Below are positions 1-64,000 of a stretch of DNA of 64,000 bases, in pieces (within the stretch, counting starts at the first letter, position 1; every line of letters starts with the position of its first letter). This stretch comes from Bacteroidales bacterium. GTDB taxonomy: Bacteria > Bacteroidota > Bacteroidia > Bacteroidales > F082. The position numbers were made by a program, and so were the translations under genes. The stretch is taken from assembly GCA_016936355.1 (NCBI GenBank), contig JAFGYB010000055.1, forward strand, positions 1 through 64,000, in the 5' to 3' direction. Under the pieces are notes generated by a model. It was given only the letters and a program-made list of their open reading frames with translations, was not told the origin of the DNA and did no database searches.

Positions 1-130
1 GGAGCGGCTTTTTTTGTTTTTATACCAGGAGATTGCCCGGTCGTACCTCCTTCGAAATGACAGAGAGAAAGCAGATAAGCTCCTTCTTTTCAAAAAATAA
101 TTTCAAGTGAATGTCATTTAATAAATTTTT

Positions 131-138
131 TACCTTTG
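131..138 (+). promoter_or_regulatory. Bacteroidota -7 promoter element TACCTTTG for tRNA-Leu
   Basis: Exact TAnnTTTG match, 16 nt upstream of the tRNA 5' end. Confidence 0.65.
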
Positions 139-154
139 CAGCCCGATTCTATAT

Positions 155-238
155 GCCCGGATGGCGGAATTGGTAGACGCGCTGGTCTCAAAAACCAGTG
201 AGGTAACACTCGTGCCGGTTCGACCCCGGCTCCGGGTA
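155..238 (+). tRNA. tRNA-Leu (anticodon CAA)
   Basis: GCCCGGA...TCCGGGT acceptor pairing, anticodon loop ctCAAaa, long variable arm, GGTTCGACCCC T arm. Confidence 0.95.
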
Positions 239-241
239 CTG

Positions 242-272
242 AAAGAGATGACCAAACGGTTGTCTCTTTTTT
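242..272 (+). terminator. Intrinsic terminator after tRNA-Leu
   Basis: AAAGAGATGACC-AAAC-GGTTGTCTCTTT stem (with G-U pairs) followed by Ts. Confidence 0.75.
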
Positions 273-385
273 ATTTTACAATGGTTTAGCTGGTCGTATC
301 GAATCATTTTCGGCTGTTTGAACGATTCAATTCCATAAAATTTCCTAAAAGAAGAAACGGGCGAATCAGTTCACAGTTCAATACT

Positions 386-393
386 TATATTTG
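386..393 (+). promoter_or_regulatory. -7 element TATATTTG upstream of S41 peptidase
   Basis: Exact TAnnTTTG match about 20 nt before the ATG. Confidence 0.55.
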
Positions 394-413
394 CATTTCC
401 AAGAAGAAAGACA

Positions 414-2057
414 ATGAACAAAACACCAAAAAATTATACACGCTTTTTACCCCTCATTTTTGCCCTGTTGCTGATCTCGGGCATCGTACTCGGATTTCTG
501 CTGGAGCGGAATATGTCTTCGTCGGCTTTTCCCTCGGTACTGCCCAACGCACGGGGTTACCACAAAGTGGATGATATCATTAACTTCATCGACCACAACT
601 ATGTGGATTCCGTAAAGAACAATCATCTGGAAACAGATGCCATCAAAGGGATGCTGAACGACCTGGATCCGCATTCCATGTACATACCTGCCGATGAGTA
701 TAACGAGATCAACGATCCGCTGCTGGGTAGTTTTGAAGGCATCGGCGTGAGTTTTCGAATTGAAAAAGATACCATTATGGTGGTGGAGGCCATTCCCGGC
801 GGTCCTTCCGAAAAAGTAGGCATCATGGCGGGCGACCGCATTGTGAAAGTGAACGATACGCTGGTGGCCGGTGTGGGTATTACCAACAATCAGGTAATCC
901 ACAAGCTGAAGGGACCCAAAGGCACCAAGGTAAAAGTAAGTATCTTCCGCCGGGGCGTTCCTAAGCTGATCAATTTCACCATTACCCGGGGCATCATCCC
1001 CATGTACAGCCTTGATATTGCCTACATGGTGAACAAACATCTGGGATATATCAAGTTGAATAAATTTTCAGCCACGACCTACGAGGAATTTGACAAAGCG
1101 GTGAAGAAACTCCAGTCGGAAGGTATGACCGATCTGATTCTGGATCTCCGGGGCAATCCGGGCGGATACCTCAATGCCGCCATCAATGTAGCCGATGAGT
1201 TTCTAACCAAAGGAAAGCTGATTGTGTACACCAAAGGACTGCATCGTCCCAAAACCTATGCGTTTGCTACCAGTAAAGGAAGATTAAAACATACGGACGT
1301 GGGTGTTCTGATTGACGAAGGTACCGCCTCGGCAGCTGAAATTGTGACCGGTGCTTTGCAGGACAACGATCGTGGAGTGATTATTGGTCGTCGTTCATTC
1401 GGTAAAGGACTGGTTCAGGAACAGGTGCGTATGCCCGACGGATCGGCACTGCGGCTGACTGTGGCCCGGTATTACACTCCCACGGGCCGCTGCATTCAGA
1501 AACCCTATAAAAAAGACGACTTCCAGCAATACTATATGGAAGCGTACCATCGCCAAACCGATGGTGAATTGATCAGCAAAGACAGCATCCATTTCAACGA
1601 TTCACTGAAGTACGTTACCCCAAAAGGGAAAGTGGTGTACGGTGGCGGCGGCATCATGCCCGATATTTTCATTCCCATACAAATTGATACCGTGCATACC
1701 TACTACAATGTGCTGGCCAATAAAGGGCTGATTTACCAGTTTGCTTTCGACTATACCGATGCACACAGGGCTCAGCTGCGGAAATACAAAAATTTCGAAA
1801 GTTTCGATAAAGGATTCCATATGAGCAATGCCGAGTTTGAGAAACTGGTGGCGTATGCTGCTGAAAAAGGCATCCACGAAAGTCCGGCCAAGGTGAAAAT
1901 TTCTCAGAAAAAGATTTCAATCCTGTTTAAGGCTTATGTAGGCAGAAACATTCTGAACGAAAAAGGTTTTTATCCCATTTATCATCAGATTGACCACATG
2001 TTCAAACGGGCGGTGCAGATCATGGACAAACGGTACGAAAAATCGGAAAAGAAATAG
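414..2057 (+). CDS. S41 family C-terminal processing peptidase with PDZ domain
   Basis: N-terminal TM, PDZ region (GIGVSFRIEKDTIMVVEAIPGGPSEKVGIMAGDRIVKV), catalytic segment DEGTASAAEIVTGALQDNDRGVIIGRRSFGKGLVQ. Confidence 0.93.
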   Translation: MNKTPKNYTRFLPLIFALLLISGIVLGFLLERNMSSSAFPSVLPNARGYHKVDDIINFIDHNYVDSVKNNHLETDAIKGMLNDLDPHSMYIPADEYNEINDPLLGSFEGIGVSFRIEKDTIMVVEAIPGGPSEKVGIMAGDRIVKVNDTLVAGVGITNNQVIHKLKGPKGTKVKVSIFRRGVPKLINFTITRGIIPMYSLDIAYMVNKHLGYIKLNKFSATTYEEFDKAVKKLQSEGMTDLILDLRGNPGGYLNAAINVADEFLTKGKLIVYTKGLHRPKTYAFATSKGRLKHTDVGVLIDEGTASAAEIVTGALQDNDRGVIIGRRSFGKGLVQEQVRMPDGSALRLTVARYYTPTGRCIQKPYKKDDFQQYYMEAYHRQTDGELISKDSIHFNDSLKYVTPKGKVVYGGGGIMPDIFIPIQIDTVHTYYNVLANKGLIYQFAFDYTDAHRAQLRKYKNFESFDKGFHMSNAEFEKLVAYAAEKGIHESPAKVKISQKKISILFKAYVGRNILNEKGFYPIYHQIDHMFKRAVQIMDKRYEKSEKK

Positions 2058-3053
2058 TTATTCTTCCGGAAACAAACGTTTTGCTTCTTTCACGATGAAT
2101 TCTTCATCCTGATTCATCATGCATTTAAAATGACCTTTGGGACATTTGTCGTAGCCGATTTTGCTGCATGGCCGGCAGGATAGTCCTTTCACTTCCGAAA
2201 TAACGACCCGTTCGGGTGTCTGCGGTTCGTATGGTGTCATGCCCAGTTCGGGAACGGTATTTCCCCAGAGGCTGATGACCGGTTTTTGAAAAGCCGCAGC
2301 AATGTGCATCAAACCGGTGTCGTTGCTGATGATCAGTCCGGCCTGTTTTACCAGCGATGCCGACTGGTGAAGCGAAAACTGCCCACAGGAGTTAAACACA
2401 TGATGGTGGTCCGAAAGATTCCGAATCTGTTCTCCGTTTTCTTTGTCTTCGGGTCCGCCCAGCAACACCACAGGCCACGGCAAACGGCTGATGATCCGTG
2501 CAGCTTTTTCGGGCGGAAGCATCTTGGTTTTGTGTTGTCCGCCAATGACAAATCCTACATATGCTTTGGCTTTCAACGGAGGAAATTCGTTTAGATCCAC
2601 AAAATCCTCTTCGGGTATGAAGTAATCCAACCCCTGACCATCGTTGTGAATGCCCAGCGATTTCACGGCATCAAAATACCGGTCCACAATGTGAACCTCA
2701 GGCAAGACGTTCATTTTCCATTGCACCAGCAACCACTTTTTCACATTCAGTTTTGGAAAAGAAGCATAGGGTGCTTTCAATCCCCTTTTTACCCGGAGAG
2801 AGCGCAAATTTTTCTGAAGATCCACCACAAAATCATATCGTTCTTTTTTCAGTTCAGGGATGATTTCACTGGCTGATTTTTCAATGATATGAATGTGATC
2901 CACATAAGGATTGTGGTCGTACAACTGATGCGATTTCTTTTTGGTAAGGATGTGCAGCTCGCAATCCAGTTGCGTTTTCAATGCTCTGATGACCGGGCTG
3001 ACCAGAACAATGTCGCCGATGGAGCTGAAGCGTATGAGCAGGATTTTTTTCAA
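2058..3053 (-). CDS. Glycosyltransferase family 9 (heptosyltransferase-like)
   Basis: KKILLIRFSSIGDIVLVSPVIRALK N terminus and ISNDTGLMHIAAAFQKPVISLWG. ORF track extends to 3152, but the -7 box at 3070-3077 favours a TTG start near 3053 (or GTG at 3068). Confidence 0.88.
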   Translation of the reverse strand: MKKILLIRFSSIGDIVLVSPVIRALKTQLDCELHILTKKKSHQLYDHNPYVDHIHIIEKSASEIIPELKKERYDFVVDLQKNLRSLRVKRGLKAPYASFPKLNVKKWLLVQWKMNVLPEVHIVDRYFDAVKSLGIHNDGQGLDYFIPEEDFVDLNEFPPLKAKAYVGFVIGGQHKTKMLPPEKAARIISRLPWPVVLLGGPEDKENGEQIRNLSDHHHVFNSCGQFSLHQSASLVKQAGLIISNDTGLMHIAAAFQKPVISLWGNTVPELGMTPYEPQTPERVVISEVKGLSCRPCSKIGYDKCPKGHFKCMMNQDEEFIVKEAKRLFPEE

Positions 3054-3069
3054 GCCGTTTTGTTTCACA

Positions 3070-3077
3070 CAAAGGTA
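3070..3077 (-). promoter_or_regulatory. -7 element TACCTTTG for GT9 gene
   Basis: CAAAGGTA on + strand. Confidence 0.5.
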
Positions 3078-3212
3078 GTGATTTTGATAAGCGAAGAATA
3101 AGTGCCCATTGTCAGGAACGATCGCGGGCGTATAATTTTTATAAATAAGCACTTCCGCATTCCAACTGATGAAAAATCAGTATTTTTACTTTAAAATAGA
3201 TCAGTCGTTTTT

Positions 3213-4571
3213 ATGAATATTATCATTGCCGGTGATGGAGAAGTGGGTTTTAACCTGGCAGAAGCCCTGGTGAATTCCAACCATAATATTTTCATCATTG
3301 ATCCCCACGAGGAACTGTTGAAACGGATCGAATCTCATGCCGACCTGATGACCATTGTGGGGGAATCCAACTCGGTTTCGGTATTGCGTAAAGCCCATGT
3401 CGATAAAGCAGATTTAGTGATCTCTGTTTTGCATGAGGAACCCATCAATGTGCTGACCGCCATTTTAGCGAAGAAACTGGGGGCCAAAAAAGTGATTGCC
3501 CGGGTCAACACGCTGAACCACGTGAAGGACGACATCAAGAAAGTATATGAAGAGCTGGGGATAGATATTTTCATTTCTCCTGAAGACATTGCCGCCAAAG
3601 AAATTGTGAGCCTCATCCATCAGGCTCAGGTGATCGAAAAGGTGGACTATCACGAAGGGAAACTCACGGTTTATTCTTTTAAAATTGAGCCTGAGGCACC
3701 GTTGATCGGGAAAAACCTGTTCCAAATCGCAGCGGAATACCCGCATCTGGAATTCCGGGTGGTGTCCATGCGACGCGAAGGACAAAGGCTGGTTCCTTCC
3801 GGTGAAACGGACTTCCGTCCGGATGATCTGGTGTATATTATTTCCAAACCCAAATTTTTCAACGAACTAACATTACTCACCGGTAAAAAGAAAATTGAGG
3901 TCAACAACATCATGATGGTTGGTGGCGGACGGGTGGGGCGTGTAGCCGCGATGCAACTGGAACATGACTATAATGTGAAGGTTTTTGAAATAAATTACAA
4001 CCGCTGTGAAGAGCTTACCGAAATGTTTGAAAATGCTTTGGTAATCCACGGTGATGCCCGTGATATTGAGTTGTTGAAAGAAGAAGACATTCAAAATGCG
4101 GACGTGTTTATAGCCGTCACAGAGGATACCGAAACCAACATCCTTACCTGTTTGCACGCCCGGAAATTCGGAGTGAAGAAGACCTTTGCTTTGGTGGAAA
4201 ACCTGAACTACATTGAGATTGCTCAAAGTGTGGGGATCGATACGGTGCTGAATAAAAAATTGATTGCTTCCAGTTACATTCTTCAGTATGCCATGGGAGC
4301 CCAGGTGAAATCGTTGCGGCGGCTGGGGGGAATCCACGCCGAAATGCTGGAACTGATCGCTCGTCCCGGATCGTTAGTAACCAAAAAACCGATCCAGAAT
4401 ATCCGGTTTCCTGAAGGAACGATCATCGGAGGCATTACCCGGGGAGAAGAAGATTTTATTGCTGTGGGCGACTTTCAGATCAAAGAAAACGACAAGGTGA
4501 TCGTATTTTCTTTACCGGGAAACATTGCCCGGCTGGAAAAACTGTTTCAGAAAAAATCAACTCTTTTGTAA
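3213..4571 (+). CDS. trkA: Trk system potassium transporter TrkA
   Basis: Two Rossmann/RCK repeats (MNIIIAGDGEVGFNLAEAL; IMMVGGGRVGRVAAMQLE). Confidence 0.95.
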   Translation: MNIIIAGDGEVGFNLAEALVNSNHNIFIIDPHEELLKRIESHADLMTIVGESNSVSVLRKAHVDKADLVISVLHEEPINVLTAILAKKLGAKKVIARVNTLNHVKDDIKKVYEELGIDIFISPEDIAAKEIVSLIHQAQVIEKVDYHEGKLTVYSFKIEPEAPLIGKNLFQIAAEYPHLEFRVVSMRREGQRLVPSGETDFRPDDLVYIISKPKFFNELTLLTGKKKIEVNNIMMVGGGRVGRVAAMQLEHDYNVKVFEINYNRCEELTEMFENALVIHGDARDIELLKEEDIQNADVFIAVTEDTETNILTCLHARKFGVKKTFALVENLNYIEIAQSVGIDTVLNKKLIASSYILQYAMGAQVKSLRRLGGIHAEMLELIARPGSLVTKKPIQNIRFPEGTIIGGITRGEEDFIAVGDFQIKENDKVIVFSLPGNIARLEKLFQKKSTLL

Positions 4572-4576
4572 GACGG

Positions 4577-6040
4577 ATGGCGCACAGAAACAAACTCATC
4601 AACATCAAAATGGTGATTAAGGTCATGGGATTTCTGCTCATGATTGAGGCGGCGTTTATGCTTACCTCGTTGGTTTTTGCTTTTTACTATCACGAGTCGC
4701 CCGTTCCCATTGCTGTTTCTGCTGCCATAACTCTGGTGACAGGGGTGTTGTTATGGGTTTTCAGTCTGCGCAAAGCGCCCAAAAATATTGGAAAGCGAGA
4801 GGGGTTTCTTATCGTAACACTTACCTGGCTGGTTTCTTCCCTGTTTGGGGCATTGCCCTATTTGTTCAGTGGGGCCATTCCCTCGTTTACCAATGCTTTT
4901 TTTGAAACCATGTCGGGGTTCACCACTACAGGGGCTTCCATACTGAACGATATCGAATTGCTGCCCAAATACATCCTGTTCTGGCGTTCCATGACGCACT
5001 GGATGGGCGGTATGGGAATTATTGTGCTGACGGTGGCGATTTTACCTTTTCTGGGTGTGGGCGGCATGCAGTTGTTTGTGGCTGAAATGCCCGGCATTAC
5101 TCCCGATAAACTGCACCCCCGGGTTACGGCAACGGCCCGGCGGTTTTGGGGCATATATGTGATCCTAACCGCCGCTGAGGTGCTGCTTCTTTGGTTAGGC
5201 GGTAGCATGAATTTTTTCGATGCGGTGTGCCATTCCTTTGCTACAATGGCCACCGGGGGCTTCTCCACCAAAAACAACAGCATTGTCGGTTTTACTCCCT
5301 ACGACCAGTACGTGATCATTGTGTTCATGCTGTTGGCCGGAACCAATTTTACACTGCATTATTTTTCCATGCACGGCCAGATACGAAAAGTGATCAAAAA
5401 TGAAGAATTCAGAGTATACCTACTGATTGTTGCGATTTTTACCGTCGGAATTACCCTGGGCCTGATGAACTACAACGCCCAGTCCGGAGAACCCGCTTTC
5501 CGCGATGCACTTTTTGCGGTGTCATCCATTCTCACTACGACGGGTTTCGTTACGGCTAATTACCTGATTTGGCCGGCACATTTGTGGCTGATGATCTTCG
5601 GTCTGATGTTTATCGGAGGCATGGCCGGTTCCACCGGTGGCGGAGTAAAGATTATCCGCCACATCCTGTTGTTTAAGAACTCCCGCCTGGAATTGAAGCG
5701 CTCCCTGCATCCCAATGCATTGATCCCCGTGAAATACGATGGCAGAACCGTGAGTCAGCAGATTATTTTCAATGTGATGGCCTTTTTTCTGCTCTATCTA
5801 TTCCTTTTTGTCATCGGAATTTTCCTGTTGACCTTGCTGGGACTGGATTTGCAGACCTCCATGGGAGCGTCCATCGCCAGCTTGGGAAATATCGGCCCCG
5901 GAATCGGGGGCGTGGGGCCGGTGGAAAACTACGCTTTCATTCCTGATGCGGGAAAATGGATTCTTTCCTTTCTCATGCTAATGGGCAGGCTGGAACTCTT
6001 TACTGTATTGGTGGTACTGTCTCCTTCTTTCTGGAAATAG
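4577..6040 (+). CDS. trkH: Trk/Ktr potassium uptake protein TrkH
   Basis: Polytopic with K+ pore motifs (TMSGFTTTGAS, MATGGFSTKN, GGMAGSTGGGVKIIR); 5 bp after trkA. Confidence 0.94.
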   Translation: MAHRNKLINIKMVIKVMGFLLMIEAAFMLTSLVFAFYYHESPVPIAVSAAITLVTGVLLWVFSLRKAPKNIGKREGFLIVTLTWLVSSLFGALPYLFSGAIPSFTNAFFETMSGFTTTGASILNDIELLPKYILFWRSMTHWMGGMGIIVLTVAILPFLGVGGMQLFVAEMPGITPDKLHPRVTATARRFWGIYVILTAAEVLLLWLGGSMNFFDAVCHSFATMATGGFSTKNNSIVGFTPYDQYVIIVFMLLAGTNFTLHYFSMHGQIRKVIKNEEFRVYLLIVAIFTVGITLGLMNYNAQSGEPAFRDALFAVSSILTTTGFVTANYLIWPAHLWLMIFGLMFIGGMAGSTGGGVKIIRHILLFKNSRLELKRSLHPNALIPVKYDGRTVSQQIIFNVMAFFLLYLFLFVIGIFLLTLLGLDLQTSMGASIASLGNIGPGIGGVGPVENYAFIPDAGKWILSFLMLMGRLELFTVLVVLSPSFWK

Positions 6041-6115
6041 CCGCCAAAATGGCAGTGTTGTTTCTTTGTTAATTCCGTATTCGCACGATGAAATTTTATA
6101 ATTTAGCCTCTTCTT

Positions 6116-6856
6116 ATGAAACTGTTTTCTGAAATAGGCGAATACGTATTGCTCATCCTGCAGGCGTTCAAACGACCTGATAAAGGATTCGTGTTTCGTC
6201 GTCAGTTGTGGACTGATCTAAAGCAAATAGGATCTGATTCCATCGGTATCATTGCTATCATTTCGGTTTTTCTGGGCGCCATCATGGCCATTCAGCTGGC
6301 CTATAATATCGATTCGCCGTTTATTCCTCGGCCCATCATTGGTTTTGCTACCCGAAGCATGCTTATCCTGGAAATCTCGCCTACTTTTATGAGTATGATC
6401 CTGGCCGGGAAAGTGGGTTCACGCATCGCATCCGAAATAGGAACCATGCGCATTACCGAACAAATTGATGCGCTTCGCGTGATGGGTGTAAATCCAGCCA
6501 ATTACCTGATTTTACCCAAGATCACTGCAGCCATGATTTATTTCCCTGTGTTGGTGACCTTTTCCATTTTTCTGGGTGTTTTTGGTGGTTGGGTTTCGGG
6601 TTCTGTGACCGGTCTGGTTCCCTCGGTGGATTACATTCAGGGTATCCGCGAATGGTTTGTCCCTTTTAACCTGGTGTACGCCATGATCAAAACACTGGTG
6701 TTTGCTTTTATTATTACCTCCGTGGCTGCCTACCGGGGATACACCGTAAAAGGAGGGTCCGTGGAAGTGGGGCAGGCCAGTACCAATGCTGTGGTTCAAA
6801 GTAATATTCTGATCATCATCTTCGACCTGATCCTTACCCAAATGCTATTGACATGA
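6116..6856 (+). CDS. mlaE: MlaE/Ttg2B-type ABC transporter permease
   Basis: GAIMAIQLAYNI, MILAGKVGSRIASEIGTMRITEQIDALRVMGVNP. Confidence 0.92.
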   Translation: MKLFSEIGEYVLLILQAFKRPDKGFVFRRQLWTDLKQIGSDSIGIIAIISVFLGAIMAIQLAYNIDSPFIPRPIIGFATRSMLILEISPTFMSMILAGKVGSRIASEIGTMRITEQIDALRVMGVNPANYLILPKITAAMIYFPVLVTFSIFLGVFGGWVSGSVTGLVPSVDYIQGIREWFVPFNLVYAMIKTLVFAFIITSVAAYRGYTVKGGSVEVGQASTNAVVQSNILIIIFDLILTQMLLT

Positions 6857-7599
6857 TCGAAGTGAAAAATCTATACAAAAGTTTCGACGGAGTTCCCGTG
6901 CTGGAAGACATTAACATTCAGTTTGAACAAGGGAAAACCAATCTGATTATTGGACAGAGCGGTTCTGGAAAAACGGTGTTGATGAAGTGTTGTATCGGAC
7001 TGTTTCCGGTAGATCAGGGAATAATTTCTTTCAATGGCAGAGATTTTAGTGGTTTGCCCGATAAAAAACGCCGGCACATCCGTCAGGAAATGGGGGTCTT
7101 GTTCCAGGGAGGAGCCTTGTTTGATTCTTTTACCGTGGAGGAGAACATCATGTTTCCCATGAATATGTTCACCAACATGACGTTGAAAGAAAAGAAAGAA
7201 CGGGTGAATTTCGTCCTGGAAAATGTTAACCTGGGAGGTACCAACGAGAAATTTCCTTCGGAGCTCAGCGGCGGGATGTTGAAGCGTGTGGCTATTGCCC
7301 GGGCGCTTTCGTTGAATCCGAAATATTTATTTGCCGATGAGCCCAATTCCGGTCTCGATCCCAAAACGGCAGAGCGTATAGATACGCTGCTGTATGATCT
7401 GACCAAGAAATTCAACATGACCACTGTGATTAATACCCACGACATGAATTCGGTGCTGGAAATTGGTGAAAAAATATCCTACATCCACAAAGGCAAACTC
7501 TGGTGGGAAGGAAACCACAAAGAAATCCTGCAAACAGATAATCCGGAACTGAACGAATTTGTTTTTGCCACAGCCTTAACCCGCAGGATCAAAAAGTAA
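6853..7599 (+). CDS. mlaF: MlaF-type ABC transporter ATP-binding protein
   Basis: Walker A GQSGSGKT, signature LSGGMLKR; ATGA overlap with mlaE. Confidence 0.93.
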   Translation: MIEVKNLYKSFDGVPVLEDINIQFEQGKTNLIIGQSGSGKTVLMKCCIGLFPVDQGIISFNGRDFSGLPDKKRRHIRQEMGVLFQGGALFDSFTVEENIMFPMNMFTNMTLKEKKERVNFVLENVNLGGTNEKFPSELSGGMLKRVAIARALSLNPKYLFADEPNSGLDPKTAERIDTLLYDLTKKFNMTTVINTHDMNSVLEIGEKISYIHKGKLWWEGNHKEILQTDNPELNEFVFATALTRRIKK

Positions 7600-7645
7600 T
7601 CCCTCCGATTTAAATCATTTTAACGATTTAACAACGTATAATTCT

Positions 7646-7653
7646 TAACTTTG
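7646..7653 (+). promoter_or_regulatory. -7 element TAACTTTG for queD-folE
   Basis: Exact TAnnTTTG, 18 nt upstream of the ATG. Confidence 0.55.
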
Positions 7654-7670
7654 TATGGTAAAATTGACTT

Positions 7671-8081
7671 ATGATTTACATCACGAGAAGAGAACGTTTT
7701 AATGCTGCCCACCGATTGTTCCGACCTGATTTTTCCGATGAAAAAAACCTGGAGGTTTTCGGGAAGTGCTCCAATCCCAACTGGCACGGACACAATTATG
7801 AACTGTTTGTCACGTTGAAAGGAGAAATGGATCCGGATACGGGTTTCCTGGTCAATCTGAAAGCGCTGAGCCGGCTTATCAGACAACGGATCATTGAAAA
7901 AATTGACCATAAAAACATCAACCTGGAAGTAGACTTCATGAAGGGAAGAATGGCTTCCACCGAAAATCTGGCCGTTGGCATCTGGGAAGAACTGGAAGAA
8001 CCGGTTCGGGAACTGGGGTCTCAATTGCATTCGGTGAAAGTGTATGAGTCGGAAAATAATTATGTAGAATATTTTGGCTGA
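7671..8081 (+). CDS. queD: 6-carboxytetrahydropterin synthase family protein
   Basis: FNAAHRL, GKCSNPNWHGHNYELFVTLKG, DHKNINLEV. Confidence 0.9.
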   Translation: MIYITRRERFNAAHRLFRPDFSDEKNLEVFGKCSNPNWHGHNYELFVTLKGEMDPDTGFLVNLKALSRLIRQRIIEKIDHKNINLEVDFMKGRMASTENLAVGIWEELEEPVRELGSQLHSVKVYESENNYVEYFG

Positions 8082-8124
8082 ACTGGCATCTTTTTTGTGA
8101 ATCAGTCATTAAAATAAACGAGAT

Positions 8125-8748
8125 ATGGAAGAACAGAAAATAAAATCGATGTTAGATTACGAGAGAATTGAAACCTATGCTCCGGAAAAACTGGAGCAGT
8201 TGACATATCATTATGCTGAAATTTTGAAGTTGATTGGTGAAGACCCGCAACGGGAAGGGTTGCAAAAAACACCGTTGCGCGTGGCCAAGGCCATTCAGTT
8301 TCTGACGCAGGGGTATGATCACGATCCCAAAGAAATCCTGTTATCGGCTAAATTCAAAGAAGATTACCGTCAGATGGTGATCGTCAAGGATATTGAAATT
8401 TTTTCCATGTGCGAACATCACATGATTCCGTTTATCGGGAAAGCCCATGTGGCCTATATTCCCAACGGATACATTACGGGATTGAGTAAAATTGCCCGTG
8501 TGGTGGAGGCTTATGCACGCCGCTTACAGGTGCAGGAGCGACTCACAACCCAAATCAAATCGGCCATTCAGGAAACACTGAATCCGCTGGGTGTGGCAGT
8601 GGTGATTGAGGCCCGCCATCTGTGTATGGCCATGCGGGGTGTTCAGAAACAAAATTCGGTGACCACCACCTCCGATTTTACCGGTGCTTTTGAACGGAAA
8701 GAAACCCGTGAAGAATTTATTCACCTGATTTCTTCCAGTTTATCATAA
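8125..8748 (+). CDS. folE: GTP cyclohydrolase I
   Basis: [47 protein letters not shown]. Confidence 0.97.
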
Positions 8749-8766
8749 TCAAAAAAGAATAGAAAA

Positions 8767-9477
8767 ATGAACGATCAATTTGTAAATACAAGAGGTCAGT
8801 CCATTACGATTGCCAAATCTTTTATGACGGGAATATTCGGGTGGATGTTTATTGCTCTGGCGATTTCGGCCGTGACAGCCTGGCTGTTTGCCACCACTCC
8901 TTCGTTGTTTAGTTTGTTGTATTCGCCAAAGGGGGGGATGAATATTTTAGGTTTCATTGTTATGTTGGCTCCGCTGGGCTTTGTTTTGGCTATTTCTGCC
9001 GGCATGCGAAGGTTTTCAGCGTCTACATTGGCTCTGTTGTTTGTGGTATTCTCGGTCCTGATGGGAGCCAGTCTCAGTTGGGTGTTGTTGTATTATACCA
9101 GCGCTTCTATTGTTAAAACATTTTTCATCTCTGCCGGTATGTTCGGATTTATGGCGGTTGTGGGTTATACCACCAAAACCGATCTGACTAAATTCGGCAG
9201 CATCATGATTATGGGTGTTGTCGGACTAATTATTGCCTCGCTGGTGAATGTTTTCATGCACAGTTCAGGACTGGACTACATTATTTCATTCCTGGGGGTG
9301 CTGATCTTTACGGGTCTTACTGCTTATGATATGCAGATGTTGAAAAGAGTGGGGATGCAAGCCGTGGAAGGAGATGAAACCACACGAAAAATGATTATTT
9401 TCGGGGCATTGAGCCTGTATCTTGATTTTATCAATTTATTCTTATTTTTGCTACGGTTTTTCGGAGACCGACGGTAG
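8767..9477 (+). CDS. Bax inhibitor-1/YccA family membrane protein
   Basis: Seven-TM pattern and GLTAYDMQMLKR. Confidence 0.9.
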   Translation: MNDQFVNTRGQSITIAKSFMTGIFGWMFIALAISAVTAWLFATTPSLFSLLYSPKGGMNILGFIVMLAPLGFVLAISAGMRRFSASTLALLFVVFSVLMGASLSWVLLYYTSASIVKTFFISAGMFGFMAVVGYTTKTDLTKFGSIMIMGVVGLIIASLVNVFMHSSGLDYIISFLGVLIFTGLTAYDMQMLKRVGMQAVEGDETTRKMIIFGALSLYLDFINLFLFLLRFFGDRR

Positions 9478-9504
9478 AGAATACCTTTAATTTAAAGTGA
9501 TTAT

Positions 9505-10389
9505 ATGATTGCTTATGTTTTTCCCGGACAGGGAGCACAGTATGTGGGTATGGGAAAGGATTTGTTTGACAAATCAACCAGGGCCAAAGATTTGTTTCAT
9601 AAAGCAAACAGTATTCTGAAATTCAAGATCACGGATGTGATGTTTGAAGGAACAGAAGAGGATTTGAAACAAACCCGGGTTACCCAACCGGCTATTTTCC
9701 TGCATTCGGTGATTTTGGCTAAAATGCTGGGTTCCGATTTCAAGCCCGATATGGTGGCTGGTCACTCTTTGGGTGAGTTCTCTGCCCTGGTGGCTAACGA
9801 AACCATATCTTTTGAAGACGGTTTGAAACTGGTTTCCAAACGGGCTGAAGCCATGCAAAAAGCCTGTGAGGTGGAAGAATCTACTATGGCGGCTATTTTG
9901 GGTTTGGATGATGATGTGGTGGAGGAAATCTGCAACAGCATCTCCGAAGTAGTGGTCCCCGCTAATTATAACAGTCAGGGGCAGCTGGTAATCTCCGGTT
10001 CTGTGGCCGGTGTGGAAAAGGCGATGGCCAAGGCTACCGAAGCGGGTGCAAAAAGAGCACTGATGTTGAAAGTGGGCGGAGCGTTCCACTCTCCTTTGAT
10101 GGAACCGGCCCGGGTGGAATTATCGGAAGCCATTAACAAAACCAAGTTTAACCGCGGTATCTGTCCGGTATATCAGAATGTCACCGGGCAGTCAGTTACC
10201 GATCCTCAGATTATCAAAACCAATCTGGTATCGCAGTTGACGTCACCGGTGCGCTGGACACAGATCATGAAAAACATGTTGGCTGATGGCGTAAATGAAG
10301 TAGTGGAAGTTGGCCCCGGGAAAGTATTGCAGGGTTTGTTTAAAAAAACCGACCGCAACGTGGTTGTAAGGAGCGCAGAGCTGGAATAG
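9505..10389 (+). CDS. fabD: ACP S-malonyltransferase
   Basis: YVFPGQGAQYVGMGKD, VAGHSLGEFSALVA, GGAFHSPLMEPA. Confidence 0.97.
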   Translation: MIAYVFPGQGAQYVGMGKDLFDKSTRAKDLFHKANSILKFKITDVMFEGTEEDLKQTRVTQPAIFLHSVILAKMLGSDFKPDMVAGHSLGEFSALVANETISFEDGLKLVSKRAEAMQKACEVEESTMAAILGLDDDVVEEICNSISEVVVPANYNSQGQLVISGSVAGVEKAMAKATEAGAKRALMLKVGGAFHSPLMEPARVELSEAINKTKFNRGICPVYQNVTGQSVTDPQIIKTNLVSQLTSPVRWTQIMKNMLADGVNEVVEVGPGKVLQGLFKKTDRNVVVRSAELE

Positions 10390-10409
10390 ATTGGGAAAGA
10401 TTTATATAG

Positions 10410-10438
10410 AAAAAGGCTGCCCTTGAGCAGCCTTTTTT
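10410..10438 (+). terminator. Intrinsic terminator after fabD
   Basis: AAAAAGGCTGC-ccttga-GCAGCCTTTTTT. Confidence 0.9.
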
Positions 10439-10460
10439 ATGGTGAGAAACCAGCAATATT

Positions 10461-11159
10461 TTACCACATTTTGTGTGAATCAGTTTTTAAATTTACTTGT
10501 TTCTTGACGAGCCTGGGTAATAGATATTTCTGCATTTGGGCCTTATCGTTCCGATAAATATGCCGGGCAATATTATTCAGGTCTTTCATCAAAAGGAACA
10601 GATTGTTCAGTAATTGTACCCGGCGTTCTGCATTTATTCGACGCTCGTTTTTGCTGTTTTTTTGTGCCATTGAGGCCTCGAGTAAAGCTTCGGCTTTGCC
10701 CGGAAGTCCCCCGATCAATTCCTTCGGACATCCAAGCCGGGAAAGTTCTACCGAATAACGGTTGGTGTTTTTCACCAGTTTATTCATTAGTATCAGCATT
10801 TTAGTTTGATTCTGGCGTGCCTTCGTGATTTCATTCATCCCGAACTTATTTCTGATGGAAGGATTGGAGGAAAGCATTTTACGCGTAAAGTGAGCCAGTT
10901 TTTTATAGTCATCGTAACAGCCTGACAGCGCAGTATTGACTCGTTGGGTTTGTTCGCTTAATTTTCCTTCCAATTCCCCATCAGAAGGAAAGGATTTGAT
11001 GGCTTCAAGCATCTGTTGAATCCGGTTGATAAACTCTTCATTGATGGTACGATCAAAAGCACTGAACGCCGAAAGATCTTCGTGGAGTTGTGCCGCAATT
11101 ACATCCGCATGCTCCAACAATACAGCATCCTGAATCCGAAACAATCTGCGTATACCCAT
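10461..11159 (-). CDS. Hypothetical, predicted mostly alpha-helical protein
   Basis: 232-aa ORF with charged heptad-like composition; no family recognised. Confidence 0.75.
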   Translation of the reverse strand: MGIRRLFRIQDAVLLEHADVIAAQLHEDLSAFSAFDRTINEEFINRIQQMLEAIKSFPSDGELEGKLSEQTQRVNTALSGCYDDYKKLAHFTRKMLSSNPSIRNKFGMNEITKARQNQTKMLILMNKLVKNTNRYSVELSRLGCPKELIGGLPGKAEALLEASMAQKNSKNERRINAERRVQLLNNLFLLMKDLNNIARHIYRNDKAQMQKYLLPRLVKKQVNLKTDSHKMW

Positions 11160-11197
11160 AATGATCTATTTTTAATGATCTTATTTTCGCACCTTGT

Positions 11198-11227
11198 ATT
11201 ATTAACAAAAAGTATTTTGTTAATAAT
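11198..11227. repeat. 13-bp perfect inverted repeat upstream of the 232-aa protein gene
   Basis: ATTATTAACAAAA-AGTA-TTTTGTTAATAAT. Confidence 0.85.
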
Positions 11228-11508
11228 TTCCCTTTAATTTATAAAATTATTTCATTTTTAGATAAATAACTTCTGTAATGTGTTAAAAGTTATTCACAAA
11301 TTGTTAATTTACTTCCCAATTATTTAATTAGTATAATTTTATTGAAAGATCTTGTCAAACAGTGATTCAATAGAAAAGAAAAATCGGCAAAGAGTACATG
11401 AAGTGTTTAAATATACAGTCATACTAGAATGCTGGAATATTTCGAAAATATCCCGCATCGCACAGAAGAAAACAGGATAATTGACTTCTATGTACTAAAC
11501 AGAATTCC

Positions 11509-13680
11509 CTAATTAAACTCAGCATCTTCCACCAGCTCAAAGTCCAGCTGGCGGCGGGTCAGGTCTACATTCTTCACCAGGATTTTTACCGGATCGCCCA
11601 GGCGGTATTTCTGTCCGTATTTCCTGCCGATGATTTGGTAGTTGTCTTCATCCAGGTAGTAAAAGTCGTCTTTCATGGAGTTGAAACGCACCAGTCCTTC
11701 GCTTTTGCTTTCCAGCGTTGCCACAAAAATACCCCACTTACTTACACCGGAAATCAGTCCTTCCAGTATTTTGCCTTTCTTGTCCAGCAAAAATTCCACC
11801 TGTTTGTATTTGACGGATTCGCGTTCGGCTTCGGCAGCCCGGCGTTCCATTTCGGAAGTGTGCTTGCATTGATCTTCAAAGGCTTCTTTGCTCACCGAGC
11901 GTTTGCCTTCCATGTAACGTTCCAGTAGTCGGTGCACCATCAGGTCGGGATAGCGGCGGATGGGCGAAGTAAAGTGTGTGTAATAAGGGAACGCCAGTCC
12001 GTAATGCCCGATGTTGTCGGTGGAATAGTAGGCCTTGGCCATGGTACGGATGGCAATGCTTTCGATCATGTTTTCCTCGCCTTTTCCATGGATGTCCGTG
12101 AACAATTTATTGTAGGATTGCGCCAGTTTTTCCCGCGACTGGATGTTTAAACTGTAGCCCAGTTTGCCAAGGAACTGCATGAAGGTATTCAGCTTTTCTG
12201 GATTGGGCTGATCGTGCACGCGATACACAAAGGTTTTGGCTTCTTTTCCCTTGGGTTGCTTGCCGATGAGTTGGGCCACGGACCTATTGGCCAGCAGCAT
12301 GAATTCTTCCACCAGATGGTTGGCTTCTTTAGATTCCTTGATGTAAGTCTCGATGGGTTTACCTGTTTCGTCCAGTTTGAACCGGATCTCCGTCGAGTTG
12401 AAATTAATGGCTCCTTCCTTGAATCGTTTGCCGCGCATGATGGTGGCCATGGAGTTCAGCGTGAGAATATCTTCTGCAAATTCCCCTTTTTGTTCTTCGA
12501 TGATCTGCTGGACTTCTTCATAAGTAAACCGTCGGTCGGAGAGGATCACTGTTTTCCCGAACCAGGTATCCAGTACCTGGGCTTTTTCGTTCATTTTAAA
12601 CACAACCGAATAGGTCAGTTTTTCTTCGTTGGGACGCAGGGAACAAACGCCGTTGGAGAGCTTTTCGGGCAACATGGGAATGGTGCGGTCCACCAGGTAA
12701 ATGGAGGTGGCTCGCTCATAGGCTTCGGCGTCGATGGTGGACCCGGTGGTTACATAGTGTGACACATCGGCAATGTGTACACCCACTTCCCACAGGTTGT
12801 CTTCCAGCTTGCGCAGCGAAAGGGCGTCGTCGAAATCCTTGGCATCAAACGGGTCGATGGTAATGGTCCAGGTGTTGCGGAAGTCTTTTCGCCGGGCGAT
12901 TTCGTCTGCCGGGATTTCCATGCTGATCTTTTCTGCTGCCTGTTCCACGGCTTTGGGAAACGAAAGCGGGAAATCGTTGTCTGCCAGGATGGCCTGCATT
13001 TCCACGTTGTTGTCGCCGGGTTTCCCCAGTACCTGGACAATTTCCCCGAAAGGATTGTTGGAATGTTCGGGCCAGTCGGTGATCTTTACAACCACCTTTT
13101 GACCGGTTTGGGTGTCCTTGAGTTCTTCTTTGGGGATGAAAATATCATAGGGCATGGCCTGGCTGTCGGGAATAATGAAGCCGTAGTTTTTGCTGCGTTC
13201 CAAAATACCCACATACTGTGTTTTCCGGCGTTCCAGGATTTCCACGATTTGTCCTTCCGTTTTGTGTCCTTTCCTTTTCGGGAAGAGCAGCACTTTGACA
13301 AGGTCGTTGTTCAAGGCATGATGTACGTTGTTGGAAGCAATGAAAATATCTTCGCCCCCTTCTTCGGGAATGATATACGCCTTACCGGTTTTCTTCAGGT
13401 CTACCGTGCCGGTCAGGTAATTTTTCTTCTGATCGAATTTGGTGATCTGTTTGGGATCCAGCTTGAATTTGCCGCGCTTGATCTCGTTCAAAACCCCTTC
13501 TTCGGTCATTTCCATCAAAAGATCGTAAATCAGGTTCTTTCCGGCTTTGTCTTTTACACCCAGTAAATTAGCCAGTTGTTTGTTGTTGTATCCGGTAAAC
13601 GGATTGTCTGCAAAAATATTCAGCAGGACTGCCTGCAAATTGTTTTTGGGATATTTCTTTGGTTTTGTTTTTTTTGACAT
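11509..13680 (-). CDS. rnr: Ribonuclease R
   Basis: TITIDPFDAKDFDDALSLRKLEDNLWEVGVHIADVSHYV, HFTSPIRRYPDLMVHRLL, C-terminal S1 domain. Confidence 0.96.
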   Translation of the reverse strand: MSKKTKPKKYPKNNLQAVLLNIFADNPFTGYNNKQLANLLGVKDKAGKNLIYDLLMEMTEEGVLNEIKRGKFKLDPKQITKFDQKKNYLTGTVDLKKTGKAYIIPEEGGEDIFIASNNVHHALNNDLVKVLLFPKRKGHKTEGQIVEILERRKTQYVGILERSKNYGFIIPDSQAMPYDIFIPKEELKDTQTGQKVVVKITDWPEHSNNPFGEIVQVLGKPGDNNVEMQAILADNDFPLSFPKAVEQAAEKISMEIPADEIARRKDFRNTWTITIDPFDAKDFDDALSLRKLEDNLWEVGVHIADVSHYVTTGSTIDAEAYERATSIYLVDRTIPMLPEKLSNGVCSLRPNEEKLTYSVVFKMNEKAQVLDTWFGKTVILSDRRFTYEEVQQIIEEQKGEFAEDILTLNSMATIMRGKRFKEGAINFNSTEIRFKLDETGKPIETYIKESKEANHLVEEFMLLANRSVAQLIGKQPKGKEAKTFVYRVHDQPNPEKLNTFMQFLGKLGYSLNIQSREKLAQSYNKLFTDIHGKGEENMIESIAIRTMAKAYYSTDNIGHYGLAFPYYTHFTSPIRRYPDLMVHRLLERYMEGKRSVSKEAFEDQCKHTSEMERRAAEAERESVKYKQVEFLLDKKGKILEGLISGVSKWGIFVATLESKSEGLVRFNSMKDDFYYLDEDNYQIIGRKYGQKYRLGDPVKILVKNVDLTRRQLDFELVEDAEFN

Positions 13681-13689
13681 GATGTAATT

Positions 13690-15378
13690 TTAAATAGTTG
13701 AATAATGAATGTTGGGAACAGCAGCAATCAGTTGTCTCGTGTATTCTTCTTTGGGGTGATGATAAACTTCATCGGCGTCGCCCACCTCTACAATGTTTCC
13801 GTCTTTCATGACCATGATGCGGTCCGACATAAAGCGCACCACCGACAGATCGTGAGAAATAAAAATATAGGTGAAACCGAATTCCGATTTCAGTTTGTTC
13901 AGCAGGTTCAGCACCACGGCCTGTACAGAAACATCCAATGCAGAGACGGCCTCATCGCAAATGATGAACTTCGGCTGCAGGGCCAGTGCCCGGGCAATGA
14001 CGATCCGTTGCCGCTGACCGCCGGAGAATTCGTGGGGGTAGCGATAAAAATGTGCTTCTTCCAATCCTGTTTTTTGTAATAATTCCATTGCCTGTTCCCG
14101 GCACTCTTTTTTTGATTTGTACAGCTTGTGCACCCGCATGGGTTCCATGATGGCTTCGCCGATGCTGATCCGGGGATTCAAGGAAGAATACGGATCCTGA
14201 AAAACAATGCTCAGATCTTTTCGCAACGGTTTCATTGCTTTCCGTGAAAGCGTTGCCAGGTCCTCTGTTTGATAAAGAATGCTTCCCTTGTCGGGATCGA
14301 TGAGGCGCAGCAGACTTCTGCCCAGCGTGGTTTTCCCGCACCCCGATTCACCCACCAGCCCCAGGGTTTCTCCCGGATAAACGTTGAAACTGACACCGTT
14401 AACAGCTTGTAGAATTTCCCTGGGTTTCCCCCAGAAACTTTTGCTCAGAACGTAATCTTTTTCAAGCGCATCGACCCGGAACAGCGGATCCTTTTCGTAC
14501 AGCGTTTTCAGTCGTTTTGTTCTTGCGTCAGAAGAAACGGGATCGGGTACAAACTCTTCTTTTGTATTCAGGAAATCCTGTAACGTGGGAAGCTGATTCA
14601 GCCGCACATTCTGTGGCGGACGGCAGGACAACAGTCCTTTCGTGTAAGGATGTTTCGGATTCAGGAAGATTTCTTTTGCCGGACCCGATTCCACAATTTT
14701 ACCTTTATGCATTACCGCAACCTGTTCGGCAATTTCAGCCACCACGGCCAGGTCGTGGGTGATGAACAGCAGCGTCATGCCGTATTCCAGCTGCAGGGCC
14801 TTCAACAGTTTCAAAATTTCCTTCTGAACGGTGACGTCCAGTGCGGTGGTGGGTTCGTCGGCAATCAGCAGATCGGGTTTGTTGGCCATGGCCATGGCAA
14901 TCATGATGCGCTGCTTTTGTCCGCCGGAGATTTCGTGCGGATAGGCGGAGAAGATCTTTTCCGGCCGGGGAAGCCTGACTTTTTGGAACAGTTCCAGCAC
15001 TTCTTTCTTTGCGTCTTTTGTGGTGATCTTCCGGTGTTGCCGAATGACTTCCAGTACCTGTTTTCCGCAACGCATCACCGGATTCAAAGCGGTCATGGGT
15101 TCCTGAAAGATCATGCTGATCCGTTGGCCGCGGATGGATTCCTGTTCTTTTGCAGAGAGGCGGGTAATGTCTTTATCATCCAATAAAATAATACCCTTTT
15201 GGATTTCCAGTTGTTGGGGCAGTAACCCCATGATGCTCAGTGCTGTCAGTGATTTTCCGGATCCGGTTTCACCAACGACGCCCAAGGTTTGTCCACTTTC
15301 CAGATGGAAACCGATGTTGTCCACGAGTTTTTCGGTGGAACCTTTTTTTCCGATGCTGAGTCCGGTGATCGTTAACAT
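13690..15378 (-). CDS. Fused double ABC ATPase (oligo/dipeptide transporter DppD-DppF type)
   Basis: Two Walker A motifs ([16 protein letters not shown]) and two signatures ([16 protein letters not shown]). Start [10 protein letters not shown] supported by the -7 box at 15426-15433. Confidence 0.9.
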
Positions 15379-15425
15379 TCCTTCAAAGATAGGGGAAAAA
15401 TAAGGTGACCCTATCATCCTTTTTG

Positions 15426-15433
15426 CAAAGGTA
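15426..15433 (-). promoter_or_regulatory. -7 element TACCTTTG for fused ABC ATPase gene
   Basis: CAAAGGTA on + strand. Confidence 0.5.
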
Positions 15434-15484
15434 TTTTCTAAAGTGTTAACAGATTTACCACGGGTATAATTTTTATATTTTTTA

Positions 15485-15492
15485 TATATTTG
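15485..15492 (+). promoter_or_regulatory. -7 element TATATTTG for PEGA-like lipoprotein
   Basis: Exact TAnnTTTG; implies an approximately 110-nt 5' UTR. Confidence 0.45.
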
Positions 15493-15607
15493 TAGGTAGC
15501 TGGATGAAAACCCAATAACCCGATTAGCAACCATAATATTTATGTAACGATGTTGTGATGCCGGAATTGGATGGTCAGCCAAAGAGTATTAACCTAAACC
15601 CCATATT

Positions 15608-16057
15608 ATGAAAAAGATTATTGTAGGAGCGGTTATCCTGTTCGTAGCTTTTGTTTTCACCGGTTGTGCCACTATTTTAACAGGGACCCACGATACCCTT
15701 CATTTCAGTACGGACCCGGAAGGTGCAGTTGTTTACAAAGATGGTCTGAAATTGTGCACCACCCCTTGTGATGTTTCCATGAAGCGTAGTCTGAACAGTC
15801 AGTATGTTACTTTTAAAATGGATGGTTATTATACACGTATGATCACGTTGGACCAGGAGTTTAATGTGGTGAGTGTGATCAACCTGGGTTCCTTACTGGG
15901 TTGGGCCATTGATGCGGCTACAGGATCCATTATGAAATACGGTCTTAAGTCCTATGAGGTTCCGTTGGATAAAAAAGAAGAAACAGCATTGAAACACCCC
16001 CGGAAGATTGAAATCGATACCCAAAAGAAAACCATCAATGTATATGTAAAGAAATAA
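15608..16057 (+). CDS. Small lipoprotein with PEGA-like region
   Basis: Lipobox FTGCA; FSTDPEGAVVYKDGLKLCTTPCDVSMKRSLNSQYVTFKMDGY. Confidence 0.8.
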   Translation: MKKIIVGAVILFVAFVFTGCATILTGTHDTLHFSTDPEGAVVYKDGLKLCTTPCDVSMKRSLNSQYVTFKMDGYYTRMITLDQEFNVVSVINLGSLLGWAIDAATGSIMKYGLKSYEVPLDKKEETALKHPRKIEIDTQKKTINVYVKK

Positions 16058-16071
16058 GGTATTCCACCGAA

Positions 16072-16107
16072 AAAGAAAAAGGAGGCCAGACAGCCTCCTT
16101 TTTCTTT
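16072..16107. terminator. Strong bidirectional terminator between lipoprotein gene and tRNA-Ala
   Basis: Perfect 15-bp stem AAAGAAAAAGGAGGC-cagaca-GCCTCCTTTTTCTTT. Confidence 0.92.
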
Positions 16108-16108
16108 G

Positions 16109-16182
16109 TGGAGCATATCGGAATCGAACCGATGACCTCTTGACTGCCAGTCAAACGCTCTAGCCAACTGAGCTAATGCCCC
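16109..16182 (-). tRNA. tRNA-Ala (anticodon GGC)
   Basis: Reverse complement GGGGCATTAGCTCAGTTGGCTAGAGCGTTTGACTGGCAGTCAAGAGGTCATCGGTTCGATTCCGATATGCTCCA folds as a cloverleaf; loop ctGGCag. Confidence 0.93.
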
Positions 16183-16192
16183 AACGAGGCGG

Positions 16193-16200
16193 CAAAAATA
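16193..16200 (-). promoter_or_regulatory. -7 element TATTTTTG for tRNA-Ala
   Basis: CAAAAATA on + strand, 11 nt from the tRNA 5' end. Confidence 0.45.
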
Positions 16201-16310
16201 ACAAAAATTTTTCTGTTCATTTAAAATTTGATAGAAAAAGTAAAAAAACTAAGATTTTGATGAAACAGGAAAAAGATTCTGAGACATTTTGGTAGACAAG
16301 TACCAAAACC

Positions 16311-16350
16311 AAGTGTTAACAAATGTTATCAAATGTTATAAAGGTTAATT
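16311..16350 (+). repeat. Four 10-bp-phased imperfect direct repeats upstream of TonB receptor
   Basis: AAGTGTTAAC AAATGTTATC AAATGTTATA AAGGTTAATT. Confidence 0.7.
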
Positions 16351-16427
16351 TACATTAAAGCACAAACGAAGTTTACCTTTCGTTAACATAATTTGGAGTT
16401 ATGTAAAATCAACCCGTAAGCTGTTAA

Positions 16428-16486
16428 ACAGTAAACATATTAAAAGGTAAATTTAATTTATACTACTTATCCTATATGTTTACTGT
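16428..16486. repeat. 13-bp perfect inverted repeat with 33-bp spacer
   Basis: ACAGTAAACATAT (16428-16440) and ATATGTTTACTGT (16474-16486). Confidence 0.85.
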
Positions 16487-16561
16487 AATTTCATTTTTAC
16501 TTAACCGTAGGTTAATTACTGCCCTCCCTGAATAGTTTTTCATTTGTATCAAAACCGAAAA

Positions 16562-19336
16562 ATGAAAAATTATTTTACACTGTTGCTTCTGATAACGTCT
16601 TTCTATGTTCAGGCAGCAAATATTAAAGGCATCATCAAAGATGTAAACTCAAACGAAATACTGATCGGGGCGGAGATCTTTGAAAAGGGAAATACGAACA
16701 TCAATGCCATATCCGGTTTGGATGGCAGTTTTATTTTAAAGAATCTACCCCCCGGTTCCCATCATCTTGTAGTCAATTATATTGGATATGAGCAAATTGA
16801 TCGAATTATTACCATCAAAAATCCGGGTGATCAGATCAATGTTGTTTTCAAATTAAAACCCAACGAAACCAGTCTTCAGCAAGTTAATGTTGTAGGACAG
16901 TCGGACAAGGAATCGGATATTCATGCCCGGACCGAAGAGAAAAAGTCGAACAATGTGATTAACATTGTATCGGCGAAAACCATCGGCCTGCTTCCCGATA
17001 TAACTGCCGCGGGTATTCTTCAGCGGATTTCCGGAGTTACCATGCAGCACACATCAAACAGTGGTGAAGCTCAGTATGCCATTATCAGGGGGATGGACAA
17101 ACGGTATAATTATACCCTGGTGGATGGAATAAAAATCCCCAGTCCCAACGATAAAAACCGGTACGTGCCGATGGACATTTTCCCGGCCAGTCTGCTTTCG
17201 GGCATAGAAGTCATTAAATCCTTAACCCCGGATATGGAAGGGGATGCCATTGGCGGGGCGATGAATCTCCTTCTTAAGGATGCGCCGGATAGATTTTATT
17301 TAAAGGCGAATTATTCACTGGGCTATAATCAGCTTTTCCTGGAAAGGCCATTCTACAAATATGATTACGGTGCACAAACATTAAAGTCACCGGCTGAAAT
17401 TAACGGGCCGAAGTACCTGGCTACTCCCAGTGACTTTCCCATGTCTGTCGTAGCCTATACTCCGATAACTCCCATTCCAAATATGACCTTTGGTTTTAGT
17501 ATTGGCAACCGGTTTCTGAGAAATAAAAAACTAGGAATTCTTTTTGCCACCAGCTATCAGCATATTTACAGCGGAGCCAACACCATTTTCTTTTCTCCCA
17601 ATGCACAACCCAATGAAGGGACCGTGCCTTTCGAGGGCAATAAACCCACGTTTGACCATCTGGAAAACCGGACCTATTCAACGATGCAGAAGCGTATGGG
17701 ATTGCATGCACGTGTGGATTACCGTATGAACAAGAGAAATAGTTTCGACCTGTATGCTGCCTATTTTCAGTTGGATAAATATGTTTCAAGACAGGCAATC
17801 GGACCTTCCATCAATGGGGCAGGAGTAGGAAATATTAAGGCTAAAGACCGATCAAAAACTACACTGCAGAGAATTTTTAATACAACGCTTCATGGCACTA
17901 ATGTATTGTTGCCAAATATTACCGCCGACTGGGATGCTGTTTATTCACGGGCCTGGGCCTTTACACCCAACGAAGCCGAATTTGGATACAACAGTACCAA
18001 TATTAATGCACCTATTTTGCAGGGGTATACAAGCATCTGGCAACACAATACCGATCAGGATTTATCCGGGTATCTGAACATAACGTACCAACCGGCTCAT
18101 TATGAAAAGGCCCTGACGGTAAAAGCGGGTGGCATGTACCGGCATAAAAACAGGGACAACTACTATAACTCATATTCTCTAACACCTTCTTTTGTCAATG
18201 GCCAGCCTCAGGTTTATACAACTATTGATAAGGCTGTTTGGGAATTCAGACCTGTGGACGAAGGCTATGGTAGCCCGGTTAATCAGAATGATTTTCATGT
18301 TACCGAAGATGTGATGGCTTTTTATGGCGAAGCCAAGCTGATGTTTTGGAGAAGATTAAGTGTACTGGGAGGTGTCAGAGTCGAAAGCACCCATTTGAAT
18401 TACACTACTCCCATGCCTGTCAGTTTCCCTGGTCGTGAAGGAGGGCAGCAATATATAGATGTTCTGCCGAGCATCCACTTCAAATACGCGTTGACTCCAA
18501 AACAAAATTTGTTGCTGAGTTATTTTAAATCCATTTCCCGACCCGGATTTTTTGAAGTGATACCGTACGACATCAGTGGAGACTATTTTAATGAAAAAGG
18601 AAATCCATACCTGAAAAGGACTCAGGCTCAGAATTTCGATTTGAGGTATGAATGGTTTCCGAAATCCTCTGACCAGGTATTGTTAGGTCTTTTTTATAAA
18701 CATCTTACCAATCCAATTGAACAGTCGTTTGTTTTATCAGGTGCAAGTGCCTCTTCTCTTTTTCTGCAACCCCAAAACTTTGGCGATGCTACCAATTACG
18801 GGTTTGAAATGGTGGTAATCAAATATTTTAAAAATTTTGGGATTTCTGCCAATTACACGTATACCAAATCGCAGATTACCACACCGAAAAGAAATTATTT
18901 CCTGGATGCAAATAAGAATATAGTTTCCAATGTGGTAGAACAGACCCGGCCCCTTCAAGGACAGGCTGATAATATTGGTAATTTGTCGTTACTCTATAAA
19001 AATCAACGAATCGGATTTGATTTTCAGTTAACCGGAACCTATACTGGTAAATATATCTCACAGGTAAACCCGTATTATAATCTGGATTACTGGCGGTTTC
19101 CCATGACTACCCTCGGTGTTTCATTCCAGAAACGACTGAGCAAAAAAATCAACCTGATGCTTTACGGCAAAGCCAAAAACATTTTGGATGCCCAAGCCAT
19201 TACCCGTATTCGGGAGCCCAACACCTATTATTCAGGATCATCCAAACTTCCCTATCAGGACAGCCCGAATTCCATTCTGGTTACCAGGGAAGATTATAAA
19301 CCAAGTTATTTATTAGGTATCAAATATTCATTTTAA
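16562..19336 (+). CDS. TonB-dependent outer-membrane receptor with carboxypeptidase-like N-terminal domain
   Basis: Signal peptide; IKGIIKDVNSNEILIGAEIFEKGN domain; plug (YAIIRGMDKRYNYTLVDGIKI); C-terminal aromatic YLLGIKYSF. ORF track starts at 16544. Confidence 0.93.
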   Translation: MKNYFTLLLLITSFYVQAANIKGIIKDVNSNEILIGAEIFEKGNTNINAISGLDGSFILKNLPPGSHHLVVNYIGYEQIDRIITIKNPGDQINVVFKLKPNETSLQQVNVVGQSDKESDIHARTEEKKSNNVINIVSAKTIGLLPDITAAGILQRISGVTMQHTSNSGEAQYAIIRGMDKRYNYTLVDGIKIPSPNDKNRYVPMDIFPASLLSGIEVIKSLTPDMEGDAIGGAMNLLLKDAPDRFYLKANYSLGYNQLFLERPFYKYDYGAQTLKSPAEINGPKYLATPSDFPMSVVAYTPITPIPNMTFGFSIGNRFLRNKKLGILFATSYQHIYSGANTIFFSPNAQPNEGTVPFEGNKPTFDHLENRTYSTMQKRMGLHARVDYRMNKRNSFDLYAAYFQLDKYVSRQAIGPSINGAGVGNIKAKDRSKTTLQRIFNTTLHGTNVLLPNITADWDAVYSRAWAFTPNEAEFGYNSTNINAPILQGYTSIWQHNTDQDLSGYLNITYQPAHYEKALTVKAGGMYRHKNRDNYYNSYSLTPSFVNGQPQVYTTIDKAVWEFRPVDEGYGSPVNQNDFHVTEDVMAFYGEAKLMFWRRLSVLGGVRVESTHLNYTTPMPVSFPGREGGQQYIDVLPSIHFKYALTPKQNLLLSYFKSISRPGFFEVIPYDISGDYFNEKGNPYLKRTQAQNFDLRYEWFPKSSDQVLLGLFYKHLTNPIEQSFVLSGASASSLFLQPQNFGDATNYGFEMVVIKYFKNFGISANYTYTKSQITTPKRNYFLDANKNIVSNVVEQTRPLQGQADNIGNLSLLYKNQRIGFDFQLTGTYTGKYISQVNPYYNLDYWRFPMTTLGVSFQKRLSKKINLMLYGKAKNILDAQAITRIREPNTYYSGSSKLPYQDSPNSILVTREDYKPSYLLGIKYSF

Positions 19337-19356
19337 TAATTAAACAAACTTCTATT

Positions 19357-20817
19357 ATGAAATTTAGAACATTTACAGTATCTGCTCTGACGATCATAGC
19401 AGGACTTATCATTACTTCTTGCAGTAAAAGCAACAGCATTACTGTTTCCACACCTGTTTTACAGATTGGACAAGAAGTGAGCGATGCGGCTCCCTTATCC
19501 GGGAGCATCAAAGGAACCATGGTCACCGGAAAAACGTATGTTATTGGTGGCAATGTTACTGTCAACGCCGGAGATACCCTGCTGCTGCAGCCAGGAGTAA
19601 GGGTGAAGGTTAAAAAGGGGCTGACCATCCTGGTGAAAGGGGTCTTTATTTCTTTGGGCAGCAAAAGTCAACCCAACTGGATTGGGCCATATGATTCATT
19701 GGTGAAGACCGATCAGATTGGTGCTAATCCCGAAACCGATCCGGCTTATTCGGGCTATTGGACGGGTATTGCCTGTGATCCCAGTTGCACCCTTTTTGAT
19801 ATGAAATGGACTCATCTTGAGTTCACAGGTGGTACATATGGAGCAACCTTCTTCCCGGTCGGCAAAGCTGCCGGAAAGACCGCCTTTGGCGTGCTTTTTC
19901 AAAACCCTGACGGAAATATTATTGTAGAGGATTCTTGGTTCTACGGAAGTGTTGATGATATTTTCCGTGTTTCTTCCGGACATTTTAGCTTCATGAGAAA
20001 TACGTTTGAAAAATGTGGTTTTACCGGTGGTGACGGCATCAATGTAAAAGGGGGTAGTATTGGTGATATGGCTTACAATTTATGCGTGGGCAGCGCAACC
20101 AATGCAACCAAAGCTTCGAACAAGAAAAGCCCGGGACCACAGTGCGATGTTAACATGTATAACAATACCTACATTGATTGCGGTTTTCGTCAGGTAGACC
20201 CTACCGGCCGTGGTGGTTCGCTGAATTATGAAGAAGGCGCCAAAGGAGCGGCGTTTAACAACCTGATCGTTAACTGCCGTTGTGGTCTGCGTGTAGATAA
20301 CAAACCTCATGCTGACTTTGCAAACCTGACTTATGGTTACAATTACAGCTATGGTGACTCGTTGAGTGTGTGCGATAATTTTTATCCTGTACCCCCTACT
20401 TATTCCGTAACCATTCCCGAGCCAACCGATATCCCCACGCCTACTCAGGCTGTTTTTCCGGATTCTCTTTATTCAAAAACATACCTCTATGCTCAGGATG
20501 CCAGCGGAGACGGTATTCATTGGGACAAACCGTATGACGGCTCGTCTTTCGTTCAGAAAAATAATCCGGAGTTTGTGAATTTCCCGCTGCCAATACCGAA
20601 TATTAAACATCTTTCAGATGTGTCTGCTGTGGGTAATTTTGATTTCCGCCTTCAGGCAGGTTCTCCGGCCATTGGTGCAGGAACAACGGATCCGAACAAA
20701 ATTTCCCCGTTGAATGCTACCAGCAGTGTGACCGATCCCAACCTGAAAGCCATTGTAACTCCTCCGGGAGCTGATTGCGGTTGCTATCAGAGCAATGGAA
20801 CCGGAAATCAGCATTAA
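19357..20817 (+). CDS. Surface lipoprotein, probable right-handed beta-helix repeat protein
   Basis: Lipobox ITSCS; repeated short strand-like segments (WTHLEFTGGTYGATFF, FRVSSGHFSFMRNTFEKCGF, NNTYIDCGFRQ); 20 bp after TonB receptor gene. Confidence 0.75.
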   Translation: MKFRTFTVSALTIIAGLIITSCSKSNSITVSTPVLQIGQEVSDAAPLSGSIKGTMVTGKTYVIGGNVTVNAGDTLLLQPGVRVKVKKGLTILVKGVFISLGSKSQPNWIGPYDSLVKTDQIGANPETDPAYSGYWTGIACDPSCTLFDMKWTHLEFTGGTYGATFFPVGKAAGKTAFGVLFQNPDGNIIVEDSWFYGSVDDIFRVSSGHFSFMRNTFEKCGFTGGDGINVKGGSIGDMAYNLCVGSATNATKASNKKSPGPQCDVNMYNNTYIDCGFRQVDPTGRGGSLNYEEGAKGAAFNNLIVNCRCGLRVDNKPHADFANLTYGYNYSYGDSLSVCDNFYPVPPTYSVTIPEPTDIPTPTQAVFPDSLYSKTYLYAQDASGDGIHWDKPYDGSSFVQKNNPEFVNFPLPIPNIKHLSDVSAVGNFDFRLQAGSPAIGAGTTDPNKISPLNATSSVTDPNLKAIVTPPGADCGCYQSNGTGNQH

Positions 20818-20854
20818 CTCTGATTTGAAATATCAGTTATGTAAATTTCTTTCT

Positions 20855-20890
20855 AAAGGGACCGGTTTTCAATGGCCGGTCCCTTTATTA
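20855..20890 (+). terminator. Intrinsic terminator
   Basis: AAAGGGACCGG-ttttcaatgg-CCGGTCCCTTT then AT-rich tail. Confidence 0.85.
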
Positions 20891-20909
20891 TTATTTTCAA
20901 AATTCTTTT

Positions 20910-22058
20910 ATGACAAAGGTTAAAATTTTTATGTTCCTGATCTTTTTGTTGATCAACGGAAGCTGTCTTCTGGCGCAGGATAACAACGGCTTTCATTTCA
21001 AATTAAAAGGCCCAATATCAGAAGTCAGTGAAAGTTCGGGGCTGATTTGGACGGAGGGAAGACTATGGACTTTTGGCGACAGCGGAAATCCGGCTATCCT
21101 TTATGCCGTTGATACAACAAACGGTCAGGTGATTCAAACCTTGCGGGTTTCAAACTACGATAACAACGATTGGGAAGATATTGCCGCCGATAAGCAGTTT
21201 CTTTACATAGGTGATTTTGGAAACAATTATGGCGATCGGACAAATCTGAGAATACTTAAAATAAGAAAGTCCGATATTGGTACGGGAAGTTTTCAGAACA
21301 TTACGGCAGAAGCGATCAACTTTTCCTATGCCGATCAAAACAGCTTTGCGCTGAATCAATCGAACAATTATGATTGCGAATCCATGATCAGCAAGGGGGA
21401 TTCGTTGTATCTGTTTTCAAAGGACCGCGGTGATTTTCGTACCCGTGTGTATGCCTTACCTAAAACGCCCGGCACCTATGTGGTAAGTCCTGTTACAAGT
21501 TATAATATTGGAGCGATGGTTTGTGGAGCCGATTATGATTCTCTTTCCAATCAGTTGGTTTTAATCGGTTATGGGAGACATCATCTGAATTCTTTTTTAT
21601 TTCAGGCCCGTGATTTCAGCGGGAATCAATTTTTTTCTTCGTTTAAGAAGAAGGTGATTATTGGAAACGATTATACACAGTGGCAAACAGAAGGAATTGC
21701 TTTTCGCGACAGTTCGGATGTTTTTGTTTCCTGTGAATCGACCTCCGATATTCCGGCTTCGCTTTTTACATTTGATCTCAATCAGCTGAATATAACCTCG
21801 GTGCCGAACTTTCCGGAAAATAAATTTTCAATTTATCCCAATCCGACTTCAGGAAAACTGCATGTTCGACTGCAACAAAGAATCAATCAAATAATTATCC
21901 GTGATTTATCGGGGCAGGTTTTGTTTTCAAAACCGGTGAATGACACCAACCTGTCGCTTGATTTAAGCTTGCTGCACTTGAAAAATGGTTGCTATCTGGC
22001 AGAGCTGCTGGGAACTCACGAAAACTACTTTTCCCGTTTTATGTATTTTAGAAACTAA
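20910..22058 (+). CDS. Secreted T9SS type A cargo protein, propeller/esterase-like body
   Basis: Signal peptide; SSGLIWTEGRLWTFGDSGN...NDWEDIAADKQFLYIGDFGNN; C-terminal sorting domain FSIYPNPTSGKLHVRL...RDLSGQVL...LKNGCYLAEL. Confidence 0.85.
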   Translation: MTKVKIFMFLIFLLINGSCLLAQDNNGFHFKLKGPISEVSESSGLIWTEGRLWTFGDSGNPAILYAVDTTNGQVIQTLRVSNYDNNDWEDIAADKQFLYIGDFGNNYGDRTNLRILKIRKSDIGTGSFQNITAEAINFSYADQNSFALNQSNNYDCESMISKGDSLYLFSKDRGDFRTRVYALPKTPGTYVVSPVTSYNIGAMVCGADYDSLSNQLVLIGYGRHHLNSFLFQARDFSGNQFFSSFKKKVIIGNDYTQWQTEGIAFRDSSDVFVSCESTSDIPASLFTFDLNQLNITSVPNFPENKFSIYPNPTSGKLHVRLQQRINQIIIRDLSGQVLFSKPVNDTNLSLDLSLLHLKNGCYLAELLGTHENYFSRFMYFRN

Positions 22059-22139
22059 GTTCTCCCGACGGTCGAACGGAGGTTATAATCCGAGCACGAT
22101 CTCCTTCAAAAAGTGTATTTTTACAACTAAAATCACAGA

Positions 22140-22709
22140 ATGAAACGTCTGTTTGTAGCCATCAAAATCATCCCGGATGAACAATTTCTTTCGGTGTATC
22201 ATGCACTGAAAAAGGAAATGGTTTTAGATACGCTGAAATGGGTCGAACCGCATAATTTTCACCTGACCTTGAAATTCATTGGAAATACATCTTCGGAACG
22301 CATTCCGGTTTTGGTTAAAGCGTTAAAAGAAGTATCAAAGCGCTATGAACCGTTTACTTTCTCTCTGGAAAAAACCGGTTTGTTCGGAAGCAGCTATCGG
22401 CCACGCATTTTGTGGTTTGGAAGTGAAAACCCGTCAGAAACATTGATTTCGCTGGGCGAAGACGTACTGGAGACGCTGGATAAAGCAGGGTTTCTCCGCG
22501 ATAGGCAAAACTTTGTGCCGCACCTCACGGTGGCCCGGATTAAGCAGATAGTAAGAAAAGAAGCTTTTCAGGAAACCATTCAAAAGCACCAAAACGGGTT
22601 CATCCAAAAAGTGGAGGTCAATCAAATTTACCTTTACGAAAGTATCTTAAGGCCAGAGGGGCCTTTGTATAAAGTGGTTGAAACTTTTTCGCTGACTTCA
22701 AAGTCATAA
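22140..22709 (+). CDS. thpR: RNA 2',3'-cyclic phosphodiesterase (2H family)
   Basis: MKRLFVAIKI; two HxT motifs (HNFHLTLKFIG; FVPHLTVARIK). Confidence 0.92.
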   Translation: MKRLFVAIKIIPDEQFLSVYHALKKEMVLDTLKWVEPHNFHLTLKFIGNTSSERIPVLVKALKEVSKRYEPFTFSLEKTGLFGSSYRPRILWFGSENPSETLISLGEDVLETLDKAGFLRDRQNFVPHLTVARIKQIVRKEAFQETIQKHQNGFIQKVEVNQIYLYESILRPEGPLYKVVETFSLTSKS

Positions 22710-22776
22710 TCCCCGAATATTGTTGTGAAATTAGGGTTATATTTGATAGAGTAAATCTGTATTTAAATATTAATCC

Positions 22777-23295
22777 ATGGAATTTTACCAGCTTATAAAG
22801 CAGCGCGAATCTGTCAGAAGTTACGATCCCCAAAAAAAAGTTTCTATCGAAACAGTACACCGAATTCTTGATGCCGGAAGAATAGCACCCTCGGCCCACA
22901 ATCGCCAGCCATGGACTTTTGTAGTGGTTTCGTCTGAAGAGATGTTGAAAAAAGTGCGGCCCTGTTATCACCGTGAGTGGTTTCAAAATGCACCGCAGAT
23001 TCTGGTCATCGTAGGGGATAAATCCAAAGCCTGGGTGCGCCAGAAAGACGGCATTAATTCCATTGAAACCGATCTGGCCATTGCTATGGATCACATTGTT
23101 TTAGCTGCTGAAAACGAAGGTGTCGGAACCTGCTGGATACTTGCATATGATTATGAAATACTGGCCAAAGCCATCGGATTGAAAGAAAACGAAACCATCT
23201 TCAGCATCACCCCTTTGGGATATCCGGAAGAAGGGTATCACAAGAGAAACAACAAAATCAGAAAATCTTTGGAAGAAGTAGTGCGGTATATTTAG
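22777..23295 (+). CDS. Nitroreductase family protein
   Basis: LIKQRESVRSYDPQKKV, RIAPSAHNRQPWTFVVV, GVGTCWILAYD. Confidence 0.9.
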   Translation: MEFYQLIKQRESVRSYDPQKKVSIETVHRILDAGRIAPSAHNRQPWTFVVVSSEEMLKKVRPCYHREWFQNAPQILVIVGDKSKAWVRQKDGINSIETDLAIAMDHIVLAAENEGVGTCWILAYDYEILAKAIGLKENETIFSITPLGYPEEGYHKRNNKIRKSLEEVVRYI

Positions 23296-23380
23296 TGGTT
23301 CCTTTTCCCTCTCATTCATGATTAAGAGAAATGAGGCTTCGATATTTATGGCGATTTTTATTTTCTAATGAAAGCTCAAA

Positions 23381-23833
23381 ATGAAACCAATTAAAGTATT
23401 TCTAATCTGCATTTTCCCGGTCCTATTAGCTTCATGTAATCACAACCCGGTTCCCGCCAAGTCTGAACTTATTTCACATGTAAAACTGACCGAAAAGAAC
23501 TTTTGTAAAATGGCTGGTGACAGTGGCCTGCAAAAGGCGTTTCTGGCATTTGCCGATTCGAATGTAGTTTTGCTCAGAAATGACAGCCTGATCAGGGGTA
23601 AAAAACAACTGAAAGCGTTTTATAAAAACTTTGATCATCCCGACAAGAGCATTCGGTTGGTGTGGAAACCGGACTTTGTTGATGTTTCCAGGTCAGGAGA
23701 TCTGGCTTATACCTATGGAACGTATACTTTTTCGCGTCGGGATGAAAAAGGCGTACTGCATACCAGTACCGGTATTTTTCACACGATTTGGAAAAGGCAG
23801 CAAGACGGTAGCTGGAAATTTGTATGGGATTAA
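23381..23833 (+). CDS. Lipoprotein with NTF2-like (SnoaL/DUF4440-type) fold
   Basis: Lipobox LASCN; GDLAYTYGTYTF...GIFHTIWKRQQDGSWKFVWD. Confidence 0.8.
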   Translation: MKPIKVFLICIFPVLLASCNHNPVPAKSELISHVKLTEKNFCKMAGDSGLQKAFLAFADSNVVLLRNDSLIRGKKQLKAFYKNFDHPDKSIRLVWKPDFVDVSRSGDLAYTYGTYTFSRRDEKGVLHTSTGIFHTIWKRQQDGSWKFVWD

Positions 23834-23840
23834 ATCTCTT

Positions 23841-25010
23841 TTATTCAAACGCGGCAATCCCGGTAATGTCGTTTCCCGTGATCAGCAAATGAATATCATG
23901 GGTTCCTTCGTAGGTAATGACCGATTCCAAATTCATCATGTGCCGCATGATGGGAAAATCTCCGGTTATACCCATAGCCCCCAGCATCTGCCGGCTTTCC
24001 CGGGCGATTTTCAGTGCTGTATCCACGTTGTTGCGTTTGGCCATGGAAATTTGGGCGGGAGTGGCTTTTCCTTCGTTTTTCAAAACGCCCAGCCGCCACA
24101 CCAGCAACTGTCCTTTGGTGATTTCGGTAAGAATTTCCGCCAGTTTTTTTTGCTGCAACTGGAATGATGCAATGGATTTGCCGAATTGTTTGCGCTCCAG
24201 TGTGTATTGCAATGCCGTGTCGTAGCAGTCCATGGCGGCACCCAGCGCACCCCAGGCAATTCCGTACCGGGCCGAGTTCAGACACATCAACGGTCCTTTT
24301 AATCCTTTCACTCCGGGCAAGAGGTTTTCCTTGGGAACTTTCACATTATCGAACACCAGCTCGCCGGTAGCCGAAGCCCGCAACGACCATTTATCAAGTG
24401 TTTCCGGTGTGGTGAAACCTTCCATGCCTCTTTCCACAATCAGCCCGTGTACTATGCCGGTTTCATCCTTAGCCCAAACCACAGCAAGGTCACAAACCGG
24501 CGCATTGGTGATCCACATCTTGGAACCGTTGAGTAAATAGTGATCGCCTTTGTCTTCAAAATGCGTGCGCATGCTTCCCGGGTCAGAACCGTGGTTGGGC
24601 TCTGTCAGTCCGAAAGCGCCGATCATTTCACCGGTGGCCAGTTTCGGAAGAAATTTATTTTTCTGTTCTTCACTTCCAAATTCATAGATTGGATACATCA
24701 CCAGTGAGGACTGCACCGAAGCACTGGAACGAACCGAAGAATCGCCCCGTTCCAGTTCGGTCATGATCAGTCCGTAGGAAATATAGTCCAGTCCGGCACC
24801 GCCGTATTGTTCCGGAATAAACGGTCCCAACGCGCCCATTTCTCCTAATCCACGCATGATGGACAGGGGCAACGGTTCGTGTTTTTGAGCGTACTGTTCG
24901 ATGATGGGTTTTACTTCGCGGCTGACCCAGTCGCGGATGGCGGAACGGATGATTTTGTGTTCGTCGGTCAATAAATCATCCAGCTGAAAATAATCGGGTG
25001 GCTGATACAT
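23841..25010 (-). CDS. Acyl-CoA dehydrogenase (glutaryl-CoA dehydrogenase-like)
   Basis: GAFGLTEPNHGSDPGSMRT, RQMLGAMGITGDFPIMRHMMNLESVITYEGTHDIH. Confidence 0.92.
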   Translation of the reverse strand: MYQPPDYFQLDDLLTDEHKIIRSAIRDWVSREVKPIIEQYAQKHEPLPLSIMRGLGEMGALGPFIPEQYGGAGLDYISYGLIMTELERGDSSVRSSASVQSSLVMYPIYEFGSEEQKNKFLPKLATGEMIGAFGLTEPNHGSDPGSMRTHFEDKGDHYLLNGSKMWITNAPVCDLAVVWAKDETGIVHGLIVERGMEGFTTPETLDKWSLRASATGELVFDNVKVPKENLLPGVKGLKGPLMCLNSARYGIAWGALGAAMDCYDTALQYTLERKQFGKSIASFQLQQKKLAEILTEITKGQLLVWRLGVLKNEGKATPAQISMAKRNNVDTALKIARESRQMLGAMGITGDFPIMRHMMNLESVITYEGTHDIHLLITGNDITGIAAFE

Positions 25011-25122
25011 AGTCCATATTTTAAGGGCTTAAAATTAGCGAACTTTTGCTTGCTCTCTTTTTTATCGGACCGTTTCCACAGAATTTATTCCGGGTCTGCA
25101 TAAGCACTGGCTTTTTTCCTGT

Positions 25123-25130
25123 TATTTTTG
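25123..25130 (+). promoter_or_regulatory. -7 element TATTTTTG for ATP-grasp gene
   Basis: Exact TAnnTTTG; overlaps the ORF-track start and so supports the 25149 ATG. Confidence 0.55.
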
Positions 25131-25148
25131 TGCTTCAAATTTCAATGT

Positions 25149-26318
25149 ATGATCTTACTGGATAAGCCATTTGTGTCCGATTTTTTTCTGGATACCATCA
25201 AAAAGAACGGATTTTCGGTTGTGAAGACGCCAAATTCATCGACCTGGATTTCTGATGATGATGCCGTTGTGATTTCCCCGGAGGAAGCAGCGCAAAGAAG
25301 AAAAGTAAATCGAGAACCTGTGTACACCAATTCGGAAAATTCCATCGGCTGGATTGAACGAAATGCGGGATTTTCCTATCTGACAGAAAAAATCAAGTTA
25401 TTCAAAAATAAAGTAGCTTTTCGCGAATTGTTGCAAGAGCAGTATCCCGGCTATTTTTTCCGTCCGGTTACGCTGGCTGAATTGCATCAGCTGGATGTGT
25501 CGGGCTTTCCATTTCCATTCATCATCAAACCGGCAGTCGGGTTTTTCAGCATGGGAGTCTATAAGGTGAATCGTCTCGAAGAATGGCCGGAGACATTGAA
25601 AAAAATGGAAGCCGAGATTAAGCGCAACCGGAATCTTTATCCTGAAGAAGTGTACAGCGAATCGGAATTTATTGTGGAAGAGGTGATCGAAGGCGATGAG
25701 TTTGCCATCGACTGTTACATCAACGACAACAAAGAAGCAGTCATTCTGAACATCATGAAGCATATTTTCTCCTCCGGTGATGATGTGGGCGACCGGTTGT
25801 ATTTTACATCGGCCGAGATCATGCAACACTATCTGGAACCTGCTACACGGTTTTTGGAAAATTTAGCTAAGCTGGCCGACCTGAAACAGTTTCCCATGCA
25901 TGTGGAATTGCGGTTTGATGCATCGGGCAATGCCATGCCCATAGAAGTGAATCCGATGCGTTTCGGTGGCTGGTGCTCCACACCCGATTTTGCCTGGTAT
26001 GCATACGGGATCAACGTTTATGAGCACTATTTCCATCAACAGAAACCCGACTGGGAGCGCATCCTGAAAATGGACGACGGGAAAACGCATTGCATCATTG
26101 TACTGGACAACAGCACGGGCTATCCGGTAGAGAAAATAGAATCGTTTGACTACGAAAAACTGATGTCAACTTTTCAAACAGTTTGGGACCTAAGAAAAGT
26201 AAACCACAAAGAATATCCCCTGTTCGGGATGCTCTTTGTGGCTTCAGAAAGTGAAGATTCAGAGGAGGTAAGCAACATCCGGCACTCTGATCTTAAGGAA
26301 TTTATAATTACCCGTTAA
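25149..26318 (+). CDS. ATP-grasp domain protein, substrate unknown
   Basis: FPFIIKPAVGFFSMGVYKV, FIVEEVIEGDEFAIDCYI, HVELRFDASGNAMPIEVNPMRFGG. Confidence 0.87.
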   Translation: MILLDKPFVSDFFLDTIKKNGFSVVKTPNSSTWISDDDAVVISPEEAAQRRKVNREPVYTNSENSIGWIERNAGFSYLTEKIKLFKNKVAFRELLQEQYPGYFFRPVTLAELHQLDVSGFPFPFIIKPAVGFFSMGVYKVNRLEEWPETLKKMEAEIKRNRNLYPEEVYSESEFIVEEVIEGDEFAIDCYINDNKEAVILNIMKHIFSSGDDVGDRLYFTSAEIMQHYLEPATRFLENLAKLADLKQFPMHVELRFDASGNAMPIEVNPMRFGGWCSTPDFAWYAYGINVYEHYFHQQKPDWERILKMDDGKTHCIIVLDNSTGYPVEKIESFDYEKLMSTFQTVWDLRKVNHKEYPLFGMLFVASESEDSEEVSNIRHSDLKEFIITR

Positions 26319-27193
26319 TAGTATTTTGGCTGGATCAGGTGAAACCTGCGAGTGATGTTAAATCCGATCAGAATGTCTCCTTTCAGCCAGTTACCCTGGG
26401 TTCCGGGAATGAAGTTTTGTCCCGTGATCCCTAAAGAATTAGAGACATAAAGCTGAAATACGTGTCCCCCGGCTTGAATATTGAAACCGACCGATAGGCT
26501 GTTTTGGTATTCCGAAGCGGTTTGCTTAGAGAGTATTGAATAGTATTCTAAATCAAGGCTGGTATGTCGCCCAACCTTAATCCGGCCACTGGTACCCAAT
26601 GCAAATACATTGTTTTCCTGCATTGCCTGGCTTCGGTGCACCCACGACGGAGCCAGTTGCAGTGAAAGCTTGTCGTTGAACTTCCGGGCAATCAGAATCT
26701 GGCTCAGGAAAGCAAGCCGGTTGGAGAATATACTGTTGGATGGAAGATCCTTTGGTTTTAACGTATTGATGCCCATGTCTTCGAAAAAGCTGACCGAAAC
26801 GGGCATGTTTTTCCCGCCGTTACTTTGACGCAGAATTTTCACCTTGAAACTTCCGTCCACGGTTTTCCCGTATGAACTTCTGCCAATACCCACCATCAGC
26901 CAGTTGGTGATGCCGTATTCAAACCCCAGACGAACAGTGGCCTGATCCAGACCGAAAAACTGATAAGCGCCTTCATTGACATATCCAAAGTGATGCTGGA
27001 TATTAAGAATCAGGTCTCCTTTATCCGGACTTTCGATGGATTGACCCAGGACAATCCGGGGTGCCTCAAAAGTATTTTCAGCATAAGTGGTTTTCACTTT
27101 CATGCTGTCTGCTGCGATCTTGGCGCCTGTATGTGCGTAAACATTTCCCAGTAAACTAATAAAAACAATAATGAGTGTGATTGATTTTTTCAT
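26315..27193 (-). CDS. DUF5777-type outer-membrane beta-barrel protein
   Basis: Signal peptide; NIQHHFGYVNEGAYQFFGLDQATVRLGFEYGITNWLMVGIGRSSY. Confidence 0.82.
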   Translation of the reverse strand: MKKSITLIIVFISLLGNVYAHTGAKIAADSMKVKTTYAENTFEAPRIVLGQSIESPDKGDLILNIQHHFGYVNEGAYQFFGLDQATVRLGFEYGITNWLMVGIGRSSYGKTVDGSFKVKILRQSNGGKNMPVSVSFFEDMGINTLKPKDLPSNSIFSNRLAFLSQILIARKFNDKLSLQLAPSWVHRSQAMQENNVFALGTSGRIKVGRHTSLDLEYYSILSKQTASEYQNSLSVGFNIQAGGHVFQLYVSNSLGITGQNFIPGTQGNWLKGDILIGFNITRRFHLIQPKYY

Positions 27194-27336
27194 GTGATAA
27201 TATTTATAATGAACAATTTAAGCCCGTAAAAAAAATGAAACGGAAAATGCCGACATTCATTATCAGACAATCCCTGATTTAACAAACAATAACATTAGTT
27301 ACCAATAATGATTATCAAGAGCCTGAGAAATAGATA

Positions 27337-27350
27337 TGTATTTAAATACA
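27337..27350. repeat. 14-bp perfect palindrome
   Basis: TGTATTTAAATACA in the DUF5777 upstream region. Confidence 0.6.
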
Positions 27351-27404
27351 GAGGTTAATAGGGGGTTGGACGCTGAAAGCTTCCGGTTAATGCATCAGAA
27401 GAGG

Positions 27405-28646
27405 TTAAAAACTGGAACGCATGGCCTCCACGGGGTCAAGTCGTGAAGCAGACCAGGCCGGAATAAACCCGGCAATGAGCCCTATAGATCCAGAAACAAT
27501 TATTCCAATCATGATGTTTTTCAGCGAAAGGGTAATTGCAAACCCAACCAAATGAGATCCAACAAATGTCAGAATGAACACAATCAACAACCCTACAACA
27601 CCTCCCATCAGGGCCAGAAAAATGGCTTCAAAAAGGAATTGTAACAAAATGAAAAAGTTCTTGGCGCCCAACGATTTTTGTATTCCGATCTGACTGGTTC
27701 GTTCCTTTACGGAAATAAACATGATGTTGGCCACACCAAAGCCGCCCACCAGCAAAGAGAAGGCTCCAATAATAATACTAACTAAACCAATTACATGGAA
27801 AAGCTGATCGAATCCTTTGTTGATAATGTCGGTTTGATTGATCGCGAAATTGTCGTCGGCTGTGGGTTTCAGCTTTCGAATGGAACGCATGATTCCTGTC
27901 AGTTCCTGTTTCATATCCGCAACGGAGATGTAGGGTTTTGATTTAACCACAATGGACGTATTGATGTTTCTGGAATTGACTACCTGTCGGGCAAAATTCA
28001 CAGGTACCACTACCCACGTGTCGGGCGAACCGCCAAAAATATTACTACCTTCTTTTTTGATGACGCCAATAACGTACAACCGGCGACCGAATACTTTGAT
28101 GCGCTTGCCAATCGGATCCTGATTTCCAAACAAGTTCTTGGCTATATCTGCCCCGATGATGGCCATGTTTCGACCCGAAAAACTTTCGGTTTGTGTGAAA
28201 TATCTTCCCTCCTGCAGATTCAGGGTCATGACCTCATTATATTGGTGCGATACCCCAATAATGGGGGCGTCTTCCACATTGTTGTCTTTGTAATAGACAT
28301 TCCGGGTAACACTAAACATAAAGGCGGCGTGCTCCACCGTATTGCTTCTTTTTAAAATTTCATTAACCTCTTCGGCTGTGGGTTCCGGTCGCTGGTAATA
28401 TTTCCACCAGGGATAATCACCTCCCATGGCCCAGGGCCATTTCTGAATAAAGAGCACATTGCTTCCCAGCGAATTGATTTCTGATTTAATATTCGATTCC
28501 AGACTGTCGAAAATAGTAAAGATGGAAATAATGGAAAAAATTCCAATAGTGATACCTAAAAGTGAAAGGATCGTTCTTATTTTGTTTATTTTTAAGGAAT
28601 TAACAGAAAAAACCAGACTTTCATAAATGAGTTTAATCACCTTCAT
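27405..28646 (-). CDS. MacB/FtsX-type ABC transporter permease
   Basis: INKIRTILSLLGITIGIFSIISIFTI, VGGFGVANIMFISVKERTSQIGIQKSLGAK, C-terminal SRLDPVEAMRSSF. ORF track starts at 28727. Confidence 0.9.
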   Translation of the reverse strand: MKVIKLIYESLVFSVNSLKINKIRTILSLLGITIGIFSIISIFTIFDSLESNIKSEINSLGSNVLFIQKWPWAMGGDYPWWKYYQRPEPTAEEVNEILKRSNTVEHAAFMFSVTRNVYYKDNNVEDAPIIGVSHQYNEVMTLNLQEGRYFTQTESFSGRNMAIIGADIAKNLFGNQDPIGKRIKVFGRRLYVIGVIKKEGSNIFGGSPDTWVVVPVNFARQVVNSRNINTSIVVKSKPYISVADMKQELTGIMRSIRKLKPTADDNFAINQTDIINKGFDQLFHVIGLVSIIIGAFSLLVGGFGVANIMFISVKERTSQIGIQKSLGAKNFFILLQFLFEAIFLALMGGVVGLLIVFILTFVGSHLVGFAITLSLKNIMIGIIVSGSIGLIAGFIPAWSASRLDPVEAMRSSF

Positions 28647-28702
28647 AGAATCAATATTTAAGCAGAAGCCTCTTCGCTGTTGGGCTTGTGAAATATATTT
28701 TT

Positions 28703-28710
28703 CAAAGTTA
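28703..28710 (-). promoter_or_regulatory. -7 element TAACTTTG for FtsX-type permease gene
   Basis: CAAAGTTA on + strand. Confidence 0.5.
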
Positions 28711-28797
28711 AGTGAAAATTTAATCATTTAAGTTTATTTTGCAAAAAGAAAAAGGCTGACACTGCCTGATATATAAACCGCTAAAAACAAATTGATT

Positions 28798-30306
28798 GTG
28801 AAAAAAATAACCACAGCACTTATTTCTGTTTATCATAAAGAGGGTTTGCAGCCTGTTCTAGCGGCCCTGAAAAATTCAGGTGTTCGTATCTTTTCTACCG
28901 GAGGCACCTACGATTATATTCTTGAAAAAGGGTACGATGCTGAAACGGTTGAGTCCCTCACTTCCTATCCTTCCATTCTGGGAGGAAGAGTAAAGACATT
29001 GCACCCCAAAGTATTTGGTGGCATTCTGGCCAGGAGAGACGATACCGGCGATCGGGATACGCTGTTACAATACCAGATTCCTGAATTCGACCTGGTGATT
29101 GTAGACCTTTATCCTTTTGAAGAAACTGTTCGCAATACGGATGATGCCCATGCCATCATTGAAAAAATTGATATTGGAGGCATTGCATTGATTCGGGCTG
29201 CTGCCAAAAATTTTAAAGATGTGCTCATCGTTTCTGCTTCGGATCAGTATGATGAACTGGTTGATTTGCTGGGAAAAGGAGGAAGCACACTGGACGATCG
29301 TCGTGAATTTGCCGCCCGTGCATTTGATACCAGCTCACACTACGATACGGCCATTTTTAACTGGATGAATCCCGGAAAGGTGGAGTCTTTCAAACAGAGT
29401 ATTCGTCAGGCTGAGGTGTTGCGTTATGGTGAAAACCCACATCAAAAAGGCGTTTTTTACGGTCAATTGGATGAGATGTTTGAGCAATTGCACGGCAAGG
29501 CCATTTCGTATAACAACCTGCAGGATCTGGATGCCGCCATTGCATTAATCGATGAATTTGAAGACACGGCGTTTGCCATTTTGAAACACAACAACGCCTG
29601 TGGCCTGGCCGTCAGGGAGCACCTGGTGGATGCCTGGAAGGATGCCCTGGCAGGAGATCCGGTTTCTGCCTTTGGCGGAGTATTGATCACCAACAGGATA
29701 GTAAATAAGGAAACGGCCGATGAAATCAACAAGCTGTTTTTTGAAATTATTCTGGCTCCCGAATACGAAGAGGAAGCATTGACCGTTTTAAAACAGAAAA
29801 AAAACAGGATTATCCTGAAACGCAAAGATGGAAAAAGAAAGAATTATCAGTTCCGTACGGCGCTCAACGGCGTGTTGTGGCAGGATAATGATCTGGTTAC
29901 TGAAACGGCCGAGCAACTGGAAGCGAAAACACAACGGGTTCCCACCGCCGAACAAACGGATGATTTGTTGTTTGCCAATAAAATTGTGAAACACATCAAG
30001 TCCAATGCCATTGTGTTGGTGAAAGACAAACAATTGGTGGGGTTGGGTACCGGGCAAACTTCCCGGGTTGATGCGCTGAAACAAGCCATTGAAAAGGCAC
30101 GCAGTTTCAATCTGCCGCTGGAAAATTCGGTCATGGCATCCGATGCCTTTTTCCCGTTTTCCGATTCGGTGGAAATTGCCTACAAAGCCGGTGTTACTGC
30201 CGTGATTCAACCCGGTGGATCAGTTCGCGATGAAGATTCCATCCGTTTTTGTAATGAAAATAATGTGGCAATGGTATTTACCGGGGTGCGTCATTTTAAA
30301 CATTGA
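28798..30306 (+). CDS. purH: Bifunctional AICAR formyltransferase/IMP cyclohydrolase
   Basis: FSTGGTYDYILEKGYDAETVESLTSYPSILGGRVKTLHPKVFGGILARR; LRYGENPHQKGVFYG. GTG start preferred over TTG at 28792. Confidence 0.97.
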   Translation: MKKITTALISVYHKEGLQPVLAALKNSGVRIFSTGGTYDYILEKGYDAETVESLTSYPSILGGRVKTLHPKVFGGILARRDDTGDRDTLLQYQIPEFDLVIVDLYPFEETVRNTDDAHAIIEKIDIGGIALIRAAAKNFKDVLIVSASDQYDELVDLLGKGGSTLDDRREFAARAFDTSSHYDTAIFNWMNPGKVESFKQSIRQAEVLRYGENPHQKGVFYGQLDEMFEQLHGKAISYNNLQDLDAAIALIDEFEDTAFAILKHNNACGLAVREHLVDAWKDALAGDPVSAFGGVLITNRIVNKETADEINKLFFEIILAPEYEEEALTVLKQKKNRIILKRKDGKRKNYQFRTALNGVLWQDNDLVTETAEQLEAKTQRVPTAEQTDDLLFANKIVKHIKSNAIVLVKDKQLVGLGTGQTSRVDALKQAIEKARSFNLPLENSVMASDAFFPFSDSVEIAYKAGVTAVIQPGGSVRDEDSIRFCNENNVAMVFTGVRHFKH

Positions 30307-30307
30307 T

Positions 30308-30315
30308 TACCTTTG
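30308..30315 (+). promoter_or_regulatory. -7 element TACCTTTG for mreB
   Basis: Exact TAnnTTTG between purH and mreB. Confidence 0.5.
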
Positions 30316-30357
30316 CTGCTAATAATGAAGATCTAAAAAGAAAAATAAAAAAATAAA

Positions 30358-31380
30358 ATGGGCTTATTTTCATTTTTAACCAAAGAGATTGCCATTGACC
30401 TGGGCACCGCCAATGTACTCATCATACACGATGACAAAGTAGTGGTGGATGAACCCTCTATTGTGGCTGTCGAAAGAAATACGGGAAAAGTGATTGCCGT
30501 GGGCAAAAAGGCCATGATGATGCATGGTAAAACACACGATAACATCAAAACCATCCGCCCGCTCCGAGACGGTGTAATCGCTGATTTTCAGGCGGCAGAA
30601 GTGATGATTCGTGAAATGATCAAAATGATCGGTTTTAAAAATACCCTCTTTCCCCCCTCCCTGAAGATGGTAATCTGTATTCCTTCCGGGATTACCGAAG
30701 TGGAAGAGCGCGCGGTGAAAGATTCGGCCGAACAGGCCGGTGCCAAAGAAATCAGACTGATTCATGAACCCATGGCAGCTGCCATTGGTATCGGTATTGA
30801 TGTGCTGGAGCCTACCGGTAACATGATTATTGACATTGGTGGGGGTACCAGTGAGATTGCCGTTATTGCGTTGGGCGGAATCGTGAACAATACCTCCATC
30901 CGTATTGCCGGTGATGATTTGACCTACGATATTGAAGAATATATGCGGAAGCAACACAACATTACGATTGGCGAGCGTACCGCGGAAAGGATTAAGATCG
31001 AAGTTGGCTCGGCACTAACCGAACTGGAAAATCCGCCCGACGATTATGCCGTACATGGCCGTGATCTGCTGACCGGCATTCCCAAGGAAATCATGGTAAA
31101 TTACAAGGAAATTGCAGCAGCACTGGATAAATCCATTTCCAAGATTGAAGCTGCCGTATTGAATGCGCTGGAAAACACGCCGCCCGAACTTTCAGCTGAT
31201 ATCTACCGTACCGGTATATACCTGGCTGGTGGTGGTTCGTTGTTGCGCGGACTGGACAGAAGGATTCACCAGAAAACCAAACTTCCGGTTCATGTGGCTG
31301 AAGATCCGTTGCGTGCGGTGGCCCGGGGCACCGGAATTGCTCTGAAGAATTTTGAAGAATTTACGTTCCTTATCAAATAA
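30358..31380 (+). CDS. mreB: Rod shape-determining protein MreB
   Basis: EIAIDLGTANVLIIHDDKVVVDEPSIVAV; MIIDIGGGTSEIAVIALGGIV; LAGGGSLLRGLD. Confidence 0.97.
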   Translation: MGLFSFLTKEIAIDLGTANVLIIHDDKVVVDEPSIVAVERNTGKVIAVGKKAMMMHGKTHDNIKTIRPLRDGVIADFQAAEVMIREMIKMIGFKNTLFPPSLKMVICIPSGITEVEERAVKDSAEQAGAKEIRLIHEPMAAAIGIGIDVLEPTGNMIIDIGGGTSEIAVIALGGIVNNTSIRIAGDDLTYDIEEYMRKQHNITIGERTAERIKIEVGSALTELENPPDDYAVHGRDLLTGIPKEIMVNYKEIAAALDKSISKIEAAVLNALENTPPELSADIYRTGIYLAGGGSLLRGLDRRIHQKTKLPVHVAEDPLRAVARGTGIALKNFEEFTFLIK

Positions 31381-31397
31381 GTTGAAAGAAGGATGGC

Positions 31398-32216
31398 ATG
31401 CGGAACCTGCTCCTGTTTTTAATTAAGCATCAGTTTATATTTCTTTTCCTGATTCTGGAAATTGTTGCCTTGTTTCTGCTGTCGTATTCGTATTCTTATC
31501 AGCGGTCGCTCACCTTTAATGCAGCCAACGATCTGACGGGAAATGTACTGAAAACCTCAACCAATATATCCGATTATTTTTTGCTTTCGGAAGAAAACAA
31601 ACAACTTTTGGATGAAAATGCCCGTTTGCGGGACCGTTTACCCAATCTGAAGCAAGCCGTCGCTCCTGATTCCATCCTATATGTAGCTGACAGCATTTAC
31701 GATTATATTCCTGCTCATGTGATCCGGAACACCGTAAACCGGCACGATAATTTTATCATACTGGACAAAGGAAGGGATGAGGGCATTGAAAAGGAAATGG
31801 GCGTTCTGTCACCGCAGGGCGTAGCCGGAATTGTCATCGGAGTTTCCAGCCATTACAGTATTGCCATGTCGCTGCTTAACGAACATGCCAAGATCAGTGC
31901 CCGCATTAAAAAGGACAATCAGCTGGTGAATGTTATCTGGGACCAGGAAAATTCCCTTGAAGGTACAGTGGTGGATATTCCGTCGCATCTGGATTTGGAA
32001 CCGGGTGATACCGTGGTTACCAGTGGCAATTCATTTATTTTCCCTGCCGGTATAAACCTCGGGACCATTGTTTCCTACCACAAAAGCGAAAACCGGAGTT
32101 TGAACCGGGCCGTACTGAAGTTTTCAACGGATTTCAACAGTTTACATTATGTATACCTGGTGAGAAATCTGCGGAAAAAAGAACAGGAAAAACTATTGGA
32201 GGAGGCCGAACGATGA
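31398..32216 (+). CDS. mreC: Rod shape-determining protein MreC
   Basis: Position after mreB; N-terminal TM, coiled coil, GVLSPQGVAGIVIGVSSHYSIAMSLL. Confidence 0.93.
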   Translation: MRNLLLFLIKHQFIFLFLILEIVALFLLSYSYSYQRSLTFNAANDLTGNVLKTSTNISDYFLLSEENKQLLDENARLRDRLPNLKQAVAPDSILYVADSIYDYIPAHVIRNTVNRHDNFIILDKGRDEGIEKEMGVLSPQGVAGIVIGVSSHYSIAMSLLNEHAKISARIKKDNQLVNVIWDQENSLEGTVVDIPSHLDLEPGDTVVTSGNSFIFPAGINLGTIVSYHKSENRSLNRAVLKFSTDFNSLHYVYLVRNLRKKEQEKLLEEAER

Positions 32217-32737
32217 CAGGTGGGATCATAAAACAGGTAATTAGGTTTGGGTTACTCATACTGCTTCAGGTTTGGGTACTTGACAAGGTTTCGTTTGACG
32301 GTTTTGTCATCCCCTATGCCTACGTGATGTTTATCTTGTTGTTGCCTTTTGACATCAATAAAAGTCTGCTGCTGCTGCTGGCGTTTTTTACCGGGTTGGT
32401 GATGGACTTTTTCGGGAATACCCTGGGGCTTCATGCCGCATCGCTGGTATTGCTGGCTTTTGTTCGACCGGGTGTATTGCACTTTTATTTCCCCCGTCTC
32501 GAGACCCAAATCGGTGAAGAACCGGGTATCGTGAGGCTGGGGCTTTTTGGATTTATCAAGTATGCTTTCACGCTGATTTTGTTGTTTCAGACCGCGCTGG
32601 TTTTCCTGGAAGTCTTTTCCTTTCACCACTTTTTTTCGCTGTTGTGGGAGGCTGTATTGGGAGCCCTGGCTACAACATTTTCTGTGACGCTGCTGGAACT
32701 GCTTTTTGAACGTAGAAAAAGAAAGAAAGTAAGATAG
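32213..32737 (+). CDS. mreD: Rod shape-determining protein MreD
   Basis: Multi-TM; ATGA overlap with mreC. Confidence 0.85.
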   Translation: MTGGIIKQVIRFGLLILLQVWVLDKVSFDGFVIPYAYVMFILLLPFDINKSLLLLLAFFTGLVMDFFGNTLGLHAASLVLLAFVRPGVLHFYFPRLETQIGEEPGIVRLGLFGFIKYAFTLILLFQTALVFLEVFSFHHFFSLLWEAVLGALATTFSVTLLELLFERRKRKKVR

Positions 32738-32740
32738 CGC

Positions 32741-33211
32741 CTAATCACGCAAAGAGGCCACAAGTCGTTTGGGATTCAGAATCAAATCCGAAGCATCCAG
32801 AATAGTGTGACAGATCATATCTGCTGCTTGCAGTGACACTGTAGCCGCCCCTTCCTGCTGTATCACCAGAATTCCCAACGCAGCTTTTTCCAGCATCATC
32901 CGGTCATTCCTGCCATTGCCCAAAGCAATTACCTTTTCAGGTCCCAGCAGTTCGATGTATTTTAGTTTGGCTGTAGCTTGTTCTTTGCCTTGAAGAATAT
33001 TCAGCTGAACAGGGAGGCTGCTCAATTCCGCAGCAGCCTGACCAAATGTGTCGGCTGTAACGACGTGCAGGGTGAATTGCTTGGCAAGTTCCTGAAGCCG
33101 TTGACTCATCCCGTGGATTAGCTTCCCGTCGATGGCCAGTGTACCGTTGAAATCGAACACCAGGTGCTGAATAGTCAGCCTTTTAAAACCGGTTATGTCG
33201 ACAGACCACAT
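32741..33211 (-). CDS. HAD-family hydrolase, soluble P-type-ATPase-like group
   Basis: LVFDFNGTLAIDG, VIALGNGRNDRMMLEKAALGI. Confidence 0.85.
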   Translation of the reverse strand: MWSVDITGFKRLTIQHLVFDFNGTLAIDGKLIHGMSQRLQELAKQFTLHVVTADTFGQAAAELSSLPVQLNILQGKEQATAKLKYIELLGPEKVIALGNGRNDRMMLEKAALGILVIQQEGAATVSLQAADMICHTILDASDLILNPKRLVASLRD

Positions 33212-34542
33212 CAGTGTTTAAGAAAACGGATAATGTCGTTTCCGTTGGCAAAGATCAGCAGGGCAAGCAAAAGAACCATCCCGACAATCTGTGCATATTC
33301 GAGGAACTTATCGCTGGGTTTGCGGCGAGCCACAATTTCATAGGTCAGGAACAACACGTGCCCTCCGTCCAGCGCCGGAATAGGAAGAATATTCAGGATG
33401 GCCAGCATGATCGATAAAAAGGCCGTTAAACGCCAGAAACTTTCCCAGTGCCATTGGGCGGGGAAAATGCTGGCGATGGTTCCGAATCCACCCACATTTT
33501 CATAGGCTTTCACCTTGGGAGAGAAGATCAGGCGCAATTGTTTCAGGTAGTTGTCAATGCCCTGCCAGGTTCTGATAAATCCTGCGGGAATGGCTTCGAT
33601 GAAGCTATATTTTTTCTGATCCAGTGTAAAGAAGCCTTTCGGATCTTTTGCATAAACACCCAAAATACCTTCTTTCCCCAGTTGCAACGGAATCTGTAAC
33701 GTGTCGGCACCCCGTTTTACCATAACCGTGACTTTCTGGTTTTTGTACTGCAGGATGCTGTCGTGGAATTCAGTAAAATATCTGAGGTATTTCCCGTTGA
33801 ATCCCAGTATAGCGTCGTTGAGTTTTATACCGGCCTTTTCTGCTATGGAGTTTTTGGAAAAGGATCCGATAATAAATGGGAAACGCGGAGTTAGAAAATA
33901 CGATTCTTTCCTGACTTTCAGCATTTTGTTGAGGCTGCCCTGGGGAAAATGTACCGTGATCGTATCATGTTTGCGAATCACTTCGGCTGTATGGGCTTCG
34001 TTCAGAAGAATCTCCATGGGGATTTTATTGAAATTGGCTACCTGTTTACCGCCGATGGTTAAAATACGGTCGCCATTTCGGAAGCCCATTTCATAAGCCA
34101 TACTGTCCACACTTACGCCGTATTTATTCACCTGCTGCGTAGGCAAATATTCTTCGCCAAAATAGGTTAGTAGACCGATGTAGATAATGATGGCCAGAAC
34201 CACATTCATGGTGACCCCGCCCAGCATAATAATGAGCCGTTGCCAGGCCGGTTTGGACCGAAACTCCCAGGGCTGAGGCGGCTGTTTCATCTGCTCCTTG
34301 TCCATAGATTCGTCAATCATTCCCGAAATTTTCACATACCCTCCCAAAGGAAGCCAGCCCATACCGTATTCCGTGCCTTTGAATTTGAATTTAAAAAGGG
34401 AAAACCAGGGGTTGAAAAACAGGTAAAATTTCTCTACCCGTGTTTTGAAAATTTTGGCTGCAGCAAAGTGTCCAAACTCATGCACAATCACCAGGATGGA
34501 TAAGCTCAGGATTAACTGTAAGACTTTTATCAGGATAACCAT
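33211..34542 (-). CDS. rseP: RIP metalloprotease RseP (site-2 protease)
   Basis: VHEFGHFAAAKIF (HExxH), GWLPLGGYVKISG, two PDZ regions, LNILPIPALDGGHVLF. Confidence 0.95.
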   Translation of the reverse strand: MVILIKVLQLILSLSILVIVHEFGHFAAAKIFKTRVEKFYLFFNPWFSLFKFKFKGTEYGMGWLPLGGYVKISGMIDESMDKEQMKQPPQPWEFRSKPAWQRLIIMLGGVTMNVVLAIIIYIGLLTYFGEEYLPTQQVNKYGVSVDSMAYEMGFRNGDRILTIGGKQVANFNKIPMEILLNEAHTAEVIRKHDTITVHFPQGSLNKMLKVRKESYFLTPRFPFIIGSFSKNSIAEKAGIKLNDAILGFNGKYLRYFTEFHDSILQYKNQKVTVMVKRGADTLQIPLQLGKEGILGVYAKDPKGFFTLDQKKYSFIEAIPAGFIRTWQGIDNYLKQLRLIFSPKVKAYENVGGFGTIASIFPAQWHWESFWRLTAFLSIMLAILNILPIPALDGGHVLFLTYEIVARRKPSDKFLEYAQIVGMVLLLALLIFANGNDIIRFLKH

Positions 34543-34829
34543 ATTGTTAACGCGTCAATGATTCAATTTTATTCTGTTTCGCTTCGTATTCGGTTCCGAA
34601 ATATTTTCAATACCGGAACGCCGAAAAAAGGAAATAGTAACCCGCTCAGACAAAAAACGTTTAAAAAGATAACGTATTGAAAAACAATCTGTATTTGGGT
34701 TGCCTTTTTCTTTTTTCGGTAGTTTCAAAAGCAAGTGCAAGATTACGAATTTTTTTCATATCCCGGGGATGCATATCGCTTCGTAAATACCAAAAGATCA
34801 GCGGATCGGTTTTTTGGAAAAAAAAGAGA

Positions 34830-35723
34830 TTATTCGAAGTCAATGTAATGGGCCGGATTCACCGGACTACCGTTGTACCACAGTTCAAAATGGAGGTGCG
34901 GCCCCGAGCTGTCTTCTCCTGAATTACCCGCAATGGCAATGGGCTCACCGGCTTTTACCACATCGCCTTCCTGTTTCAGCAGGGTGGCACAATGCTTATA
35001 CACGGAGATCAGGTTTCCGGAATGCTGGATCATGATCACGTATCCGGTTTCCAGTGTCCAGGAGGAGGCTACAACGGTTCCGTCCAGCACCGATTTAATG
35101 GCTTCATTATGAGCCGCCACGATGTCAACACCGTAATGTTTTTCCAGTGGTGAAAATTTAGAGGTCAGAATCCCATTCATGGGAGTAAAAAAGTTTTGAT
35201 TTTGGATGAGCGCATTGCTGGAAAAGAGGCTGGCAGGCTCGGGATTAGGAAAATACAGATTAAATCGGGCCTGATTCTCAAATGCAGCCCTGAAACTGCT
35301 GTCCTGTTTTGAAATATGATCAGAAATAGTATCGTAATGCCTGGCCGGAACTGCGGGTTGAAGAGCTTGGTTTTTCGGCAATGTTTTATCCTCAATAATT
35401 CGTTTCAGATTAGCGAAATAGACATTCTTTTTCTGCACATCCTGCATCAGCGAATCAATGGTTTTGTTCATCTGGTACAGTTCGTTTCGCTGCTGTCCTT
35501 CCGGATAACCAGGGATATACATTTTCAGCGGAGTGTAGGCAATGACAAAAAAAGTCAGGAAAATAAAAATGATTCCCAAACTCAAAAGCATGATGATCAC
35601 ATGCATCCGGGTCAGCCGGAACGTGAATCGTTCTTCAAAAGTGGTCTCGTTGAGAAAAACCAGACGGTAAGTGGTACGGAGCTTCTGGTACCATTTCTTG
35701 TTATTCTTCTTTTTTTCAGCCAT
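34830..35723 (-). CDS. M23 family metallopeptidase
   Basis: HYGVDIVAAHNEAIKSVLDGTVV; GNSGEDSSGPHLHFELWYNGSPVNPAHYI. Confidence 0.93.
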   Translation of the reverse strand: MAEKKKNNKKWYQKLRTTYRLVFLNETTFEERFTFRLTRMHVIIMLLSLGIIFIFLTFFVIAYTPLKMYIPGYPEGQQRNELYQMNKTIDSLMQDVQKKNVYFANLKRIIEDKTLPKNQALQPAVPARHYDTISDHISKQDSSFRAAFENQARFNLYFPNPEPASLFSSNALIQNQNFFTPMNGILTSKFSPLEKHYGVDIVAAHNEAIKSVLDGTVVASSWTLETGYVIMIQHSGNLISVYKHCATLLKQEGDVVKAGEPIAIAGNSGEDSSGPHLHFELWYNGSPVNPAHYIDFE

Positions 35724-35742
35724 TTGCGTTCGTTAGTGATCG

Positions 35743-35750
35743 CAAAGGTA
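35743..35750 (-). promoter_or_regulatory. -7 element TACCTTTG for M23 peptidase gene
   Basis: CAAAGGTA on + strand, 20 nt from the ATG. Confidence 0.5.
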
Positions 35751-35889
35751 AGAATAAGTTTCTGGAGAAAGTTTGTTTTTCTTTGCAGACCAATTTCCTG
35801 TTGTATTTTGGGAATGATTAAATTCAACAACAAAAATTGTAACTTTTTCAAAGTTCTTGTACTAAATAATAAAACCCAAAAAAAAGATT

Positions 35890-36417
35890 GTGACCTTGAA
35901 CAAAGAAGAACAGTTTAACCTGATCATAGCAGAAAACAGTAGCCGGATCCAGCGGATTTGCAGTTATTACAATTCAGATAAGGAGGATCAGAAGGATATG
36001 GTTCAGGAAGTGCTGGTAAATATTTGGAAAAGCCTGGATAATTTCAGGGGAGAAGCGGCCATGAGCACATGGATTTACCGGATCGCCGTAAACACCTCAC
36101 TCAATTTCACAGGGAAAGCTTTCCGGCAAATGAAATTAATGGTGAATGCTGATATTGGTAACCTGAACATCATTGTTGATGATGAGGAAATAGGAAAGAA
36201 ACTTCGGCAGGAGGAAAATATGAAGCTTCTTCAAAATGAATTAAACCAGTTGTCGGTGATTGATAAGGCCCTGATGTCACTGGTTCTGGAAGGCCTCAGT
36301 ATGAAAGAGATTGCAGATATTATCGGAATCACAGAACCGAATGTAAAAGTCAAAATTCACCGGGTTAAATCACAGCTTAGAGTAAAACTGAAAGGAAGAA
36401 ACAATGAACACAAATAA
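35890..36417 (+). CDS. ECF-like sigma-70 family RNA polymerase sigma factor
   Basis: DKEDQKDMVQEVLVNIWKSLDNFRGEAAMSTWIYRIAVNTSLNF (region 2); LEGLSMKEIADIIGITEPNVKVKIHRVKSQLR (region 4); GTG start. Confidence 0.92.
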   Translation: MTLNKEEQFNLIIAENSSRIQRICSYYNSDKEDQKDMVQEVLVNIWKSLDNFRGEAAMSTWIYRIAVNTSLNFTGKAFRQMKLMVNADIGNLNIIVDDEEIGKKLRQEENMKLLQNELNQLSVIDKALMSLVLEGLSMKEIADIIGITEPNVKVKIHRVKSQLRVKLKGRNNEHK

Positions 36418-36940
36418 CAAACAGAAACTGTCGTTAGAACAATTATTGCGGAACCTGAAAGACGAAGACGCAAATCATGCCACGGTTATAAAACGGTTTC
36501 AGTATATCTATGTGGTCTTCTTCATTTTTTATGCCATCATAACAACGCTGGTCTATGTTTTTGAAAGAGATCTCAGGATGCTCCTGAGCGGGGTGAGCTT
36601 TATGAGTTCCTTCATCATCCTTGCCGTTCTTTTCAGAAAGTATTACAAGGAATACCGGTTTGTCGATTATTCATTGCCTACGTTGCTGCTGTTGAAACGC
36701 GCAGCATCCCGGTATCAGCTTTTTCAAACCAAAGCTTTGTGGCTGCTGGTAGCTTTTGGCTTTATGGACGTTGCTTTGACTTTGAATATGCAGCCCCGAG
36801 TATCGCCATGGATCGTTCAGATCATTATCTTGGCTACCCTTTTGGTGGCGCTTGTCATCGGAATAATCCGCTGGTGGTATAAATACAAACCACTCCTCGA
36901 CAATACGCGGCGTTTGATTTCCGAAATTGAAACGGATTAA
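36404..36940 (+). CDS. Multi-TM membrane protein coupled to sigma factor
   Basis: 14-nt overlap with the sigma factor gene; about four hydrophobic segments; no recognised anti-sigma domain. Confidence 0.8.
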   Translation: MNTNNKQKLSLEQLLRNLKDEDANHATVIKRFQYIYVVFFIFYAIITTLVYVFERDLRMLLSGVSFMSSFIILAVLFRKYYKEYRFVDYSLPTLLLLKRAASRYQLFQTKALWLLVAFGFMDVALTLNMQPRVSPWIVQIIILATLLVALVIGIIRWWYKYKPLLDNTRRLISEIETD

Positions 36941-36994
36941 CAGGGATTCCGGATAAAAAAGAAAAGGCTTACTGCTGCCGAGCTGATAATTCTT

Positions 36995-37002
36995 TAAATT
37001 TG
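36995..37002 (+). promoter_or_regulatory. -7 element TAAATTTG for porW/sprE-like gene
   Basis: Exact TAnnTTTG. Confidence 0.45.
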
Positions 37003-37058
37003 CTTTTCGACGAAAATAATTTGCTGGATTTTCAGTTTAATAATCAAAGAATTCTTTT

Positions 37059-39731
37059 TTGAAAACATCAGTATTTCATCGTTTTATTGGTTTATTCCTG
37101 ATGGTGGCGGTGGTTTGGGTCCTGAATGGGTGTTCCACGCAGCGCAATTCGGCCCTGTCCCGTATGTATCACAAGCTTACCAGTCATTATAATGTCTACT
37201 GGAATGGCGAGCAGAGTTATAAAAAAGGATTTGATTTTATTCAACAGCATGTCCGGGATGACTACAACCGGGTGTTGCCTGTGTTTAATTATGGTGATAA
37301 GAAACTGGCACAACAGGTAAAACCTCAAATGGAACGGGCCATCAAAAAAGCTTCACTCACCATTCAGGAACATTCTATGGTGTTCAACGGGAAAGAAGAA
37401 ATTCCTTGGGTGGGCCGGAGTTATCTGCTCATGGGCAGGGCTCATTTTCTGGATCAAAATTACATTGCAGCTCGTCGGGTGTTCGACTTTATTTCCAAAC
37501 AATATGCACATCAGCCGTTTCAGTATGTGGCTATGTTGTGGCTTTCAAAAACGTATATCGCCGAAGGTTCTTATGAAAAAGCGCAGGCCCAGCTGAATTT
37601 ACTGCGTAGCCTTAAAGAAGAAATTAATTTCCCGTTGTCGGTTAAGAAACAAATGCCTTTGGTGGAAGCCAATCTGTATATTGCCATGAAGGATTATGAA
37701 ACGGCATACGGATTTCTGGAGCAGGCACTGAAAACCTGTTCTGGTCGCGATCAGTGTACACGTGTCCTTTTTATTCTGGGGCAGATCAATCAACGGGAAG
37801 CGCATTATCAGTTAGCAACCAATTATTACAAAAAGGTAATCAAAAGAAATCCGGTTTTTCAGATGTCATTCGAAGCCCGGTTGCGACTGGCTACCAGTTA
37901 TGATTCCACCCATCAGGATTTGAAATTTGTTCAGAAAACCCTCGGGCACATGGCCAAAAGCCATATGTATCAATCCTACCTCGGGCAAATTTATTATGCC
38001 ATGGCACAGGTGGCCGAACGCAGTCGTCAGGATTCGTTGATGGTATTTGAGTTGCGGAGGTCGGTAGCAGCCTCGGCTAAAGACAACACACAAAGAGCCG
38101 TTGCTTCGCTGAAACTGGCCAAAGTGTATTTTGCAAAGGGGGATTATTTACAGTCCAAGGCCTATTACGATACTACACTGATGTCGTTGGCCAAAACCGA
38201 TCCCGAATACGCCGAACTCGAAAAAACAGCTTCGGTGCTGACGGAACTTTCTGGATACTTGACTACAATTCATACACAGGACAGCCTGCAGCGGATTTCG
38301 TATATGGATACCGCTAAGCTGTATGCGCTTATAGATCAAAAAATTATCCGGTTCAGAAAGCAAAAAGCGGAACAACAGCAACAGCAAAACCAGCCGCTTC
38401 CCCAGCAGGCAACACCCCCCGCAGATTATACTCAAAGCAGCGGCGGATGGTATTTTTACAATAATGTAACCCGAACCAAAGGGTATAATGATTTCATCAG
38501 CCGTTGGGGTCAGCGGAAGTCGCGGGACCTGTGGTTTTTGAATGCGCAGTCGGGAGATCTTTCCACACCAACACACGCAATGGCTACAGAAAATCAACAG
38601 CAAAGCGTTTCCTCATCTAATCAAGGAACCAACAACAAAGCTGTTCTTGCCGAAACTCCATTGTCAAATAATCCTGAAAGCAGGGCTTATTACCTAAAAA
38701 ACATCCCCAGGGGTACACAGGCCATGCAGCATTCTGATTCATTGATGATGGATGCATACGAAAATGCCGGTTTCCTGTATCTGGATGCACTGCACGATAC
38801 AGTCAGTGCCCTGCAGATGTATCAAAGCTTTTTGCAACGGTTCCCGGAAAGCAGGAAAAAACTCCAGATGTGGTACACGTTGTATTCTTTGTATTCTGCC
38901 AAAAAAGACACAAGCAAAGCTGAGCAATACAAAAACCTGATTGTTCGGAATTATCCCAATACGTTGTATGCAAAAGTGGTTCAGAACCCCGAATATTATA
39001 AAACACTGGTCAGCGATCAGAAGAAGGTACAGGATCTGTATGCCCGTGCTTACAGGGCTTTTGAAAACGAACAGTATTACCGGGTGATTGATTACGCAGA
39101 CCGAGCCGACCAGAGTTACGCTTCCGATAGCTTACTCATGCCCAAGTTCCTCTTTTTAAAGGCTGCTTCGCTGGGCAAAGTGGAGGTTCCCGACTCCATG
39201 TATACAGCCATGCAGTCGCTGATAAAGCATTATCCGAAAAGTGATCTGGTTCCCCGTGCCCGTGCGGTGATCAAAATGTTGCAACTGGAATACGGGATCG
39301 GTATTTCACCCGCCGAAAGAGCTGCCTTGCTGGCCAAACAAAAGAACAAAACAGGAGCAGGCCCGTTTACCTTCGATCCCAAGGCCCCACAGCAAATCAT
39401 GCTGGTGGTAAACCGACAACAGATTCAGATCAACGCACTGGAAGTGCGCTTGTCCGACTTCAACAATAAGTATTTCCGTTCGGCCAAATTGAGAATCAGA
39501 AGTTTGGAACTGAACAGGGAATATTCTCTGATTTTGGTGCAACAATTTCTGAATGCGGATGCCGCACAAACCTATTACAATGTCCTAAAAACGGATAATT
39601 ACGTATTTTCAGGGATGAATCCGAAACTTTACACGCTGTTTATTATCTCTTTAAAAAATTATCCCTTATTTTACAGGGACAAAAACCTGGATAGCTACAG
39701 GGAATTTTTTAAAACGAACTATAAGGAATAG
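37059..39731 (+). CDS. porW: TPR lipoprotein, PorW/SprE-like (type IX secretion/gliding)
   Basis: Lipobox VLNGCS; STQRNSALSRMYHKLTSHYNVYWNGEQSYKKGF N terminus and many TPR-like repeats. Confidence 0.82.
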   Translation: MKTSVFHRFIGLFLMVAVVWVLNGCSTQRNSALSRMYHKLTSHYNVYWNGEQSYKKGFDFIQQHVRDDYNRVLPVFNYGDKKLAQQVKPQMERAIKKASLTIQEHSMVFNGKEEIPWVGRSYLLMGRAHFLDQNYIAARRVFDFISKQYAHQPFQYVAMLWLSKTYIAEGSYEKAQAQLNLLRSLKEEINFPLSVKKQMPLVEANLYIAMKDYETAYGFLEQALKTCSGRDQCTRVLFILGQINQREAHYQLATNYYKKVIKRNPVFQMSFEARLRLATSYDSTHQDLKFVQKTLGHMAKSHMYQSYLGQIYYAMAQVAERSRQDSLMVFELRRSVAASAKDNTQRAVASLKLAKVYFAKGDYLQSKAYYDTTLMSLAKTDPEYAELEKTASVLTELSGYLTTIHTQDSLQRISYMDTAKLYALIDQKIIRFRKQKAEQQQQQNQPLPQQATPPADYTQSSGGWYFYNNVTRTKGYNDFISRWGQRKSRDLWFLNAQSGDLSTPTHAMATENQQQSVSSSNQGTNNKAVLAETPLSNNPESRAYYLKNIPRGTQAMQHSDSLMMDAYENAGFLYLDALHDTVSALQMYQSFLQRFPESRKKLQMWYTLYSLYSAKKDTSKAEQYKNLIVRNYPNTLYAKVVQNPEYYKTLVSDQKKVQDLYARAYRAFENEQYYRVIDYADRADQSYASDSLLMPKFLFLKAASLGKVEVPDSMYTAMQSLIKHYPKSDLVPRARAVIKMLQLEYGIGISPAERAALLAKQKNKTGAGPFTFDPKAPQQIMLVVNRQQIQINALEVRLSDFNNKYFRSAKLRIRSLELNREYSLILVQQFLNADAAQTYYNVLKTDNYVFSGMNPKLYTLFIISLKNYPLFYRDKNLDSYREFFKTNYKE

Positions 39732-39748
39732 GACAAAAACAGAAGGAA

Positions 39749-40153
39749 ATGAAAAAAAGTACGAATGGCGATGCACCCATGCGCAATATGATGGCCCGGG
39801 GAACTCGATTGTCCGGAGATATTGATACCGAAGGAGACATACGGATTGACGGACATTTTACTGGAAAGATTAATGCCAGGGGCAAGGTAGTCATTGGTGC
39901 TGAAGGCTACGTGGAAGGTCAGGTTGACTGTAAAAGCATTGATGTATCAGGCAGGTTAAAAGCCACTGTGGTAGCTGAGGAAATTACAGTATTGAAAAGT
40001 ACGGCCCGGGTGGAAGGAGACATCCTTACCCCGAAGATTTCCATTGAGCCGGGAGCCGTTTTTGAAGGACATTGTAAAATGGATTCTTCAGAAAAACAAT
40101 TGGATGAAAAACCAAAAAGACACATCCAAAAAAGCGAAGCCCGATCCGCTTAA
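39749..40153 (+). CDS. Bactofilin family polymer-forming protein
   Basis: GTRLSGDIDTEGDIRIDGHFTGKINARGKVVIGAEGYVEGQVDCKSIDVSGRLKATVVAEEITVLKSTARVEGDI. Confidence 0.93.
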   Translation: MKKSTNGDAPMRNMMARGTRLSGDIDTEGDIRIDGHFTGKINARGKVVIGAEGYVEGQVDCKSIDVSGRLKATVVAEEITVLKSTARVEGDILTPKISIEPGAVFEGHCKMDSSEKQLDEKPKRHIQKSEARSA

Positions 40154-40343
40154 AACCTACGCTGCCTATTCATCACTGGGCATCCAGATGGTGCTGATTA
40201 TTTTGGCAGGGGCATTCGGCGGCCGGGAGCTGGACAAAGTTGTTTCATGGGAATTTCCTGTATTTACCCTAAGTCTGACTATATTTGCACTGATATTGGC
40301 CATGCTGCTTTTTATCAAAGAACTGTTCAGAAAAAATAAATAA
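40104..40343 (+). CDS. AtpZ/AtpI-like two-TM protein
   Basis: YAAYSSLGIQMVLIILAGAFGGRELDKVVSWEFPVFTLSLTIFALILAMLLFIKEL; ATG at 40104 within ORF 40044-40343. Confidence 0.82.
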   Translation: MKNQKDTSKKAKPDPLKTYAAYSSLGIQMVLIILAGAFGGRELDKVVSWEFPVFTLSLTIFALILAMLLFIKELFRKNK

Positions 40344-40367
40344 CCAGACTATAGAGAAGTTGTTATC

Positions 40368-40748
40368 ATGAAAAATGTCCGACTGAGTTTGTCGTTTCAT
40401 ATTACCCTTTTTACTTTCCTGATGGCAGCACTTTCCCTGCTTGTTCAACTGGGAGTCCCACAGGTGAAGATTTCTCCGACTTATCCTTTTATTCTGATTT
40501 TCTTTTTTCTGGCTACCTGGGTCATTCTGCTCATCCTTGAGAAGAGTTTTCGTTCAAAACTCAGCCGCTTTGCCAATGCCTATATGCTGGTCAATTTTGT
40601 TAAACTAATCCTGTTTTCCGGTGTTATTGCTGTATACGCATTGAGCAATAAGGAAGATGCAGTTTCGTTTGTGATTACCTTTTTTGTGTACTATATCTTT
40701 TTCACTCTTTTTGAAGTGGTGGAGCTGAGGCAACTCAATACCCGGTAA
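40368..40748 (+). CDS. Small four-TM membrane protein (ATP synthase-associated AtpI-like position)
   Basis: 126 aa with four hydrophobic segments, immediately after the atpZ-like gene. Confidence 0.7.
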   Translation: MKNVRLSLSFHITLFTFLMAALSLLVQLGVPQVKISPTYPFILIFFFLATWVILLILEKSFRSKLSRFANAYMLVNFVKLILFSGVIAVYALSNKEDAVSFVITFFVYYIFFTLFEVVELRQLNTR

Positions 40749-40834
40749 AAGATTTTTATCAAAGCGGTGGAAGTTTGAACGAAATAGCTTATCTTAGACA
40801 CACTAATTTTTAAATTTTAAGTTGAAAACGGGGA

Positions 40835-40858
40835 CTGAGAAACGCATAAGTTTCTCAG
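40835..40858. repeat. Perfect 9-bp inverted repeat
   Basis: CTGAGAAAC-gcataa-GTTTCTCAG; no U-tract. Confidence 0.7.
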
Positions 40859-41002
40859 CGTAAAAATTAACCAGATCTGAACACAGATACATATCCGGAA
40901 TCCTTCAAAAAGCTTGTAAAAATGTGTAAATTAATTTTTTATAGGGAACGTGTTTTGAACTATGCCGGGGTGAACTGTGTATTTTCATTGGACTAATTTT
41001 TG

Positions 41003-41010
41003 TATTTTTG
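41003..41010 (+). promoter_or_regulatory. -7 element TATTTTTG for greA
   Basis: Exact TAnnTTTG; implies a TSS near 41017. Confidence 0.55.
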
Positions 41011-41071
41011 CAGGCCGAAAGACCTCTTATGGGGGTCTTTTATCTTTTTATTGACTTCAAAAACAAAGAAT

Positions 41072-41545
41072 ATGGCAGAATCAAGGTATTTTACAGAAGA
41101 AGGATTACAAAAACTGCGTGACGAACTGGAACAACTGACCACCGTGGAGCGAAAACAAATTTCCGAGGCTATTGCCGAGGCCCGCGACAAAGGTGATTTG
41201 TCTGAGAATGCTGAATACGATGCCGCCAAAGAAGCACAGGGGTTGCTGGAGTTGAAGATTTCCAAACTGCAGGATCTGATCAGTAACGCACGCATTATTG
41301 ATGAATCAAAAATGGACAAATCGAAGGTGTTGATCCTGTCCACCGTAAAAGTAAAAAACGCGAAAAACGGAGCCATCATGTCCTATACACTGGTTCCCGA
41401 AAAGGAAGCCGACCTGAAAACCGGAAAAATCTCCGTGAATTCACCCATTGCCAAGGGGTTGTTGGGGAAAACTGTGGGAGAAAAAGCAGAGATTCCTGTA
41501 CCCGCCGGTACAGTGCAGCTGGAAATTGTTGACATTTCGCGATAA
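41072..41545 (+). CDS. greA: Transcription elongation factor GreA
   Basis: YFTEEGLQKLRDELEQL; ARDKGDLSENAEYDAAKEAQGLLE. Confidence 0.96.
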   Translation: MAESRYFTEEGLQKLRDELEQLTTVERKQISEAIAEARDKGDLSENAEYDAAKEAQGLLELKISKLQDLISNARIIDESKMDKSKVLILSTVKVKNAKNGAIMSYTLVPEKEADLKTGKISVNSPIAKGLLGKTVGEKAEIPVPAGTVQLEIVDISR

Positions 41546-41592
41546 CATAAATATGAATTAGTACTTTTAGTCTGACTTCAAAAACAAAACAA

Positions 41593-41994
41593 ATGGCTAC
41601 CATCTTCACCAAAATTGTCAACGGGGAAATTCCTTCTTATAAAATTGCAGAAACGGAAGACTACTATGCCTTTCTGGACATCAATCCGCTGGCCAAGGGG
41701 CATACACTGGTGATTCCCAAACAGGAAGTCGATTATATCCTGGATATGGATGATGAATTACTGAAAGGACTGATGGTGTTTGCCAAAAAAGTGGGTAAGG
41801 CCATCGAATCGGTGATTGAATGCAAGCGCATGGGTATTACGGTGATCGGACTGGAAGTGCCGCACACACATGTTCACCTCATTCCGATCAATACCATTTA
41901 CGATATGGATTTCAAGCAACCCAAACTGAAGTTTGCCCAGGAAGAATTCGAACACATTGCCGATCAGATCCGAACGGCATACAATCAATTGTAA
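41593..41994 (+). CDS. HIT family protein
   Basis: TIFTKIVNGEIPSYKIAE; VPHTHVHLIPI (HxHxH). Confidence 0.95.
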   Translation: MATIFTKIVNGEIPSYKIAETEDYYAFLDINPLAKGHTLVIPKQEVDYILDMDDELLKGLMVFAKKVGKAIESVIECKRMGITVIGLEVPHTHVHLIPINTIYDMDFKQPKLKFAQEEFEHIADQIRTAYNQL

Positions 41995-42002
41995 GAAATT
42001 TC

Positions 42003-42030
42003 AAGCGGTCTCAAAAGGGCCGCTTTTTTT
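42003..42030 (+). terminator. Intrinsic terminator after HIT gene
   Basis: AAGCGG-tctcaaaaggg-CCGCTTTTTTT. Confidence 0.78.
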
Positions 42031-42406
42031 GTCTGTATTCTCTCCCGCTCCTGCCGGTCTTCGTTAATGCTGAAGGAAAATTTTCTAGATTCTGAACACT
42101 TGATTCGTTACACCATCTATTAATCAGATACTTTAGTGCATAATGTGATCGGATGGAGTGCCTGCACACGGTGTTTTCATATTTCAATACCTTTTATCCG
42201 CAAAACTGTTACCTTAGTGGCATTGAAACCAAAATGAAAAAGAATGACAACCACATCAATGTTCTCATAGTCGTTTGAGAAAACCAAAGACATTAATGTA
42301 TTTTGAAGATAATGAATGAGTTGTCAATGTGTAGGAACGATAACATTCGACCGAAAAACACGTACCAGTGATTGTTAAACAACCAAAGTGCAGTAAAATC
42401 AAACAG

Positions 42407-43381
42407 ATGAGATTTATTAAAGTTCTGATCATGCTGAGCTCCGTGGCCCTTTTTTGGAGCTGCCAAAAAGATAACGGTTTAAAGGGTTCTCAATCCCCGA
42501 CCAGTTCGGGCGATTCTATTACCAATAAATGGAAACTAGTATATAATAAAAACGATAATTTTACTTGTCTTCTTGCTATTGGTAACAGCATTATAGCAGG
42601 CACCGACAACATAACATACCCGGGAGGACTTTATATATCTTCAGACAGTGGAAATACATGGGATACGATTACGAACGGATTGCCTGATTTTGTCAGGATT
42701 TCATGTCTAGTTGCAATCGGGAAAGATATTTATGCAGGAGTCCCCGGTCTTTACAGATCATCAGATACAGGGAAACAATGGATTTCTATAAGTGGGGATT
42801 TATCGCCGTATACTATTACTGATATAGCCATTAGCGGAAACAATATTTTAGCCGCAACCAGCAGAGGGGTGTATGTATCGAAAAATGATGGAAAGCATTG
42901 GGTGCAAAAAAATAGCGGGTTGTCATATTATTTTTCTGTATATGCGTTGGCGATTAAAAAGGACAGTATATATGCGACCACTGATAAGGGAGTTTTTCTA
43001 TCTACAGATACGTGTAACACCTGGACCCCTATCAATACGGGATTTCCAAAAAACACGATGATTTCATCATTGGTTATTAAAGGAAATAAATTCATTGCAG
43101 GTGCGGCCTCGGGGCGAATATATACTTCAAATGACAACGGATTACATTGGTCAAATAACGGGACGAAACTGAATGCGAATGTTCGATCCTTAATCATAAA
43201 CGGGGATAGCATATATGCAGTGACAAATGTGTACCTCTATTACTCTAGGGACAATGGCGTGAAATGGGATACACTCTCAAATTACGGATTATCTCGAATT
43301 AACACATATGGATCCATTGCAGTGTCCGGGCACTATATTTATGCGGGAGCCACTTATGGAATCTGGAGAAAACGGCTATAG
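42407..43381 (+). CDS. Lipoprotein with BNR/YCF48-like beta-propeller repeats
   Basis: Lipobox FWSCQ; repeated GLYISSDSGNTWDTI, GLYRSSDTGKQWISI, GVYVSKNDGKHWVQK, GVFLSTDTCNTWTPI, RIYTSNDNGLHWSNN, YLYYSRDNGVKWDTL. Confidence 0.85.
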   Translation: MRFIKVLIMLSSVALFWSCQKDNGLKGSQSPTSSGDSITNKWKLVYNKNDNFTCLLAIGNSIIAGTDNITYPGGLYISSDSGNTWDTITNGLPDFVRISCLVAIGKDIYAGVPGLYRSSDTGKQWISISGDLSPYTITDIAISGNNILAATSRGVYVSKNDGKHWVQKNSGLSYYFSVYALAIKKDSIYATTDKGVFLSTDTCNTWTPINTGFPKNTMISSLVIKGNKFIAGAASGRIYTSNDNGLHWSNNGTKLNANVRSLIINGDSIYAVTNVYLYYSRDNGVKWDTLSNYGLSRINTYGSIAVSGHYIYAGATYGIWRKRL

Positions 43382-43525
43382 AGTAGAGATCCGTCTCTCT
43401 ACCATTAGTCAGAGCAGAAATGACTCATGAGAATCTATTGGAAAAACGTGAATTTTTGAGAAATTTGTGAAGGAAAACGGTTAAAAGAAATTTATTTTTA
43501 AAACGAATCACTTAAGAGCTGAAAG

Positions 43526-44173
43526 ATGAAAATTAAATTCAATGTGATGGCCTTTTTGCTCATCGCAACCGTACTTTCAGGTTGTGGTTGGAACGGAGGC
43601 TCAAAAAAATTTGATTTTGGACATATTGAACAAAATAAGTACATCAATTCTTATTTTGGTATGGAACTGGTTATTCCGGATGGCTGGGTTGCCCGAACCA
43701 GAAAGGAAACCCGGAAAATGGTCAACATGTTGTATGATACCGTAGTGAAAAACGACATAAAACCCAGGGTAAAAGCGTCAGAAATAAATACAGCGGATTT
43801 ATTGTCCATCTTTAAGTATAAAATTGGGACCTCTAAAGAGTACAATCCGGGACTGATGTTGATAGCAACAAATTTAAAAAATGCACCCCACACAAAAACA
43901 GGAAGTGATTACTTGTCGTTTGTACGAAAATACCTTAAACAAAGGCAGGAGGTGCATTATATGCATATTGACGAAACATCCAAAAAAGTGATGATAAACA
44001 ATCAGCCGTTTTATTCAATGAGTTGTACGATTAATATAGGGATCAACATAAATCAAGAGTATTATTCCACTGTTAAAGATGGATTTAGTATGAACGTGAT
44101 CATAACTTATGCTAATGAACAGCAGAAAAAAGAGCTGGAAAACATTATACACTCAATAAAATTTAACCACTGA
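43526..44173 (+). CDS. Hypothetical lipoprotein
   Basis: Lipobox LSGCG; 215 aa; no recognised domain. Confidence 0.75.
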   Translation: MKIKFNVMAFLLIATVLSGCGWNGGSKKFDFGHIEQNKYINSYFGMELVIPDGWVARTRKETRKMVNMLYDTVVKNDIKPRVKASEINTADLLSIFKYKIGTSKEYNPGLMLIATNLKNAPHTKTGSDYLSFVRKYLKQRQEVHYMHIDETSKKVMINNQPFYSMSCTINIGININQEYYSTVKDGFSMNVIITYANEQQKKELENIIHSIKFNH

Positions 44174-44223
44174 TTCCACTTTATTATTGACTATGGCAAG
44201 CAATTCTGAAATCAGACAGACAT

Positions 44224-44252
44224 AAAAAAAGGCCTCCATGAGGCCTTTTTTT
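44224..44252. terminator. Bidirectional terminator
   Basis: AAAAAAAGGCCTC-cat-GAGGCCTTTTTTT between convergent genes. Confidence 0.93.
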
Positions 44253-44255
44253 ATT

Positions 44256-46019
44256 TTAATCCTGTTGTTGATTTTCTTTATCAAGCAACTTGGTTCCGGT
44301 TTGTCGCACCACAGATTTGTAGTAGGTGGAATCGTAGCCGGGCTGTTCCAGTTTTGGGTTCACAAATAGATATCCTTTTTTCGGCGCCACAGCCGTTTTA
44401 ATGTTGCCGTCCATGTAGCGCATAAACAGATAGTGGTAGAGTTTTACCCAGGTGTGGAATGTTTTGGAGGCCATGTCGTTGCTGTACTGTGTCAGATAGG
44501 CTACAGCCTCCTTCGGATCTTTTTTGTAGAGCACTTCGGCACCGGCATCTACGGCAGGGGTGTTGGTGATGAATTCATTTTCCAGTTTGTTTTGTGCTTT
44601 TTCAATATCGGGATGAATGCGGTCCCAGGCGCTGTAAGCAAAATTTTCCACCTGATTGAAAATCCAGAAACCGGAAGTATTCGACCACTCCATCATGCTG
44701 CCATTGCCTACTTTGAAGTTTTCGGGGACCACCGTAGAAGAGGAATAAATGGGCATGTAAACGGTGCCTGATGCATCATCCACACCCCACCAGATAATAC
44801 CGCCAATGGCATCGGGCAACCAGCTGCGCGACTGGGCCACAAAGGTAAAACCGGTTTGCTGGGTAGCGGTGGCACGTTCGTTCACATATTCCTTACCGTC
44901 CACTTTCCAGGTCAATGGTCTCCAGCGGTAAGGGCAATGGAACGGACCTGCTCCAATATCTTTACTCATATCCAGTTCGGTGCCTTCCAGGTGGTTGCGC
45001 AGGAAGTGCATCATGTCCTGCACGGTGACTTTCTTGTCGGGTTTGATCCACAAAGGCATGCGGTTGGTAGCATAGTGATCCACGTTTTTGTCGCCGTTGG
45101 GCAGTCGCTTGGCGTGTTCAATATCACCTTTGGCATAGTCCCAGTATTTATCCATGCCTTTTTTTACATCGTTGAACATAGTCCAAACACGGATTTCGCA
45201 GAAGCGGGCGGCTTCAAAATCAACGGGAGCATAGGTGTCGGAGAAAGAGAAATCTTTGTCTTTTCCTTTGTACCAGCCCATGTTGCGGGCAAAGGAAATC
45301 ACATCGGATGAATAAACGGTTGATACTTCCGGGTTAAAGATTTTGTCCATTTCCTTATCGGTGATGGAAGTATTGTTATTGTCCAACGGGAAAGTGGTAA
45401 TGCGGGCCTGGTTTGCATGGCCTGATACATAGCCATCCGGAATGCGTCGGGCCACCCAAACAGCACCCAAACTGTCTTTTCCTTTTCCGATCATTTCCAG
45501 GATCCAGGCTTCGTCTTTGTCGGCAATGGAAAACGATTCTCCTTCGCTGTAATAACCGTATTTGGCTACCAGGCTGGTCATCACTTTAATGGCTTCGCGT
45601 GCTGAACGGGAGCGTTGCAGTGCCAGATAGATCAAGCTGCCGTAATCGACTTTGGCTTGTGGTTGATGGTGTAGTTCCGACCTTCCGCCAAAGGTGGTTT
45701 CGCCAATGGCCACCTGGTATTCGTTCATGTTCCCGATCACATTGTAAGTTTGGTGTGCTTGTTCGATTTTTCCAAGATATTTCCCCGTATCCCATTCGTA
45801 TACATCCATCATAGTACCTTTGGGCCAGACGCCGGCAGCCCAGTGGTACAATTCCCCGTAAAGCAGGTGAGAGTCGGCGTTGTAAGAAATCATTACCGAA
45901 CCATCGGCGGATGCTCCTTTGGTGATCAGGTAATTGGTACAGGCCATTACACGACCACTTCCGGCCAGCAGGGCCAGGGTCAGCAGGGCGATAAGCGCAG
46001 TAGAGTTGAATTTTTTCAT
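44256..46019 (-). CDS. C69 family dipeptidase, secreted
   Basis: Signal peptide ending VMACTNYLITKGASADGSVMISYNADSH (N-terminal Cys nucleophile). Confidence 0.93.
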   Translation of the reverse strand: MKKFNSTALIALLTLALLAGSGRVMACTNYLITKGASADGSVMISYNADSHLLYGELYHWAAGVWPKGTMMDVYEWDTGKYLGKIEQAHQTYNVIGNMNEYQVAIGETTFGGRSELHHQPQAKVDYGSLIYLALQRSRSAREAIKVMTSLVAKYGYYSEGESFSIADKDEAWILEMIGKGKDSLGAVWVARRIPDGYVSGHANQARITTFPLDNNNTSITDKEMDKIFNPEVSTVYSSDVISFARNMGWYKGKDKDFSFSDTYAPVDFEAARFCEIRVWTMFNDVKKGMDKYWDYAKGDIEHAKRLPNGDKNVDHYATNRMPLWIKPDKKVTVQDMMHFLRNHLEGTELDMSKDIGAGPFHCPYRWRPLTWKVDGKEYVNERATATQQTGFTFVAQSRSWLPDAIGGIIWWGVDDASGTVYMPIYSSSTVVPENFKVGNGSMMEWSNTSGFWIFNQVENFAYSAWDRIHPDIEKAQNKLENEFITNTPAVDAGAEVLYKKDPKEAVAYLTQYSNDMASKTFHTWVKLYHYLFMRYMDGNIKTAVAPKKGYLFVNPKLEQPGYDSTYYKSVVRQTGTKLLDKENQQQD

Positions 46020-46073
46020 GTATTCAAATTTTTGTAAGTATTTATTGAAAATTCTCTGATTGTCCAGTCCTTA

Positions 46074-46081
46074 CAAAGTTA
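46074..46081 (-). promoter_or_regulatory. -7 element TAACTTTG for C69 dipeptidase gene
   Basis: CAAAGTTA on + strand. Confidence 0.45.
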
Positions 46082-46127
46082 AAATTTTTAGGGGAAAACC
46101 GTTGTTTACGGGTGGATAAAAAAACGG

Positions 46128-46781
46128 TTAGGGTTCAGAAATACAGGAATCTGAGATCCTGGCGAATTTTTCCTTCTTCAGTTCCGCCAAAAAGTTTTTC
46201 ATGGTATGAAAAGGGCCTTTGGTGGCGGTAATGTTCATAACCCAGAGTGGAATATGGCCTCCCGCATTAATTTCAACGATCAGGCTGATTTTGACATTTC
46301 CATCCTTTTGAGGAGTAAACGTCCACTGTGAGTATGCATAAGGAACACGCACAAAATCTTTTTGTTTCGGGTAATAATCAGGCAACGAATGAGAGGTGAT
46401 GGTAACGACTTTCGTTTCCGGGCATTGATGCAATACCACATCGGTTACAAAGTCCCTGTCGGTCACAGGCCAGGGGGCATTCGCCTGTCCGTAAAAAATC
46501 CAGTGTTTTGGGCCGAATACTTTCAGTATTTCACCGCCCTTGTACATATAAAACCAGTTTTTCTGATTTTTTACATCTTTGATCAGTGCTACCATCGACG
46601 AAAGTGGGGCCCGGGCTTCAGTTAGAACTTTTACTCTCTTGAGGTCGGTGCTGTCGGAAGTTTGGGTATACACCACGATGCCGTCGGAATCTTTTACTTT
46701 TTTCCAGGTACTGTTTGTCTTTTCAGGTACTTCGGCACCCAAAAGAATGAAGGAAAAAATAAGTAAAAAAGCCGTCTTCAA
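46128..46781 (-). CDS. START-domain-like secreted protein
   Basis: Signal peptide; WKKVKDSDGIVVYTQT...PWPVTDRDFVTDVVL. Confidence 0.82.
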   Translation of the reverse strand: MKTAFLLIFSFILLGAEVPEKTNSTWKKVKDSDGIVVYTQTSDSTDLKRVKVLTEARAPLSSMVALIKDVKNQKNWFYMYKGGEILKVFGPKHWIFYGQANAPWPVTDRDFVTDVVLHQCPETKVVTITSHSLPDYYPKQKDFVRVPYAYSQWTFTPQKDGNVKISLIVEINAGGHIPLWVMNITATKGPFHTMKNFLAELKKEKFARISDSCISEP

Positions 46782-46790
46782 AAGGCGTTG

Positions 46791-47717
46791 TTATTTGAGT
46801 AATTGAATTGATTGTTCCCTGTCTTTCTCCAGTTGTTCTTTTAAGGCATCCAGACTTTCAAATTTCTTTTCATCCCGCAGGCGATCTACAAACATAATGG
46901 TGATGGTTTCGTCGTAAATCTCTTCATCGAAGTCAAAGATATTGATTTCAATGGTTAGTTCGCCATGATCGATCGTGGGGCGTACCCCAATGTTTCCCAT
47001 CCCTTTGTACAGCTTCCCTTTGATCAAAGTGCGGCAGGCATACACTCCATTGGCGGCAATAAGTTTAAATTCCTTGGGTGTTTCAATGTTGGCCGTTGGA
47101 AATCCAATGGTTCTGCCTATGGCGTTCCCCCGGACCACTTTTCCTGTAAGAGCGTATTCGTATCCCAGCATCTGATTGGCTTCGCGCACATTTCCTTCCT
47201 GTAATAGTTTTCTGACCCGGGTGGAGCTTACCGGCTGACCGTCCACATAATAAGGGGACACCTGAATCACTTCAAAACCGAAGTTGGATTTTACCTTTTC
47301 CAGCAATTCAATGTTGCCTTCCCGGTTTTTCCCGAAATGATGGTCGTATCCGATGACGATCAGCTGCGGCTGAATATATTGTACAACATAGTTTGAAATG
47401 AAATCTTCAGAGGAATTGTTGGCAAATTCTTTGGTGAATTCAATGACAACCAGGTGATCAATTCCCGCCTTTTCAATGCGTTCCAGTTTTTTCTGATAGG
47501 TATTGATAAACTTCAGGTTCTGGCTGTCTTTTTGAAGAACCATCCGAGGGTGGGGAGAAAAGGTGATGAGCACGGTGGTGCCCTTGCGTTTGGCTGCCTC
47601 TTCTTTCATCCTGTTGAAAATGGCCTGGTGTCCCAGATGAACACCATCAAAGGTACCAATGGTTACAATGGTATTGGCTGTAGGTTTGAAATCTTTGATG
47701 CAGTTATATACTTTCAA
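46791..47717 (-). CDS. ribF: Bifunctional riboflavin kinase/FAD synthetase
   Basis: IGTFDGVHLGHQAIFNRM; GNAIGRTIGFPTANIE; YKGMGNIGVRPT. Confidence 0.96.
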   Translation of the reverse strand: MKVYNCIKDFKPTANTIVTIGTFDGVHLGHQAIFNRMKEEAAKRKGTTVLITFSPHPRMVLQKDSQNLKFINTYQKKLERIEKAGIDHLVVIEFTKEFANNSSEDFISNYVVQYIQPQLIVIGYDHHFGKNREGNIELLEKVKSNFGFEVIQVSPYYVDGQPVSSTRVRKLLQEGNVREANQMLGYEYALTGKVVRGNAIGRTIGFPTANIETPKEFKLIAANGVYACRTLIKGKLYKGMGNIGVRPTIDHGELTIEINIFDFDEEIYDETITIMFVDRLRDEKKFESLDALKEQLEKDREQSIQLLK

Positions 47718-47729
47718 CTTTTTTTCTTT

Positions 47730-48722
47730 TCAGTGAATTAAATCATGTTGCAGCAGGTATTCGGCAATTTGCACTGCATTGGTTGCCGCACCTTTTCGCA
47801 GATTGTCAGAGACAACCCACAAATTCAGTCCGTTTTCTATTGTGTCGTCCCTTCGGATGCGTCCCACAAAAACTTCGTCTTTTCCTTCGGCATAAATGGG
47901 CATAGGATACAGAAAGCGTTCCGGATCATCCTGAATGACCACACCGGGCATGGCTGCCATTTGTTCCCGTGCAGCTTTTAGTGTAAAAGGTTTTTTGAAC
48001 TCCACATTGACCGATTCAGAATGACCTCCGGTAACCGGAACACGGACTACCGTAGCCGAAATATTCAAGGAGTAATCATTCAAAATTTTACGGGTTTCGT
48101 TCACCAGTTTAAGCTCTTCGGTGGTATAACCGGATGAATCAAAATCACCACCATGAGGCAATACATTTCTGTGGATGGGATGTGGATAAGCTTTTGTCCC
48201 TGCATTTCCTTCCTGTTCGTTGGTCAGTTGCTGAATTCCCTTGATACCGCTACCGCTCACCGACTGATAGGTGGAAACAATAATACGGTTGATGTCAAAA
48301 GCCTTGTGCAGGGGAGCCAGCACCAGTACCATTTGGATGGTGGAACAGTTGGGGTTGGCGATGATTTTATCGGTAGATTTCAGCACATCTCCGTTGATTT
48401 CGGGAACCACCAGCGGAATGTTTTTATCCATACGCCAGGCAGAGGAGTTGTCAATCACTGTCGTCCCTGCGGCAGCAAATTTTGGAGCCCATTGCAGAGA
48501 GGTTGAACCGCCAGCCGAAAACAGCGCAATGTCTGGTTTTTCCTGAACAGCCTGTTCGAGGGAGATGACTTTTACAGGTTTTCCTCTGAACAAAACTTCC
48601 TTGCCCACCGATTTCTCTGAAGCCACTGCCAGTAGCTCGGAGACCGGAAAATTCCGTTCATCCAAAACAGAAATCATTTTGCTTCCCACAAGACCCGTGG
48701 CCCCCACAATTGCAATTTTCAT
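47730..48722 (-). CDS. asd: Aspartate-semialdehyde dehydrogenase
   Basis: MKIAIVGATGLVGSKMISVL; ANPNCSTIQMVLVLAPL. Confidence 0.97.
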   Translation of the reverse strand: MKIAIVGATGLVGSKMISVLDERNFPVSELLAVASEKSVGKEVLFRGKPVKVISLEQAVQEKPDIALFSAGGSTSLQWAPKFAAAGTTVIDNSSAWRMDKNIPLVVPEINGDVLKSTDKIIANPNCSTIQMVLVLAPLHKAFDINRIIVSTYQSVSGSGIKGIQQLTNEQEGNAGTKAYPHPIHRNVLPHGGDFDSSGYTTEELKLVNETRKILNDYSLNISATVVRVPVTGGHSESVNVEFKKPFTLKAAREQMAAMPGVVIQDDPERFLYPMPIYAEGKDEVFVGRIRRDDTIENGLNLWVVSDNLRKGAATNAVQIAEYLLQHDLIH

Positions 48723-48760
48723 CTTTTTTTCGTATATTAGAGGTCCCTTTCAACCGACTG

Positions 48761-48768
48761 CAAAATTA
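48761..48768 (-). promoter_or_regulatory. -7 element TAATTTTG for asd
   Basis: CAAAATTA on + strand, abutting the divergent ATG at 48768. Confidence 0.45.
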
Positions 48769-51353
48769 TGAAAATAATGAAACCCATTATGCTCGTTATG
48801 ATCCTGCTGCCTTTTTCGTTGCGGGGTCAAGTTTCAGAAAATTTTGACGATGGAAATCTGAGCACCAACCCGACTTGGTATGGAACCACAAACAGATTTA
48901 TCGTTAACACTCAGCATCAACTCCAGCTTTTCGATTCTATTGCAGGAATGGCCTGGATCTCCACAGATGATTTGGTGACTGGAGCGAATGAATGGCGCTT
49001 CTGGATCCAACTTAAATTTGCCCCTTCGTCGGGGAATTATGTCAGAGTTTATTTACAAAGCGATCGTAAGGACCTGAACCTTCCGCTGCAGGGATATTTT
49101 TTGCAGCTGGGTGAAAAGGGAAGTGCAGATGCTCTTGAATTATTCCGTCAGGACAGTGAACAAACGATCAGTATCTGCCGGGGTCAGGATAGTTTAATTG
49201 CCTCATCATTTGCGATAAATATTAAAGTTATTCGTGACGGATTGGGGCATTGGAAAATTCTGGCCGATCCTACCGGTGGCGATTATTTCCAGCCTCAGGC
49301 GAAAGGCTTTGACAATACTTATACACAAGGTGAGTTTTTTGGTGTGGAGTGTTTGTATACCAAAAGCAATGCACAAAAGGTTTATCTGGACAATGTTTAT
49401 TCCGGACCGGTAATACGGGATACTGTGGCACCGGAAATACTGTCGGTACAGGTAAAGAATCTGCATTCATTGGAAGTGTTGTTTGATGAAGTGGTGGACG
49501 GACCGTCGGCCGAAAACACGGCTAACTATACATTGTTGCCTGACGGGAACCATCCGGATAAGGCTATTGTTCAACCGGATGGGCGAACAATTTTGTTGGA
49601 TTTTTATGAGTCTTTGCAGAACAAAACCCATTATACATTAAAAGCCGATTCTATCACGGACCTGGCCGGAAACGTGATGGTTACAGTTCAGACTCCATTC
49701 GATTTTTATCTTCCAGTGAAGTATGATGTGGTCATCAATGAGATTATGGCTGACCCGACTCCCACCCAGGGCCTCCCGGATGCCGAATATCTTGAGTTAT
49801 ACAACACAACGGATTTTACGGTTGATCTTACTGAATGGGAATTGGTGATTGGTACCAGGAGCCGTACTTTTAATCCGGTTTCCATTACTGCGAAGGGATA
49901 TCTGATTTTATGTGCCGAGAAAAACAATTCCATGTTTTCCTCTTATGGTTCAGTATTTGGTTTTCCCAGTTTGTCCTTATTGAATGCCGGCCAGAATGTG
50001 GAGCTAAGAGATGAACACGGCAGTATGATGTCACGGGTTATTTATCAGGATAACTGGTATGGAGATGCAATTAAGAATAAAGGGGGCTGGTCGCTGGAAC
50101 AGCGGAATCCTGAAAACAGTTGTTCCGGGGCAGAAAACTGGACGTCGTCAGTCAATAGTAGCGGAGGGACGCCCGGCACCCTAAACTCGGTATTTGATAC
50201 CCTGACAGATTATCCCAAGCCGGAGTACTTGCAGGTGATTGATAACAGAAATATTGCTGTGTTCTTCAACCAACGGATGGATCAAAGTTCGTTGCAAAAC
50301 AGAAATTGGTGGTCCACAGATATTGCACCGGATACGGTTTTTGTTTCGGATGATTCTCTTCAAAAAGCAAGTTTGTTTTATGCGCAGTCTTTTGAAAAAC
50401 AAAGAAGATATCAATTATTGATCTCAAAACAAATAAAGAACTGTCGGGGTATTCCCATGAAATCGGATACCCTTCTGAATTTTGGTATCCCCGAAGTAGT
50501 AGACCATAACGATGTGCTGTTCAATGAAATTCTGTTTCATCCTAAAACCGGTGGTGCGGAATACGTTGAGTTGGCCAATCATTCCGAAAAGATTGTTGAT
50601 CTGGGGAAGCTCTCCCTTGGTATTGTGAAACAGCATTCGGATGGAAGCCGGGATACAGCTTATTATAGAGTGTCTTCGCGACAAATTTTAGCATTCCCCG
50701 GTGAATATTACCTGCTGACCAAAGATCCCGAAAAGGTCAAAGAGCACTATGTCACTCAAAATCCGCAGAATTTTTTCAGGATGGAATCATTTCCGGTATT
50801 GAAAAATGAGTCGGGAACGGTGATCCTGATGAATACGGATCATAAAATGATTGATGATTTTACGTACAACGAAAAGATGCATTATGCTTTGTTGAAACGA
50901 ACCGATGGAATTTCGCTGGAACGTTATGATTTAGATCGAGATTCCCACGATACTGAAAATTGGCATTCTGCTTCTGAAGAATCCGGTTTCGGCACACCAG
51001 CGGATCAGAACTCACAGTTTTTCAACCAACATCAGATGGAAACTGTTTTTCATCTGGAACCGGCAATTTTTTCTCCCGATGGTGACGGGTATAACGATGT
51101 ATTGAAAATAGACTACCGTCTGAACAAACCGGGATACTCGGTTCAAATCAATATTTTCAATGCTTCCGGGGCTCTGATGCGTCAACTATACAACAACGAA
51201 TATCTGGGTACTTCCGGCAGTCTGAGATGGAATGGTAAATTGGAGAATAATACGACTGCCCCACCAGGAATTTACATTCTGCATATTCGATTACAGAACC
51301 TTGACGGAACCATTCATCAGTTCAAAAAAACAGTTGTTGTTGCCAGGAAGTAA
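48768..51353 (+). CDS. Secreted lamin-tail-domain protein with T9SS/gliding-type C-terminal domain
   Basis: VINEIMADPTPTQGLPDAEYLELYNTTDFTVDL (LTD); C-terminal FSPDGDGYNDVLKIDYRL...GALRW-like/GIYILHIRL region. Confidence 0.87.
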   Translation: MKIMKPIMLVMILLPFSLRGQVSENFDDGNLSTNPTWYGTTNRFIVNTQHQLQLFDSIAGMAWISTDDLVTGANEWRFWIQLKFAPSSGNYVRVYLQSDRKDLNLPLQGYFLQLGEKGSADALELFRQDSEQTISICRGQDSLIASSFAINIKVIRDGLGHWKILADPTGGDYFQPQAKGFDNTYTQGEFFGVECLYTKSNAQKVYLDNVYSGPVIRDTVAPEILSVQVKNLHSLEVLFDEVVDGPSAENTANYTLLPDGNHPDKAIVQPDGRTILLDFYESLQNKTHYTLKADSITDLAGNVMVTVQTPFDFYLPVKYDVVINEIMADPTPTQGLPDAEYLELYNTTDFTVDLTEWELVIGTRSRTFNPVSITAKGYLILCAEKNNSMFSSYGSVFGFPSLSLLNAGQNVELRDEHGSMMSRVIYQDNWYGDAIKNKGGWSLEQRNPENSCSGAENWTSSVNSSGGTPGTLNSVFDTLTDYPKPEYLQVIDNRNIAVFFNQRMDQSSLQNRNWWSTDIAPDTVFVSDDSLQKASLFYAQSFEKQRRYQLLISKQIKNCRGIPMKSDTLLNFGIPEVVDHNDVLFNEILFHPKTGGAEYVELANHSEKIVDLGKLSLGIVKQHSDGSRDTAYYRVSSRQILAFPGEYYLLTKDPEKVKEHYVTQNPQNFFRMESFPVLKNESGTVILMNTDHKMIDDFTYNEKMHYALLKRTDGISLERYDLDRDSHDTENWHSASEESGFGTPADQNSQFFNQHQMETVFHLEPAIFSPDGDGYNDVLKIDYRLNKPGYSVQINIFNASGALMRQLYNNEYLGTSGSLRWNGKLENNTTAPPGIYILHIRLQNLDGTIHQFKKTVVVARK

Positions 51354-51359
51354 GTTTTT

Positions 51360-53198
51360 TTATTCCACGGTAACTGATTTGGCCAGATTCCTGGGTTGAT
51401 CCACATTACAGCCCCGCATTACTGCCATATGGTACGCCAGTTTCTGCAAGGGAATAGTAGCCAGTAATGGAGTGAAAAGTTCTTCAGTGACAGGAATTTC
51501 AATCACAAAATCTACCATGCTTCTCACCACTTCATCCCCTTCGGTTACAATGGCAATAACTTTTCCATTGCGTGCTTTAACTTCCTGTATATTGCTGACT
51601 ACTTTGTCGTAGATCCCTACGTTGGGAGCAATAAATACAACAGGCATGTTGTTGTCAATTAATGCAATGGGACCGTGTTTCATTTCGGCAGCCGGATAAC
51701 CCTCAGCATGGATGTAGGAAATTTCTTTTAACTTTAGTGCCCCTTCCAGTGCTACGGGGAAATTATATCCTCTTCCCAGATACAGAAAGTTCGAAACATC
51801 CTTAAACTGCCAGGCAATTTCTTTGATTACATCGGCCGATTGAAGTGTTTTTTCGATTTTGGATGGTATGCTTTCCAGTTCATGCAATAATTGCATCCAC
51901 CGTGACGCAGGAATCGTCCCTTTTATCTGAGCTAGGCGAAGGGCCATGAGTGTCAGCAATGTTACCTGTGCTGTAAATGCTTTTGTAGATGCTACACCAA
52001 TTTCAGGTCCGGCATGAGTATAGGAACCGGCATCCGTGGAACGTGCGATTGAAGATCCCACCACATTACAGATGCCCAGAATAGTGGCTCCCTTTTCTTT
52101 TGCCAATGCGATGGCTGCCAGGGTGTCTGCAGTTTCTCCAGATTGAGATATGGCAATAACTACATCATTTTCGGTAATGATGGGATTGCGGTAGCGGAAT
52201 TCGGAAGCATACTCGACTTCCACCGGGATCCGTGCCAGGTCTTCCAGAAGATACTCTCCCACCAGTCCGGCATGCCAGGAAGTGCCACAGGCAATGATAA
52301 TAATCCGCTTGGCATTGACCAGTTTCTGTTCGTAGTCCGCAATACCTCCTAATGAAACGATTCCTTTATCCGCGTTTAATCTTCCACGCATACTGTCTCT
52401 GATGGAACGGGGTTGTTCAAAGATCTCTTTCAGCATAAAATGATCGTATCCATCTTTTTCCAGTGCGGTCAGATCCATTTCCAGCGCTTCGATATAAGGC
52501 GTTTTTTCTTTGTTTTTGATGGTTTTCAACTTGATTTCTTTGCCTCGTTCAAGGATGGCCATATCTTCTTCTGCCAGATAGACTACAGATTTAGTGTACT
52601 CAACAATGGGAGTGGCATCAGAAGCAACATAAAATTCACCATCACCGATGCCAATAACCATTGGACTGCCCTTTCGGGCCACAATCAGTTTGTTGGGGTT
52701 TTCCTCCGACAACACAGCAATGGCGTAGGCTCCCGTAACCTGATTGAGTGCAATGCGCACCGCTTCATCGAGCACTACCTGTTCGTTTTTTTGAATGTCT
52801 TCAATCAGGTTGACCAGTACTTCGGTATCAGTTTCGGAATAAAATTGATAGCCCCTTTCGATCAATGCCTTTTTCAGTACATCGTAATTTTCAATAATAC
52901 CGTTATGGATTACGGCCAGTTTTTGGCTGTTTGAATGGTGAGGATGGGCGTTGATGGAGTTGGGTTCACCATGGGTAGCCCATCGGGTGTGGGCGACACC
53001 AATGGTTGAATCCAATTTCAAACCTTCGATTTTGGCTTCCAGATCGGAAACTTTTCCTTTGGTTTTGTAGATTTTTAATCCGCCGTTGATCAATGCGATT
53101 CCTGCACTGTCGTAGCCTCTATATTCTAATCGGTGTAAACCCTTGATTAAAATGGGTTTTGCCTCTTTATCACCTATATAAGCAACAATTCCGCACAT
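51360..53198 (-). CDS. glmS: Glutamine-fructose-6-phosphate transaminase (isomerizing)
   Basis: MCGIVAYIGDKEAKPILIKGLHRLEYRGYDSAGIAL; two SIS domains; C-terminal DQPRNLAKSVTVE. Confidence 0.98.
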   Translation of the reverse strand: MCGIVAYIGDKEAKPILIKGLHRLEYRGYDSAGIALINGGLKIYKTKGKVSDLEAKIEGLKLDSTIGVAHTRWATHGEPNSINAHPHHSNSQKLAVIHNGIIENYDVLKKALIERGYQFYSETDTEVLVNLIEDIQKNEQVVLDEAVRIALNQVTGAYAIAVLSEENPNKLIVARKGSPMVIGIGDGEFYVASDATPIVEYTKSVVYLAEEDMAILERGKEIKLKTIKNKEKTPYIEALEMDLTALEKDGYDHFMLKEIFEQPRSIRDSMRGRLNADKGIVSLGGIADYEQKLVNAKRIIIIACGTSWHAGLVGEYLLEDLARIPVEVEYASEFRYRNPIITENDVVIAISQSGETADTLAAIALAKEKGATILGICNVVGSSIARSTDAGSYTHAGPEIGVASTKAFTAQVTLLTLMALRLAQIKGTIPASRWMQLLHELESIPSKIEKTLQSADVIKEIAWQFKDVSNFLYLGRGYNFPVALEGALKLKEISYIHAEGYPAAEMKHGPIALIDNNMPVVFIAPNVGIYDKVVSNIQEVKARNGKVIAIVTEGDEVVRSMVDFVIEIPVTEELFTPLLATIPLQKLAYHMAVMRGCNVDQPRNLAKSVTVE

Positions 53199-53258
53199 AA
53201 TTTTCGCTTTAAAGGGTTATACTTAAGCAAGTAAGAAAGGCCTTTTCGCCCGTGCAAG

Positions 53259-54629
53259 TTAGTTAAATTTTGTATACAGCAATTCCAGTTTGGTTCTGGA
53301 TAAAGTATCGTTCACCGGTTCGGGGCCGTTAAAAATGAAACGCTGGGGTAATATAGTTCCCCCGCTGATGTACAACAACAGTCCCCTATCATCCTGAGTA
53401 GTATCTGATACCAACGATTGAATGTAATGTGTAATTCTGAACTGGTAGGAGTTGGAAATACTATCATAGGTTCCACCAAAATAATTGGAACCTTCCGTTT
53501 CATCAACCAGTGTTGAGTAGGAAGTATCGGATGCTATTTTCAATAAAGTCAGCGTGGTGGGCGCTCCGAAATAAGGCAAAACCTCTTTGCCGGGAAGGAT
53601 CAGCTTGGCTTCATTGATCCCGATTTTCCCTAATCGGGCCAGCTTTTTTACATTCGGGAATTTAATGACCGTTTTAATACCCGAAAGTCCCTGAATGTAA
53701 TATTGTTGTTGTCCTAACACCGTGTCATTCTGAAGAACCTGCTGTTGCAATTCGGTGCTCCCTTTGGTATAGTCGTGTGCATAGTGATTGGCATAGGCCA
53801 TTCCGGTTCCATAAACATAGAAGAAAGACAAGGAATCAACTGTATCGTTGTGGTAATAGAGCCCCATTTGAGTGTTAACAGAGGATGGAGTGAAGGAAAC
53901 GATTGCTCCTTTGCCACTTACCAGGTCAGAGGTTATGTATAGTCCTTTGAAGTATTTTACAAACAAATAGTTGCTGTCCAGATCTGTTGTATCTGTCTGA
54001 ATGAGTTTGTTGGCCAGACCGGGATCAATCTTGCTGAGGTTGACCCGTATGACTCCTTTTACGGTGTCGGCTGCCCCCAAGATAATTTGATTTTTGACAT
54101 TCGGTCTGAAAGTATAATCGGCATAGTCTGTGGGGTAGTGGGCGGGAACCTTGTTAGAATAGTAAATGGTACTGTCTCCTTCAAGATCTTCGTTCAGTTC
54201 GTAAACATGCAACCGCAAAACCGAATTGGTATCTCCATAAACCGAAGAATAGGCCAACATCAGAACGAGTGAGTCCACTTTGGGATTAGGCCCGAAACGG
54301 CCGTGTGTTACCGCTTGTCCCAATTGGGTGTAAAATCCGGTTTCTGTAGTACCAAATACCGGATCGGTCATGGAGCCGACAATGTAATAGGATTTTTCGT
54401 TTGTGCTCACCGAGTCGAACGGTGAAGAAAAAGTTCTAATGGCCATCGTATCCGTGTAGAAAGCCGTCATGGTACTGTCGGGAATGATTCCACCCCCGGT
54501 TGGAGTCGGTTTTTTTGTACAGGATGCGGTGATTCCTGAAAAAAACAAAACAACGCCAATAAGTAATAAGTAATGGAAAACAACACGCAGGTTGCCGGAA
54601 TAGTTAATTGTTTTCAATGATTTGATCAT
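53259..54629 (-). CDS. DUF4270 family lipoprotein
   Basis: ITASCTKKPTPTGGGIIPDSTMTAFYTDTMAIRTFSSPFDSVSTNE; ORF track starts at 54710. Confidence 0.85.
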   Translation of the reverse strand: MIKSLKTINYSGNLRVVFHYLLLIGVVLFFSGITASCTKKPTPTGGGIIPDSTMTAFYTDTMAIRTFSSPFDSVSTNEKSYYIVGSMTDPVFGTTETGFYTQLGQAVTHGRFGPNPKVDSLVLMLAYSSVYGDTNSVLRLHVYELNEDLEGDSTIYYSNKVPAHYPTDYADYTFRPNVKNQIILGAADTVKGVIRVNLSKIDPGLANKLIQTDTTDLDSNYLFVKYFKGLYITSDLVSGKGAIVSFTPSSVNTQMGLYYHNDTVDSLSFFYVYGTGMAYANHYAHDYTKGSTELQQQVLQNDTVLGQQQYYIQGLSGIKTVIKFPNVKKLARLGKIGINEAKLILPGKEVLPYFGAPTTLTLLKIASDTSYSTLVDETEGSNYFGGTYDSISNSYQFRITHYIQSLVSDTTQDDRGLLLYISGGTILPQRFIFNGPEPVNDTLSRTKLELLYTKFN

Positions 54630-55416
54630 AAAATTCGTTATACGCTTCAAAATAATTTTCATCCCCCTGATAATCAAGAACCGGTTTGCCACTGTTTTGT
54701 GCATAATCAATCAGTTCTTTATTAACGTTCTTGTCACCGATAATAAAGGCATCGGCAAAATCCATAGCCCCTTTCATGAAAGAAACGTAATCGTCCCCGT
54801 TAAAGTGTGCGAGGTCTTCTTCAGTAACTCCGTTCATCTTCATTTTATGAACATAATCCTTTACAAAGGATTCGTCAAAACCATCGTTGTATAGCGACAG
54901 GATGATTTTCGCATGTTGAAAAAGCGGATTGTCTTTATACACCGTTTTGACATAAAAAGACAACAGGCCGGCAAACCATCCATGAGTATGGATCAGGTCG
55001 GGGGCCCACCCCAGTTTTTTTACAGTCTCCAAAACTCCTCTTGAGAAGAAAATAGTCCGTTCATCGTTATCGGAGAAGAACTTTTTACCCTTATCCCTGA
55101 AGATAAATTTTCGGTGGAAATAGTCTTCGTTTTCAATAAAGTAGACCTGCATTCTGGCTTGTTGAATGGAAGCAACTTTAATGATCAATGGGTGGTCAAT
55201 TTCGTCAATAATCAGGTTCATACCCGAGAGTCGAATCACTTCGTGGAGCTGATTCCTCCGTTCATTCACCAGGCCAAACCGGGGCATAAAAACCCTGATT
55301 TCTTTGCCGGATTCCTGTGTTTTTTGGGGGAGGAAACGTCCTATTTTACTCATGTGCGATTCAGGCAAATAGGGCATAATCTCTTGTGCGACTAAGAGCA
55401 CTCTTTTCTTACTCAT
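54604..55416 (-). CDS. Short glycogen/starch synthase (N-terminal domain only)
   Basis: KKRVLLVAQEIMPYLPESHMSKIGRFLPQKTQESGKEIRVFMPRFGLVNERRNQLHEVIRLSG; PDLIHTHGWFAGLLSFYVK; 270 aa. Confidence 0.85.
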   Translation of the reverse strand: MSKKRVLLVAQEIMPYLPESHMSKIGRFLPQKTQESGKEIRVFMPRFGLVNERRNQLHEVIRLSGMNLIIDEIDHPLIIKVASIQQARMQVYFIENEDYFHRKFIFRDKGKKFFSDNDERTIFFSRGVLETVKKLGWAPDLIHTHGWFAGLLSFYVKTVYKDNPLFQHAKIILSLYNDGFDESFVKDYVHKMKMNGVTEEDLAHFNGDDYVSFMKGAMDFADAFIIGDKNVNKELIDYAQNSGKPVLDYQGDENYFEAYNEFYDQIIENN

Positions 55417-55445
55417 GAATATAAATTTTAGAGACTTTTGCGGTA

Positions 55446-55453
55446 CAAAGGTA
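55446..55453 (-). promoter_or_regulatory. -7 element TACCTTTG for short starch synthase gene
   Basis: CAAAGGTA on + strand. Confidence 0.5.
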
Positions 55454-55583
55454 ATTAAAAAATACTTTCATGATTTACCGCATTGCTTTTGTGCTCCGAC
55501 AACATCTGTTTTGGCCGGAAGTCGGATCGGATGAAATCCTGTTCTAATCCTATTTTTAGGATAGAAGTGTTGTCCCTGGAAAA

Positions 55584-56501
55584 TTATCTTCTGATAAAAA
55601 GGGCCTTGATGATGTCCGATGCCATTTTAGGATTTTCTTTGAGCCTGCGGGTCGAATAAGGGAACCAATCCTTGCCAAAAGGAACATACACCCGTAAACG
55701 ATGACCTTTGTCCACAATGCTTTTGCGCAATGCCGGTGCTACTCCGTACAACATCTGGAATTCGTATTTTTCCCTGGCAGGTTTGTGTTTCTCCAGCAAT
55801 TGATAAGCTCCTTCAATCAACGGTTCGTCGTGGGTGGCGATGCCGGGATACATTTTTTGCTCCAGCATATAATCCAGCAACTTCAGATAGTTGTCGTTGA
55901 TTTCACCGTATTTCTTGAAAGCAATGGCTTCGGGCTCCACGTAGATTCCTTTGCACAGGCGAAAGTTCAGGGGCGCTTTCTCGTTGTGGATATCCAGCAG
56001 GTTTTTCATGTCGTCACCGGTGCGGCGCATGTAGGCCTGTAAAACCAGTCCGACATGACCCGGAAACTCTTCCTTCAGTTTACGGAACAGTTTGATTTCC
56101 CTGTCCACACATTGTGAGTCTTCCATGTCGATGCGGACAAAGTTTCCGTATTCAGCCGATTTTTTTACAATAGCCCGGATGTTCTCGTAGCAAAAATCTT
56201 CATCCAGTAACAAACCAAACATGGTGGGTTTCAGCGAATAATTACCGTCAATGTTGTGCTGCTGGAACGTTTCCACAATGTTCAGGTATTCATCCCGGTT
56301 TTTGACCGCTTCTTCTTTTTTGGTAATGAACTCACCCAGCAGGTCAATGGTAACCATACAGCCTTCTTCATTCAGTTCTTTGGATACTTTCAACGCATCC
56401 TCAATATTTTTCCCCGCAATATATCTTTTGGAAAACACCCAAACCAACCCCTTGGGCATGAAGGGAAGTGTGTTGGCAATCAATTTGTTAAATATATTCA
56501 T
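55584..56501 (-). CDS. Monofunctional proline dehydrogenase family protein
   Basis: VTIDLLGEF, FVRIDMEDSQCVDREIKLFRKL, YRRT-like YMRRTGDDM, RLCKGIYVEPE, ATHDEPLIEGA. Confidence 0.88.
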   Translation of the reverse strand: MNIFNKLIANTLPFMPKGLVWVFSKRYIAGKNIEDALKVSKELNEEGCMVTIDLLGEFITKKEEAVKNRDEYLNIVETFQQHNIDGNYSLKPTMFGLLLDEDFCYENIRAIVKKSAEYGNFVRIDMEDSQCVDREIKLFRKLKEEFPGHVGLVLQAYMRRTGDDMKNLLDIHNEKAPLNFRLCKGIYVEPEAIAFKKYGEINDNYLKLLDYMLEQKMYPGIATHDEPLIEGAYQLLEKHKPAREKYEFQMLYGVAPALRKSIVDKGHRLRVYVPFGKDWFPYSTRRLKENPKMASDIIKALFIRR

Positions 56502-56534
56502 CGGTTTGATTACTTATGGTATAAAATTTTGATG

Positions 56535-56542
56535 CAAAGTTA
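56535..56542 (-). promoter_or_regulatory. -7 element TAACTTTG for proline dehydrogenase gene
   Basis: CAAAGTTA on + strand. Confidence 0.45.
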
Positions 56543-56806
56543 AATGTAAATTTTTGAATTTTTTCGGTTCTGTATTCAATTTAAAACGGTTAAAAAGAAA
56601 AAATTCAAACGATTACAGAACTGCTTTTTATATAGAATAATAGGAAGGTTTTGAAAGGAAAGCCTTTCTGATTTTCAGAAAAATAAACGAAAAATATTCC
56701 CTTTTTTTTGCTTTCTGGAATTTGAAATAATAAAAAGAGGAATAAAGTGCTCTGAACAATGAGCTTAGCTGTGTTGAAAAAATTTGCGTATGCAAATAAT
56801 TATCTC

Positions 56807-56814
56807 TAATTTTG
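56807..56814 (+). promoter_or_regulatory. -7 element TAATTTTG for DUF177-rpmF
   Basis: Exact TAnnTTTG; overlaps the ORF-track start at 56812 and so supports the 56830 ATG. Confidence 0.55.
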
Positions 56815-56829
56815 CCGCCCAATTTTAAG

Positions 56830-57351
56830 ATGGTGAAGAAGAATAGTGAGTTGGTCATCCCGTTTAAGGGGTTAGATTTGGGAAGGCATCACTACGACTT
56901 TGTGGTAGAAGACGCGTTCATTAAAGAGCTGGAACTTCCGGACATCACTGGTGGCACGCTGGAGGTTTCCCTGGAGCTGGAAAAGGAATCCACATTGATG
57001 GTGTTCGATTTTCTACTGAAGGGTTCTGTTGTGTTGCCCTGCGACCGATGCCTGGTAGCATACGAGCAATCACTGGAAGGACAATTCCGGCTCATTGTAA
57101 AGATGGGAGAAGCCTTTCAGGAGCTTTCGGATGAAATGGTGGAAATCCCTGCCACGGAAGCACGCATTGATTTGAGTCAGTATGTGTACGAATATATTTT
57201 ACTCATGCTGCCCCTGAAGAAAGTGCACCCTGATGATGCTGAGGGCAACAGTACCTGCGATCCGGAAATGTTGAAGAAACTGGAACATCATCAGGAAAAG
57301 AATATTGATCCCCGGTGGGAAGTATTAAAAGATTTGAAAAACAAAAAATAG
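56830..57351 (+). CDS. DUF177/YceD family protein
   Basis: VLPCDRCLVAYEQSLEGQFRLIVKM; directly upstream of rpmF. Confidence 0.9.
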   Translation: MVKKNSELVIPFKGLDLGRHHYDFVVEDAFIKELELPDITGGTLEVSLELEKESTLMVFDFLLKGSVVLPCDRCLVAYEQSLEGQFRLIVKMGEAFQELSDEMVEIPATEARIDLSQYVYEYILLMLPLKKVHPDDAEGNSTCDPEMLKKLEHHQEKNIDPRWEVLKDLKNKK

Positions 57352-57374
57352 TCAGAATATAAAACACAAATAAA

Positions 57375-57563
57375 ATGGCACATCCAAAAAGAAAAACTTC
57401 AAAAACAAGAAGAGATAAAAGAAGAACTCACTTAAAGGCCCACGCTCCTGTATTGGCTACCTGTCCCACAACCGGCACTGTACATGTTTACCACAGAGCT
57501 TATTATGTGGATGGAGACCTTTACTACAAAGGCAAATTGGTATCACAGGGTGCCGAAGCCTAA
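57375..57563 (+). CDS. rpmF: 50S ribosomal protein L32
   Basis: [41 protein letters not shown]. Confidence 0.97.
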
Positions 57564-57626
57564 ATTTCTTTCGGTCCAAAAACTTATCGTTTTGTTTTCA
57601 TCAGCAAAACCATAAATACATTTGAT

Positions 57627-57662
57627 AAAGCCTTTGTTTTCTTAGGGAAGCAAAGGCTTTTA
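57627..57662 (+). terminator. Terminator between rpmF and fabH
   Basis: AAAGCCTTTG-ttttcttagggaag-CAAAGGCTTT then tat. Confidence 0.75.
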
Positions 57663-57722
57663 TATTGACAGCCCGACGGCCGGGCCTCAAAACAAAACAC
57701 AAATTCTTCGAAATCTGAGACA

Positions 57723-58724
57723 ATGGGAAAATTAAAAGCGGCCATTACCGGGGTTCATGGTTGGGTTCCGGAAGACGTACTGACCAATCAGGATCTTGAA
57801 AAAATGGTGGACACTACGGATGAGTGGATTCTTACCCGTACCGGAATCAGGGAACGACACATATTAAAGGGGGAAGGCAAAGGCACTTCCGATATGGCTG
57901 CTGAAGCTGTTAAAGGATTGTTGGAAAAAACCAATACAAAACCGGAGGAAGTAGATTTACTGATTTGTGCCACGGTAACTCCGGACATGCAGTTTCCTGC
58001 TACGGCCAATGTTGTCAGCGATAAGGTGGGAATTAAAAATGCGTTCAGCTTCGATATGAATGCTGCCTGTTCCACTTTTATCTATGCTTTGATTACCGCT
58101 TCCAAATATGTTGAATCAGGAGAATACAAAAAAGTGATCGTGATTGGTGCCGATAAGATGTCCTCTATTGTGGATTACACGGACCGGGCTACCTGTGTGA
58201 TTTTCGGAGATGGTGCTTCGGCTGTTATGCTGGAACCCACCGAATCGGAGGAGGGGATTATCGATCATCGGTTTTATACCGACGGAGCCGGACGAATTCA
58301 TCTGCATCAGAAAGCGGGGGGATCTGTTAAACCCGCCAGTCACGATACGGTCAATGACCGCGAACACTTTATTTACCAGGAAGGACAGCCCGTATTTAAG
58401 TTTGCCGTCACCAATATGGCCGACGTGGCCGAAGAAATCATGGTGCGCAACAACCTGAAATCTGAGGAGGTTAACTGGCTCGTTCCTCATCAGGCCAATC
58501 TGCGGATTATTGAAGCCACGGCCAAGCGAATGAAACTCGATAAGAATAAGGTGATGATCAACATCCAGCGTTATGGAAACACAACCAATGCCACGATTCC
58601 TTTGTGTTTGTATGAATGGGAAGATCAGCTGAAAAAGGGCGATAACATTGTGCTGGCAGCTTTCGGTGGTGGTTTTACCTGGGGAGGCATTTATCTGAAA
58701 TGGGCCTACGACGGTAAAAAATAA
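57723..58724 (+). CDS. fabH: Beta-ketoacyl-ACP synthase III
   Basis: [59 protein letters not shown]. Confidence 0.97.
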
Positions 58725-58737
58725 TCAATTTTCTTTC

Positions 58738-59775
58738 TTATTGGGCTGATACACTGGCTGTACTCCCTCTGGGAATCAGTTTGGTATCAATGATGTGGAT
58801 TTGCTGGTGACTGTCTTCAGGATGTTCGATGCGTTGAATGAGTAAGTCCACAGCAACCTGTCCTACCCTGGCCAGTGAATGGTGGATGATGGAAATAGTC
58901 GGTTTGTACATCAGGGCAATGGGGCCGTCGCTGAAGCTGATGACTCCAACCTGTTCGGGAATGTCGATTTCCAGTTCCTGAAGAGCTGGAATGATACCGG
59001 AGAGGACTTCGTCGCTGATACACATAATCCCATCGGCATGATCGGGCTTACTGAAGAGGTCCAAAACCTTTCTCCGGCTTTCGCGGGAGTCGTCGGCAAA
59101 AACAACGGTATGTTCTTCCATTTTATAATCTTTCAGTGCTTTTCTAAAGCCCTTCAACCGCTGCTGGGTGATGTACAGCGATTCATTTCCTCCAAAATAA
59201 GCCAGCTTTTTTCTTCCTGATTCGATGAGGTGTTCTGTTGCTGTGTAGGCGGCCCTCGTGTCATCAATAACGACTTTGGTATTGCCGTAATTTTCAAATA
59301 CCCGGTCGAAGAATACCACAGGAATTCCTTCTTCTTCGAGCTGTTTGAAATGTTGGTAATCGGTGGTTTCTTTGGTTATAGCCACTAACAGTCCGTCTAC
59401 CTGACCCGAAAGCAAAAGATCCGTGTTTTGTTTTTCCCTTTCGTACGATTCGTTGGAAGAAAGGATCAGCACATTGTAGCCGGCATTGTAACAAAATTCG
59501 GAAACCCCGCGGATCATCGACGGGAAAGCATACAATGTAATCTCAGGGATGATCAGCCCAATAATCTTACTGTATGAGTTTCTTAAACTGAGGGCAAATG
59601 CATTGGGATTGTAATGCATTTTCTGGGCGAGTTTTCTGATTTCTTCTTTTCTTTCGGAGCTGATGTCGGGGTGATTTCTGAGCGCGCGAGAAACGGTAGT
59701 ATGCGAAACGCCCAGCTGATTGGCAATGTCTTTGAGTGTCACCCTTCTTTTCTTCTTATACTCCATATTTTCCAC
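58738..59775 (-). CDS. LacI family transcriptional regulator
   Basis: VTLKDIANQLGVSHTTVSRALRNHPDISSERKEEIRKLAQKMHYNPNAFALSLR. Confidence 0.96.
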   Translation of the reverse strand: MENMEYKKKRRVTLKDIANQLGVSHTTVSRALRNHPDISSERKEEIRKLAQKMHYNPNAFALSLRNSYSKIIGLIIPEITLYAFPSMIRGVSEFCYNAGYNVLILSSNESYEREKQNTDLLLSGQVDGLLVAITKETTDYQHFKQLEEEGIPVVFFDRVFENYGNTKVVIDDTRAAYTATEHLIESGRKKLAYFGGNESLYITQQRLKGFRKALKDYKMEEHTVVFADDSRESRRKVLDLFSKPDHADGIMCISDEVLSGIIPALQELEIDIPEQVGVISFSDGPIALMYKPTISIIHHSLARVGQVAVDLLIQRIEHPEDSHQQIHIIDTKLIPRGSTASVSAQ

Positions 59776-60004
59776 TGTTTCAGCGGGCTAAGATAAAAAA
59801 TATCCTGAGGTAGTCTGGTTTTTTCATCAGAAAACAATCGTTTGCAAAAGTTATTAACAATATTGCCCGAGTTATGAACAATTCAGGTGTGTGTTCACGT
59901 GTGCGGAAAATCAGCGATGGAATCGACTTGTTTTTCAGGTAATTAATGAATTATTTTTATCGCACCGTTAATTTTAATTTATGAATTATTGGTACCATAT
60001 ATAG

Positions 60005-60049
60005 AAACTTTCGGGTCCTATCCATGGGGGACTAACAGAAAGTTTTTTT
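60005..60049 (+). terminator. Terminator-like hairpin in the leader of TonB receptor gene
   Basis: AAACTTTC-GGGTCC-...-GGACT-aaca-GAAAGTTTTTTT. Confidence 0.55.
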
Positions 60050-60104
60050 GTTCGGATGAACACGGCACCAATAAAATTCATTTTAATCATTAAAAATTAA
60101 AAGC

Positions 60105-62768
60105 ATGAAAAAAATTGTACGAGTCCTTTTGGTGCTTCTGGCTTTTACTTTCACATCGGGAGTATGGGCACAGGGTACTATTAAAGGAACAGTAACCCTG
60201 CCAAACGGAAATACAGTTCCCAGTGCCAGTATATTGTTAAAGGGAACTACAACCGGTACGGTATCAGGAGATAATGGAAATTATACACTTCAGGTGCCTG
60301 CCGGAAAAAATGTCCTGCAAATATCTTTTACAGGTTTCAAGCCGATCAATTATCAGTTTGATATAAAGAACGGCCAAACAATAACCAAAAACTTCAAGTT
60401 GTCGGAAGATCTTTTGTCACTTGACCAGGTGGTGGTGACCGGGGTTCAGAATCAGCAGACAAAGTTAAAGTCCAGTGTGGCTATCACAACAGTTTCTTCT
60501 AAAACGATTAATGAAATATCACCTCGCGGTACGGCTGATTTGCTGAAATCCGTTCCGGGTTTCTATGTGGAAAGCTCAGGTGGAAAGGGAAATGCTAATG
60601 TTTTTGCCCGGGGACTTCCCAGTGCCGGCGGCTTGCGTTATGTGCAGCTTCAGGAAGACGGAATGCCTGTATTTGAATACGGTGATTTGATGTTTGGTAA
60701 CACAGACATCATGGTTCGGGTTGACCAAACAGTTTCCCGTATGGAAGCTGTCAGAGGCGGTTCCGCTTCGGTGCTGACCAGTAACGCTCCCGCAGGGATC
60801 ATCAACTTTATTTCCAAAACCGGCGGCCCTGTTACCAAAGGAACGTTTATTCAATATGTGGGTCTTACGTACATGCACTCCCGCACAGGATTTGATGTAG
60901 GGGGTCCTATTTCCAAGAACCTTCGGTATAATATTGGTGGTTTTTACAGAGCTGATGATGGCATCCGTTCTCCCGGCTATACTGCCAACAACGGGGGACA
61001 GATCAAAGCCAATATTACTTATTTGCTGAAAAAGGGTTATTTGAGACTAAGAACAAAGGTGCTGAATGACCGGACGATTGCCTATTTGCCTTTCCCCATG
61101 CAGGGTGATCCGGCTACCAGTATTCCGGGTTTTAGTGCCAATTACGGAACCATGAAGAGTCTGGATCTGATGCGTTTGCATGCAACAACACCAACCGGTG
61201 GTGCCGTGAATGAAAATCTGGCTGATGGTATGTATCCGAAAATTTTCGGATTCGGTGGTGAAGCTTATTTTGAACTGGGTAACAACTGGAGCTTCAAAGA
61301 CAACTTCCAGAAATCAGTGATCAATCTTCAGTTTAACTCCATTTTTGGAATAGATCCTCCGGTCAGTGCCAGCGCTTATGCCGCCAGCAGAGGACTAACC
61401 AGTTACCATTATGCCTTTGCCGATGGATACAATGCCGGGAAAGCCATTTCTGCTTCTGAAATGAACAATTTAAATGGCAACGGATTGGTAGCTACCTATG
61501 GCTGGTGGGCTGTGAACCTTCCGCTTTCGGAATTTGGCAACGACATGAAGTTTACCAAAAAAATGAAAAACAATACGTTTACTGCCGGATGGTATTTCTC
61601 CACCAATAAAGTATCCTCCAAATGGTGGTGGCACAACATGCTGGTGGATGTTTCGGGAAACAATACCCGCAAGCTGAACCTCATCAACGATGCCACAGGT
61701 CAGTCACTGACCACCGACGGTTATACTCAATACGGTACTTTGTACCGCGATTATTATGGATTGACCCGCATCAATGCGCTGTATTTTCTCGATGAATGGG
61801 ATCTGGGCGCATTGACTGTCAATGCCGGATTGCGCTGGGATATGGGAAGAACCTATGGTTATACGGAAAACACCAAAAATTACACGTATGATGTAAATGG
61901 AGACGGAATCATTTCACCTGCTGAAACCAATATCCAGTACGGTGACGGAACCTTTATTCCGTTCCATTTCAACTACAGTGTTTTGTCCTGGTCCCTGGGG
62001 TTGAACTACGAATTTAATAAAAACACAGCCATTTTTGCCCGGGCCAGTAACGGACACCGTGCTCCTGCCGACCGTGCCTATGCCTTTGGTGCCACGACGT
62101 CTACCCCCAACGGATTTCCATCCAGTGCCAAAGTGGAAAGCATCAACCAGTATGAACTGGGGTTGAAATACAACTCTTCCAAGCTGGCTCTTTTTGCCAC
62201 TGCTTTTTACAGTTACTTCAACCATATTGCCTTTACAGATTTTGTTAATCAGGGAGGAACTTTGACGGCTGTGCAACAGTATTATAATACCTCGGCAGTT
62301 GGTCTTGAACTGGAAGCCGCAGCTCAGTTGGGCAATTTGAACCTTTCTTTAACGGGAACTTATCAGGATGCCAAATACCACAACTGGGTGTATCATGATG
62401 CTACCGGACAGTTGTATGATTTCAACAACCATTACATCCAGAGATTGCCTAAAATCTATTTTACATTTAGACCTACTTATCAGATTGGTAAGCTGAATTT
62501 AAGTGTCGCCTGGCAATATTTTGGCAAACGATATACCAATCCTGAAAACAAACAGGTACTGCCTCAGTTCTCACAAATCAATGCATTTGTCGACTATCAT
62601 TTAACCAATCATATTACTGTTTCTGTGGCAGGCAACAACCTGTTTAACGCTATTGGACTTACAGAAGGTGACCCCCGTTCGGGATTGACCAGTGTGAACA
62701 GCAATTATTTTTATGCTCGTTCCATTCTGGGCCGTTCGGCTGTACTGTCCTTCCGGTATAACTTCTAA
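60105..62768 (+). CDS. TonB-dependent receptor with carboxypeptidase-like N-terminal domain
   Basis: GTIKGTVTLPNGNTVPSASILLKGTTTGTVSGDNGNYTLQVPAG; plug MEAVRGGSASVLTSNAPAGIINFISKTGG; C-terminal SAVLSFRYNF. Confidence 0.95.
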   Translation: MKKIVRVLLVLLAFTFTSGVWAQGTIKGTVTLPNGNTVPSASILLKGTTTGTVSGDNGNYTLQVPAGKNVLQISFTGFKPINYQFDIKNGQTITKNFKLSEDLLSLDQVVVTGVQNQQTKLKSSVAITTVSSKTINEISPRGTADLLKSVPGFYVESSGGKGNANVFARGLPSAGGLRYVQLQEDGMPVFEYGDLMFGNTDIMVRVDQTVSRMEAVRGGSASVLTSNAPAGIINFISKTGGPVTKGTFIQYVGLTYMHSRTGFDVGGPISKNLRYNIGGFYRADDGIRSPGYTANNGGQIKANITYLLKKGYLRLRTKVLNDRTIAYLPFPMQGDPATSIPGFSANYGTMKSLDLMRLHATTPTGGAVNENLADGMYPKIFGFGGEAYFELGNNWSFKDNFQKSVINLQFNSIFGIDPPVSASAYAASRGLTSYHYAFADGYNAGKAISASEMNNLNGNGLVATYGWWAVNLPLSEFGNDMKFTKKMKNNTFTAGWYFSTNKVSSKWWWHNMLVDVSGNNTRKLNLINDATGQSLTTDGYTQYGTLYRDYYGLTRINALYFLDEWDLGALTVNAGLRWDMGRTYGYTENTKNYTYDVNGDGIISPAETNIQYGDGTFIPFHFNYSVLSWSLGLNYEFNKNTAIFARASNGHRAPADRAYAFGATTSTPNGFPSSAKVESINQYELGLKYNSSKLALFATAFYSYFNHIAFTDFVNQGGTLTAVQQYYNTSAVGLELEAAAQLGNLNLSLTGTYQDAKYHNWVYHDATGQLYDFNNHYIQRLPKIYFTFRPTYQIGKLNLSVAWQYFGKRYTNPENKQVLPQFSQINAFVDYHLTNHITVSVAGNNLFNAIGLTEGDPRSGLTSVNSNYFYARSILGRSAVLSFRYNF

Positions 62769-62784
62769 AAGAACTTGTTCTTTT
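62767..62784. repeat. Inverted repeat overlapping the TonB receptor stop codon
   Basis: AAAAGAAC-TT-GTTCTTTT. Confidence 0.7.
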
Positions 62785-62878
62785 CGTATGGTTTGGATGT
62801 TTCGCTGCGGTAATCAAAATAATGCGTGAACTGGATATGCGGAGAATGCGAAACACCCTCAATAGTGATGATTCGTTT

Positions 62879-62906
62879 CATGGGGCTCTTTTTAAAGAGC
62901 CCCATG
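62879..62906. repeat. 28-nt perfect inverted repeat (13-bp arms)
   Basis: CATGGGGCTCTTT-TT-AAAGAGCCCCATG. Confidence 0.9.
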
Positions 62907-62959
62907 TGATGAATTGGATAGAGTTGGCCGTGTTTCTTGAAACAAAATTTTGAAAGAAG

Positions 62960-64000
62960 ATGCATAATATTCATATCAGTCCCATCGATATCGGAATCAT
63001 GTTGGTGTACATCGTGGGAATTGCTGTTTGGGGACTCTTGTACAGTAAGAAAAAATCTAAGGGAGATACCCATGAAGGTTATTTTCTCGCAGGTCGAAAC
63101 ATGACCTGGCCCATAGTGGGTATTACTCTGTATGCTGCCAACATGGGAAGTCCTGCTTTGGTTGGTTTGGCCGGAGACGCCTACAGTACGGGGATTTCAG
63201 TTTTTAATTACGAATGGATGGCCCTGGTGGTACTGGTTTTCTTTGCCATTTTCTTCCTGCCTTTTTATTTGAGAAGTAAGGTATACACCATGCCCGAGTT
63301 TCTGCAACGGCGATTCGATATCCGTTCCCGGTATTATTTTTCCTTTATTACATTGGTGGGAAACATTATTATTGATACGGCCGGTATTCTGTATTCGGGC
63401 GCTTTGATAGTAAAGATGATTTTTCCTTCCATGGAACTGTGGCACATCATAGCCATACTTGCCTTGATCACCGCCGCTTATACCGTGACGGGTGGTTTGT
63501 CAGCCGTAATGTACACAGAAGCGGTTCAGGGTGTGCTGCTGATGCTGGGGGCTGTGTTTCTGAGCTATTTTGCACTGAAAAAGATTGATTTCAACTTTGC
63601 GGCCATTGTACACGATACCCCTCATTCCATGCTCAGTTTAATTCGTCCCATGAGCGACAAAGCCATGCCCTGGCTGGGGCTTGTGGTGGGGGTGCCGTTG
63701 CTGGGATTCTATTTTTGGGGAACCAACCAGTTTATGGTGCAGCGGGTGCTGAGTGCCAAAAATACCGATCACGGTCGATGGGGCGCTTTGTTTGCCGGTA
63801 TATTAAAATTACCCGGGTTGTTTATTGTGGTATTCCCCGGGATCATCGGAAGAATGTTATATCCCCACCTCTCCAGTCCAGATTTGGTTTACCCGACTAT
63901 GTTGTTTAACCTGTTGCCCGTGGGGATCTTGGGGATTGTTCTGGCAGGTTTGATTGCTGCCATTTCATCCAGCATCAGTGCTACACTGAATTCGGCCAGT
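62960..64000 (+). CDS. Sodium:solute symporter (SSS) family transporter, truncated by window end
   Basis: Own translation from ATG 62960: MHNIHISPIDIGIMLVYIVGIAVWGLLYSKKKSKGDTHEGYFLAGRNMTWPIVGITLYAANMGSPALVGLAGDAY..., open to 64000. Confidence 0.93.
   Translation, partial: MHNIHISPIDIGIMLVYIVGIAVWGLLYSKKKSKGDTHEGYFLAGRNMTWPIVGITLYAANMGSPALVGLAGDAYSTGISVFNYEWMALVVLVFFAIFFLPFYLRSKVYTMPEFLQRRFDIRSRYYFSFITLVGNIIIDTAGILYSGALIVKMIFPSMELWHIIAILALITAAYTVTGGLSAVMYTEAVQGVLLMLGAVFLSYFALKKIDFNFAAIVHDTPHSMLSLIRPMSDKAMPWLGLVVGVPLLGFYFWGTNQFMVQRVLSAKNTDHGRWGALFAGILKLPGLFIVVFPGIIGRMLYPHLSSPDLVYPTMLFNLLPVGILGIVLAGLIAAISSSISATLNSAS

Follow-up and report, generated by a model that had tools for sequence, protein, structure and literature searches.

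The closest described systems pair a TonB-dependent receptor (TBDT) with a β-helix lipoprotein and belong to the phosphate-starvation response. Two such pairs have been reported in Flavobacterium, PUSIII with the lipoprotein FI and PUSIV with the lipoprotein FII (PMC8115612). On phosphate depletion of F. johnsoniae, the transcripts of the PUSIV TBDT and FII are strongly induced, changing by 8.0 and 9.9 (FC column, thresholds as log2), and FI is the most abundant exoprotein of phosphate-starved cells, at 18.7% (PMC8115612); both lipoproteins were modelled on polygalacturonase by Lidbury et al. In Caulobacter, ElpS (CC0170) and the TBDT CC0171 form a further phosphate-starvation pair. Cells starved of phosphate produce ElpS, the overexpression of which raised extracellular phosphatase activity, whereas the purified protein was without such activity (PMC2996285). 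The window analysed here, a 64,000-nucleotide stretch of Bacteroidales DNA, carries a receptor gene, a lipoprotein gene and a third gene between positions 16562 and 22058, all on the forward strand.

The receptor gene (16562–19336) encodes a protein of 924 residues with matches to the Pfam domains CarbopepD_reg_2 (1e-15), Plug (9e-14) and the β-barrel (1e-21), in agreement with the sequence-only reading, which had placed a TonB receptor here. No STN domain was listed by the Pfam search. The protein is TIGR01782-like (288 bits, E of 1.6e-85, below the curated cut-off of 310 bits) and weakly similar to models of BtuB and of heme receptors. The lipoprotein gene (19357–20817) follows after a spacing of 20 nt (19337–19356) and encodes 486 residues with a lipobox at Cys22; spacing and length had both been read correctly.

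The lipoprotein has no Pfam match, including to the SusD-like families PF07980 and PF14322. Its AlphaFold2 model, built with 48 relatives in the alignment, is a right-handed parallel β-helix with a pLDDT of 90.9. The top Foldseek matches in the PDB are all β-helix proteins (Pel9A, AlgG, PL6 lyases) at a modest E of ~1e-3, and SusD is absent among these top neighbours. Model and matches together rule out a SusD-like lipoprotein, so that the fold proposed earlier, a β-helix and not a SusD-type binder, withstood the structural comparison suggested for it. Residues D201, N229, K231, N241, K252, N269, N270, T271, R278, N301 and N302 never vary in 30 divergent relatives. From the strand assignment, R204, K231, K252, E292 and R312 would lie in or beside consecutive strands of a single sheet, with outward parity, and the polar, partly basic groove predicted on the β-helix suits an anionic ligand. 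The Cys-containing segments that had also been pointed out are present; however, among the twelve cysteines only Cys22 is invariant in the close family, with 144 and 307 nearly so and most others variable, and the cysteine pattern was therefore dropped as a defining feature. No sequence match of the lipoprotein to any solved enzyme was found, nor were plasmid relatives.

Between the lipoprotein and the third gene lies a terminator-like hairpin with a 14-bp stem and a U-rich tail (20854–20887, forward strand), as the sequence-only reading had it; its stability stands out against shuffled sequences (z = −5.9), and it could uncouple expression of the third gene from that of the receptor–lipoprotein pair. 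The third gene (20910–22058) encodes a predicted secreted protein of 382 residues. Its C-terminus matches Por_Secre_tail (PF18962; 36 bits, cut-off 27) and TIGR04183 (29 bits), both above cut-off, with the type A tail at residues 308–374 (21831–22031), which bears out its description as T9SS cargo. The model of the protein is a β-propeller (pLDDT 81). BtuG1/BtuG2-type lipoproteins are its top Foldseek matches (E of 1e-9, but TM ~0.35 and rmsd 13), and besides these vitamin B12-capture lipoproteins it fold-matches many other propellers, with poor superposition. Assignment as a β-propeller phytase was rejected (no PF02333 match; hhalign probability 0.7%), and the Phytase-like family PF13449 matched at an E of 0.045, below cut-off. 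Of 297 phylum genomes, 70 contain relatives of the third protein, as against 23 of 396 for the lipoprotein, so most of these relatives must lie outside this module. Homologues in the module's propeller slot appear by sequence to be either T9SS cargo or lipoproteins, two predicted routes to the surface.

Relatives of the locus were sought by the lipoprotein alone. Of 396 phylum genomes, 23 proved positive; from a named genome collection, the contigs of which were scanned with a profile from a 12-row subset of the lipoprotein alignment, the best 80 of 309 loci were taken. Cultivable carriers include Flavobacterium sp. 7A, Mucilaginibacter sp. MD40 and Pedobacter segetis. A relative of this receptor lies directly upstream, on the same strand, in all 104 lipoprotein loci with upstream room (median gap 24 nt). 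In the reverse search of 297 phylum genomes, 19 receptor matches were obtained at E < 1e-90, including the window's own, and the lipoprotein stood beside 18 of the 18 others. Receptor and lipoprotein are mutually obligate. The neighbourhood analysis thus upholds the pair within the trio that had been proposed; the third slot is held by different phosphoester enzymes in other genomes, and the full trio is thus not constant. Two loci (L084, L102) each contain two tandem receptor–lipoprotein pairs.

The genes that flank the trio (15608–16057 and 22140–22709) are found in the same order in the closest congener (G007), 257 bp apart, with only a tRNA-Ala between them. Since G007 lacks the trio and no further gene at this position, the three genes represent one unit of gain or loss, by which the third gene is here linked with the pair. 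Lipoprotein relatives were absent from the eleven same-genus genomes searched. The tRNA-Ala(GGC) gene of the window (16108–16182, reverse strand) directly adjoins the insertion point of the trio and is kept in the congener locus that is without the trio (L227).

For the third slot, the two genes that follow on the same strand were surveyed in the 102 loci with enough sequence downstream, and the two genes before the receptor were counted in 87 loci. A recognisable phosphoester hydrolase is encoded downstream in 67 of the 102 loci, versus 16 of the 87 upstream. The 67 comprise 46 metallophosphoesterases, six endonuclease/exonuclease/phosphatase (EEP) proteins, six histidine phosphatases, six β-propeller phytases, two purple-acid type enzymes and one PAP2 protein, and five or more unrelated families are represented in the slot. 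The propeller family of the window is downstream in 18 of 102 loci and either a hydrolase or a propeller in 79; the remaining 23, with neither, count against an organophosphate reading. Pfam analysis of 96 downstream proteins returned 37 Metallophos, six Phytase/BPP (1e-45), one His_Phos_2 and one PAP2 match, and no glycoside hydrolase, lyase or other carbohydrate-active family among the 25 families listed for them. For the EEP proteins, branch 1 of the histidine phosphatases and some of the metallophosphoesterases, the labels come from BLAST to references that we take to be these enzymes, having recognised them by sequence; Pfam did not score these proteins. A PepSY_TM protein of ~177 residues lies between the lipoprotein and the metallophosphoesterase in seven loci (L115, L124, L126, L127, L128, L147 and L153), and PepSY was found in 10–11 loci overall. 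In the phytase-type loci L066, L067, L068, L071 and L072, the receptor is preceded by a conserved, apparently regulator-like TPR protein of ~540 residues.

The pair is always together and usually lies beside phosphate-releasing enzymes, which makes a variant of an already known phosphorus-scavenging system the most likely reading, and the gene context points to organic phosphorus as the substrate, which the sequence-only reading had left open. Receptor, lipoprotein and partner probably, although by no means certainly, constitute an outer-membrane module for organophosphate scavenging, a scheme in which the surface exposure, the substrate, the action as a lid and the propeller's part are predictions. 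The lipoprotein would be anchored on the cell surface by acylated Cys22, its conserved Asp/Asn/Lys/Arg groove would accommodate a phosphorylated substrate such as phytate, nucleotide or lipid head-group esters, and it would hand this substrate on to the TonB receptor, thereby taking the place that SusD has in sugar systems. Using TonB energy, the receptor would then import the ligand, either intact or partly dephosphorylated. The product of the partner gene, as a rule a phosphoester hydrolase and in the window the T9SS-exported β-propeller, would be displayed on the surface or secreted. Of the alternative surface-capture module suggested earlier, the conserved SusD-less pair of receptor and β-helix lipoprotein stands, and the capture role itself is plausible.

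It is rather unlikely that the lipoprotein, instead of serving as a lid, itself attacks organic phosphorus as a phosphoesterase, phosphodiesterase or lyase, or else activates the phosphatase encoded beside it, with the receptor importing the product. Carbohydrate-active enzymes are common in the β-helix fold class, the invariant D201, K231, K252 and R278 could be catalytic, and extracellular phosphatase activity rose on overexpression of ElpS; but purified ElpS did not show this activity (PMC2996285), the lipoprotein matches no solved enzyme in sequence, and the separate hydrolase next door in most loci makes a second enzyme less necessary. Uptake of a glycan, with a pectate-lyase-like lipoprotein that binds or cuts acidic polysaccharide, would accord with the PDB neighbours of the β-helix (pectate lyases, alginate epimerases and PL6 lyases) and with the polygalacturonase-based models of the related FI and FII. 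We consider it improbable, given a locus without SusD, partners dominated by phosphoester hydrolases, with no glycoside hydrolase or lyase in the Pfam families listed for them, and the response of F. johnsoniae FII expression to phosphate (PMC8115612).

Uptake of a cofactor or metal (cobalamin, iron or copper), in which the propeller would act like BtuG, draws on the BtuG1/BtuG2-type surface lipoproteins at the top of the third protein's Foldseek matches and on the weak resemblance of the receptor to BtuB and heme receptor models. It is nonetheless highly improbable: at TM ~0.35 and rmsd 13, the BtuG matches probably reflect the common propeller fold, the propeller is missing from most loci and a phosphoester hydrolase takes its place, and BtuG is a lipoprotein whereas the window propeller is a T9SS cargo.

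The regulatory regions bear on the organophosphate module at the level of the family. Receptor upstream regions contain 109 period-11 direct repeats versus 15 expected, and de novo motif discovery in them yielded GTTAAC-N5-GTTAAT with a log-likelihood of 290, versus at most 83 in shuffled sequence. Trained on one half of the data and tested on the other, the motif distinguished receptor promoters from unrelated genes within these loci (AUC 0.79, p ~2e-9). A PHO box is defined as two 11-nt direct repeats (PMC4415409), and at the family level the tandem repeats are of apparent PhoB-box geometry. The motif also scores higher at Flavobacterium phoB/TBDT promoters than at their neighbours (median 9.9 versus 5.1, p 0.004), with the caveat that 8 of 49 control promoters reach 11.9 or more. 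In the window, the candidate PhoB-box-like 11-bp tandem repeat AAGTTTACCTTTCGTTAACATA (16369–16390, forward strand) is the highest-scoring site in the 36 upstream regions; this single site is not significant (shuffle p 0.064) and, with itself left out of training, is exceeded by 28–48% of controls, so a window-specific Pho box was rejected. Also upstream of the receptor, at 16310–16339, are three ~10-bp direct repeats (CAAGTGTTAA CAAATGTTAT CAAATGTTAT), with a period of 10 and not 11. In the host genome, the assembly of which is only 94% complete, PhoU was not found and the PF12849 matches included no convincing PstS. With these genes not detected and the window site not significant, phosphate control in this organism is an expectation from sequence.

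A search of 60 Flavobacterium genomes with the family profile found true members in two, and most others gave weaker matches (E of 1e-16 to 1e-21) to lipoproteins of ~400 residues. In the ten such loci that were read, the lipoprotein gene has as neighbours a TBDT gene and the genes of a response regulator (phoB-like) and a histidine kinase, as in F. johnsoniae PUSIV (phoR, phoB, the TBDT Fjoh_0545 and FII, Fjoh_0546). Profile–profile alignment of the window lipoprotein family with FII-type proteins (hhalign, 99.2%, E of 1.2e-19 over 295 columns) confirms a distant but significant homology to the phosphate-starvation family FII/ElpS. The DDGxEFFGG motif of that group is not found in the window lipoprotein, the aligned segment of which (VDDIFRVSSG) has only the DD in common, and the window family is therefore a separate branch. 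The host genome has a second pair of a TBDT and a β-helix lipoprotein on contig G000:C25 (L168; 6190–8994 and 9066–10814, both reverse strand), in which the lipoprotein comes first, carries DDGxEFFGG and matches the profile with an E of 2e-12.

The claim of an undescribed accessory system did not survive this homology, since the PUSIII/PUSIV (PMC8115612) and CC0171/ElpS (PMC2996285) pairs had already been reported; the locus instead represents a distinct, widespread variant of them. On this exact subfamily with phytase, the open-access literature searched yielded nothing beyond PMC8115612. The window family ties an FI/FII-related lipoprotein to one receptor type in every judgeable locus and to at least five unrelated hydrolase families, from which a definite and testable expectation follows, that of a surface lid that binds organophosphates. 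To our knowledge, no activity has been assigned to FI/FII or ElpS. It is possible, and we propose it only tentatively, that the β-helix lipoprotein represents a new structural type of surface lid on TonB receptors, a functional counterpart of SusD for phosphorylated ligands (such as phytate and phosphodiesters) that plugs into interchangeable phosphatases across Bacteroidota and, via the ElpS branch, Proteobacteria. The association bears on an open question in bacterial phosphorus nutrition and gives an annotation rule for proteins now called 'hypothetical'.

Among the known systems, PUSIV has in common with the window a TBDT directly upstream of a profile-homologous β-helix lipoprotein, a small T9SS-tailed protein next to it and an 11-bp repeat motif upstream. 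It differs in its distant receptor (22–32% identity in the aligned part), in the DDGxEFFGG motif of FII, missing from the window lipoprotein, and in that FII adjoins phoBR, with no neighbouring phosphoesterase in the loci seen, whereas the window family adds the hydrolase/propeller slot. ElpS likewise is a lipoprotein of the phosphate-starvation response and has homologues that occur together with a TBDT, a comparison made via a syntenic pair on a Sphingomonas parapaucimobilis plasmid (L214, 6368–10938), where an FII-like lipoprotein (tblastn) is followed by a TBDT and gspN/D/E in the arrangement described for Caulobacter; however, ElpS precedes its receptor and is tied to a type II secretion cluster. 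The F. johnsoniae pair Fjoh_1367/1368 (TBDT and 3-phytase), whose TBDT is Pi-induced (PMC8115612), resembles the six phytase-containing loci of the window family in combining a TBDT with a β-propeller phytase, but no β-helix lipoprotein is reported in it. SusCD and PusCD systems share the plan of a TBDT, a surface lipoprotein and an exported hydrolase, from which the window departs in having a β-helix in place of the SusD fold. Relative to the known pairs, what is new is the widespread separate branch and its informative link to interchangeable phosphoester hydrolases.
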